Origin: Deltaproteobacteria bacterium
GTDB lineage: Bacteria > Desulfobacterota > Desulfobacteria > Desulfobacterales > B30-G6
Direction: 5' to 3'
Assembly (NCBI GenBank): GCA_022340465.1
Contig: JAJDNW010000009.1
Location: 1-40,059, forward strand
Length of the DNA: 40,059 nt
Part shown: piece after piece, positions 1-40,059 of the stretch
Position numbering within the stretch: position 1 is the first letter of the stretch
Layout: each line of letters starts with the position of its first letter
Program-made: the position numbers and the translations under genes
The notes under the pieces: generated by a model
Seen by the model: the letters and a program-made list of their open reading frames with translations, nothing else
The model's database searches: none
What the model was told of the DNA's origin: nothing

Positions 1-810
1 TATCCCGACGGCGGTCACTATAAAGCCCTGTCCGCAGCCGACACGCAAAAACTGGCCCGGGAATGCGGCCTGGCCCCGAGAGAGGTGGATATTGCCGCTT
101 TGGGTCGCCGCATCATCCCCGAACGCTACGCTCGCAACATGCGGTCCTTTTCCGCAGAAGACCAGAAGCTGCTGCTCGAATCCCGGGTCACCGTCGTGGG
201 GACCGGCGGCCTCGGAGGGACGGTTGCCGAGACGCTTGCCAGAATCGGCGTCGGTTCACTGAATCTGATCGACGGCGACTGTTTCGAAGAGAGCAACCTC
301 AACCGTCAACTTTTCAGCACCGAAACTTCCCTGGGAAAGCCCAAGGCACAGACCGCGGCCGCGAGAATCGCCTCGGTCAACGCGACAACCCACGTCACCT
401 GCCACTGCTGCAACCTGGAGGAAGACAATGCCGGCGAGCTCATTCGAGGCTCGGACCTGACTGTCGACTGTCTGGACAATCTCCCTGCGCGCTTTACCCT
501 TCAGAGCGCATCGCAGGCTGCCGGCATCCCCATGGTATCGGCCGCCGTAGGCGGGCAGGCGGGTCAGGTGACGGCCGTCTTTCCTCAAGACCCCGGGCTG
601 GAATTGATTTACGGCCCCCCGCACGAAGCCGCCGACCTGAAAGGCGCCGAAAGGAGCCTCGGCAACCTTCCATTTGCCGTCACCGCCATCGCGGCCCTGG
701 AATGTTCAGAGGTGGTCAAGATTATTTTAAAAAGAGACTCCGCCTTGAGAAACCGGCTGCTGATCGTCGACCTCGAGGACTACACCTTTGAACGCCTGCG
801 GCTGACCTGA
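1..810 (+). CDS. ThiF/MoeB/HesA-family adenylyltransferase (5' partial)
   Basis: E1-like enzymes of this family adenylate the C-terminal glycine of a ubiquitin-like sulfur carrier (ThiS or MoaD) in thiamin or molybdopterin synthesis. The nucleotide-binding glycine motif GTGGLGG, the downstream acidic D-G-D, the arginine in NLNRQ and the lysine in GKPKA are all visible, followed by VDCLDN. I see no CxxC zinc pair. The reading frame is open to base 1 with no stop, so the gene begins outside the window; a GTG at 85 is only an internal candidate start. It ends in TGA and overlaps the convergent MBL-fold gene by 31 bp. Which sulfur carrier it serves cannot be told from the window. Confidence 0.8.
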   Translation, partial: YPDGGHYKALSAADTQKLARECGLAPREVDIAALGRRIIPERYARNMRSFSAEDQKLLLESRVTVVGTGGLGGTVAETLARIGVGSLNLIDGDCFEESNLNRQLFSTETSLGKPKAQTAAARIASVNATTHVTCHCCNLEEDNAGELIRGSDLTVDCLDNLPARFTLQSASQAAGIPMVSAAVGGQAGQVTAVFPQDPGLELIYGPPHEAADLKGAERSLGNLPFAVTAIAALECSEVVKIILKRDSALRNRLLIVDLEDYTFERLRLT

Positions 811-1682
811 TAGACCATGCTCCCCACCACCAGCTTCATTACCCATGCCGACATCCAGCCGCCGGGGACCATCGTCATGAATTTATCCGTAATCTCCTCG
901 GTGCTCTTTTCTATGTCGCCCGTGCGCGCATAGGTGCTTTCCACAAGATCGCGCGTTTGAAGGGCCGACTCCCGGGACAGGGCCATGAACTTACGGCAGT
1001 CCTCACCCGTCCGGCACCCCTGATGTTCGGCCAAAAGGATTTCAGGTTCTAAAGCGAACATCCTTTCAAGGCTGCGCAGGTAATCGTCGAAACTGGAGTT
1101 GGCCGCGGTGAACACCATCTCCCCGGTCGGGATTCCGGCCGCATCCGAGGCGAACAGCGCCTTTTCCAGGGGGAAATAGAGGGACAGGGAGCAGGTGGAA
1201 TGCCCGGGGGTTTCGAGAACCTGCAGGTCGAGGCGGCCGCATGTGAGGATGTCGCCGTCGGCGACCACCCGGTCGACGCCTATGTTGAAGCCGTCGAGGC
1301 ACAGATCGCCGGCGGAAACATCCGGCAGGACTTCCTTGAGGCGCTGCCGGTTCAACGCCCCGATGCCGGCCGCCACTTTGGGGGTCGACAGAAGCTTTTT
1401 GGCTCTTTCGGAAGCCACAACCCGGATCCACGGCCACTTTTTCTTGAAATAGGGCACGATGCCGCAGTGGTCGAAATGGGAATGCAGAATCACCAGTTGA
1501 TGAATGCGCTCGGGTTCGATTTCCAGGTCCTTCAGCTGCCCTTCGACAGCCGGAGCGATAGAGGTAAATCCGCCGCCCAAGAGCGTGTACGATTCCCCTC
1601 CGTCAAGCAGGTAGACACAGCTTTCCTTGGTCCCCAACAGGGTGATACGTTCCGTAACCTTTCCGGGTTGGTCGATGATCAT
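780..1682 (-). CDS. MBL-fold metallo-hydrolase
   Basis: A 300-residue metallo-beta-lactamase-fold hydrolase. The metal-binding motif HSHFDHCG is present about 80 residues in, followed by the later ligands in TPGHSTCS and ASDAAG. The family covers glyoxalase II-like, lactonase and other hydrolases, and the substrate cannot be inferred. I chose the ATG at 1682 because AAAGGAGT lies about 7 nt upstream; the frame stays open to 1727 without a better start. The stop is an amber codon (780-782) inside the end of the convergent ThiF-like gene. Amber readthrough would add about 55 codons before TAA. Confidence 0.85.
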   Translation of the reverse strand: MIIDQPGKVTERITLLGTKESCVYLLDGGESYTLLGGGFTSIAPAVEGQLKDLEIEPERIHQLVILHSHFDHCGIVPYFKKKWPWIRVVASERAKKLLSTPKVAAGIGALNRQRLKEVLPDVSAGDLCLDGFNIGVDRVVADGDILTCGRLDLQVLETPGHSTCSLSLYFPLEKALFASDAAGIPTGEMVFTAANSSFDDYLRSLERMFALEPEILLAEHQGCRTGEDCRKFMALSRESALQTRDLVESTYARTGDIEKSTEEITDKFMTMVPGGWMSAWVMKLVVGSMVYQVSRRRSKV

Positions 1683-1743
1683 CGATTGACTCCTTTCATT
1701 TCTGTTTGACACGCGTTCATGTTTCAACTATTTTGCCTGGACC

Positions 1744-2343
1744 ATGCAAACCACTGAAGACAGATTAAAAAAACAGGTTCAATTCATTCTCGAAATCGAC
1801 AAACTGAAAAAAATCGTACGCCAAAGCCTTTTGTCCGACCGGTCGCGCAAGGAAAACGATGCCGAACATTCCTGGCACATTGCCCTGATGGCGGTTCTGC
1901 TTTCTGAACATGCCGACAAAAAGGGCATCGATCTCAAGCACGTGGTGACCATGCTGCTGGTGCACGACCTGGTGGAAATCGACGCCGGCGACACCTTCTG
2001 CTACGATGAAAAAGGCAATGTCGACAAGTTGGAGCGCGAAATAAAAGCGGCCGACCGGATTTTCAACCTGCTGCCCCCGGATCAGGCCGCTTATTTTCGA
2101 TCCCTTTGGGATGAATTCGAATCGCGTCAGACCGCCGAGGCTCGATTCGCAGCCGCCATGGACCGGTTAGAGCCCCTCCTGCTCAATTACCACACCGACG
2201 GCGGCACCTGGAAGGAACACGGCGTTAAAAAAAAACAGGTCGTTTCCCGCAACCAGCCGATCGAGAAGGGTTCCGCCACCCTCTGGGAGTACGCCTCGCA
2301 GTTGATCGAGGATGCCGTGGCCAAGGGGTACATGCGGGAATGA
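1744..2343 (+). CDS. HD-domain phosphohydrolase (HDDC2/YfbR-like)
   Basis: A 199-residue HD-superfamily protein. Metal ligands are visible as AEHSWHIA, then VHDLVEIDAGD, which is the H...HD...D arrangement of the HDDC2/YfbR 5'-deoxynucleotidase group. By family it is expected to remove phosphate from deoxyribonucleoside 5'-monophosphates in the cytosol. The start ATG is 61 bp from the divergent MBL gene start, so the two may share a promoter region. It ends in TGA. The exact nucleotide substrate is not determined by the sequence. Confidence 0.85.
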   Translation: MQTTEDRLKKQVQFILEIDKLKKIVRQSLLSDRSRKENDAEHSWHIALMAVLLSEHADKKGIDLKHVVTMLLVHDLVEIDAGDTFCYDEKGNVDKLEREIKAADRIFNLLPPDQAAYFRSLWDEFESRQTAEARFAAAMDRLEPLLLNYHTDGGTWKEHGVKKKQVVSRNQPIEKGSATLWEYASQLIEDAVAKGYMRE

Positions 2344-2352
2344 GGGGAAAGA

Positions 2353-2404
2353 AGCGCATAGCTGATAGCGTGCCATGAGCTATGACCTGTCAGCTATGAG
2401 CTCA
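2353..2404. repeat. Degenerate CATAGCTGATAG/CAGCTATGAGCT palindromic repeat, copy 1
   Basis: Non-coding sequence after the HD gene built of partly self-complementary CATAGCT, ATGAGCTATGAC and CAGCTATGAGCT words. A related stretch lies at 36602-36662, upstream of the second MFS gene. It looks like a genome-wide intergenic palindromic repeat and I see no ORF in it. Confidence 0.4.
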
Positions 2405-2461
2405 TCTCTTTTCACTCGACCCCTGGAATCCTCGGCCCCTGGATCCTATTTAAGCCAGCAG

Positions 2462-2626
2462 TCGGGGCGTTTTAGCCTACTACCCTCGTCATTCCTGCGT
2501 GCCTGCCCCGGTATGGTGTTGGGCCGGGGGCAGGACGCGCGGTGAACTGTCAGCGCTATCCAGGGCACATAGCTAATCGCTTTCTGGATCCCTGCCTTCG
2601 CAGGGATGACGGAAAAAACGCCCCGA
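2462..2626. repeat. MITE-like palindromic element, copy A
   Basis: A 165-bp element with perfect 12-bp terminal inverted repeats (TCGGGGCGTTTT at 2462-2473 and AAAACGCCCCGA at 2615-2626). Inside is a second, nearly perfect inverted pair (GTCATTCCTGCG and CGCAGGGATGAC). Its first 150 bp align, largely base for base, to 22271-22421. It carries no transposase. It ends 4 bp before the stop codon of rsmG. Confidence 0.75.
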
Positions 2627-2630
2627 TGGC

Positions 2631-3353
2631 TCAATTAAGTGATTTCAGCGTCCTCACCGTCACCAAGGTTCTTTCGGTTTGAATGTAGGGCAGGCGGCAT
2701 TGCCGCACAGCGACCCGAATTCGTGATCCGCCTCCTTTTGTCGATCCGGAGCCGCCTTGACCCTCCATTGCGCGCAGCCCCTCGATTTCCGCCGCCAGCC
2801 TGCCGTCGTGCCTTCCCTTGTAAGCCACGACCATTCCGTTGCCGTTCAGCATCGGCAGTGCCGACCGGACAAAGGGCTCCAGATCGGCAAAGGCCCGGCA
2901 CACGATCAGATCGAACCGCTCCTCCTGCGGCACATCTTCAAAACGCTGCCGTCGGACATGTATGCCCCCGATCTGCAGGGAACGAATGGCCTGTTTCAAA
3001 TAGTTGACCCGTTTACGCCTGGCCTCCAAAAGCGTAACGGACAATGACGGCCTGACGATTTTGAGCGGTATTCCCGGAAATCCGGCGCCGGATCCCACGT
3101 CCAGCAGGGATGCGCCGGAGTCGGCCGTCATGTGATCGTCGATGAGCGGGACGGCGATGATGGAATCCAGGTAGTGCTTGACGGCCATGTCAAAAGGATC
3201 GGTGATGGCGGTCAGGTTGACTTTGCGGTTCCAGTGCACCAACTCCCGGGCATGCACGGCAAATTCCTCGGCCTGCTTCGCCGACAGACGCATGCCCAAC
3301 ATACCGGCACCGTCGACAATCGTGGAAATCCAGGCGGGAGAACCGATGCTCAT
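2631..3353 (-). CDS. rsmG: 16S rRNA (guanine527-N7)-methyltransferase RsmG
   Basis: A Rossmann-fold S-adenosylmethionine methyltransferase that makes m7G527 in 16S rRNA. The SAM-binding motif LLDVGSGAGFPGIPLK is exact for the family, preceded by HWNRKVNLTAITDP and the conserved KHYLDS. The ATG at 3353 is preferred; an in-frame TTG at 3365 is a possible alternative and no strong ribosome binding site decides. It is 30 bp downstream of the acetyl-CoA hydrolase/GNAT gene on the same strand and could be co-transcribed. The last codons abut the MITE-like element, so the C-terminus (KSLN) may have been altered by that insertion. Confidence 0.9.
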   Translation of the reverse strand: MSIGSPAWISTIVDGAGMLGMRLSAKQAEEFAVHARELVHWNRKVNLTAITDPFDMAVKHYLDSIIAVPLIDDHMTADSGASLLDVGSGAGFPGIPLKIVRPSLSVTLLEARRKRVNYLKQAIRSLQIGGIHVRRQRFEDVPQEERFDLIVCRAFADLEPFVRSALPMLNGNGMVVAYKGRHDGRLAAEIEGLRAMEGQGGSGSTKGGGSRIRVAVRQCRLPYIQTERTLVTVRTLKSLN

Positions 3354-3383
3354 CCTGCGCTTCAAGAGGGCCCCCCGCGCATG

Positions 3384-5261
3384 TTACGCGTCCGCCTTTT
3401 CTTCCGGTGGATCGAAATCCATGACGATCTCGACATCGCCTCCAATCGAGCTCTCGATCCTGGCATGCGGGTAGCGTTTCTTGAACACATGCAGCATGGC
3501 CGCATTTTCCCGCAACACCGTCGCGGTAAAACCGGTGTAATCGTTCTCCCTTGCTATGCCTTCGAGCATATCAAGCAGAAACGAGGCCGTGCCCAGGCCC
3601 TGAAAATCCTCCCTGACCACAAAGGCGACCTCCGCCCGGCCGCCGTCGTCGGCATAGGAACCGATAGCCATGATCTCCTTGTGGCCGCCCTTCTGCACCA
3701 GCCCCACGATGGACATGTTCTTGCGGTAATCGACCGAAGCCCACTGCTTCTGCACCACCTCGTGGGAAAAGAGCTGCATGCGATAAAAGAAACGGAAGTA
3801 AATGGTTTTCTCCTGCAGGCTGTAGAAAAAATTACGATAAGCGAACTCATCAGAGGGAAGCAGGGGGCGGAATTCGACGGTTTTACCGTTTTTCAGCGTG
3901 AAGTTGCGTTTGTAACTCTCCAGAAACAGGAGGTCCTCACTCGACGGCGGCATCTGGTCCTGAAAGATGTAGTGGCGTTTTTTGGCGAATTCGATCAGGT
4001 CCTCCCGGAATTTCGGGTGGGCGATCTGGGCCAGTTCCATCACCCGCTGGTAGATACCCTTGCCCTGAAGCTCGGCGATGCCGTACTCGGTGATGATGAA
4101 ATTCACATCCCCGCGGGTGGTGGCCACGCCGGCGCCCTCACTCAGGTGGGGAACGATGCGCGAAACCTTGCCGTTCTGGGCTGTCGACGGCAGGGCAATA
4201 ATGGAAAAACCCCCCTTGGACATGGCGCTGCCCCGCAGGAAATCCACCTGATCGCCGATGCCGCTGTAAAACATGTACCCCATGGAGTCGGAGCAAACCT
4301 GCCCGGTAAGGTCGACCTCGAGGGCGGAGCTGATGGAAACCAGATTGTCGTTGCGGGCGATGACCGTCGGGTCGTTGACGAACTCCGAGGAGCGGAAATA
4401 AAACATGGGATTATTGTTCACGTAGTCGTATATCTTATCGGATCCCATGCACAGAGAGGCCACCACCCGGCCGGGCAGAAGGGTTTTTTTCTTGTTGGAG
4501 ATCACGTTTTTCTCGAAAAGCGGCAGAAAACCGTCGGTGATCAGCTGCGTGTGAATGCCGAGATCCTTCTTGTCGTCGAGATACTTGAGAATGGCATAGG
4601 GCAGATGACCGAAACCGATCTGCAGCGTGGCGCCGTCGTCGACGAGTTGATTGACAAAAAAGGCGATGCGCACGGCGATTTTTTCGTCCTTCACGCTGGG
4701 GAGGGCTTCCACCAGCGGTTCTTCATGCCAGACAATACAGTCGAGTTCGTCCACGTGGACGAAACTGTCTCCCCAGGTTCGCGGCATTTTCGGATTTACC
4801 TGGGCAATCACCGTTCCGGCGTTCTCGAGACCCGAGCGGGTGATGTCGACGGAAACGCCGAGACTGCAATAGCCGAACTTGTCGGGGGGGCTCACCTGCA
4901 CCAGGGCCACGTCCAGGCCAATGCGATGGCTCGAGAACAGTCTGGGTATCTGGGAAAGATAGGTGGGCAGGTAGTCTATCTTGCCCTCGAACGCCGCCTT
5001 GCGCATCTGGCTGCTGATGAAAAACAGTTTCAGGGAAAAGCGGCGCAGGAAATCGGGGTCGTCGACAAACTCGGCCAGGGTCATGGACAGCATCTGATAG
5101 ATCATGATGTCCTGCAGCTTCGGGTCCTTGACCATCGAGCGGATCAGATGTTGCGGTTCCCCGCATCCCGTGCCGATGAAAACTCGGCTTCCGCGTTTGA
5201 TCATCGCGACGGCGTCTTCGGCGCTGGCCAGTTTGTCGGGACAGTATTCTTTTAAATTCAT
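3384..5261 (-). CDS. Acetyl-CoA hydrolase/CoA-transferase fused to a GNAT acetyltransferase
   Basis: A 625-residue two-domain protein. Residues ~1-440 are an acetyl-CoA hydrolase/4-hydroxybutyrate CoA-transferase-like domain with the typical TTRGDVNFIITEYGIAEL stretch. Residues ~460-620 are a GNAT N-acyltransferase domain, with VREDFQGLGTA as the acetyl-CoA pyrophosphate loop. The first half moves or hydrolyses CoA thioesters; the second would acylate an amine, possibly a protein lysine. The architecture recurs in Desulfobacterota. The start ATG is preceded by GAAAGG about 11 nt upstream. It lies directly upstream of rsmG. Substrates are not predictable. Confidence 0.85.
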   Translation of the reverse strand: MNLKEYCPDKLASAEDAVAMIKRGSRVFIGTGCGEPQHLIRSMVKDPKLQDIMIYQMLSMTLAEFVDDPDFLRRFSLKLFFISSQMRKAAFEGKIDYLPTYLSQIPRLFSSHRIGLDVALVQVSPPDKFGYCSLGVSVDITRSGLENAGTVIAQVNPKMPRTWGDSFVHVDELDCIVWHEEPLVEALPSVKDEKIAVRIAFFVNQLVDDGATLQIGFGHLPYAILKYLDDKKDLGIHTQLITDGFLPLFEKNVISNKKKTLLPGRVVASLCMGSDKIYDYVNNNPMFYFRSSEFVNDPTVIARNDNLVSISSALEVDLTGQVCSDSMGYMFYSGIGDQVDFLRGSAMSKGGFSIIALPSTAQNGKVSRIVPHLSEGAGVATTRGDVNFIITEYGIAELQGKGIYQRVMELAQIAHPKFREDLIEFAKKRHYIFQDQMPPSSEDLLFLESYKRNFTLKNGKTVEFRPLLPSDEFAYRNFFYSLQEKTIYFRFFYRMQLFSHEVVQKQWASVDYRKNMSIVGLVQKGGHKEIMAIGSYADDGGRAEVAFVVREDFQGLGTASFLLDMLEGIARENDYTGFTATVLRENAAMLHVFKKRYPHARIESSIGGDVEIVMDFDPPEEKADA

Positions 5262-5371
5262 GGTCCACTCACGCCTTTCCCGGCAGTCCGCTTGTTCAGA
5301 ACAGCTGCCGACAGTTCAAGAAATTTTATTCCAAACAGTATAAACCAAGATCAGTTGAGGCACAAGCTAGG

Positions 5372-5695
5372 CTAGAACATTTTGCCAGCCAGCCAGTACA
5401 GCAGCATCCCCACGACTACCGTACCGCCCAGCGATCTCGTCATCAGGGCGAACAAAAAGGTCGGCAAAGCCACCAGCAACTCCTGGCCGAATGGATCAAA
5501 ACTGCGCGGTTCACCGGTTACGATCAGGGCCGGCAGAAGAATCGCCGCCAGGATGGATGCCGGAATGAGTTCCAGCCATTCCACGAACAGGCCGGGCAAA
5601 TTGTAGCGCGAGAGAAAAAACAGCGGCATCCAGCGTGGCAGGTAGGTTACCGCACCCATCAGGGCAATCAGGATGACATAATCCATGGGTCTCAC
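5372..5695 (-). CDS. azlD: AzlD-family branched-chain amino-acid exporter, small subunit
   Basis: A 107-residue, very hydrophobic protein with about four membrane segments and the family-typical YLPRWMPLFFLSR near the N-terminus. With AzlC it forms a two-component exporter of branched-chain amino acids. The GTG start overlaps the azlC stop (GTGA, 4 nt), so translation is coupled; an ATG at 5686 is an alternative. The stop is amber TAG, with a TGA six codons later, so readthrough would add only a short tail. Confidence 0.85.
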   Translation of the reverse strand: MRPMDYVILIALMGAVTYLPRWMPLFFLSRYNLPGLFVEWLELIPASILAAILLPALIVTGEPRSFDPFGQELLVALPTFLFALMTRSLGGTVVVGMLLYWLAGKMF

Positions 5696-6378
5696 CGTCC
5701 CCCTGCTCTCTTGATCGCCACGCCGAACCCTGCCGCCAGCATGCTGGCCAGGACGATGTAGGCATTACCGGGAATGACTAGCGCCAGCGCCACCGCCACC
5801 AGGCCGGCCAAGACGGCCGTCAGGATCGTCACCCAGTCTTTGAGTTGAAAAATAAGAAGACAGATGAACATGGCCGTGAGGGCGTAATCGATCCCGAATG
5901 CGTGCGGCGGAATCAGATGACCGAAAAATCCGCCGGCAACCGTGCTGACCAACCAGGTCAGGTTGGCAGTCTGGTTCAATACCATCGCACGGTCCAGATC
6001 CCAGTCGCCTGCAATCAGGCGGGTATAGTTGACGGCAAAACTTTCATCGGTGACCCCGTAAGCGAAAAAAGAAAGCTTCAGCCGGCTCTTGTCTTTCATA
6101 AGCGCCGCCAGGGAGGAACTCATCAGCAGGTGCCGCAGGTTGACCATGAAGGTAGTGGCGACAATGGATAGCAGCGAAGCCCCCGCCGAAAGCATGGACA
6201 CGGCGATGAACTGTGAACTGCCGGCAAATACGCACAACGACATCAATCCGACCTGCAAAGGCGTCAGGCCCGCTTTCTGAGCCAGCACGCCGAAAGCCAG
6301 GCCGATGGGCATGTACCCCAGGCAGATCGGCCAGGCGGCGGCGGCTCCCTGAGTCAGTTTTCCTTTTACCTCGATCAT
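5692..6378 (-). CDS. azlC: AzlC-family branched-chain amino-acid exporter, large subunit
   Basis: A 228-residue inner-membrane permease. The N-terminal LGYMPIGLAFGVLA and CVFAGSSQFIAV stretches are the AzlC/YgaZ signature, and NLRHLLM follows. Several further hydrophobic helices span the length. It pairs with AzlD (coupled by GTGA) to export branched-chain amino acids. AGGAGG lies 5-6 nt before the ATG. The 731-bp gap upstream separates it from the divergent EF-G gene. Confidence 0.9.
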   Translation of the reverse strand: MIEVKGKLTQGAAAAWPICLGYMPIGLAFGVLAQKAGLTPLQVGLMSLCVFAGSSQFIAVSMLSAGASLLSIVATTFMVNLRHLLMSSSLAALMKDKSRLKLSFFAYGVTDESFAVNYTRLIAGDWDLDRAMVLNQTANLTWLVSTVAGGFFGHLIPPHAFGIDYALTAMFICLLIFQLKDWVTILTAVLAGLVAVALALVIPGNAYIVLASMLAAGFGVAIKRAGGR

Positions 6379-6921
6379 GTTTCCTCCTGCCTAAATTGAG
6401 CGATTTTCGGGTTTGCCGCAGATGCAAGGAAAATGTTTTTTCGCTTTAGTCTCCTATCCGGGGTGACATTTGACGCCGCAGGTGCGGTGAACCCGGAAAT
6501 CCCGGAGGGTTTCAATTTTTAAGAATGAAAACAGATAAAATCCATTGAAAATATGTTTGTTTTGACCATTCCCAAAATTTGAAACACTCAACTTAGGTCC
6601 TGATGTCACCTGCTTCCAAACACATCTTGAAAGGGAATTGTCCCCCTAAAAGCAATTCAACGTGCCATCCCATAGCACAACTTGACGCGATATTGAAGAT
6701 TTCCCTCGGCAGGCATTCAGATCAGGTTTTAAGGCACGGGCGGGCACCACGTGTCCCGACGGCGGCCGGCCACTTTAATGGGGCGGAAGGCGCTTCCGCA
6801 TGGTTGCACGATCAACATGGCAAAATGCATATAATGATTTGTTATTACATTGGATATCAAATCGAAAGCACTACTTTCCGATGCAACACAAAGTGAATTA
6901 CAAGGATTGTATCTATTTTTA
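6379..6921. other. Gene-poor gap upstream of azlC and the EF-G promoter
   Basis: About 540 bp in which I recognise no gene. It holds a small GC hairpin near 6490-6515 (AACCC...GGGTT followed by a T-rich run) and becomes strongly AT-rich towards 6880. A 97-codon open frame at 6603-6896 has no ribosome binding site and no recognisable protein character. Part of it should contain the azlC promoter, which I could not pinpoint. Confidence 0.4.
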
Positions 6922-6950
6922 TTGACAAATCGCTTTTCTTTAATTATATT
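6922..6950 (+). promoter_or_regulatory. Consensus sigma-70 promoter of the EF-G gene
   Basis: TTGACA at 6922-6927 (perfect -35), 17-bp spacer, TATATT at 6945-6950 (-10), in an AT-rich stretch. A start near 6957 would give a leader of about 150 nt before the EF-G ATG at 7110. It is the best sigma-70-type promoter I found in the window. Confidence 0.7.
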
Positions 6951-6997
6951 TGATAATTTCCTAACTATATAGCTCTATATAAGTGTGCTATCAACGG

Positions 6998-7029
6998 CCA
7001 CCCTCTCTGTCACCGGGTGGTTTTGTTTT
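6998..7029 (+). terminator. Terminator-like hairpin in the EF-G leader
   Basis: CCACCC (6998-7003) pairs with GGGTGG (7015-7020) across an 11-nt loop, and is followed at once by TTTTGTTTT. This has intrinsic-terminator form but sits between the promoter at 6922-6950 and the EF-G start, so it could act as an attenuator. GCGGGAA further on can pair with the TTCCCCCGC segment, which offers a second structure. No upstream plus-strand gene needs a terminator here. Confidence 0.5.
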
Positions 7030-7109
7030 GTTCGGCGGGAACGGCGGCACGTGCGCGTCCGCACTTCCCCCGCAGGAAACCAGCAGCGATCAATTAAGGA
7101 ACATTTGTC

Positions 7110-9194
7110 ATGGAAAAAGACCTGAACCAGGTTCGGAACATCGGAATCAGTGCTCACATCGACTCTGGAAAGACGACCCTTACGGAAAGAATCTTGTTTT
7201 ACACCAACAGGATCCACGCCATTCACGATGTCAAGGGCAAGGACGGCGTCGGTGCGACCATGGACTCGATGGAGCTCGAGAAGGAACGCGGCATCACCAT
7301 CGCTTCGGCCGCCACCTACTGTGAATGGCGGAACCATCAGATCAATATCATCGACACCCCGGGCCACGTCGATTTCACCATCGAGGTCGAACGCTCCCTG
7401 AGGGTGCTTGACGGCGCCATCCTGGTGCTGTGTTCGGTGGGCGGCGTGCAGTCCCAGTCTATTACCGTGGATCTGCAGATGAAGCGCTACAAGGTCCCCT
7501 GCATCGCCTTTATCAACAAGTGCGACCGCAGCGGCGCCAATCCGTTCCGTGTTATCCAGCAGCTCAAGGAAAAGCTGGGACACAATGCCGTGGCCATGCA
7601 GATGCCCATCGGGCTCGAGGCCGACCTCGAGGGGGTTGTCGACCTCGTGTCCATGCAGGCCCTCTATTTTGAGGGTGCCAACGGAGAGACGCTGAGAACC
7701 GCGGAAATTCCAGCCGCCATGCGCGAGGAGGCGGAAAGGCTGCGCGAGGCATTGATCGACGCCGCATCTATGTTTTCGGACGATCTCATGGAAGCCGCTC
7801 TGGAGGGGGAGGTCACAACTGAACTGCTGCTCAAGGCCGTCAGGGCCGGAACGCTCACGCGCGAAATCACCCCTGTTTTCATGGGCTCCGCCTACAAAAA
7901 CAAAGGGGTTCAGCCGCTTCTGGATGCCGTCACCGATCTTCTCCCCTGCCCCTCGGAAGTGGAAAACCAGGCCCTGGACATGCAGGCGGACGAAGCGTCG
8001 GTCGTTCTGCACTCGGATCCTGCCAAGCCCCCGGTCGCCCTGGCCTTCAAGTTGGAAGACGGGCAGTACGGACAACTCACCTATATCAGGGTGTATCAGG
8101 GCACCATCGCCAAGGGCGATACCATCGTAAATGCCCGGACGGGCAAAAAGGCCAAGGTGGGCAGGCTCGTTCGCATGCACGCCGATCAAATGGAAGAAAT
8201 CGATGCGATCCCCGCCGGTTACATCGGCGCGCTCTTCGGCATCGACTGCGCGTCCGGCGACACGTTCACCGACCGCAACAGCCGGCTCAGCATGACGTCC
8301 ATGTATGTGCCGGAGCCCGTTATTTCGCTGGCCATCGTTCCCAAGGACAACAAGGCCCAAAACAATATGTCGAAGGCGCTCAACCGCTTCACCAAAGAGG
8401 ATCCCACCTTTAAGACCTATGTCAACCAGGAGACGGGCGACACCATCATCTCCGGTATGGGAGAGTTGCACCTGGAAGTCTACATCGAACGGATGCGACG
8501 CGAATACAACGCCGACGTGGAAACCGGGATGCCCAGAGTCGCCTATCGCGAAACCATCACCCGCAAGGCAGCCTTCAATTACACCCATAAAAAACAGACC
8601 GGTGGAGCGGGCCAGTTCGGCCGTGTGGCCGGATACATGGAACCGGCCGATGCCGATGAGTTCGAATTCGTCAACAGCGTCACCGGCGGAGCCATCCCGA
8701 CCCAGTTTATCCCGGCCTGCGAAAAAGGCTTTCGAAACTGCCTGGAAAAGGGGCCCAAAATGGAGCTGCCGGTCACCGGCGTCCGAATCGTCATCAACGA
8801 CGGGGCATCCCATGCCGTGGATTCGTCGGAAATGGCCTTTCAGGCTGCCGCCCGAGGTGCTTTTCTGGAAGCCTACGCCCAGGCCCGGCCCGTCATTCAC
8901 GAACCGATCATGAAAGTCGTCGTCGAGTCTCCAACGGAATTCCAGGGCAGCGTCATGGGATCGCTGAATCAGCGCCGGGGCATCATTCTGGGTTCCCAGG
9001 ACGAAGGGGCCATGTGCGTCATCGAGGCCCAGGTACCCCTGGCGGAGATGTTCGGCTACTCCACGGTTCTGAGGTCGGGCACCCAGGGAAAAGCCCAGTT
9101 CACCATGGAATTCAACGCCTATCGACAGGTTCCGCAAAGTATTGCCGAGGAGTTGGTGAAAAAGGCCCAGGAGGAGAAAAAAAACGTCGCCTGA
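7110..9194 (+). CDS. fusA: Translation elongation factor G
   Basis: A 694-residue EF-G, full length, the GTPase that drives ribosomal translocation. G1 is [10 protein letters not shown]3 DTPGHVDF, G4 NKCD; domains II to V follow, including GGAGQFGRV in domain IV. GIGAT-like [20 protein letters not shown] marks the switch I region. It is not in a str operon (no rpsL, rpsG or tuf nearby) and resembles the spirochete/delta-proteobacterial EF-G1 subgroup (spdEFG1), assigned by eye only. TAAGGA lies about 10 nt before the ATG. It ends in TGA and has its own promoter and leader. Confidence 0.93.
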
Positions 9195-9205
9195 CAAAAA
9201 CGCTG

Positions 9206-9228
9206 GCCGCGCTTTCCTGAAACGCGGC
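9206..9228 (+). terminator. Hairpin after the EF-G gene
   Basis: GCCGCG pairs with CGCGGC, and TTTC with GAAA inside it, with a single bulged C and a 2-nt loop. It lies 11 nt past the EF-G stop. No T-run follows, so it is a 3'-end hairpin candidate rather than a clear intrinsic terminator. Confidence 0.35.
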
Positions 9229-9435
9229 TGTGTCGCCGTCATTTGAAATAAGAATAACAAGAGGATCACATTGCCTGGTCCCCTTTCAACGCGCAACGCA
9301 TGGCGTATAAAAACGATTATCATGACCAAACCAGACATCGCAGGGGCACGCAACCTGCAAACGACCGGTGGCTCAGCCGTAAAAAGCCCTTCGCGCCCGG
9401 CTGAGATCATCGACCTTAGAGAAAGGAATTTCAAC

Positions 9436-10140
9436 ATGCTCAAGCAAGATCTCATACTAAGAAATCCCTTGAGGCTTCTAGGGCAGGAAGATCAGTACAT
9501 CCTCCCCGAGGGCAGCATGGGAGCGGTTCTGGCGCGGGCCGGTGTCGGGAAAACCGCCCTGATGGTGCAGATCGCCCTGGACACGCTCCTGCGGGGAAAA
9601 AACGTCCTGCACGTCAGCATGGACGACCCGGTGGACAAGGTCAGCCTGTGGCACAAAGAAGTGTTCGGCAACATGGCCGCGCAGTACAACCTGCCCCATG
9701 CCAACCAGCTGTGGGATTCCATTCTGACAAAACGCTTCATCATGACGTTCAGGGTGGAGGGCTTCAGCGTACCCAAGCTGGAGGAACGCCTGCATGATCT
9801 CACCGAGCAGAATATCTTCAATCCCCAGATGATCATCATCGACGGCTTCCCGTTCGAAAGTGCCGCCCACGAACCGTTGCGACAGCTGAAGGCATTTGCC
9901 GTCAGCAACAGGCTCAGGATCTGGTTTTCGGTGAGGACACACCGCCACGAACAGCTCGGCGCAACGGGGATGCCGCCCCGCCTTTCCAAGCTCGACGACC
10001 TTTTCGGGGTCATTCTTCAGCTTCAGCCGGATGGCAAGAAAGTTCACGTCAAGGTTTCGAAAGGTTTCAGGAATGCCGACGAATACCCGGAGCTCCTGCT
10101 GGACCCGGCCACGATGCTGATTAATCAGACATCAAAGTGA
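9436..10140 (+). CDS. RecA-fold ATPase of unknown role (RadA/KaiC-like)
   Basis: A 234-residue protein with a Walker A motif ARAGVGKTAL, a Walker B-like strand MIIIDGFP, and the general layout of the RecA/RadA/KaiC core. It has no zinc finger or Lon domain, unlike RadA, and no duplicated core, unlike KaiC. I chose ATG 9436 because AAAGGA lies 8-9 nt upstream; the frame is open back to 9271 but that extension lacks a ribosome binding site. It stands between EF-G and a strong terminator region. No partner or pathway is suggested by the context. Confidence 0.75.
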   Translation: MLKQDLILRNPLRLLGQEDQYILPEGSMGAVLARAGVGKTALMVQIALDTLLRGKNVLHVSMDDPVDKVSLWHKEVFGNMAAQYNLPHANQLWDSILTKRFIMTFRVEGFSVPKLEERLHDLTEQNIFNPQMIIIDGFPFESAAHEPLRQLKAFAVSNRLRIWFSVRTHRHEQLGATGMPPRLSKLDDLFGVILQLQPDGKKVHVKVSKGFRNADEYPELLLDPATMLINQTSK

Positions 10141-10176
10141 AGCTCCCCGCACTTATGCACGGGGCCTCTTCACGCA

Positions 10177-10243
10177 CGTAAAATGCTTTGCATTTTACGG
10201 CAAGCCGCCTTTGATCGAATTCCCGGGTTTTGCCCGGGAATTC
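10177..10243. terminator. Bidirectional terminator region with two perfect hairpins
   Basis: Two perfect stem-loops stand between convergent genes. CGTAAAATGC and GCATTTTACG (10177-10199) make a 10-bp stem with loop TTT. GAATTCCCGGG and CCCGGGAATTC (10217-10243) make an 11-bp stem with loop TTTTG, followed on the plus strand by TATTTTA. The second stem reaches the amber stop codon of the minus-strand acyltransferase gene. Confidence 0.6.
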
Positions 10244-12393
10244 TATTTTAGGCGGTCTATGAATGATCCGATCCGCTTGTGAACCCTTTCGGATCCCTCT
10301 CCGAGGAGGATGCCGTGCCTCTCGATGTTGAAAAGGATGAATTCCTTGTCCTCGGCCCCCACTTTTTTAAAAATCCGCCGTGCTCCTTTGGGGTTGACCA
10401 CGGGGTCGCTGTCGGATTGAATCACCAGCGTCGGAATGGTGACATCGGGCAGCAGCGTCTCCAGTTCCTCCATCAATCGCTCGAGTTCCCTGACGCCGGC
10501 GATGGGGTTGCGGAAATAATTGATATGGGGATTCTCCGGATTGTTTTCGACAAACTCCTTTTTGGCAGCCCCTGCGCTGAATTTATCCATCAGGCGGTTC
10601 CAGGTGTCCAGGGCCGGGGCAAATCGGGCTGAAAGATCGTTCAGCCGCATGGGGGCGGAAACGGCAAACACGCCCGCCGCCTCTTTCACCCGGGCCGCCA
10701 GGTGCAGGGCCAAACCTGCTCCCGTTGAAAATCCGCCCACAACGACCCGCCGGCAGATATTGCTCATAATCGCACAACCGGTTTCCACCGATGCCAGCCA
10801 ATCCCTATAACTTCTCAGGGCGAGGTCGTCCGGTGAGGTCCCGTGACCTTTCAGCCTCGGGGTATACACCCAGTAGCCCAGTTTCTGCAGATATACGGCC
10901 AATTCCCTGACCTCCAGGGGCGCGGCCATGTAGCCGTGGATCAGGAGCACCCCCATCCCCCGCCCCCGCCCCCTGGCGAGGTAAGGCATGCCGACCTCGA
11001 GGCCCTTGCTCTCTCCCTCCACGTAATAGGTCCGGTAATCCTCCGCATACTCCTCCTTCGCCCTTTTCATCAGCATACCGACGATGTTGCGCCTGACGAA
11101 AATAGCCGGCATCCGGGCGATGCGCCGGATGTGCTTCTGAAACGCCGCCAACGGTTCCACTTCATTGGCAATGACGGAAACCGGATTGTTGACGCGGGCC
11201 ATGTGGAAATCGAACACATCAACTACTTTGGATGACTTGACCAGCATTCCGTTTTTTTCGGCCACACAACCCTTTTCAAGGGCCATGGCGATGAAATCCC
11301 GGTAGCGTCCGTAACGATCGTCGATCAACAGGTGCTGCTGTTCATGCTGCAGGCTCTCGTGGCAGAAGATCTGCATGCGCTCGAGATCCGCCGAAACCGC
11401 CAGAAACGCCCTCCTTTTGAAATCCGCAACGCTCATTCTGCTGAAGAGCCTCTTCAACAGAATCGAGGCGAAAACATGATCGGGATTGACGGTGGTCATG
11501 TTGTAAATGCTGGCCATATACTGCTGCATGATATTCAGCGCCTTTTTGCGCATCAAGCGCCGGGAAGGAAGGATGTCGTCGAAATTAATCTTCCTGTCCG
11601 CCTCGATGTCGGAGCGGATGGCACCCGGCTTCAGAAAATCACGGACATCGATCGGATCTCCGAAACGGATGTCCATGTCCACGCCCGATAACAGCATGGC
11701 CCCCTCGGTCATGAACTCTTCCACGACCCTTTCGGGCAGGTTTTCCACCAGCTTCGAAGCCAGATTGCTCAAAGCGTTTTCTTTGGCCCTGATGGGGTAG
11801 TAGGTAATGTTGACGGGCACGATGCTGGTGGTCTTCTCGGAAATGTGCTTCGAGCTTTCTATCTTGAAACGCTTCAGCAGCCGCCCGGCTTCATCCGGCG
11901 ATGTCTCCAGCAGTGTCAAAAGGCGCTGTCTGTAAAATTCCGTCCTCAGCGCCAGGGTCGCGGCACCGGTGTGCGGCGGGTGTTTGCCGCCGGCGTAGGA
12001 GATCATGTAGCGGCCCTTTTCGACAATCTTTTTATTCTTGACCATGCGCCCTTCCGGAAAGATGATCCACATGGCCTCACCCAACAAAAGGCTGCGCACC
12101 ACGAGCAAATCCCTGTCGGGGCTTCTCGTGGAAACCGCCCCCAGGTTGTCCAGAACTCCGGCGAGTGCACCCTTGAACAATTCAGGTGCGGCCAGCGACC
12201 AGATCGGCACCTGGGTAAGCTTGAATAGATGGCTGGGCATCAGCAGGGTTTCGATTCTGGTGAAATGATTGATAACGAAAATGTTGTTGTGGTCGGGAAC
12301 CTTTTCGGCGTCATGCAGCCTGACGTTTGCCCTGGAAATATTCTCGAGGGCTTTGATGGCAAGACCGGTCGTGCGGTAGGCGAATCGATTCAT
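10243..12393 (-). CDS. PlsC-like acyltransferase fused to an alpha/beta hydrolase
   Basis: A two-domain protein of about 716 residues. The N-terminal part resembles glycerophosphate acyltransferases: NHFTRIETLL has the H-x4-acid arrangement (Glu instead of the usual Asp) and FPEGRMVK corresponds to the FPEGT block. The C-terminal ~270 residues are an alpha/beta hydrolase: LLIHGYMAAP for the oxyanion region, nucleophile GFSTGAG, acid in QSDSDPVV, and His in ERHGILLGEG, as in monoacylglycerol lipase/carboxylesterase. A role in membrane lipid remodelling is an inference. The start is uncertain: ATG 12393 has GGGA 6 nt upstream; the frame is open to an ATG at 12504 with no ribosome binding site. 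It ends in amber TAG at 10243-10245. Confidence 0.8.
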   Translation of the reverse strand: MNRFAYRTTGLAIKALENISRANVRLHDAEKVPDHNNIFVINHFTRIETLLMPSHLFKLTQVPIWSLAAPELFKGALAGVLDNLGAVSTRSPDRDLLVVRSLLLGEAMWIIFPEGRMVKNKKIVEKGRYMISYAGGKHPPHTGAATLALRTEFYRQRLLTLLETSPDEAGRLLKRFKIESSKHISEKTTSIVPVNITYYPIRAKENALSNLASKLVENLPERVVEEFMTEGAMLLSGVDMDIRFGDPIDVRDFLKPGAIRSDIEADRKINFDDILPSRRLMRKKALNIMQQYMASIYNMTTVNPDHVFASILLKRLFSRMSVADFKRRAFLAVSADLERMQIFCHESLQHEQQHLLIDDRYGRYRDFIAMALEKGCVAEKNGMLVKSSKVVDVFDFHMARVNNPVSVIANEVEPLAAFQKHIRRIARMPAIFVRRNIVGMLMKRAKEEYAEDYRTYYVEGESKGLEVGMPYLARGRGRGMGVLLIHGYMAAPLEVRELAVYLQKLGYWVYTPRLKGHGTSPDDLALRSYRDWLASVETGCAIMSNICRRVVVGGFSTGAGLALHLAARVKEAAGVFAVSAPMRLNDLSARFAPALDTWNRLMDKFSAGAAKKEFVENNPENPHINYFRNPIAGVRELERLMEELETLLPDVTIPTLVIQSDSDPVVNPKGARRIFKKVGAEDKEFILFNIERHGILLGEGSERVHKRIGSFIDRLK

Positions 12394-12568
12394 TTCCTGT
12401 CCCGATGCGATACAGCGTACGGTAAAAGAAACCGGAATTCCTTTGCAGTGCGTTCCCGGTAACGTCGACACCCGGTGAGCAACCGATGACATCACCGTTG
12501 ACATCGAAAGGATAAACCATTAATTAATACGGTGATAAAAAAAAATAAAGCTATTTTCGGAGGGGACC

Positions 12569-12997
12569 GTGTATTCCAAAATATTGATCCTGCGTTTCTC
12601 ACAACGGGTATCGGGTAAACCCATCGTCTGCCATCTGGTCAAGGACTACGACTTGACCTTCAACATACTGAACGCCGCCATTTTGCCAAGGAAAGAGGGC
12701 ATCATGGTTCTCGAATTAACCGGCACCAGGAAAAACTTCAAAGACGGCGTCGCCTACCTCAAAAGCACGGGCGTCAAGGTTCAAAACGCATCCCAGGAAG
12801 TAAAAAGGATCCAGGGCCGATGCACCCACTGCGGGGCCTGCACGGCTGTCTGCCCGACGGGCGCGCTTTCCGTTTCCCGGCCTGAAATGACCGTTGAATT
12901 CGACCAGAAAAAATGCAGCATCTGTGAACTCTGCGTCCCCGCCTGCCCCACGAGGGCGATGGAGATCCGTCCGATCAAAACGACCTTTTTCGAATGA
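12569..12997 (+). CDS. NIL-domain plus 2x[4Fe-4S] ferredoxin protein
   Basis: A 142-residue protein. Residues 1-75 look like an NIL domain (the ligand-binding module also found in MetN), and residues ~84-130 hold two [4Fe-4S] motifs, CTHCGACTAVCP and CSICELCVPACP. GTG start with GGAGGGG 3 nt upstream. It overlaps mnmA by 4 nt (ATGA). Such NIL-ferredoxins are associated with anaerobic sulfur insertion, so a role as electron or sulfur partner for the 2-thiouridylase MnmA encoded next to it is a reasonable inference. Confidence 0.85.
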   Translation: MYSKILILRFSQRVSGKPIVCHLVKDYDLTFNILNAAILPRKEGIMVLELTGTRKNFKDGVAYLKSTGVKVQNASQEVKRIQGRCTHCGACTAVCPTGALSVSRPEMTVEFDQKKCSICELCVPACPTRAMEIRPIKTTFFE

Positions 12998-14076
12998 CGA
13001 CAACGGCCATTCTACTGAGCGGGGGTGTCGATTCCCTGGTCGCGGCCCACTTGTTGAAACGACAGGGGCGTGCGGTCGTCGGCATCCACTTTTTCACCGG
13101 TTTTGAAACGCAGCAAGCGCCGCTGGGATCTCCGGCCGCCGCCGATGCCCCTTCAGACGGCCCCTTGGCGGCCGCCCGCAGGGCGCGGGTTCTTTCGGAT
13201 CAGCTGGAAATCCCCGTCGAAGTCCTGGATTGCCGCCAGGCCTTCAAATCCGAAGTGGTCGCATATTTTACCCGCACCTATGCGCAGGGCAAAACCCCCA
13301 ACCCGTGCCTGACCTGCAATCCGAAAATCAAATTCGGCCTGGCCTTCGAGTTTGCGCGCACGTTGGGAGCGCAAAAGCTGGCCACCGGCCACTACGCGCG
13401 CACCATGCGGGACCGGCTGGGTCTTGCCAAACTGCTGCAGGGAAACGACAGGGAAAAGGATCAGTCCTATTTCCTGGCAAGGCTTACCCAGGAACAGCTG
13501 CTCGGGGCCGTTTTCCCCCTGGGAGCGATGGCCAAAAAAGCGACCGTCCACATGGCCCGCGAAAACGGCCTCGCGCCCCTGAATCCCGGGGAAAGCCAGG
13601 ACATCTGCTTTAGCCACAAGGGCCGGTACGGTGAATTCCTCGAACGACAGCCCGGATTCCAAGCCAAATCCGGCCCCATAAAGGATGTCCGGGGCAACAT
13701 CATCGGCCGCCACCCCGGTCTGCACCGGTTCACGATCGGCCAGCGAAGAGGCATCAACTGCCCGGCCGGCGAACCCTACTACGTCATCGGCATCGATGCC
13801 CGGAGCAACTGCCTGACCGTCGGGTTCAAGAAAGACACAATGACCGACACCTGCCGTGTGGAAAAGATCAACTGGATCCGGACAAAGCCCGACCGCCAGC
13901 GACGCGTGTGGGCCCGGTTGCGTTACCGGCACGCGGGAGCGCCGGCACACCTTTCTCCGGATGCCGACGATCGGGCCACCCTTCGTTTTCTCGAACCGCA
14001 GTCGGCCGTTACCCCCGGTCAGGGGGCTGTCTTCTACGACGGCGATGAGGTGCTGGGGGGGGGTTGGATCGTTTAG
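12994..14076 (+). CDS. mnmA: tRNA 2-thiouridylase MnmA-type
   Basis: A 360-residue PP-loop ATPase for 2-thiolation of U34 in tRNA. PP-loop SGGVDSLVAAHLL at the N-terminus; NPCLTCNPKIKFG carries the first active-site Cys (as CxxC); ATGHYAR and GESQDICF with the second Cys follow. A 20-residue polar insertion near residue 45 is longer than in E. coli MnmA. It is translationally coupled to the NIL-ferredoxin (ATGA). The stop is an amber TAG (14074-14076) followed by G. The frame then stays open for 47 codons and runs directly into mtaB. Confidence 0.88.
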   Translation: MTTTAILLSGGVDSLVAAHLLKRQGRAVVGIHFFTGFETQQAPLGSPAAADAPSDGPLAAARRARVLSDQLEIPVEVLDCRQAFKSEVVAYFTRTYAQGKTPNPCLTCNPKIKFGLAFEFARTLGAQKLATGHYARTMRDRLGLAKLLQGNDREKDQSYFLARLTQEQLLGAVFPLGAMAKKATVHMARENGLAPLNPGESQDICFSHKGRYGEFLERQPGFQAKSGPIKDVRGNIIGRHPGLHRFTIGQRRGINCPAGEPYYVIGIDARSNCLTVGFKKDTMTDTCRVEKINWIRTKPDRQRRVWARLRYRHAGAPAHLSPDADDRATLRFLEPQSAVTPGQGAVFYDGDEVLGGGWIV

Positions 14077-14217
14077 GCCCCTTATGTCGTGAATCGTGCA
14101 ATGTTAAACGTAAAACGTATGGCGCGACCCAAGGCATCAGGCGCAAGACAATTTCAAAGCATCCGGCGGGGATGGATGCAAACGTACGCGTCCCCCGGAA
14201 AAAACAGAAAAAAGCAA

Positions 14218-15585
14218 ATGAGCGATTTATTATCCGATATGCCACCCACCCGGAAACGTTTCACCGTCACGACGCTGGGCTGCAAGGTCAATCAATACGA
14301 ATCCGAAGAGATCGTCAAAGCACTGGTGCATGCCGGGTACACCTGCGTCGACCCTGCCCTGTCCGGCGACAAGGCCCTTGTTGACGCCTGCATCATCAAC
14401 ACCTGCACCGTCACTCAAAAGGCCTCCATGCAATCCAGGCAGGCCATCCGGCGTGCGGCGCGCAGGCATCCCGGCGCCCTGATCATCGTCACCGGGTGCT
14501 ATGCCCAGACCGAACCGGGCGCACTCCTGAAAATCGAAGGCGTGGAGCACGTTGTCGGGCATGACGAAAAACAGCAGATCCCGGCCCTCGTCGCCTCACT
14601 GTTGAATCCGGAAGGGAATGCCGGAACGCTTCCTGATCCCCTGGAAAAACCTTCGACGGCGCCCCTCTTGCCTGCCACCGGAAGAACGCGACCGTTTCTC
14701 AAAATCCAGGACGGGTGCGAATCCTTCTGTACCTACTGTATCGTTCCGCACGCGCGCGGCAAGAGCAGGAGCATGGCTCCCGGGGAAGTGATGTCGGTCT
14801 TGCAGGGCATGGCGGCCGCCGGTTATCACGAAACGGTGCTTACGGGCATTCACCTGGGCCGCTATGGCCTGGATCTCGACCCGCCCACAAGCCTGCTCGA
14901 ATTGTTGAAAGTCGTCACGAAGGAAGCACGGATCGACCGCTTACGATTGAGCTCCATCGAACCCCTGGAGCTGTCAGCAGAAATCCTCGAACTGGCGGCC
15001 GAATCGGGTGGCGGTCGTGGAGGCGAGCTCTGCAGGCATTTCCACCTGCCCCTGCAAAGCGGAGACGACGCCGTTCTGAAAAAAATGAACCGCCCATACA
15101 GGCGAGATGACTTCATCGAACGGGTGCTCACCATAAAAAAATCCCTGCCGGACGCAGGCATCGGCACGGACGTTCTCATCGGGTTTCCCGGCGAAACCGA
15201 GAGCGCCTTTGAAAACACGTGCGCCCTGATCCGGGAGCTGCCCCTGACCTATCTGCACGTTTTCCCCTTCTCGCCCCGAGAAGGCACTCCGGCAGCCCGT
15301 TTTTCCGGGAGGGTTCCGGAAAAGGTCATCAAAGATCGTTGTCGCATCGTCCGGGAACTGGGAATGCGCAAAAAAAGACAGTTTCTGGAAGGCCAGGTGG
15401 GCAATTCGGACCGGATACTGATCGAGAACCGCCGGGACCGGCGTTCGGGCCTTCTCAGAGGCCTCACGGCCAATTACAGCAGGGTGCTGATCGACGGGGA
15501 TGACGGGCTCATGAACAGCATCCAGGCGGTGCGCATTGAAAAGTTGTACGGGGATCAGGCGCTTTTGGGCAACCGGATAGCCTGA
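14218..15585 (+). CDS. mtaB: tRNA t6A37 methylthiotransferase MtaB
   Basis: A ~455-residue radical-SAM methylthiotransferase that converts t6A37 to ms2t6A37 in ANN-decoding tRNAs. The N-terminal UPF0004 domain begins TTLGCKVNQYES and has Cys in NTCTVT and TGCYAQ. The radical-SAM cluster is CESFCTYCIVP. The C-terminal TRAM-like part is present. The start is ambiguous: ATG 14218 and ATG 14237 are plausible. The frame is open back to a GTG at 14089 and, without an intervening stop, to the amber codon of mnmA. It ends in TGA. Both neighbours modify tRNA anticodon loops, so co-transcription makes sense. Confidence 0.88.
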   Translation: MSDLLSDMPPTRKRFTVTTLGCKVNQYESEEIVKALVHAGYTCVDPALSGDKALVDACIINTCTVTQKASMQSRQAIRRAARRHPGALIIVTGCYAQTEPGALLKIEGVEHVVGHDEKQQIPALVASLLNPEGNAGTLPDPLEKPSTAPLLPATGRTRPFLKIQDGCESFCTYCIVPHARGKSRSMAPGEVMSVLQGMAAAGYHETVLTGIHLGRYGLDLDPPTSLLELLKVVTKEARIDRLRLSSIEPLELSAEILELAAESGGGRGGELCRHFHLPLQSGDDAVLKKMNRPYRRDDFIERVLTIKKSLPDAGIGTDVLIGFPGETESAFENTCALIRELPLTYLHVFPFSPREGTPAARFSGRVPEKVIKDRCRIVRELGMRKKRQFLEGQVGNSDRILIENRRDRRSGLLRGLTANYSRVLIDGDDGLMNSIQAVRIEKLYGDQALLGNRIA

Positions 15586-15681
15586 TCACAGGCATGGCAA
15601 TTCGCTTCGCCGTCAAATGCCCCAACCCCAAATACTTGCATGGCTAAAGCCCTGACCTACCCTGATATCAGTACGTAAGGG

Positions 15682-16443
15682 CTATTTTATGCCCCTTTCC
15701 TTTTTGACCGTATCATACGCTTCCTGAATTTCACGAAACTTCTCCTCGGCCAGCCGGGTGAACTCTTCCGGGAGCCCCTTGGAAGCAATCTTGTCCGGGT
15801 GATATTCCTGGACGAGTTTGCGGTATTGCCGCTTGATCTTTTCTTCGGAGTCACTCCGGCTGCACCCGAGGATGGCGTAATATTTCTCCACATCGCTGAC
15901 ATAGCGTGAACGGATGGCGCCGTACTGCGATTCGCTGAGATTGAAAATCCGCACCGCCGCATGGATCAGGTCTTCTTCACCGGCGCTCAGTACGCCGTCC
16001 GCCAGAGAAACGCGCATCATGATGTCGATCATCAGGTCCAGAAGCTGGGGCTGAAAACGAAACCGGTCATAAAACTGTCTTGCAAAGGACTCGAAGGAAC
16101 CGGGTGACTGGAGCGCCGTGTTGAATATGGTGATCGCCACTTCACGGCTTTGGGGGTTCAATTGCAGATCCTGCACCATAAAACGCTCGATGGAAGCTGT
16201 CTCTTCCCTGCTGACGTTTCCGTCGACCTGGGCGAGCTTGGCCAGCATGGAGAACGCACCCAGGAAAAATGCCATCTGGGTCTCCTCCCCAGCGGAGAGC
16301 GTCCTGCCGGCGGGCCGCACATACCCTTCGCCGCTGCTGTCGAATGCATGTCCGAAAACGGCACCGGCGATGGCTCCCAGGGGCCCTCCCATGGCGAACC
16401 CGATCGTCCCCCCAATGACCTTACCCAACCAACCCATTTTCAA
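15682..16443 (-). CDS. djlA: TerB-like plus DnaJ-domain co-chaperone (DjlA-like)
   Basis: A 253-residue protein. A glycine/alanine-rich N-terminal hydrophobic segment ([19 protein letters not shown]) probably contacts the membrane. Residues ~50-180 are a TerB-like helical domain and residues ~190-253 a J domain with the HPD motif (EYHPDKI), which stimulates DnaK ATPase. This is the DjlA architecture. AGGGGGG lies about 6 nt before the ATG. It ends in amber TAG at 15682-15684. It is convergent with mtaB and downstream of the OMP gene by 131 bp, in which I see no terminator. Confidence 0.88.
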
Positions 16444-16574
16444 CCCCCCTCACAGCGGTCGTCTGAAACCGTTTCCCTTGCTTCCGAACCGATGAAGTTA
16501 TGCTCTATCGCCTGTCGAGTCAAGCGCAACCTCGAGCCGCAGCCACGCACACCATCCCGATGGCGCGCATGCTC

Positions 16575-17645
16575 TCAAAATCGATACCTGACCGCGATGC
16601 TCAAGCTGTGCGATTTCCAGTTGACTTCGTTCAAACGCGTCTCCGCCCGGGTGCCGTCACTGAAAAACACCCGGTCGATGCCATCGGTGGCCGACCAACG
16701 CTGTTGCGCATAGCCGAATTCCATGGACCAGTTTTCGTTGAATTGGGTACCGATGCCCACCATCATCCGCACACCCGTACCCCGGGCATCATGCTCGAAG
16801 CTTTTTGGATGCTCGAAATCATCCCTCAGGTTCCAATCGGCCTGGGCGTAGTACTCGGCCCAGTGGTACTCGACCCCGGCGTGGGGAAACACTTGAGGCA
16901 GCGCTTTCCAGCCGGTATCAATATCCAGGGTTACATCCAGACCGATCCAGGGGCCCCACCACTGGGCTTCATAGCTGCTGTCCAAACCGGAAAACGGACC
17001 CAGAGACGGCCCCTGGTCCCAGGTGATCGTCTGGTAGCCGTCCGTCATGGTGAGATTCTGCCGGTGCAGGGATAGGCCGGCCATCGGTATGAACGTGATG
17101 ACCTCCGTCCCCAGCTGCAGGGCATACCCCGCACCCAGGGAAACATCGAAGGTACTCCCGTCTCCGGCATCGTTGTTGGACCTGGAAAATTCTTCCCTAC
17201 GATCGTCGGCCTGATAGTCCGAATCCTGATTCTCACCGTCCACGATCCTTCCGTAGTTGAGATATCCCTTGAAACGGATGCGCTTTTTTATCAGGGTTGA
17301 AAATCCCAGGCTGAGTTCGTAGACAACCAGGTCATCCCAGGTCAATTCGGAAAGAACATTCGGATTGGTACCGTCTTTCTGGCCGGCAATGTTCCAATCC
17401 AGTGCGTCCCTCCTGAGGTGAAACCCGATATCGATCCCGGTTTCCGCCCAGGGAGGGGTGCGTTTAGGTGCTGTCTCCTCCGGCGGGGAGTCAGGTTGCG
17501 CAGAGGCCTGTTCACCGCTCCCGGCTCCTGTTTCCACCGGAAGAACCGCTGCCCGCGCCATTCCGGTGGGCGCCGTGAAGGTCAGTGCCAGGCACCCGGC
17601 AACGATTATCACCAACTGATTTGTACGGCACCGCAGACGCTTCAT
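16575..17645 (-). CDS. Outer-membrane beta-barrel protein coupled to pylSn
   Basis: A 356-residue secreted protein: a basic N-terminus and hydrophobic core (VIIVAGCLALTF) ending at ARAA form a signal peptide, then a proline-rich linker, then alternating amphipathic beta strands ending in RYRF, the C-terminal aromatic typical of BAM substrates. The blocks NVLSELTWDDL and SRSNNDAGDG recall omptin/Pom-like barrels of Gram-negative bacteria; I cannot assign proteolytic activity. The ATG overlaps the pylSn stop by 4 nt (ATGA), and AAAGGATG lies upstream, so it is the last gene of the pyl operon by layout. Its role there is unknown. Confidence 0.8.
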   Translation of the reverse strand: MKRLRCRTNQLVIIVAGCLALTFTAPTGMARAAVLPVETGAGSGEQASAQPDSPPEETAPKRTPPWAETGIDIGFHLRRDALDWNIAGQKDGTNPNVLSELTWDDLVVYELSLGFSTLIKKRIRFKGYLNYGRIVDGENQDSDYQADDRREEFSRSNNDAGDGSTFDVSLGAGYALQLGTEVITFIPMAGLSLHRQNLTMTDGYQTITWDQGPSLGPFSGLDSSYEAQWWGPWIGLDVTLDIDTGWKALPQVFPHAGVEYHWAEYYAQADWNLRDDFEHPKSFEHDARGTGVRMMVGIGTQFNENWSMEFGYAQQRWSATDGIDRVFFSDGTRAETRLNEVNWKSHSLSIAVRYRF

Positions 17646-18019
17646 CCGCCGTTTTCATCCTTTCTTTCTGCAAGGGTGGAGCCATGGTGTCTGCGGAACA
17701 TGGTGGCGGAATACTTCTCCAACTTCCACTCCGGAACCCGGCACGCGCCGCACACGCTTTTGAACCACTTGTTCCTGAGCCATCTTGCCGCGCGGCTGTT
17801 TCTGGAATCGTTGACCACAAACGTGCGGTTGCAATGGGTGGTAATCCGGGCCTGGCGGCCCGTCTTCTCGATGGCGCGGATACCGTGCAGCACGCCCTTG
17901 CGGGAAGGCCACAGCTTGATCTTGTCGATCAGCAGAAACAACTCCACACGCTTGCGGTAGAACCGTTTCCGCGGAGTCTTTGTTTTCTTGTTCACCGCCG
18001 CATAATCCCAACCCGGCAA
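17642..18019 (-). CDS. pylSn: Pyrrolysyl-tRNA synthetase N-terminal tRNA-binding protein PylSn
   Basis: Up to 125 residues. It matches the N-terminal tRNAPyl-binding domain of archaeal PylS: LWPSRKGVLHGI corresponds to LWMSRTGTLHKI, FVVNDSRNSRAAR to LVVNNSRSCRTAR, and CGACRVPEWKLEKY to CKRCRVSDEDINNF. In bacteria this domain is a separate protein that binds the T-arm and variable loop of tRNAPyl and helps the PylSc catalytic protein. H45, C90 and C93 correspond to zinc ligands; the second His ligand seems to be Asn or Lys. The start is uncertain (TTG 18019 or GTG 17995; neither has a strong ribosome binding site). It follows pylD, as in Desulfitobacterium, and overlaps the OMP gene by 4 nt. 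Confidence 0.85.
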   Translation of the reverse strand: MPGWDYAAVNKKTKTPRKRFYRKRVELFLLIDKIKLWPSRKGVLHGIRAIEKTGRQARITTHCNRTFVVNDSRNSRAARWLRNKWFKSVCGACRVPEWKLEKYSATMFRRHHGSTLAERKDENGG

Positions 18020-18048
18020 CGCCGGTGTCGAATGTCAATCACAGTCAT

Positions 18049-18126
18049 TTTGTTCATCGCGTTTGTTGGGTTTATTGAGTTTGTTGAGGTATACCCGTTA
18101 GCCCCATAAATCCAAATAACCCATTA
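18049..18126. repeat. GTTTGTTGGGTTTATTGAG intergenic inverted repeat, copy 1
   Basis: A ~78-bp degenerate repeat between pylD and pylSn. The left arm has 9-nt units of GTTTGTTGG/GTTTATTGA type; the right arm (CCAAATAACCC) is its rough complement; ACCCGTTA lies between. The same layout recurs at 22489-22577 and 26771-26866, all within the pyl/mtb cluster. Confidence 0.65.
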
Positions 18127-18990
18127 ATCCTGCGAACCCGCCAGTCCCTCTTTGTAGCTCAGAGCCGCCGACCCCACGGCCATGGCCGCCACGCCCAGCT
18201 GAAGCGGATCGTGCAGCAACCTGCCGGCGGCCGCCGCCAACGCGCCGTCATCCAGCCCGAGCGGCACGCCCGGGGCTGCAATCAAGGTGCCGCCCGCCAC
18301 GTGCTTCTCTGAAATGAACCCTCCGGCCGGCGAAGCATCCAAAATGTAATCATGGCGATACAGCGCCGCATCCAGGTCCTCCGCAACCCGGATCCGGTCC
18401 CGATGGGTACGCCCGGCTTCCAGGGAGAAATTCCGCGCTTTCAGCGAATCCAAATCCACTACCGTCAGATCGGCCCCCAGGTCCAGCAGGGTCGATGCCG
18501 CCCACCGCCCCACCGGCCCGCAGCCGATCACCAGCACACGCTTACCCCCGATTCCGCCTGCCATCAGGTCCAGGCCGGTGGCGAACACCCTGCCGGTTGC
18601 CGCCGAATTGTCGACAGTCCGGCCCGCTTTCTGGTTGATCGCGGCAAAACAAGCGTCATCGGAAAGCAGGATGATCTGCGCGCGCCGTTCCGCCGCCTCG
18701 CACATCCCGGCGACATCCGATGCCCGGGTGACGAAAGCCCTGAATCCCACATGGGCGACGATCCGCGCGACCGTCTCGGAAAATCCTTCGATAACGCCCA
18801 ATCCCCAGGTGACGGGGATAACCCCCACCGTTGTGCGGCGGGCTGCTTCCCCGAACCTCTTTTCATCAACGGCGTATGCCCGGCAGGCCAGGCCCGCCAA
18901 ATCCGTTCCCGTCATGCGCCTCAGCGCATCGTCATAGACCTCCAACTGGCCGGGAATTCCCCGCAAATCTCCACTGTTGAGCCTGGTCAT
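18124..18990 (-). CDS. pylD: Pyrrolysine biosynthesis dehydrogenase PylD
   Basis: A 288-residue enzyme for the last step of pyrrolysine synthesis: it oxidises the terminal amine of L-lysine-Ne-3R-methyl-D-ornithine to the semialdehyde, which cyclises to the pyrroline ring. The Rossmann NAD-binding motif VLVIGCGPVGRWAAS is visible about residue 155, followed by VVDLD, which binds the ribose. PVTWGLGVIEGFSETV in the N-terminal half is typical of PylD. ATG 18990 overlaps the pylC stop (ATGA); GGGGAGG lies about 11 nt upstream. It ends in TAA. Genes on both sides are pyl genes, which makes the assignment firm. Confidence 0.93.
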   Translation of the reverse strand: MTRLNSGDLRGIPGQLEVYDDALRRMTGTDLAGLACRAYAVDEKRFGEAARRTTVGVIPVTWGLGVIEGFSETVARIVAHVGFRAFVTRASDVAGMCEAAERRAQIILLSDDACFAAINQKAGRTVDNSAATGRVFATGLDLMAGGIGGKRVLVIGCGPVGRWAASTLLDLGADLTVVDLDSLKARNFSLEAGRTHRDRIRVAEDLDAALYRHDYILDASPAGGFISEKHVAGGTLIAAPGVPLGLDDGALAAAAGRLLHDPLQLGVAAMAVGSAALSYKEGLAGSQD

Positions 18991-20129
18991 ATGGGTGCTG
19001 ACCTCCCCGTTAGGCCGAGGCTGTGCCGGATCGCTGCCAACACGCAGTTGCGCCTCTCGACGGCCTTCCGACGGTTTTTTCCGGTAACGATAAGGGTCGC
19101 CACCCAATTGTCCCCACCCGTCCGCCGGTTGGTAAGCGCTTCGTCGGCGCCATAAAATCCTTTTTCCACGTGCAGGGGGCCCGCATGGGTCATAACATGT
19201 TCACCGGCGAACGCAAGCGTGTTTCCGGACACGCGGATGTGTTCGTAGACGACCCCTCGATGATCGCCCCCGGGCAGCTCGCCGGAAACCGTGTCGTCGA
19301 GAAATAGAGCGGCCAGCGCTTCCAGCAGGTTACACCCGGTCGAGTGATAAACGGCCGTCGGCGTCTGGCTCGGAAAACGCGCATCGATTTCCAGGACCCT
19401 CAATTCCCCGTGGTCCTGGACCACCTCGATGTCCATCAGGCCCCTGAGGCCGACGAGACGTGCAATGTCAAGGGAAAGCGCTTGGAACCGGGAGGCCATA
19501 TCTGCCGGCAGCCGGCTGGGCGCGCTCACGGCCCGGCAGTCGAAAATGTCATCCATGAACAGGTCGGTTATCTGAAAGGCACGGTAATTTCCGGGCCCCC
19601 CGGCAACTTCCAATGAATGGGTCGGTCCGTCGACAAAGGCCTGCGCCACCCACTCTCCCTCCGTCCCCCCGAGGAAGGCGTCCAATGCTTCGTGGTCGCT
19701 GAAGATCCGTACGCCCGAACTCCCGCTGGCACGGCTTGGTTTGACGATAACCGGCAGGGTGCAATCCGGCCACGCGGCGGGGGCGGGAATTCCGGATGAC
19801 GCAAACAGGTTGTCCGATTTTATTTTGGACGAGGAAATGGCGTAGGCCTGCATATCGAAGGCCAAGGGGATGCCTGCACGCCGGGCACAGCGTTCGAGCG
19901 CTGCGAGGCCGGCGTCGTTTTCCAGGGCCGGAATCAGAAGGTCGACACCGTTCAGCAGCGCCCGCAGTGCCGTCTCCCGCCTCAAATCCAATTGAACGAA
20001 CCGGTCGCACAACCCTGAAGCCGGAGCATCCGCACGGCGGTCCAGCACCAGCACCTCCCACCCTGCTTTGCGGGCCAGGTAGGCGACTTCGACACCCTGC
20101 AGGTTTCCGCCGGCAACGGCAACTAGCAT
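18987..20129 (-). CDS. pylC: (2R,3R)-3-methylornithyl-N6-lysine ligase PylC
   Basis: A 380-residue ATP-grasp ligase that joins 3-methyl-D-ornithine to the epsilon-amine of lysine. The N-terminal dinucleotide-like fold (VAVAGGNLQGVEVAYLARKAGW), the ATP-grasp loop VKPSRASGSSGVRIF and the metal-binding block VLEIDARFPSQTPTAVY are in order. ATG 20129 lies inside the end of pylB (7-nt overlap, ATGCTAG). The frame is open further upstream but that would overlap pylB deeply. It ends in TGA within the pylD start. It is the middle enzyme of the three-step pathway. Confidence 0.93.
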   Translation of the reverse strand: MLVAVAGGNLQGVEVAYLARKAGWEVLVLDRRADAPASGLCDRFVQLDLRRETALRALLNGVDLLIPALENDAGLAALERCARRAGIPLAFDMQAYAISSSKIKSDNLFASSGIPAPAAWPDCTLPVIVKPSRASGSSGVRIFSDHEALDAFLGGTEGEWVAQAFVDGPTHSLEVAGGPGNYRAFQITDLFMDDIFDCRAVSAPSRLPADMASRFQALSLDIARLVGLRGLMDIEVVQDHGELRVLEIDARFPSQTPTAVYHSTGCNLLEALAALFLDDTVSGELPGGDHRGVVYEHIRVSGNTLAFAGEHVMTHAGPLHVEKGFYGADEALTNRRTGGDNWVATLIVTGKNRRKAVERRNCVLAAIRHSLGLTGRSAPI

Positions 20130-21238
20130 GCAGACCACCTGGGAGAACGGTCTGCCATGACAACCGAACGGCGCTGCTCTATCCAGGCCGTGTACTCTTC
20201 CAGTGTCGCCGCGCGCATCCCGTTTTCCGAGAGAATGCGCTTCACACGCCCCGCGGACCGGTTGCCCTCCTCGATGTCCAGAGAACTCTGGGCCACACCC
20301 GCGAGTCCCTTTCCCGGTGGAACCAGCGACGTAATGACGTTGACGCCGGAATCGAGCCTTTCTCCGAGCCCGGCCAGACCGTCCACATCCAGCGATGCCG
20401 GGATGAGCCGGTCCGGAAACACAAGCCGCATGACGGCGGCCGCCACAAGCTCGCGCAAACGGCTGGATTGCGCTCTGCCTGCCATGGGGGTGCCGCACTG
20501 GGGCACGAAATTCATGATCCGAATCTGGTCGGCCTCCAGCCGGTGCATGGCTTCCATGGAATCGGCGAGATCATTGCCCGATTCACCGACCCCCCCGAGC
20601 AATCCTTCTTCAATCAGCATCCCCAGGGCATGTGCCGCCGCCTTGCCGTTCCAGCGCTCATCGTAGCTCTGCCCCGGTCTCAGGCGTTTGAAGAGTTCGC
20701 GGCTGTGGGTTTCCTGATAGCAGGCATACCAGGTTGCACCGGCTTCGGCGAGCATGTGCAGCACATCCTCCGGGACCACGCCCGGGGAGACCATGACCGG
20801 CAGACCGGTTTCATCCCTTACAGAACGCACGACATCGGCCAGCCAGTCGTAGCCGCCTTTGCCGCTGTTTAAAATTTCGGGGTCTTCGCCCATGGTCAGG
20901 TCGATGAGGTGCACGCCGGTCTGTGACAATGCACGGGCGGCGGAGACGATCTCTCCCGCATCCTTGCGGTAACGAACACATTCCCGGTTCGATTTCCGGT
21001 AGTAGCAGAAATTGCAGTTGTTGCGGCAATAGGTGCTGATGTACAGGAAGCCGTAAAGAAATATTTTCTCCCCGAAATAACGGGCGCGCAATCGGCGTGC
21101 GGAGGCGAACAGGGCCTCGAGGTGCTCCCTGTCCCTCAAGCCCGTCAAGAAACGGATCTCTTCCCCGCCCAGGCCCTCGCCCTTTTCCGCAGATTGCAGG
21201 ACAGCGGCCAGCCGCCTATGTGTCTCTGGTGCAGTCAT
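20123..21238 (-). CDS. pylB: 3-methylornithine synthase PylB (radical SAM)
   Basis: A 371-residue radical-SAM mutase that rearranges lysine to (2R,3R)-3-methylornithine, the first pyrrolysine step. The 4Fe-4S cysteines are C71, C75 and C78 in YCRNNCNFCYYRKSNR, the PylB/BioB-like pattern. LIDLTMGEDP and GLLGGVGESGND follow. ATG 21238 is preferred; the frame stays open to 21574 but that part overlaps pylSc. The stop is an amber TAG at 20123-20125 overlapping the pylC start: the pyrrolysine pathway gene itself ends in the codon its product reinterprets. Readthrough would add about 47 codons to a TGA inside pylC. Confidence 0.93.
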   Translation of the reverse strand: MTAPETHRRLAAVLQSAEKGEGLGGEEIRFLTGLRDREHLEALFASARRLRARYFGEKIFLYGFLYISTYCRNNCNFCYYRKSNRECVRYRKDAGEIVSAARALSQTGVHLIDLTMGEDPEILNSGKGGYDWLADVVRSVRDETGLPVMVSPGVVPEDVLHMLAEAGATWYACYQETHSRELFKRLRPGQSYDERWNGKAAAHALGMLIEEGLLGGVGESGNDLADSMEAMHRLEADQIRIMNFVPQCGTPMAGRAQSSRLRELVAAAVMRLVFPDRLIPASLDVDGLAGLGERLDSGVNVITSLVPPGKGLAGVAQSSLDIEEGNRSAGRVKRILSENGMRAATLEEYTAWIEQRRSVVMADRSPRWSAC

Positions 21239-21326
21239 TATTTCCAAGTTGAACCCATGGGGCGCCGTCTGAAGCCACATGCACTCAGAACGGAATTTCA
21301 CCCCTGCGTAATTTCGGGGCAGGCCG

Positions 21327-22178
21327 TCATATATTGAGGCGCACCCCGTCGAGACAGGTGATGCTTCTTCCCACGCTTCCCAGGTTGCGGCTGCCTTCGA
21401 CGACCATGAGCAGCCGTTCGAGGCCGAATCCGATGCCGACCCAGTTTTCGGATATTCGCCAGGCCTCATCCAACGCATGCGGCCCCATGGCACCGGAACC
21501 CACCTCGACGCCGTCACCGGCAACCACGTCAAGGGTTTCACCGTACACATCCGAGGTTTCCGATTCAAAGGCATAGCCGTCTATCCCGGCGGCCTTCATG
21601 ATGACGGCGGCCAGCTGCTTCAACCGTGCCTGTCTTTCCGTCGCGGGCATACCCATTTCGACCAGGTTCAGCATGGTGAATTCACTGGCATGCCGCGCTC
21701 CCTGCGATTCCTTGCGAAAACAGGGCCCTACCTCGAAAATTCTCACGGGCCGCTCCCAGAGGCGCAACAGGTCTTTCAGCACGAAATAGAGGTGCGGGGC
21801 CAGCATCGGACGCAGGCATTTGGACTTGTCCAGCCAATAGACCTGTGAGCCGAGGTCGTGATTTTCGTCCACCGTCATCCTCGCCAGAAGACCGCGGGAC
21901 ATGATGATCGGCGTTGTCACCTGTACGAATCCCTGAGCGACCATTGCCTCCACCAGACGGCTCTCCAGCTCACAGATGCCGGGTCTGAACTTTTTCGTTC
22001 TCAGATGCTCCAACCGGGCCCGATGGGATTTTACCAGCCGCTTTACCAGTTTCTGAAAAGCCTGGTCGCGCTCGCCTGCCTGGTCGAAGCGGGCATCGAG
22101 TTCCCTGCTTCCGGCGCCAAGCTCCTTGAGCCGGTTTGCCTGAACCGCCGTCCAGCTATGTTGCCTGTCGGAAGCCAA
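21327..22178 (-). CDS. pylSc: Pyrrolysyl-tRNA synthetase catalytic subunit PylSc
   Basis: A 283-residue class II synthetase core that charges tRNAPyl with pyrrolysine. FTMLNLVEMG gives N171 and V173 (positions of N346 and C348 in Methanosarcina mazei PylS), Y212 in VYGETLDV matches the mobile-loop Y384, and W246 with motif 3 (GFGLERLL, 250-257) closes the pocket. CFRKES is motif 2. It lacks the N-terminal tRNA-binding domain, which is encoded separately as pylSn; this split is the bacterial arrangement. The start is TTG 22178 with AGGAAA 12 nt upstream. It lies downstream of pylT across a 513-bp repeat-rich gap and ends in TGA. Confidence 0.93.
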   Translation of the reverse strand: MASDRQHSWTAVQANRLKELGAGSRELDARFDQAGERDQAFQKLVKRLVKSHRARLEHLRTKKFRPGICELESRLVEAMVAQGFVQVTTPIIMSRGLLARMTVDENHDLGSQVYWLDKSKCLRPMLAPHLYFVLKDLLRLWERPVRIFEVGPCFRKESQGARHASEFTMLNLVEMGMPATERQARLKQLAAVIMKAAGIDGYAFESETSDVYGETLDVVAGDGVEVGSGAMGPHALDEAWRISENWVGIGFGLERLLMVVEGSRNLGSVGRSITCLDGVRLNI

Positions 22179-22270
22179 CGTGATGAATTTCCTGACTCTG
22201 TTTAACCCAAATTAAGCGTCTCAAGTCTTACCATTTGAAACCTCCAATTTGGGATTTAATTAAATGAAAG

Positions 22271-22421
22271 GTCGGGGCGTTTTAGCTTGGAACTCTCGTC
22301 ATTCCCGCGTGCCCGCCCCGGTACGGTGTTGGGCCGGGGGCGGGACACGAAGTGAAGCGTCAGCGCTATCCAGGGCATATAGCCAATCGCTCTGGATCCC
22401 CGCCTTCGCGGGGGATGACGG
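22271..22421. repeat. MITE-like palindromic element, copy B
   Basis: About 151 bp closely similar to 2461-2612 (shared GTCGGGGCGTTTTAGC, GTGTTGGGCCGGGGGC, GTCAGCGCTATCCAGGGCA and the end GGATGACGG). The right terminal inverted repeat seen in copy A is missing or degraded here. It carries no real gene; it sits in the pylT-pylSc gap. Confidence 0.7.
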
Positions 22422-22488
22422 CCCCCCCGACTGTAGTAAATGCCCGGACCCATAGGACCCGCCGCTGATTTCACCCTGGAAGGGTGTT

Positions 22489-22577
22489 GTTCATTGTGTT
22501 TGTTGAGTTCATTGAGTTCGTTTGCTGACACGCTAACCCAAGTAACCCAATAAACCCTCTGACCCAAGTAACCCGTA
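22489..22577. repeat. GTTTGTTGAGTTCATTGAG intergenic inverted repeat, copy 2
   Basis: Second copy of the 9-nt-periodic inverted repeat, in the pylT-pylSc gap: left arm GTGTTTGTTGAGTTCATTGA, centre ACACGCTA, right arm made of two AACCCAAGTAACCC-type words. Related to 18049-18126 and 26771-26866. Confidence 0.65.
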
Positions 22578-22654
22578 TACTCGCATATGGGATTTCTGAT
22601 TTTGTGCTTGGAATTTCATTACCCCTGCTACCAGCACAACCAAATATCTTTGAA

Positions 22655-22671
22655 CTGGCTCAAAGAACCAG
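22655..22671 (-). terminator. Small hairpin downstream of pylT
   Basis: On the minus strand CTGGTTC pairs with GAGCCAG (7 bp, one G-U) around loop TTT, 20 nt past the tRNA CCA end. No clear U-run follows, so it may aid 3' processing or be a weak terminator. Confidence 0.3.
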
Positions 22672-22691
22672 GCTTTCAACAGGCGACCGAA

Positions 22692-22765
22692 TGGCGGGGA
22701 GTCCGGGAGTTGCACCCGGCTGTGCGGGTTTAGAGCCCGCATGATCACATGGCGATCCACCCCCC
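22692..22765 (-). tRNA. pylT: tRNA-Pyl with CUA anticodon (amber suppressor)
   Basis: A 74-nt tRNA with encoded CCA. It folds as: acceptor GGGGGGT with ACTCCCC (one G-U), a single G between acceptor and D stems, 4-bp D stem GATC/GATC with a 7-nt loop lacking GG, 6-bp anticodon stem TGCGGG/CCCGCA with loop CTCTAAA (anticodon CTA), 3-nt variable loop CAG, T stem CCGGG/CCCGG with a loop lacking the usual TTC, discriminator G73. The one-base link, long anticodon stem and tiny variable loop are the hallmarks of tRNAPyl, and the first 12 nt look like the Desulfitobacterium sequence as I remember it. It decodes UAG as pyrrolysine with PylSc and PylSn. Confidence 0.96.
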
Positions 22766-22845
22766 GCAATCATGATGTAACGCGGCTTCCATCTTCGCTC
22801 TTCGAGCTACGCCGAGACAGGCCGCCGCTAATTTCATACAGTTGT

Positions 22846-22874
22846 ATAGTAGCGCTATCCGCCGCAATGATCAA
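22846..22874 (-). promoter_or_regulatory. Possible sigma-70 promoter for pylT
   Basis: On the minus strand TTGATC (22869-22874), 17-bp spacer, TACTAT (22846-22851), each 4 of 6 to consensus. It would start transcription about 74 nt before the tRNA, between mtbB1 and pylT. This is weak and could be chance; if real, pylT and pylScBCD would not depend only on the upstream sigma-54 promoter. Confidence 0.3.
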
Positions 22875-22905
22875 CACCCTTTCTCTTGCCTTTGTGGTTG
22901 GCATA

Positions 22906-24291
22906 CTAAAGCGAAACCGCCTCCTTGAAGCGGTTGACGCAGTTGATATCGATGCCCAGAAGTTCGGCCATGTTGAATTTGGCTTCCATGCATTTCGGGG
23001 TGCCGGCGTGCGGGTGCAGCAGGCCCAGCTTGAGGTCCTCGCGAACCTCCGTCATAATGATCGGATCGGTCAGGTCGGAAACGGACACCTTCAGTTTTTC
23101 GGCAACGTACGCTTTGGCCGCATCTATTTTCATACCGCGGGAAATTTGCATGCGGGCCACCAGATCTCCGGCAGCCCTCATTCCGCCCATTCCCGAGGCG
23201 ATCGCGTGGGTGACCGCCATCCCCATGGGGTCGCCGACGCCAACCTACAATCCGTCCAGCCGGCAGATCTCCACCATGGCCTTGGAGGCACGCGAGGCCA
23301 CGTCCAGGGGCGGATGGTCGTTCACCGTCATACCGCCGACCCCCATTCCCATGTTGACGTGCACCGGTATGTCGGCAGCCTCGCAACAGGCCTTCATGAA
23401 AGTGATCGCCCTGGCCATGTTCCAGGGGGTCGATTCGCTGGTGTTGGTGTTGCAGACCGGTCCGAAAATGGTGACACCGGCCTTTTGCGCCAGCTTTACC
23501 TGCTGGTGGGCATAGAGGCCTGCCAGACGCTCGCCCTCCCAGGTCAATCCGCCGTGCATGCCGAGCACGAATTCTCCGGCCATCCCCAGTTCCACGCAGA
23601 TGCCGGGGTATTTTTCCTTCAGAATGGCCGTGGCCTTCAGGCCGGCCAAAAAATCGGCATCGCCGGCAGCACCCACCGTGTCCAGAATGACGGCGTCGGC
23701 CCCGGCTTCGTGCATGGCGCCGGACACATAAACGATGTCCCTGACCGCATCTTCCACGGCGGCCTCGTACGATTGCATGGCCGCTTCTATTTTGCCCTCG
23801 GGAATGAGTTCCGAGGGGTTGGGAAAAGGGCCGTCGGGCTGACTGTACAACCCGAGGTTGGGCATGGCGCCGTAAAAAACAGGCGCGGTGGTCACCGACA
23901 GCACCTGTTCCATCAGCGGCTGTTCGTACGTGACGATGGGCTTGATGGGCTTGAAGCTGTAGTCCATATGCCCCATCTCCAGCGTATCCGCCCCCAGGAG
24001 CTTTTCATAAATCTGGAGGCACTGCAGCCGGTCTACATTCACCTGGGCGCGCAGCATCTTGATGGGCGACCCGTCATAGGAAAGCACCACTTCCCGGCCG
24101 GGTTCGACGCCGATAAAACGGTGCGGCGAACTGAAGATGTCGAAAAGATGGTCCAGCTCTTCACTGGTCAGGGCCGGGATGTTGCCACGGTCGGCGGCAT
24201 CCTCCGTACCCTCCTCCAGGTCGCGTCTGATATCGTCGGCCGACATCTCCACGGGGGTTCCATCGCCGTAGCGGGTGACTACCTTGCTCAT
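22906..24291 (-). CDS. mtbB: Dimethylamine methyltransferase MtbB1 (pyrrolysine-containing)
   Basis: A 461-residue TIM-barrel methyltransferase that moves a methyl from dimethylamine to a corrinoid protein, leaving monomethylamine. The N-terminal RYGDGTPVEMSADDI, the central MGHMDYSFKPIKPIV, FYGAMPNLGLYSQPDGPFPNP and FGPVCNTNTSES are MtbB hallmarks. An in-frame UAG is codon 349 (23245-23247), in LDGL-O-VGVGDP, exactly where methanogen MtbB has pyrrolysine; homology continues for 112 residues beyond it. ATG 24291 is chosen because GAGGAGG lies just upstream. The gene also ends in UAG (22906-22908); a further in-frame UAG comes 16 codons later and a UGA 7 codons after that. Length equals that of mtbB2. 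Confidence 0.93.
23245..23247 (-). other. Internal UAG codon read as pyrrolysine in mtbB1
   Basis: TTG TAG GTT GGC in frame; homology to MtbB is unbroken on both sides. The residue is expected at the bottom of the barrel, where the pyrroline ring is thought to activate the methylamine. Confidence 0.93.
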
Positions 24292-24301
24292 GGCTTCCTC
24301 C

Positions 24302-24634
24302 TCAGTATACATAACAGCGAAAATCCCTCTTCAGGCCGCTGCCGAGGATGGTCAGCATGATTTCCTCCGTCTCCTGGCGTTTCATTTGAATAACCAGTCG
24401 GTTTTCACCGGTAGCCGGATCCCGGACCACCTCCTGCCTGATGATTTTCTTTTTCAGGCCCGACAGTGCCTCTTGGATGCGGATAAAATCGGCAGGCCCC
24501 TCGAGGCCCAGGCGGTGTTCGATAACCACATAGGAGAAGGAGGGGTCATAGCCGCAGCGCATTTCGCCCGGCACCCGCCCCCCTGCGGTGGTTGCACCCC
24601 CTCTGTGCGGTCTGTTTGCACTAGCTGTCTTCAC
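24302..24634 (-). CDS. Small conserved-looking protein of unknown function between mtbC and mtbB1
   Basis: An ORF of 110 codons (GTG 24634) or 86 codons (ATG 24562, MRCGYDPSF). I do not recognise the family. The last 80 residues read as alternating strands and helices (SYVVIEHRL, FIRIQEALSGLKKKI, NRLVIQMKRQ, EEIMLTIL, RDFRCYVY), which would suit a small ferredoxin-like alpha/beta fold. There are no cysteine clusters, signal peptide or membrane segment. It lies 8 bp after mtbC and ends 10 bp before mtbB1, so it must be co-translated with them. A role in corrinoid-protein handling or methyltransferase assembly is only a guess. Confidence 0.65.
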   Translation of the reverse strand: MKTASANRPHRGGATTAGGRVPGEMRCGYDPSFSYVVIEHRLGLEGPADFIRIQEALSGLKKKIIRQEVVRDPATGENRLVIQMKRQETEEIMLTILGSGLKRDFRCYVY

Positions 24635-24642
24635 GGGGCCGA

Positions 24643-25284
24643 CTAACCGATCAACCCCTTGATTTTTATCACCGAATCCTGTGCATCCTCCGCATAGGCA
24701 TCCGCGCCGATCTTAGCCGCCCAGCGAGCGGTGACCGGTGCACCGCCGACAATGGTCTTGAACTTGTCACGCAGGCCCTCTTTTTTCAATTTCTGCTCGA
24801 GATCCTTTTGATGCCCCATTGTGGTCGTCAGCAGGGTGCTGGTTCCAATGACGTCGGCTTCGACCCTGACGGCTTCTTCGATGAATTTTTCGGTGTCCGC
24901 GTCACGGCCGATATCGTGCACGATCATGCCGTTGGCGCGGAGAAGGGCCACGACAATGCCCTTTCCGATGTCATGGATATCGCCCTTCACGGTGCCGATG
25001 ACGACAACGCCCGGCTTTTCAGTCTGTTTCTCGGGAAGGGCTTCGTTGACCAGGTCCGTAACGGTTTTCATCACATCGGCCGACTGAACCAGGCCCGGCA
25101 GAAACAGCAGCCCGCGGCCGAACTGGTCACCGACTTCGCCGATTCCCGGAATGAACCCCTCGGTCATGATCGCCATGGGGTCGTTGCCCGTGTCGATCCA
25201 ATTTTTAGTAATTGCGACGGCCTTGGCCTCGTCGTGATCCACGATCGCTTTAATTGCCTCCTTGATAGTCTGCTCGTCTACCAT
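24643..25284 (-). CDS. mtbC: Methylamine corrinoid protein MtbC/MttC
   Basis: A 213-residue corrinoid protein that carries the methyl group on cobalt between MttB/MtbB and the receiving methyltransferase. Residues 1-85 form the methionine-synthase-like cap, residues ~90-213 the B12-binding Rossmann domain. The cobalt-ligating His is H104 in GDIHDIGKGIV, followed by STLLTTTM and VGGAPV. ATG 25284 follows AGAGGAGA; the frame is open to 25467 without support. It stops at amber TAG (24643-24645) with a TGA three codons later. As the only corrinoid protein in the cluster it probably serves both MttB and the two MtbB proteins. Confidence 0.93.
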   Translation of the reverse strand: MVDEQTIKEAIKAIVDHDEAKAVAITKNWIDTGNDPMAIMTEGFIPGIGEVGDQFGRGLLFLPGLVQSADVMKTVTDLVNEALPEKQTEKPGVVVIGTVKGDIHDIGKGIVVALLRANGMIVHDIGRDADTEKFIEEAVRVEADVIGTSTLLTTTMGHQKDLEQKLKKEGLRDKFKTIVGGAPVTARWAAKIGADAYAEDAQDSVIKIKGLIG

Positions 25285-25370
25285 ATCGTCTCCTCTTGGC
25301 TTAGTGTTATTCGAATATGTACACTTGTTCATGATAAACGGATGCCTGGTCCTGTTGACCGCCCTCCAGA

Positions 25371-26756
25371 TCACACCCCCGTGCGGTTTTTGAAACGCTC
25401 GACGCATTGGATGTCGATATCCAGGACCTCGGCCATGCGGAACTTGGCCTCGATTCCCTTGGCGCACCCCGGCAGCGGCATGATCTTGCCGATCTGAAGA
25501 TCGTCCCGGATCTCCGTCATGATCACCGGATCGGTCAATTCGGCAACGGAAATCTTCAGCTTGTCCGCCACGTACGCTTTGGCGTCCGCGATCCGCATTC
25601 CCCGGGCCATCTGCACGCGGGCCACCAGATCTCCGGCCGCCCGCATTCCGCCCATTCCGGATGCATGCGCATGCGTCAACGCCATCCCCAGGGGGTCGCC
25701 CACGCCAACCTACAACCCGTCCAGGCGGCAGATTTCCACCATGGCCTTGGAGGCGCGCGAAACCACGTCAACCGGTGGGTGGTCGTTGACGGTAACGGCT
25801 CCGACCCCCATCCCCATGTTCACATGCACGGGAATGGCGGCCGCTTCACAGCAGGCTTTCATGAAGGTGGTGGCACGGGCCAGGTTCCACGGGCTGCTCT
25901 CGGAGGTGTTGGTGTTCACCACGGGTCCGAATATGGTCACACCGGCTTTCTCGGCCAGTTTGACCTGTTCGTGGGGGTACAAGCCGGCGAGACGTACGCC
26001 CCCCCACTCCATCTCCCCATGCATACCCAATATGAATTCCCCGGCCATGCCCACTTCGATGCACATGTCGGGAAACTCCTCCTTCAGTATGGCGGCGGCC
26101 TTCAGGCTGGCTTTGAAATCCGCCTCCCCGGCGGCTCCCACCGTGTCCAGATTGATGCCGTCCGCCCCGGAAGCGTACATGGCTCTGGCAGCATAGACAA
26201 TATCCTTGACCGCCTCGTCGACGGTGGCGTCATAAGAGGCCCGGGCCCCTTCTATATCGCCCATGGGCATCAGTTCCGACGGGTTGGGGAAAGGACCGTC
26301 CGGCTGCGTGTAGGTGCCGAGATTGGGCATGGCCCCGTAGAAAAGCGGTATGTGCGTCGACAGCAGGGCCTGTTCCAGGATGGGCTGCTCCATGGTCACG
26401 ATCGGCTTGATGGGTTTGAAACTGTAGTCCACATGACACAGTTCCATGGTGTCGGCCCCCATGATTTTTTCGTAGATCTGCAGCGCCTGGATACGGTCGA
26501 CATTGACGCCCACACGCCTGATTTTCAGCGTCCCGGCGTCGTAAGTGAGGACCACCTCATTGCCCGGTTCCACGCTCACGAAACTGTAAGGCAGGCTGAA
26601 AATCTCGAAAAGGTGATCGATCTCCTCCTTGGAAAGGGTTGGGATGTTGCCCCTTTCGGCAGCGTCCTGAGAACCCGCTTCGAGATCGCCCATGAGCTCG
26701 CCGGCGCTCATGGTCAGGGGCGTACCGTCTCCGTAACGGGTCATAATTTTTTTCAT
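25371..26756 (-). CDS. mtbB: Dimethylamine methyltransferase MtbB2 (pyrrolysine-containing)
   Basis: A 461-residue paralogue of the other MtbB, the same length, with its UAG at the same codon (349; 25710-25712) in LDGL-O-VGVGDP. The MtbB blocks LCHVDYSFKPIKPIV, FYGAMPNLGTYTQPDGPFPNP and FGPVVNTNTSES are intact, and by eye the two C-terminal regions are about two-thirds identical. ATG 26756 is chosen because GGAGGAGG lies 5 nt upstream; the longer frame to 26810 is translated repeat (NPTNATNPINA). It ends in TGA. It sits 86 bp upstream of mtbC. Possibly it differs from MtbB1 in substrate range or affinity. Confidence 0.93.
25710..25712 (-). other. Internal UAG codon read as pyrrolysine in mtbB2
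   Basis: TTG TAG GTT GGC, the same local context and codon number as in mtbB1; protein homology continues through it for 112 codons. Confidence 0.93.
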
Positions 26757-26770
26757 ACCCCCTCCTCCTA

Positions 26771-26866
26771 TTCTTGCGTTTATTGGGTTTGTTGCGTTTG
26801 TTGGGTTCATTGGTTTGTTGGGTTTGTTAAGCTACCCGCTAATCCAACGATGCCAGCTAACCCATG
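26771..26866. repeat. GTTTGTTGGGTTCATTGG intergenic inverted repeat, copy 3
   Basis: Third copy of the 9-nt-periodic repeat, between mtbB2 and the mtgA-like gene. At least six GTTTGTTGG-type units, then ACCCGCTA, then the complementary CTAATCC and GCTAACCCA words. Past it, to 26970, the gap is AT-rich with no gene. Confidence 0.65.
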
Positions 26867-26970
26867 GGTCCCGCTGATAAAGGGAAATCTTAAATCCCAA
26901 TATCGATATTATAGAAAATTTCGAATATCTTTTTATTTTTAAAGGTTATATCATATACCTTGATGTTTTG

Positions 26971-27768
26971 CTATAAGTCTAGCTTATTGGCCCGGTAGGC
27001 CGTCAGGTACTGCATGCAGAAATCATCCCTGCCGGCCAGGGCATTGGCGGCCACGATGTTGCCCATCATCTTCTTGTCCAAAGGATTGATGATCGCCCCG
27101 TCGAGCCCTTTGGCGATGGCCATGCTCATGAAGGTTTGGTTCAAAAAGGGCCGGTTGGGCAGTCCGAAAGATATGTTTGACAGGCCGCAAACCGTGTGGA
27201 TGCCCTTGAAGGTCTCCACGATCTTTTCGATGGCATTCATGAATTCCACGCCGAAGCGGTTGTTGGTGGACACCGGTTGCACCAGGGGGTCCACGTATAT
27301 GTTCTCGACCGGCACGTTGTTCTGCAGCAGGCCGTTTACCAGTTTGTCGGCAATGGCCATGCGGTCGTCGGTGGTTTCCGGCATGCCGTCGTCACTCATG
27401 CACAGGGCCACCACCTTGAGGTCGGTACCGGCGACGATGGGCAACAGGGCGTCGTAACGGTCCTTCTCGAGAGATATGGAATTGATCATGGCAACTCCCT
27501 TGTGCGCGGCCAGTGCGGTTTCTATCGCCTTGGGATCCGGGCTGTCGATGCAGCACGGCCCGTCCACGACTTCCTGCACCGTCGAGACCAGCCATTTCAG
27601 ATATTCGGGCTCCTGCCCCACGAACACACCGGCGTTGACATCGATGTAGTCGGCACCGGCCTCATGCTGGTCAATGGCGATTTTTTGAATGCCGGCGGCA
27701 TCATGAGCCTCGATAGCCGCTTTGATTGCCTTTCTGCTTGCATTGATGAGCTCCCCCACGATTAACAT
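26971..27768 (-). CDS. mtgA: Methyl-corrinoid:tetrahydrofolate methyltransferase (MtgA/AcsE-like)
   Basis: A 265-residue TIM-barrel enzyme of the pterin-binding (dihydropteroate synthase-like) family. GELINASRKAIKAAI at the N-terminus, GADYIDVNAGVF, then IDSPDP, and CGLSNISFGLPNRP are AcsE/MtgA hallmarks. In bacterial methylamine and glycine betaine systems this protein takes the methyl group from the corrinoid protein to tetrahydrofolate, replacing the coenzyme M branch of methanogens. ATG 27768 follows AAAGGAGAGAG; the frame to 27837 is unsupported. It ends in amber TAG (26971-26973). It lies between mttB and mtbB2, so it is very probably the methyl acceptor step of this pathway. Confidence 0.9.
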   Translation of the reverse strand: MLIVGELINASRKAIKAAIEAHDAAGIQKIAIDQHEAGADYIDVNAGVFVGQEPEYLKWLVSTVQEVVDGPCCIDSPDPKAIETALAAHKGVAMINSISLEKDRYDALLPIVAGTDLKVVALCMSDDGMPETTDDRMAIADKLVNGLLQNNVPVENIYVDPLVQPVSTNNRFGVEFMNAIEKIVETFKGIHTVCGLSNISFGLPNRPFLNQTFMSMAIAKGLDGAIINPLDKKMMGNIVAANALAGRDDFCMQYLTAYRANKLDL

Positions 27769-27799
27769 GTCTCTCTCCTTTGTCGTATCGATCCGTGAT

Positions 27800-27930
27800 G
27801 AATTACTTGGAAATAAATTCCAAGTCCCGAATCTCAAATTTCAGATTTCAAATCTCAAATCCCAAACGCTAAACACCAAACACCAGACACTAAAAACCAA
27901 ACACGAAACACGAAATACGAAACACCAATC
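27800..27930. repeat. A-rich degenerate short-repeat tract
   Basis: Non-coding stretch between mttB and the mtgA-like gene made of degenerate AAATCTCAAAT, AAACACCA and CACGAAAT words. A similar tract with complementary arms lies at 35690-35815. It appears to be a common intergenic repeat of this genome; unit lengths are irregular and there are no spacers. Confidence 0.5.
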
Positions 27931-29403
27931 TCACTTCATGACCCCCAGTTCGGCCTCGGTTTCCTCGACGATGGACCGTATGGTTTCCTGAACGCCGTCC
28001 GGCAAGGGGTCGGGCTCGTGATTTTCAAGGATGAATTTAGCCTCAGCCAGTGACCGTTGGTAGATGTCGGTGCTGCCGGCGGCGACCCAGTCCTCGCGCA
28101 TGGTGCGATCGATCATCTTGGGCTGGGACTGGCTGCGCATGTGACGATAGGTGCTTTCGTGGCTGAGAAAATCTTTTCCCACCCCGATTTCCCTGATCAC
28201 ATCAACCGCCAGGGTTTCATCATTCACCGGAACCCCCTGCACCGCATGCTTGATCATGCGGGCAAACTCGTTGTCCATGACAAGCTGTCCGAAATCGATG
28301 GTCATGCCCATTTCGATCATCCCCAGGCCATAGATCAGGTTGGCACCTGCCAACGCCGGCAAAAGGCCCGTGAGTGTGGTTTCGTGACCGGCTTGGGCAT
28401 CACATACCTTGCTGTCGCCCTACCCGCCGGCAACCCAGCTTGGCAGCAGGTAGTAGGTGGCCATCTGAGCCACGGCGGCGTTGATGACCGCGCACTCCGG
28501 GCTTCCCACGGTGGCGGCCGCCAACCGCAGGTCCATGGCGGTGGTGGAGCTGCCGTAAATCACCTTGGCGCCTTTGCTGGTCAGCTGGCTCAACACGACG
28601 CCCCCCAACACCTCGGCATTGTGGTCCACCAGCGTTCCGGCCAGGGTCACCGGTGAAGACCCTCCGGCCATGGCCATGGAAAGAACGTTGACCGCCATGC
28701 CCGAACGGGCGCCCTCCATGATGATCTCACACGTCTCCGGGACCAGCTTCAGCGGACTCACCGGGCAGGTAATAAAAGAAACGATCGGTCTTTCGAGCAG
28801 GTTGTCCATGCCGCCGGCGATAGCCGCCGCCATGTCGGTTATTTTACGCATGAGATAGGCGTTTCCGGGCCCCATGAATCCATGCTTGGAGGTGTTGGGC
28901 AACCAGGCCTCGGCGTTGTGCAACTGTACGGTTTCCATGGGGACATCCGAGGCGCCTACGGCACGTTCGTACACATCCACGTCGCTCAGGTAGTCGCATA
29001 TTTTGGCTGAATTGGCCACGTCCGCCTTGGTTGTCTCGCGGTGCTCCCCGGTGTAGGGATCGATAATGAACACCCCCTCGCCGAAGTTCGTGAATCCGAC
29101 CCGGTTGCCTTCCATGATGAAATCGTTCTTGGGGTTGCGTCCGGCGAGAAACAGTTTCGAGGGCGCGGATCGGATGGCATCTTCCACGATGAAGGGCGGG
29201 ATCTTCACGATTCTCTTTTGTTTGTCCACCCTGGCGCCGGATCCGTGGAAAATCTCCAGGGCCTCGTCGTTGTCGATCAGAAGTCCGGTTTGTTCCAGCA
29301 CTTCAAGGGTGGCAAAATGAATGTCGTCCAATTCCTCCCGGGTAAAAACATTGAGGCTCAGTCCACCGCTTTGCCTTTTCCCGGCGTGCAGATTTCTTCT
29401 CAC
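27931..29403 (-). CDS. mttB: Trimethylamine methyltransferase MttB (pyrrolysine-containing)
   Basis: A 490-residue trimethylamine:corrinoid methyltransferase, close to the usual ~495. The in-frame UAG is codon 328 (28420-28422), in PSWVAGG-O-GDSKV, where methanogen MttB has pyrrolysine; [25 protein letters not shown] follows on as in the family and the C-terminal 162 residues are intact. [11 protein letters not shown] and [10 protein letters not shown] are typical of the first part. Start is GTG 29403, overlapping the stop of the preceding mttB-like gene (GTGA), with GGAGGTG 5 nt upstream. It ends in TGA. It should produce dimethylamine for the MtbB enzymes. Confidence 0.94.
28420..28422 (-). 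other. Internal UAG codon read as pyrrolysine in mttB
   Basis: GGC GGG TAG GGC GAC in frame at the conserved MttB pyrrolysine position. Treating it as a stop would leave a 327-residue and a 143-residue fragment that together make one full-length MttB. Confidence 0.93.
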
Positions 29404-30836
29404 TGGTTCACCTCCATTTCTGCGATGATGGATTTCATCCTTGCAGCCGCCCCGTCGGGCAGCGGCAAGGGTCGATGGGTTTCCAGGATCTCTCTTGCCT
29501 TTTCATAGGCCCTTTCCGTCACGCTGCGGCCGCCGGCGTTCTCCTCCCAGGCGTCACGGCTGGAGCGGTCGAACAGGCCGCCTGCGGACATACCGCGCAT
29601 GTGCCGCATGGTATGCGCATGTGTCAAAAACTCGCCGGCCGGGCCGACGTCTGTGATCACATCCAGGGCCAGCGCTTCCGGGGAGACGTCCAGGCCTCTC
29701 GCCGCCAGGTCGAGCTTTTTGATGTACTCCGCATCCATGACAAGCTTCGCATAGTCGAAGGTCAGCCCATACTCGATGCCTCCACAGCTGAAAAGAATGT
29801 TGGCTCCGGACAGTCTTGCCAGGGAGGTGTTGAGGACAAATTCATAGGCGGCTTGGGCATCGGGGATTTTGCTGCCCGTAATACCGGCGCCGCACCAGCT
29901 GGGAACGTCGTAGTACTGCGCCAGCCTTGCCGTGGCAGCGGTCAGCAGGCCGTTTTCCGGGGCGCCCATGGCGGGATTTCCGGTTTTCAAATCCATGATG
30001 GTGGCACAGCTGCCGTATATGAAGGGCGTGTGTTTCCGGACGAGTTGGGCAAGCGTCAGCGCACTTAAGAGCTCCGCGTTCTGTACGGCCAGGGTTCCCG
30101 CCAGGGTGGTCGGAGCCGTGATGCCGCTCAGCGGCATGGTTACACAACAGAGCCCGACCCCGCAGCGGGCCGCCTCGATGATGACCTCACAACACTGCTT
30201 CACCAGGGTCAGCGGGCTGGTGGGGCAGACCACGCACGTAACGCAGGGGCGTTTTTGGAAGGCGGCCATGCCACCGGAGCAGGCCGCTGCCATTTCTACG
30301 ATTTTTCTGGTGTTTTCTGCACTGAAAAAGCCGTGCAGGACATGCTTTCCCGTATTGGTGACCATGGCTTCATAGTTGTGCAGCGACTGGGTGTGGGCGG
30401 GTTTTTCATGCGACCCCATGCATTTTTCTACGATGGCGATCTCATCCAGGGCATCGGCCACCCGGGTGGCCTGCCCGAGATCCTTTTTTGTGCAGGCCCT
30501 GAGCGTCAGTGTATAAGGGTCGATAATCCTGACGTTCTCTCCGAAGAGGGTGAAACACGAAAACCCCTTCTCCAGGACGACGTCATGCCCGGGGTCTCTG
30601 CCGTACAGGGTGATCTTTCCCGGTGCCAGGCGTACGCACTCCTCCATAAGATGCGCCGGGATCTTCACCCTGAATCCATCGCCGTCCTTTTCCGTATGGG
30701 CACCGTACCCCTGATAGATCTCGGCCGCCTCTTGCGACGCCACCCTGACGCCGGTTTTCTCCAGAATCGCTACGGTGGCCTCGTGAATCAGATCGATATC
30801 CGCGTCCGCAAACCCGCTTAAACTTAAATTGGCCAT
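29400..30836 (-). CDS. MttB-superfamily methyltransferase without pyrrolysine
   Basis: A 478-residue member of the MttB superfamily, continuous with no internal UAG. At the pyrrolysine position it has Ile319 (PSWCGAG-I-TGSKI), so it belongs with non-Pyl members such as MtgB, which demethylate quaternary amines (glycine betaine, carnitine, proline betaine). Its substrate is not determined. ATG 30836 (MANLSLSGF) is chosen: the longer frame to 31124 runs through the sigma-54 promoter and has no family similarity. It is the first gene of the operon and overlaps mttB by 4 nt (GTGA). It could feed trimethylamine-like substrates in, or share MtbC. Confidence 0.9.
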   Translation of the reverse strand: MANLSLSGFADADIDLIHEATVAILEKTGVRVASQEAAEIYQGYGAHTEKDGDGFRVKIPAHLMEECVRLAPGKITLYGRDPGHDVVLEKGFSCFTLFGENVRIIDPYTLTLRACTKKDLGQATRVADALDEIAIVEKCMGSHEKPAHTQSLHNYEAMVTNTGKHVLHGFFSAENTRKIVEMAAACSGGMAAFQKRPCVTCVVCPTSPLTLVKQCCEVIIEAARCGVGLCCVTMPLSGITAPTTLAGTLAVQNAELLSALTLAQLVRKHTPFIYGSCATIMDLKTGNPAMGAPENGLLTAATARLAQYYDVPSWCGAGITGSKIPDAQAAYEFVLNTSLARLSGANILFSCGGIEYGLTFDYAKLVMDAEYIKKLDLAARGLDVSPEALALDVITDVGPAGEFLTHAHTMRHMRGMSAGGLFDRSSRDAWEENAGGRSVTERAYEKAREILETHRPLPLPDGAAARMKSIIAEMEVNQ

Positions 30837-30902
30837 GGCGCCCCTTTCGCCGTTCCAACGGTGTATATCATCGCATGAGACATGTAATTTCGATAATTTT
30901 TC

Positions 30903-30918
30903 TGCAAAAGTCGAGCCA
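30903..30918 (-). promoter_or_regulatory. Sigma-54 (-24/-12) promoter of the mttB-mtb-pyl operon
   Basis: On the minus strand TGGCTCG-N4-TTGCA matches the RpoN consensus TGGCACG-N4-TTGCW at all but one constrained position, with correct GG-N10-GC spacing. Transcription would start near 30892, about 55 nt before the ATG at 30836. A sigma-54 activator gene lies 290 bp upstream, which supports the call. Confidence 0.75.
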
Positions 30919-31205
30919 CAGCCGCCTGCATATTTTTTTTGTATGATTTCAATTGGATATGTCATCCATTCATGCAAGGGCGCCTCGCTTCGATTCAAAA
31001 GTGGATCACATCCGGCGCACAGGAACCGGCCGGTCGGCACGATGTTGATACCGGTCCGCTTGCTATAGTGTTTATAAGAATAACGTTCCGTATGCCCTAA
31101 GCGGGTGGCGGATTTATTTTTCAAAGAATCATATTAAACCAAGGCATACCCTGTGACCGCCGGATTGTTGATGAAACGCTGAAGCCCGTCTGATTCAATA
31201 ATGAA
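30919..31205. promoter_or_regulatory. Candidate upstream activator region
   Basis: The 287 bp between the sigma-54 promoter and the activator gene hold no gene. Inverted repeats that could bind the activator are GTATGCC (31090-31096) with GGCATAC (31143-31149), and the palindrome ACCGGCCGGT near 31023-31032 followed by another ACCGGT about 20 bp on. Their distance (100-250 bp) suits enhancer sites. Which one is used cannot be told. Confidence 0.4.
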
Positions 31206-32957
31206 TCACTGCATGGACAAACCGTGCTTTTTCAGTTTCCTGACAACGCTGGGCTGGCTGATTCCCAGATACCTGGCCATTTCCCGGGTCGAGCGGCAGT
31301 GGGCCAAGGCGTTTTTCAGCACCTTCATCTCCACATGGTCCAACTTTTCCACAAGATAGCAGCGGTCGTCGTCCCCCTCGGCATCGGTCACAGGCTCCGG
31401 TCGGTACTGCAAATCCAAACCCTGGAAAACGATGTCGTCGATCCGTCGGCCGTCCCCCATCACCACCGCTTTCTTAATCAGATTCTTCAACTCCCGCACA
31501 TTACCCGGAAAGTCGTACAGTTCCAGCTTTTCAATGGCCCGGTAGGAAAGCCGTTTGTCCTGCTTAAAGGTCCGGTTGTACCTGTCCAGAAAGGCATTGG
31601 CCAGTTCGAAAATATCTTCCGGGCGCTCCCTGAGGGCCGGTATACGGATGTTGAAGGTATTGAGACGGTAGTACAGGTCTTTACGGAACGCCTCCCCGGC
31701 AACCAGGCTTTCCAGATTCTGATTCGTGGCGGCAATCACGATACAATCTATTTTGATCGGTTCGAGCCCCCCTAAATGCATGATCTCCAGATCTTCAAGA
31801 CACTTCAGCAGTTTGGCCTGCATGGAAAAAGGAAGGTCGCCGATTTCATCCAGCATCAGCGTCCCTCCCTGGGCCAGCTCGAACAGGCCGATTTTGCCCT
31901 TTTGATGGGCCCCGGTGAAAGCGCCCCTCTCATAACCGAACAACTCGGCTTCCAGCAGATTTTCCGGCAGGGCGGCGCAGTTTATCTGGATAAAAGGCTT
32001 GCCGGCTCTGGGGCTGTTCTGGTGAATGAACTTGGCCAGGAGCCCCTTTCCCGTTCCGGATTCTCCCTGGATGAGGATATTGGACACCTCCATAGGGGCA
32101 AGTTTCAGGGCGGTCTTCAGCACCTGCTGCATGGCCTGGCTCTCCGCTATGATTTCACCGTGCTTGAGTTCCAGCACGCTCAGCTCCGCGAGTTCCTGCC
32201 GGTAGCGGTTGGACACCCGCCGGGTTTCGTCCAACTGCTCCAGAAGTTCGTTGAGGCGGGTCATGTCTCTTTCGTTGACCACGACCAGGGAAATCTCCCC
32301 ATTCTCGTCGAAGGCCGGTGTCCCCGTGGCCAGAACGTATTTCTGCGTGCGGTGAACATATTGAAGCAGGTTCACCTGCCGTTTGCTTGACAGCACCATG
32401 GGTGTCACCGCCTTGTCCATGTACCCGTTTTCCACGAGGTATTCGATATTTCTGCCAATGACATCTTCGGCGGCGATGCCGATATACCGCTCGGCCGCCT
32501 GGTTGACGTCGATGACCGTTCCGGCATTGTCTAAAACCCAGATGCCATCGGAAGATGCATTGAATACGGTCTCGAACTGCTCGTTGAGGCGTTTGTAGGA
32601 CTCCAGCTGCAGGGCGGCCTGTTTCTGTTGAAACGCATTCGTATCCTTGATGCAACAAACGGCGCCTAACACCCTGTTGTTTTCACGTATGGGAGTAACG
32701 TCCAGGATAAGCGCTTTCCCTTCGTTTTGGATGTGCTGTCCCAACTGGGGATCGCCGGTCGCAAGACACGTTGCCACCGGTTGGGCCATCTTGGGACAGG
32801 AAGCGGAAATGGGTTCGCCGAGTGTCACGGAAACATCGACGCACAAAATCGCGGAGGCCTGTTCATTGCAGAAAATGAGCCGACCGTCACCGTCCGTGGA
32901 CAGGATGCCCGTACTGGCGGCATCGACGACCTTTTTCAACGCGATTTCTTTCATCAT
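31206..32957 (-). CDS. Sigma-54-dependent transcriptional activator (PAS-PAS-AAA+-HTH)
   Basis: A 583-residue enhancer-binding protein. Residues ~5-105 and ~125-235 are PAS-type sensory domains, the second the clearer. The AAA+ domain (~270-495) has Walker A GESGTGKG (298-305), GAFTGA (345-350), which contacts sigma-54, and the Walker B region LMLDEIGDLP. The C-terminus (TREMARYLGISQPSVVRKL) is a helix-turn-helix of the TyrR/Fis kind. It has no receiver domain, so it senses a ligand or redox state itself. It sits immediately upstream of the sigma-54 promoter on the same strand and is the obvious regulator of the methylamine/Pyl operon. Start ATG 32957 (or 32954). Signal: unknown, perhaps a methylamine. 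Confidence 0.9.
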   Translation of the reverse strand: MMKEIALKKVVDAASTGILSTDGDGRLIFCNEQASAILCVDVSVTLGEPISASCPKMAQPVATCLATGDPQLGQHIQNEGKALILDVTPIRENNRVLGAVCCIKDTNAFQQKQAALQLESYKRLNEQFETVFNASSDGIWVLDNAGTVIDVNQAAERYIGIAAEDVIGRNIEYLVENGYMDKAVTPMVLSSKRQVNLLQYVHRTQKYVLATGTPAFDENGEISLVVVNERDMTRLNELLEQLDETRRVSNRYRQELAELSVLELKHGEIIAESQAMQQVLKTALKLAPMEVSNILIQGESGTGKGLLAKFIHQNSPRAGKPFIQINCAALPENLLEAELFGYERGAFTGAHQKGKIGLFELAQGGTLMLDEIGDLPFSMQAKLLKCLEDLEIMHLGGLEPIKIDCIVIAATNQNLESLVAGEAFRKDLYYRLNTFNIRIPALRERPEDIFELANAFLDRYNRTFKQDKRLSYRAIEKLELYDFPGNVRELKNLIKKAVVMGDGRRIDDIVFQGLDLQYRPEPVTDAEGDDDRCYLVEKLDHVEMKVLKNALAHCRSTREMARYLGISQPSVVRKLKKHGLSMQ

Positions 32958-33082
32958 GGCTATTTCTAACCGAACCGGATAGCAGGCACTGAAAATGATT
33001 TGCCTTTTTAATTATAATGACTTACGTATTCCAAACGATATGCAATTCCCCTGAAAAAATAAAGAAAAAAAACGGGAGGGCC

Positions 33083-34345
33083 ATGAAAAACGCCGGCAAT
33101 GCACGCTTCGCCTTTACCCTTTTGTTTCTGCTGTACATGTTCGACTACATCGACAGAATGGTAATCGTTTCGCTTTTCCCTTTCCTGAAGGAGGCCTGGC
33201 ATATTTCCGACACCCAGTGCGGGCTGCTTGTATCGGCTGTCTACTGGTCCATACTCCTTTTTTCCTTCCCCGTTTCCATCCTCATCGACCGGTGGAGCCG
33301 CAAAAAGACCATCGGCCTGATGGCGATTTTTTGGAGTATCGCCACCCTTCTCTGCGTCTTTACCAGAAACTTCAGACAGCTGTTCACCGCCCGTATTGCC
33401 ATCGGTACCGGTGAGGCCGGCTATGCACCGGGTGGCGCCGCCCTGATTTCCGCCCTCTACCCCAGCCGAAAGAGGGCCAGGATGCTGGGAATATGGAATG
33501 CCGCCATACCGCTGGGAAGCGCTATCGGTATCGCCGCAGGCGGCATCATCGCCGAAAAGCTGGGATGGCGCCATGCCTTCGGCATCGTGGCCCTTCCCGG
33601 CCTGATCCTGGCCCTGCTTTTTTTTCGGGTCAGGGATTACAAGACCGTCCGCCTGAACCCTCCAGGGAGCGGGGACCCCGATGCCCGTTCAGGTCGTACC
33701 AGCGTTGCGTCCTTCACCATCCGGACCTTTCTCAAACCGTCCCTGGTCTTCAACAATCTGGCATTTGCCGCCAATGTATTCGTCACCACCGCCCTGATGA
33801 GCTGGCTGCCCACCTATTTCCACCGTCTCGAAGGCATTCCCATGAGCCACGCCGGGCCCAAAAGCGGGCTGGTGATGTTCATGGCGATCATCGGGGCACC
33901 TTTGGGAGGCTATCTGGCAGACCGGTGGACAGAGCGATTCCAGCGGGGCAGAATGCTTTTTCCGGCGCTTTCTTCGATCGTTTCGGCGCTCATCCTTACG
34001 ATCGCCTTTAGCGGTCTTGCCGGAAATTCGCAGTACGTCGTCCTTTTGCTGTCCGGTGTCACCCTGATCATGTTCGTCCCTTCGGGTGTGGCCGTGACCC
34101 AGGATGTCGTCCACCCGGGATTGCGGGCCATCTCCCTGAGCATCAACATCGTTATCCAGCACACGCTGGGCAGTCCCCTGGGCCCGTTGTTCGTCGGCGC
34201 CATGTCCGACGGTTACAGCCTCGAAACGGCGTTCAAATTTCTGCCGCTTTTCGCACTGGCCGCCGGGCTGCTCTTTCTGGCGGGCTCCTTTTTTTACAGC
34301 CGCGACCTTTCAACCATTGCAAGCGTAGAGATTGAAATGGAATAA
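33083..34345 (+). CDS. MFS transporter
   Basis: A 420-residue major facilitator permease with about 12 membrane segments. FDYIDRMVIVSLFPFLKE in helix 1, DRWSRKKTIGLMA in the loop 2-3 signature, and GTGEAGYAPGGAALI in helix 4 are typical of the anion/organophosphate:cation or sugar-acid MFS groups. ATG 33083 follows GGGAGGG; the frame to 33017 has no ribosome binding site. It is divergent from the sigma-54 activator (125 bp apart). Substrate unknown; uptake of a C1 precursor for the neighbouring cluster is possible but unproved. Confidence 0.85.
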   Translation: MKNAGNARFAFTLLFLLYMFDYIDRMVIVSLFPFLKEAWHISDTQCGLLVSAVYWSILLFSFPVSILIDRWSRKKTIGLMAIFWSIATLLCVFTRNFRQLFTARIAIGTGEAGYAPGGAALISALYPSRKRARMLGIWNAAIPLGSAIGIAAGGIIAEKLGWRHAFGIVALPGLILALLFFRVRDYKTVRLNPPGSGDPDARSGRTSVASFTIRTFLKPSLVFNNLAFAANVFVTTALMSWLPTYFHRLEGIPMSHAGPKSGLVMFMAIIGAPLGGYLADRWTERFQRGRMLFPALSSIVSALILTIAFSGLAGNSQYVVLLLSGVTLIMFVPSGVAVTQDVVHPGLRAISLSINIVIQHTLGSPLGPLFVGAMSDGYSLETAFKFLPLFALAAGLLFLAGSFFYSRDLSTIASVEIEME

Positions 34346-34541
34346 TGTCGTTTCAGGTTTTAGGAGTTACGTTTTAAATGGATTTCCGTATGCAGCTTTG
34401 AGAACTGACCCATTGCTTCTGCCGTTCGGCGTTCAAGACGAACACCTAACACTTAAAACGAAAAACCGTTACAGCAACATCGTTCCTCGAGCAACATCGA
34501 CTGTCAACAGCAACGGTGGAGGAATGGAAAGGAATATCGCC

Positions 34542-35627
34542 ATGACCGGAAAACAGAGAATTCTGAAGGCACTGGGCATCGAGGAGGCCGACCGGGTCCC
34601 ACTCTTTATTCACGGCATCAATGAGGGGCCGATCATGGGGGTGGGGAAACACCTGGTGGAGGGACTGCCCCTCGGCAAGCAGCTTCACCAGATGAACGAC
34701 TCGGAAAAGGGGCTGCTCATCGAAACGCTGCTGAAACTGCTGGATGCATTCGGCATCGACGGCTACACCTGCCTGCCCATCGGGCCGGGAACCGAATTCT
34801 CCGACGATCGGGACCTTATAGACGACTGGGGGGTCGGTTTCACCCGCAGTCCGCACGGCATACCGGTCCCGACCCACCATCCGGTCGAAACCGTGGCCGA
34901 CCTGGAACACTACCAGCCGCCGGCGCCGTCCCGGGACCATTTGCTGATGGTCGACCTGATGAAGGACCGCTTCAAGGACGAGAAAGCCGTTTTCTGGATG
35001 ATGCGGGGGGCTTTCGTACGCAGTTGGCGCCTCATCGGCATGCAGAATTTCATGATGATGATGTTCGACAACCCCGAATTCATCCACCGGGTAGCCGAGA
35101 TGGTGACGCAGTTCAGTCTCGCCCAGTTGGAGATGCTCATCGATGCCGGCCTGGATGTACTCATTGTCGAAGACGACATCGCCGACAAGAACAACACCCT
35201 GGTCTCACCGGAGCATTTTGCCACCTTCATCAATCCGTACAATCGGAAATTGGTGGACAGAGCCCACGATGCCGGTCTGAAGGTTGTGCGCCACAGCGAC
35301 GGTAATCTGTGGCCCATTCTCGACATCCTGATCGAGTCGGGGTACGACGGCCTGAATCCCCTGGAACCCCAGGCCGACATGGCGTTGAAAAAGGTCAAGG
35401 CCTATTGCGGCGACCGCTTGTGCCTTTTGGGCAACATCGATTGCCAGGAGCTGTTGCCCCATGGAACCCCTGAGCAAGTCCGGGAAGCCGTTCGCACCGC
35501 CATCGCGGATGCGGCTGAAGGGGGCGGTCTGATCATCTGCTCGTCCAACACGCTGCACCCGGGCGTGGATCCCGAAAACTGTATCGCAATGTTCGAAGCG
35601 ACCAGGGAGTTCGGCAGCTATGTCTGA
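34542..35627 (+). CDS. URO-D family protein (uroporphyrinogen decarboxylase-like)
   Basis: A ~361-residue TIM-barrel protein of the URO-D superfamily, which includes HemE and the methylcobamide:coenzyme M methyltransferases MtaA/MtbA. The family start TGKQRILKALGIEEADRVP is clear. Where MtbA has the zinc ligands H-x-C, this protein has RHSDGNLW, and the distal Cys of MtbA is not apparent, so it is not a plain CoM methyltransferase. Start ATG 34542 has AAAGGA 9 nt upstream; ATG 34524 is an alternative. URO-D paralogues of this type are common next to corrinoid methyltransferases; a role in demethylation or methyl transfer is an inference. Ends in TGA. Confidence 0.8.
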   Translation: MTGKQRILKALGIEEADRVPLFIHGINEGPIMGVGKHLVEGLPLGKQLHQMNDSEKGLLIETLLKLLDAFGIDGYTCLPIGPGTEFSDDRDLIDDWGVGFTRSPHGIPVPTHHPVETVADLEHYQPPAPSRDHLLMVDLMKDRFKDEKAVFWMMRGAFVRSWRLIGMQNFMMMMFDNPEFIHRVAEMVTQFSLAQLEMLIDAGLDVLIVEDDIADKNNTLVSPEHFATFINPYNRKLVDRAHDAGLKVVRHSDGNLWPILDILIESGYDGLNPLEPQADMALKKVKAYCGDRLCLLGNIDCQELLPHGTPEQVREAVRTAIADAAEGGGLIICSSNTLHPGVDPENCIAMFEATREFGSYV

Positions 35628-35689
35628 TGGTGCTGGAAATGAAGATTCGATGTCATAGCGACTGAATTGCTATCGATTCCTGATGGAAA

Positions 35690-35815
35690 TCCCAAACAGC
35701 AAGCACCAAATTCCAATCACCAAATCACAAACCGTTCAATTGGAATTTTGACCTTTGAGAATTGCATATTGTTTGTTATTTGGTGCTTGGATATTGGAAT
35801 TTAAGTGGATTTTCT
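35690..35815. repeat. A/T-rich degenerate inverted repeat
   Basis: Non-coding tract between the URO-D and HAD genes. Left arm AGCACCAAATTCCAATC, right arm TTTGGTGCTTGGATATTGG, partly complementary, so a long imperfect hairpin is possible. It resembles 27800-27930. Confidence 0.5.
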
Positions 35816-35833
35816 TGATATGAGGTAAATAGA

Positions 35834-36502
35834 TTGTCCTCTATGAAAAACATCGGTGCATTTTTCGATTTCGACGAAACCCTCCTGGAAGTGGAGAGCG
35901 GCAGGGTCGGCATTCAATACCTTTACGACGAGGGCCATGCCGGACGCTTTTTTATCGCCAAAGTGCTGTTTTTCAACTTCCTGTACCAACGCGGTCTGAT
36001 CTCCGACGACACCATGGCCCGGAGGATGATCCGTTTCTACAAGAACAAGCCCCTGGCAGATTTCGAACAGGGAGCCGATGCCTTTTACAAAAATCACCTG
36101 AAGCCCAGGCTGGCGCCCAACGTTGCCGACAAGGTGCGGGAGCACCGGAAGGCCGGCCACCGCCTGATCCTGATCTCCGGTTCGGTGCGCTACCTGTTGA
36201 AGCCGGTCGCCGATGACCTGGGATTCCACTACCTGATCTGCACGGACCTGGAGATGCGCGGGAACGGACGCTTGACCGGCCGTCCCGACGGCCCTGTCTG
36301 CCTGAACGCCTATAAAAAGATCTACGCCGAAGAGATCGCCCGCAGGGAAGGCATCGATTTGGGCAAGTCCTATGCCTACGGCAACAGCGGCGCCGACATC
36401 CCGCTGCTGCGAACGGTAGGGAACCCCGTTGCCGTGGAGCCCACGGAAAAGCTGGCGGGAGTGGCCCGGCAGAACGACTGGCCGGTCATGCGGTACCGAT
36501 AG
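35834..36502 (+). CDS. HAD-superfamily subfamily IB phosphatase
   Basis: A 222-residue SerB-like phosphohydrolase. Motif I DFDETLL with the nucleophile Asp, motif II LILISGS, and motif III/IV YAYGNSGADIPLL (GNSxxD type) are in order, and the insert between them is the helical cap of subfamily IB. It probably removes phosphate from a small metabolite; the specific one is not evident. The TTG at 35834 has GAGGT 7 nt upstream; ATG 35843 is an alternative. It ends in amber TAG (36500-36502), and readthrough would run 57 codons through the repeat region to a TGA. Confidence 0.85.
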   Translation: MSSMKNIGAFFDFDETLLEVESGRVGIQYLYDEGHAGRFFIAKVLFFNFLYQRGLISDDTMARRMIRFYKNKPLADFEQGADAFYKNHLKPRLAPNVADKVREHRKAGHRLILISGSVRYLLKPVADDLGFHYLICTDLEMRGNGRLTGRPDGPVCLNAYKKIYAEEIARREGIDLGKSYAYGNSGADIPLLRTVGNPVAVEPTEKLAGVARQNDWPVMRYR

Positions 36503-36601
36503 AAAATACAAACCCGACGACGGATGTCGCAAAGACCCTCGGCTAAAGCCGAAGACTTTGGGGGCAGGGAGCCAGAGGTCGAGGGGTCAAATGAAAATCA
36601 G

Positions 36602-36662
36602 CTTATAGGTCATAGCTCATTGCTGATGGCAGGCTATGAGCTACAGGCTGTCAGCTGTGAGC
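36602..36662. repeat. Degenerate CATAGCTCAT/CTATGAGCT palindromic repeat, copy 2
   Basis: Related to 2353-2404: GGTCATAGCTCAT, GCTATGAGCTACAGG and CTGTCAGCTGTGAGCT words that can pair. It lies right before the second MFS gene, which is why a frame starting at 36636 should not be taken as the real N-terminus. Confidence 0.45.
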
Positions 36663-36668
36663 TTTCCC

Positions 36669-37805
36669 ATGGATGAAATTCGCGAAAACCCCATGTACCG
36701 CTACCTGATCATGCTGACGATCGCCTCGGCCGTCGGCCTGCAGGCCTGGCAGACCCTGTTCAACAATTTTGCCGTTGAGGTAGCCGGGCTGGAAGGCAAA
36801 CACGTGGGCGTCATCCAATCCGTGCGGGAGATTCCCGGCTTCCTGGCCCTCCTGGCCATCTACGTCATGCTGGTCATCAAGGAGCACCGGCTGTCGGCCC
36901 TGTCCATCCTTCTGCTGGGGTGCGGATTGGGTCTGACCGGCTTGTTTCCCACCTTTACCGGTCTGACCATCACCACGCTGATATCCAGCTTCGGATTTCA
37001 CTACTACGAAACCACCAACCAGTCGCTGACCCTGCAGTACTTCAACAAGGTGCAGGCCCCCCAGGTGTTCGGCCGGCAATACAGCATCGCCGCGGCTTCC
37101 AACATCGGCATCGGCCTGTTCATCTTTCTGGTGTCCTTCTTCCTATACTATTCCATGACCTATATGATCATCGGGCTCTTCATCGTGGGGGTGGCCCTGT
37201 GGGGATTCGGCCAGAACCCGGAGCGTACCGACCTTGCCCCTCAGAGGAAGCGGATGGTCCTGAGAAAGAAGTACTGGCTGTTTTACTTCCTGACGTTCAT
37301 GGCGGGTGCGAGGCGTCAGATATTCATGGCCTTTGCCGTTTTTCTGCTGGTCAAGCGCTTCGAATACTCGGTTCAGGAGGTCACAATCCTGTTCGTGGTC
37401 AACAACGTCATCCGGTATTACCTGAGTCCCCTGATCGCCAAAAGTATCGTCCGCTTCGGCGAACGCAAGCTGCTCTCCCTCGAATACGCCAGTCTGATTA
37501 TCGTGTTTCTGGCATACGCCTATGTGGACAACCGGCTGATGGTGGCCTTCCTGTATGTTCTGGACCACATCTTTTTCGGCTTTGCCATGGCCATCCAGAC
37601 CTACTTCCAAAAAGTGGCCGATCCACGGGACATCGCCCCGAGCATGGCTGTGGGCTTTACCATCAATCACATTGCGGCCGTGGTTTTGCCAACCCTGGGC
37701 GGCCTGCTCTGGATGCTGGACTACCGCATCCCCTTCATCGCCGGAGCCTGCATGAGCATTGTTTCCCTGGCGGCCGTACAGCTGATTCGCATAGACATGC
37801 GATAG
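36669..37805 (+). CDS. MFS-type transporter
   Basis: A 378-residue membrane protein with about 11-12 hydrophobic segments and an MFS-like layout (loop after helix 6 rich in basic residues, QRKRMVLRKKYW). ATG 36669 (MDEIRENPMYRYL) is preferred; the frame back to 36636 is repeat sequence. No strong ribosome binding site is seen. It ends in amber TAG (37803-37805); a second TAG and then TAA follow 14 and 24 codons on. It converges on the carboxyltransferase gene. Substrate unknown. Confidence 0.8.
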   Translation: MDEIRENPMYRYLIMLTIASAVGLQAWQTLFNNFAVEVAGLEGKHVGVIQSVREIPGFLALLAIYVMLVIKEHRLSALSILLLGCGLGLTGLFPTFTGLTITTLISSFGFHYYETTNQSLTLQYFNKVQAPQVFGRQYSIAAASNIGIGLFIFLVSFFLYYSMTYMIIGLFIVGVALWGFGQNPERTDLAPQRKRMVLRKKYWLFYFLTFMAGARRQIFMAFAVFLLVKRFEYSVQEVTILFVVNNVIRYYLSPLIAKSIVRFGERKLLSLEYASLIIVFLAYAYVDNRLMVAFLYVLDHIFFGFAMAIQTYFQKVADPRDIAPSMAVGFTINHIAAVVLPTLGGLLWMLDYRIPFIAGACMSIVSLAAVQLIRIDMR

Positions 37806-37866
37806 ACAATGCCACTCTCGGGGCCATTGACATGCTACCTTTTTTAGGGGTGGTTTGACTTCCCGC

Positions 37867-39600
37867 TCACCCCTTAATCGACCTCGGCAGCAGCATCTGG
37901 TGCTGGGGACAGATGGATTTGGGATTCTGATAGACGCAACCGGCAAAGGCCGCAAGGTACTTGCGGACGTCCGTCATGGGGGCGATTTCATCGACAAAGC
38001 CTTTTTGGGCGCAGTACAGCGGCCGTGAGTAGTCATGGTACTCCTGGGCCATCTTGTTCATTTTGTCGATGACGGGTTCGAGGTCCCTGCCGGCGTCCTT
38101 TTCCTTGACCAAGCGCCTTGAAAAGCTGGCCGCAGCAGCCGTCTCTCCGTGCATGACATAAATTTCCGACGTGGCGATGCCGAGGGTAAAGGCATTGTGC
38201 CGGTTGGCAACGGGTCCGCCCATGACATAGTGGGCGGCGGCCGTACCCTTCCTGAGAAGCACCAGTATCTGGGGCACATCCGTCTGTTGAATCGAGTAAA
38301 TCAGGCTCTGCCCCAGCCCCAGCAGCTCCGCCTGTTCAGCAATATCGCCCACATCGATTCCCGACGTATCCTGAAACCAGATGATGGGTACCCGGTCTCT
38401 CCCGCAGAGGGTGACGAACTCGTTCATTTTGATCAGCCCCTGCCTGTACAGCTTGCCGCCGATGCCGGGATAATCGGCGTATTCGGGATACTCCTCACCC
38501 AGAAAACCCTGCCGGTTGCCGATGCAGCCCATCAGGAATCCGTCGATTTTCACCAGGCCCGTGTAGACCTCCGGGCCGTATCCCGGGCGGTACTCCATGT
38601 GTTCGCTGTTGTCCACCAGCCTTGCCAGGACCTCGTCGAAACTGTACATCTGCTTTTGATTGAAAGGGATCAGGCGGTAGAGATCCTCGGCGGGGAAACG
38701 CGGCTCTTTGGGTTCGGCCACGCGGAAAAACTTGGGATTGTACGCCGGCATGTCCTTCATGTAGTCCTTGACGCCGTCCAGTACCTCGGTTTCCTTTTCA
38801 TAGACATAGCGGAAAAATCCGGTCTTGTCGTAGTGGATGGACGTCGAGCCGGGCGGTTTGGCCTTGAACTGCTTGGCGGCATTGATAAGTGCTTCGGCGC
38901 CTTCCAGATCGAAGTATCCCTTGGGGGACATGCCGCTCAGGATCCCTCCCCCGCCTACGGCGATGTTGCAATTCTTGTGGGCAAACAGGATGGTGGGGCT
39001 GATGCCCTGGTAGCCCCCGCCGGCCGGGTTGGTGCCGTAAATAGCCGCCAGGATGGGAATACCCAGCTGCTCCAGCTCGGCATGGCGGAAAAAAGTCGTC
39101 CCGCCGCCCCTCCGGTTGGCGTAGAACTTTTCCTGTTCCGTAAGTTTGACGCCGCTGCAGTTCACCAGCCAGACAAGGGGAATATTCAGCCGTTTGGAAA
39201 GATTGGTCACCCGCAGGATATTTTCATACTGTCCCGGCAGCCAGGCACCGGCCATCACCTTGTTGTCGAATCCGATGATCACGGCCCATTTTCCGGCAAT
39301 TTTTCCCAGCCCATCGAAAACATTGGTGCTGCCTTCCTGGTTGTCCTCAGGGTTGTAAAGCGTGTGCAGAGGGCACCAGGTGCCAGGGTCGACCAGGTAG
39401 CGCAGACGCTGCCACACGGTCATTTGTCCGCGGGCATTTATCTTTTCCTCGGGGAAGCCCAACACCTTTACCTTGTCCACTTCCGTCTCGATCTCGGCTT
39501 CGACACCTTTAATCTGTTCGACGTTTTCCTCGCTGCTGGCGATCTGTCCCTTGTTGAGCTCTTTTCCGAATTCCGGCATTTTTTCAAAATAAGGTCGCAT
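37867..39600 (-). CDS. gcdA: Glutaconyl-CoA decarboxylase alpha subunit-like carboxyltransferase
   Basis: A 577-residue acyl-CoA carboxyltransferase resembling GcdA of Acidaminococcus from end to end: MPEFGKELNK near the start, NRRGGGTTFFRHAELEQLGIP, IYGTNPAGGGYQGISPT, WFQDTSGIDVGDIAEQAELL, RKGTAAAHYVMGGP and a C-terminus ending SICPQHQMLLPRSI. GcdA moves CO2 from glutaconyl-CoA to biotin, and the membrane GcdB subunit couples decarboxylation to Na+ export. No biotin carrier or GcdB gene is in the window. A related acyl-CoA carboxylase function is possible. Start ATG 39600 has AGGAGC about 5 nt upstream. Ends in TGA. Confidence 0.88.
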   Translation of the reverse strand: MRPYFEKMPEFGKELNKGQIASSEENVEQIKGVEAEIETEVDKVKVLGFPEEKINARGQMTVWQRLRYLVDPGTWCPLHTLYNPEDNQEGSTNVFDGLGKIAGKWAVIIGFDNKVMAGAWLPGQYENILRVTNLSKRLNIPLVWLVNCSGVKLTEQEKFYANRRGGGTTFFRHAELEQLGIPILAAIYGTNPAGGGYQGISPTILFAHKNCNIAVGGGGILSGMSPKGYFDLEGAEALINAAKQFKAKPPGSTSIHYDKTGFFRYVYEKETEVLDGVKDYMKDMPAYNPKFFRVAEPKEPRFPAEDLYRLIPFNQKQMYSFDEVLARLVDNSEHMEYRPGYGPEVYTGLVKIDGFLMGCIGNRQGFLGEEYPEYADYPGIGGKLYRQGLIKMNEFVTLCGRDRVPIIWFQDTSGIDVGDIAEQAELLGLGQSLIYSIQQTDVPQILVLLRKGTAAAHYVMGGPVANRHNAFTLGIATSEIYVMHGETAAAASFSRRLVKEKDAGRDLEPVIDKMNKMAQEYHDYSRPLYCAQKGFVDEIAPMTDVRKYLAAFAGCVYQNPKSICPQHQMLLPRSIKG

Positions 39601-39609
39601 GGTAGCTCC

Positions 39610-39715
39610 TGAATGTCATTTTACGTTGCACGTGTTAGGTTTTAGGCCGTCTGAAAGCATAGAGCGAATAACTTGACGTAACACGTAAAACCTAAAACGT
39701 AAAACGAGTTTGCAT
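39610..39715. repeat. Inverted repeat of GTTAGGTTTTAG/TAAAACCTAAAAC type
   Basis: GTTAGGTTTTA and TAAAACCTAA(AA)C face each other across about 50 bp, with further ACGTAAAACG words. Similar words occur at 14098-14120 (ahead of mtaB) and 34352-34462 (between MFS and URO-D genes), suggesting another dispersed intergenic repeat. Confidence 0.5.
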
Positions 39716-39718
39716 ATT

Positions 39719-40059
39719 TTACTGGCTGATCGGCCACTCGTCCCGTTCTTGCAAAACCTCCCGCAACACCTTCAGGGCGGCATTGGTCGCGGGAACCCCC
39801 CCGTACACCAAAGTCTGGAACATGGTTTCGGCGATATACTGAGGCGGGCAACCCACGTTCAGAGCCGCCTGGACGTGCAGTTTCAGTTCATCGAGCCGGG
39901 AAAGTACGGTCAATGCGGAAACGGTGATAAGCTGTCTTGTCGCATGGGGCAGTTTTTCACGGGCATACATCCTGCCGGTGATGAACAGGGACATATCCTT
40001 TGCCAGTTCCTTGTCGAACGCCCGCCACAGGTCGAAGGGGCGCTCCCCTTCCACGCCCT
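39719..40059 (-). CDS. Carboxymuconolactone decarboxylase-family protein (5' partial)
   Basis: The last 111 or more residues of a CMD/AhpD-like protein: TRQLITVSALTVLSRLDELKLHVQAAL and PQYIAETMFQTLVYGGVPATNAAL are the family core. The frame is open to the right edge, so the start lies outside; a GTG at 40054 is not a convincing start. By family it may be a gamma-carboxymuconolactone decarboxylase-like or a peroxidase-like protein; the AhpD CxxC is absent. It ends in TAA, upstream of the GcdA-like gene on the same strand. Confidence 0.8.
   Translation of the reverse strand, partial: GVEGERPFDLWRAFDKELAKDMSLFITGRMYAREKLPHATRQLITVSALTVLSRLDELKLHVQAALNVGCPPQYIAETMFQTLVYGGVPATNAALKVLREVLQERDEWPISQ

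Follow-up and report, generated by a model that had tools for sequence, protein, structure and literature searches.

How does a ribosome read UAG as pyrrolysine (Pyl) at one point of a message and stop at the same codon further along? The gene mtbB1 raises this question in a window of 40,059 nucleotides (the whole stretch of DNA analysed here) from a bacterium of the order Desulfobacterales. In texts on the subject, of which parts were available, the way in which Pyl organisms with UAG as a common stop spare those stops is described as unknown (PMC9723677, PMC9499178). mtbB1 poses the problem in its sharpest form, since both readings fall within one frame. The explanation that we favour, with a probability of roughly two in three, is that UAG is ambiguous in these cells, codon 349 being read as Pyl and codon 462 serving as a release factor 1 (RF1) stop, and that a hairpin behind the sense UAGs favours Pyl or rescues the message.

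The mtbB1 frame and its neighbourhood

mtbB1 (22909–24291, on the minus strand like all features of the window described below) comprises 461 codons and encodes a dimethylamine methyltransferase. It starts at ATG 24289–24291, with a purine-rich GGAGGA stretch upstream, and its product is a full-length match to the NCBIfam family TIGR02368, dimeth_PyL (497.2 bits for a cut-off of 369.1, residues 5–457). Codon 349 (23245–23247) is a UAG in frame, placed at the active-site position that the family conserves; in alignment, 123 further distinct mtbB genes have their sense UAG there. The presence of Pyl in the protein at this codon is predicted from the UAG and the pyl genes. The terminal UAG is codon 462 (22906–22908), followed after 16 codons by a third in-frame TAG, codon 479 (22855–22857), and then by the TGA that closes the frame, codon 486 (22834–22836). 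The would-be extension (22834–22905) thus consists of 16 codons, a UAG, six codons and UGA. On the sense UAG, the terminal UAG, the third UAG and the closing UGA the original prediction was exact, as it was in noting that the paralogue mtbB2 (25371–26756), also of 461 codons, has TGA at the matching end. mtbB2 carries its Pyl UAG at 25710–25712 and matches TIGR02368 with 535 bits (cut-off 369).

The gene for tRNA-Pyl (CUA), pylT (22692–22765), lies 140 nt behind the terminal UAG of mtbB1 and is also found behind mtbB1 in two other genomes of the same genus, G002 and G003. The window further includes pylSc (21327–22178; TIGR02367, 323.7 bits), open reading frames (ORFs) with pylB (20123–21574; TIGR03910, 485 bits), pylC (18987–20498; TIGR03909, 400.6 bits) and pylD (18124–19107; TIGR03911, 229.7 bits), and pylSn (17687–17953; TIGR03912, 129.6 bits). 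As all of these lie on the minus strand, a full pyrrolysine cassette is present within the window. On the other side of mtbB1 are genes for an mtbC-like corrinoid protein (24643–25284) and a methyltetrahydrofolate:corrinoid methyltransferase (26971–27768). Both end in UAG (24643–24645 and 26971–26973, respectively) without containing an inner UAG, so that their stops would also meet Pyl-tRNA. Beyond them are mttB (27931–29403; Pyl UAG 28420–28422, terminal UGA; TIGR02369, 773 bits) and a non-Pyl MttB paralogue (29400–31124). An ORF of 110 codons (24302–24634), with neither a Pfam match above cut-off nor an NCBIfam match, lies in the space separating mtbC from mtbB1, and its stop is some 10 nt ahead of the mtbB1 ATG.

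The terminal UAG as a stop

As judged from the sequence comparisons that follow, it is very probable that codon 462 is a true stop, ended by RF1, and that codon 349 is read as Pyl. RF1 is encoded (TIGR00019, 529 bits, in a frame without inner stop) and UAG is a common stop in this genome: in a sample of 413 kb, TAG ends 53 of 243 ORFs (22%). This count covers ORFs of at least 200 amino acids (247 in total, four of which end at Pyl codons and were set aside), delimited by a simple longest-ORF rule, so that some may be non-genes. A similar count for the ORFs flanking mtbB loci, after removal of 101 that were pieces of Pyl genes, gave 54 of 248. Ten of the 57 TAG-ended ORFs of the genome sample, drawn from the 14 longest, were compared with protein families. 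For IOR alpha, RecJ, a DppA-like protein and HutH the family match extends to within 1–12 residues of the TAG stop; for the remaining six, matches were absent, partial or looser, two of them being without family.

The five mtbB genes found in the genome all have an inner UAG. Since the other four end in TGA, TGA, TAA and TGA, a terminal TAG in one of five corresponds to chance expectation. The same is seen on a wider scale. Searches covered 389 genomes, with at most four candidates scored in most of them, and 80 of 379 relatives were kept for the sample. Among 125 distinct mtbB (124 with a sense UAG plus L008, the G002 orthologue), the terminal stops are TAA in 59, TGA in 39 and TAG in 27. This census left out frames with fewer than 105 codons behind the Pyl codon (L049, L060, L067 and L106, the last ending in TAG) and two loci that gave no motif (L028 and L105). 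Both uses of UAG thus occur in 26 of 124 sense-UAG mtbB and in 15 of 79 Pyl mttB, so that one mRNA with both meanings is common and mtbB1 is not a singular case. Pyl mtmB was seen three times in the 389 genomes, and two of these genes (L265 and L266) end in UAG. In the cultured species Desulfocicer vacuolatum and Desulforhopalus singaporensis, the Pyl mtbB of this set have TAA or TGA as their stop. In a phylogeny of 105 mtbB the ends switch at least 16 times between TAG and non-TAG, and the eight-row clade that holds mtbB1 ends in TAG four times, TGA three times and TAA once. We also considered a conserved terminal UAG ahead of pylT and rejected it: the nine mtbB with tRNA-Pyl within 1.5 kb downstream (one tRNA being on the other strand) end in TAG three times, TGA once and TAA five times. 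Taken together, the census and the relatives indicate that the terminal UAG of mtbB1 matches the background in frequency, is freely exchanged with other stops and is followed by no conserved extension.

Organisms with Pyl are known to use UAG as stop and as Pyl codon in one genome, as is the case here; what differs is that both meanings fall in one frame, together with the census of 124 mtbB and 79 mttB. No comparable count of dual-UAG genes was found in the literature on ambiguous decoding, as far as its accessible parts go. Those parts do record that pylB ends in TAG in some Methanosarcinales (PMC2933860) and that 21% of genes end in UAG in Sifarchaeia, a situation likened to that of Pyl bacteria and in which UAG discrimination is called unknown (PMC9723677). 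One gene with both uses of UAG is a plain outcome of such known ambiguous decoding.

That the terminal TAG might be a sequencing or assembly error is worth raising in a draft genome of 162 contigs, but is highly improbable. L008, a 90% identical orthologue from the same genus, has TAG at the same terminal codon, which makes a base error there unlikely, and L035 and L037, in the clade of mtbB1, likewise end in TAG. L008 itself (G002:C365) has TCG at the Pyl site and several odd replacements at otherwise conserved neighbouring positions, and may be a copy in decay or the product of misassembly.

Equally improbable is that the second UAG is also sense and that MtbB1 has a functional Pyl-containing C-terminal extension, even though the frame is open for 16 codons, a UAG and six more codons up to UGA and the same tRNA is available. 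The extensions of the 27 TAG-ended mtbB share neither sequence nor length outside a few near relatives. L007, the 90% identical gene of G003, has GCA TGA at the mtbB1 stop site and so stops one codon later, mtbB2 has UGA at the same place, and the sequences downstream of the stop are unrelated among mtbB1, L008 and L007. A functional readthrough is recognised by a conserved extension behind a leaky stop, and mtbB1 has none. Moreover, the stop column is common to the relatives that end in UGA or UAA, which speaks against a terminal UAG that is simply sense.

The terminal UAG is probably slightly leaky all the same. With abundant Pyl-tRNA some ribosomes would pass codon 462, adding Pyl and 16 residues up to the second UAG and, beyond it, six residues up to UGA, and low-level C-terminal variants of MtbB1 containing Pyl are possible. 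It is unlikely that the leak is large enough to have selected for backup stops, which have been suggested for archaea (PMC9499178, in an excerpt citing Zhang 2005). In a first, smaller sample of mtbB, TAA or TGA followed in frame within 10 codons in 14 of 22 TAG-ended genes and in 35 of 83 others (p 0.06), but with the sample enlarged the hint was lost (15 of 27 TAG-ended genes, 42 of 98 others; p 0.17). In the organism's own genome backup stops are fewer behind TAG (12 of 57 TAG-ended ORFs, 4 of the 57 ending at Pyl codons, against 58 of 189). There is thus no firm trace of selection against leak at the terminal UAGs of mtbB.

In two loci, L094 and L181, the start codon of mtbC lies in frame six codons past the terminal UAG of mtbB. 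Pyl readthrough would there join the methyltransferase to the corrinoid protein, and the arrangement could serve as a natural readthrough reporter. As a programmed fusion it was rejected, being at chance level (two of six near cases with TAG, five of 21 with other stops).

The base following UAG was also examined as a discriminator between sense and stop. It is T in 11, C in six, G in five and A in five of the 27 terminal UAGs of mtbB, and G in 101, A in 22 and C in two at the Pyl site. The latter is largely set by the next residue, which is mostly Val or Ile, and the base has no diagnostic value.

The hairpin behind the sense UAGs

PYLIS_2 (Rfam RF02509) matches the sense UAG of mtbB1 (23148–23247; 89.2 bits, gathering threshold 36) and that of mtbB2 (68.5 bits), and PYLIS_3 (RF02510) that of mttB (75 bits). 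At the terminal UAG of mtbB1 there was no PYLIS match up to E 5. Folding of the single sequences compared with shuffles gave z values of −2.09 and −1.07 behind sense UAGs and −0.39 behind the terminal UAG of mtbB1, where the RNA is no better folded than shuffled sequence. Silent sites were examined, since a covariance match can mirror protein conservation alone.

In 94 non-redundant mtbB we scored base pairing between all variable third codon positions 2–40 codons apart (12,765 pairs) against a null obtained by exchanging the third base only between sequences that share the amino acid and resemble each other in GC3. The three highest of the 12,765 pairs are codons 23–30, 24–29 and 25–28 behind Pyl (z 7.4, 5.7 and 5.4; the next pair reaches 4.1). 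They are nested, consecutive silent rungs of a single hairpin, 69–92 nt past the Pyl UAG, and the rungs between them are mostly fixed by the protein. Pair 24–29 is seen as UG, UA, AU, CG, GC and GU. A fourth silent rung, 22–31, is weak (rank 56, z 2.9), and position 72–91 is mostly an A-C mismatch, being paired in 32 of 115 sequences. All 94 genes have GGA as the Gly codon of the loop; at the median fourfold site, by comparison, the commonest base reaches 43%. In mtbB1 the hairpin occupies 23150–23181, +66 to +97 nt from the U of the sense UAG, with its core at +73 to +90 and the loop AGAU at 23164–23167; the homologous place in mtbB2 is 25615–25646.

The signal persists whether 1, 3, 6 or 10 GC3 bins are used, and also when the set is cut to 58 strictly non-redundant rows. 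It is strong in the 70 rows from Desulfo- and deltaproteobacterial groups and weak in the 24 rows from other phyla (z 3.0, 0.8 and 3.6), which nevertheless do carry the loop and most rungs. Covariation was also scored by a separate method in 36 sequences (34 of 46 eligible loci and the two mtbB of the window): the score is 0.266, slid partners give 0.033–0.067, and no shuffle out of 500 came as high. Pairs with changes on both sides number four in these 36 sequences, which is not beyond shuffles (170 of 500). Of 16 windows scanned along the gene, only those at 0 and +17 codons have a conserved alifold structure that clearly surpasses a null of permuted codons, and both hold the hairpin. A window at −68 codons from Pyl has a mean folding energy below the null (z −4.2) without conserved alifold structure.

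The loop motif separates the two kinds of UAG. It lies within 110 nt of the Pyl site in 125 of 125 mtbB and within 150 nt of the terminal UAG in one of 27, where it is apparently a ribosome site.

A comparable structure is present in mttB. The mttB and mtbB enzymes are not known to be related, and the proteins match different NCBIfam families with no cross-match. Among 70 Pyl mttB and 5,434 pairs, (22,27), (18,31) and (23,26) rank first, second and fourth (z 7.8, 7.0 and 5.1). Their common index sum of 49 makes them nested, and the third-ranked pair, (18,27), shares codons with them. This set came from a loosened search motif, as the earlier one skipped many genes, and the test was unchanged; scans of 23 and 30 mttB rows gave no strong signal, and 10 of 40 mttB stretches gave no readable Pyl frame. 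The stem has six base pairs, (G/A)UUGGC and GCCAA(C/U) around a loop AGGN, and spans +68 to +83 from the Pyl UAG (28339–28354 in the window).

The mttB stem is tied to the UAG rather than to the peptide. All six pairs form in 53 of 66 Pyl genes and in one of 26 non-Pyl paralogues of the same order, which encode a like peptide without the stem. These 26 are the non-Pyl MttB that fit the motif, without near-duplicates, nine of them being drawn from 20 added stretches; in the non-Pyl paralogue of the window three of the six pairs form at the homologous codons. When only genes with the exact peptide ALAGAN are compared, the figures are 49 of 59 Pyl and none of eight non-Pyl genes (Fisher p 7e-6, relatedness being ignored). 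Codon permutation in Pyl mttB, which likewise ignores relatedness, gave a mean of 33.5 six-paired rows and a maximum of 41 in 2000 draws, against 53 observed.

As these comparisons show at the level of sequence, a hairpin kept by selection at silent sites lies about +66 to +97 nt from the sense UAGs, both in mtbB and in mttB. In the two families the loop opens with an A at a silent site, which is found in 115 of 115 mtbB and, as GCA, in 67 of 75 mttB. Both loops can be written as a tetraloop A-G-purine-N, at +80 to +83 in mtbB and +74 to +77 in mttB, and a shared binding motif is possible.

In mtbB the selected hairpin corresponds to the distal stem of PYLIS_2, whose matches begin at the sense UAGs of mtbB1 and mtbB2; this stem is conserved by covariation, and the evidence strengthens what is a predicted Rfam element. 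The innermost silent pair, 25–28, is unpaired in the Rfam structure line and paired in 94 of 94 mtbB here. The UAG-proximal stem of PYLIS_2, for its part, is without support from silent-site covariation in mtbB: seven of its 11 pairs form in 73–94 of 94 rows but are mostly protein-fixed, and its silent-silent pairs form in 33 and 62 of 94 and fall outside the top 15 of 12,765. The PYLIS_3 match begins at the mttB sense UAG, but the positions of the mttB hairpin are unpaired in the Rfam structure line. Have and colleagues, in an excerpt, reported no common structure in mttB (PMC3639795), and we found no earlier description of the mttB hairpin or of its tie to UAG in the literature searched, which included few subscription papers.

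How the two readings may be kept apart

Something must favour Pyl at codon 349 of mtbB1. In the mechanism that we propose, Pyl-tRNA and RF1 would compete at this codon and the hairpin would tip the contest towards Pyl; alternatively it would act in message rescue or protection once ribosomes have stopped at codon 349. Terminal UAGs would remain stops, having no hairpin behind them. We regard this part of the reading, in which a hairpin of the PYLIS kind either tips the balance between RF1 and Pyl-tRNA or rescues the message, as evenly poised between true and false.

The hairpin resembles the bacterial SECIS, likewise a coding-region hairpin behind a recoded stop. The SECIS adjoins the UGA and is bound by SelB; the mtbB and mttB hairpins differ in being more than 60 nt from the codon and in having no known partner. 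At such a distance a hairpin is beyond the reach of a ribosome with UAG in its A site, so that a direct effect on decoding would need a bound factor, unless the hairpin acts after the event. A more specific version, which we hold tentatively, is that sense UAGs are marked in both families by A-G-purine tetraloop hairpins some 70–90 nt on, and that a trans-acting factor there recruits Pyl-tRNA or blocks RF1, keeping stops as stops.

An alternative is an even contest of RF1 with Pyl-tRNA at all UAGs, in which Pyl is made only with methylamines and decoding is influenced by no cis signal. The hairpin would then have another role, for instance in stabilising the mRNA or in limiting polarity from stops at codon 349. 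In the portions available, reviews hold that a cis element is neither required nor known for Pyl (PMC8211752, PMC9499178), that in Acetohalobium the Pyl reading of UAG is confined to growth on trimethylamine (PMC8211752) and that bacteria rely on regulation rather than codon avoidance (PMC3941956). Part of the work on Methanosarcina points in a similar direction, an introduced amber codon in a reporter being read at 20–30% and the PYLIS of mtmB being dispensable or replaceable, although the amount of full-length product dropped (PMC2933860). The distance of the hairpin from the codon and the lack of avoidance of UAG stops fit as well. However, the hairpin tracks the UAG, being nearly absent from non-Pyl MttB even with the same peptide, and it lies at a like distance in mtbB and mttB, for which bare competition gives no reason. 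Overall, we consider uniform competition possible but somewhat doubtful, and prefer a role for the hairpin. As to the suggestion in the original prediction that local context or competition with the release factor discriminates between the two UAGs, local context is supported by a selected hairpin that follows the sense UAG, was not found behind the terminal UAGs of mtbB apart from one apparent ribosome site, and may be what favours Pyl; the following base provides no rule.

With rare exceptions, neither the terminal UAGs of mtbB nor the MttB genes without UAG have the hairpin. Being a short, portable sequence that can be mutated or transplanted, it makes the question of discrimination directly testable, and it might aid amber suppression in engineered systems. 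If the proposal is true, this mark would be how cells in which about one fifth of genes end in UAG keep their stops as stops.
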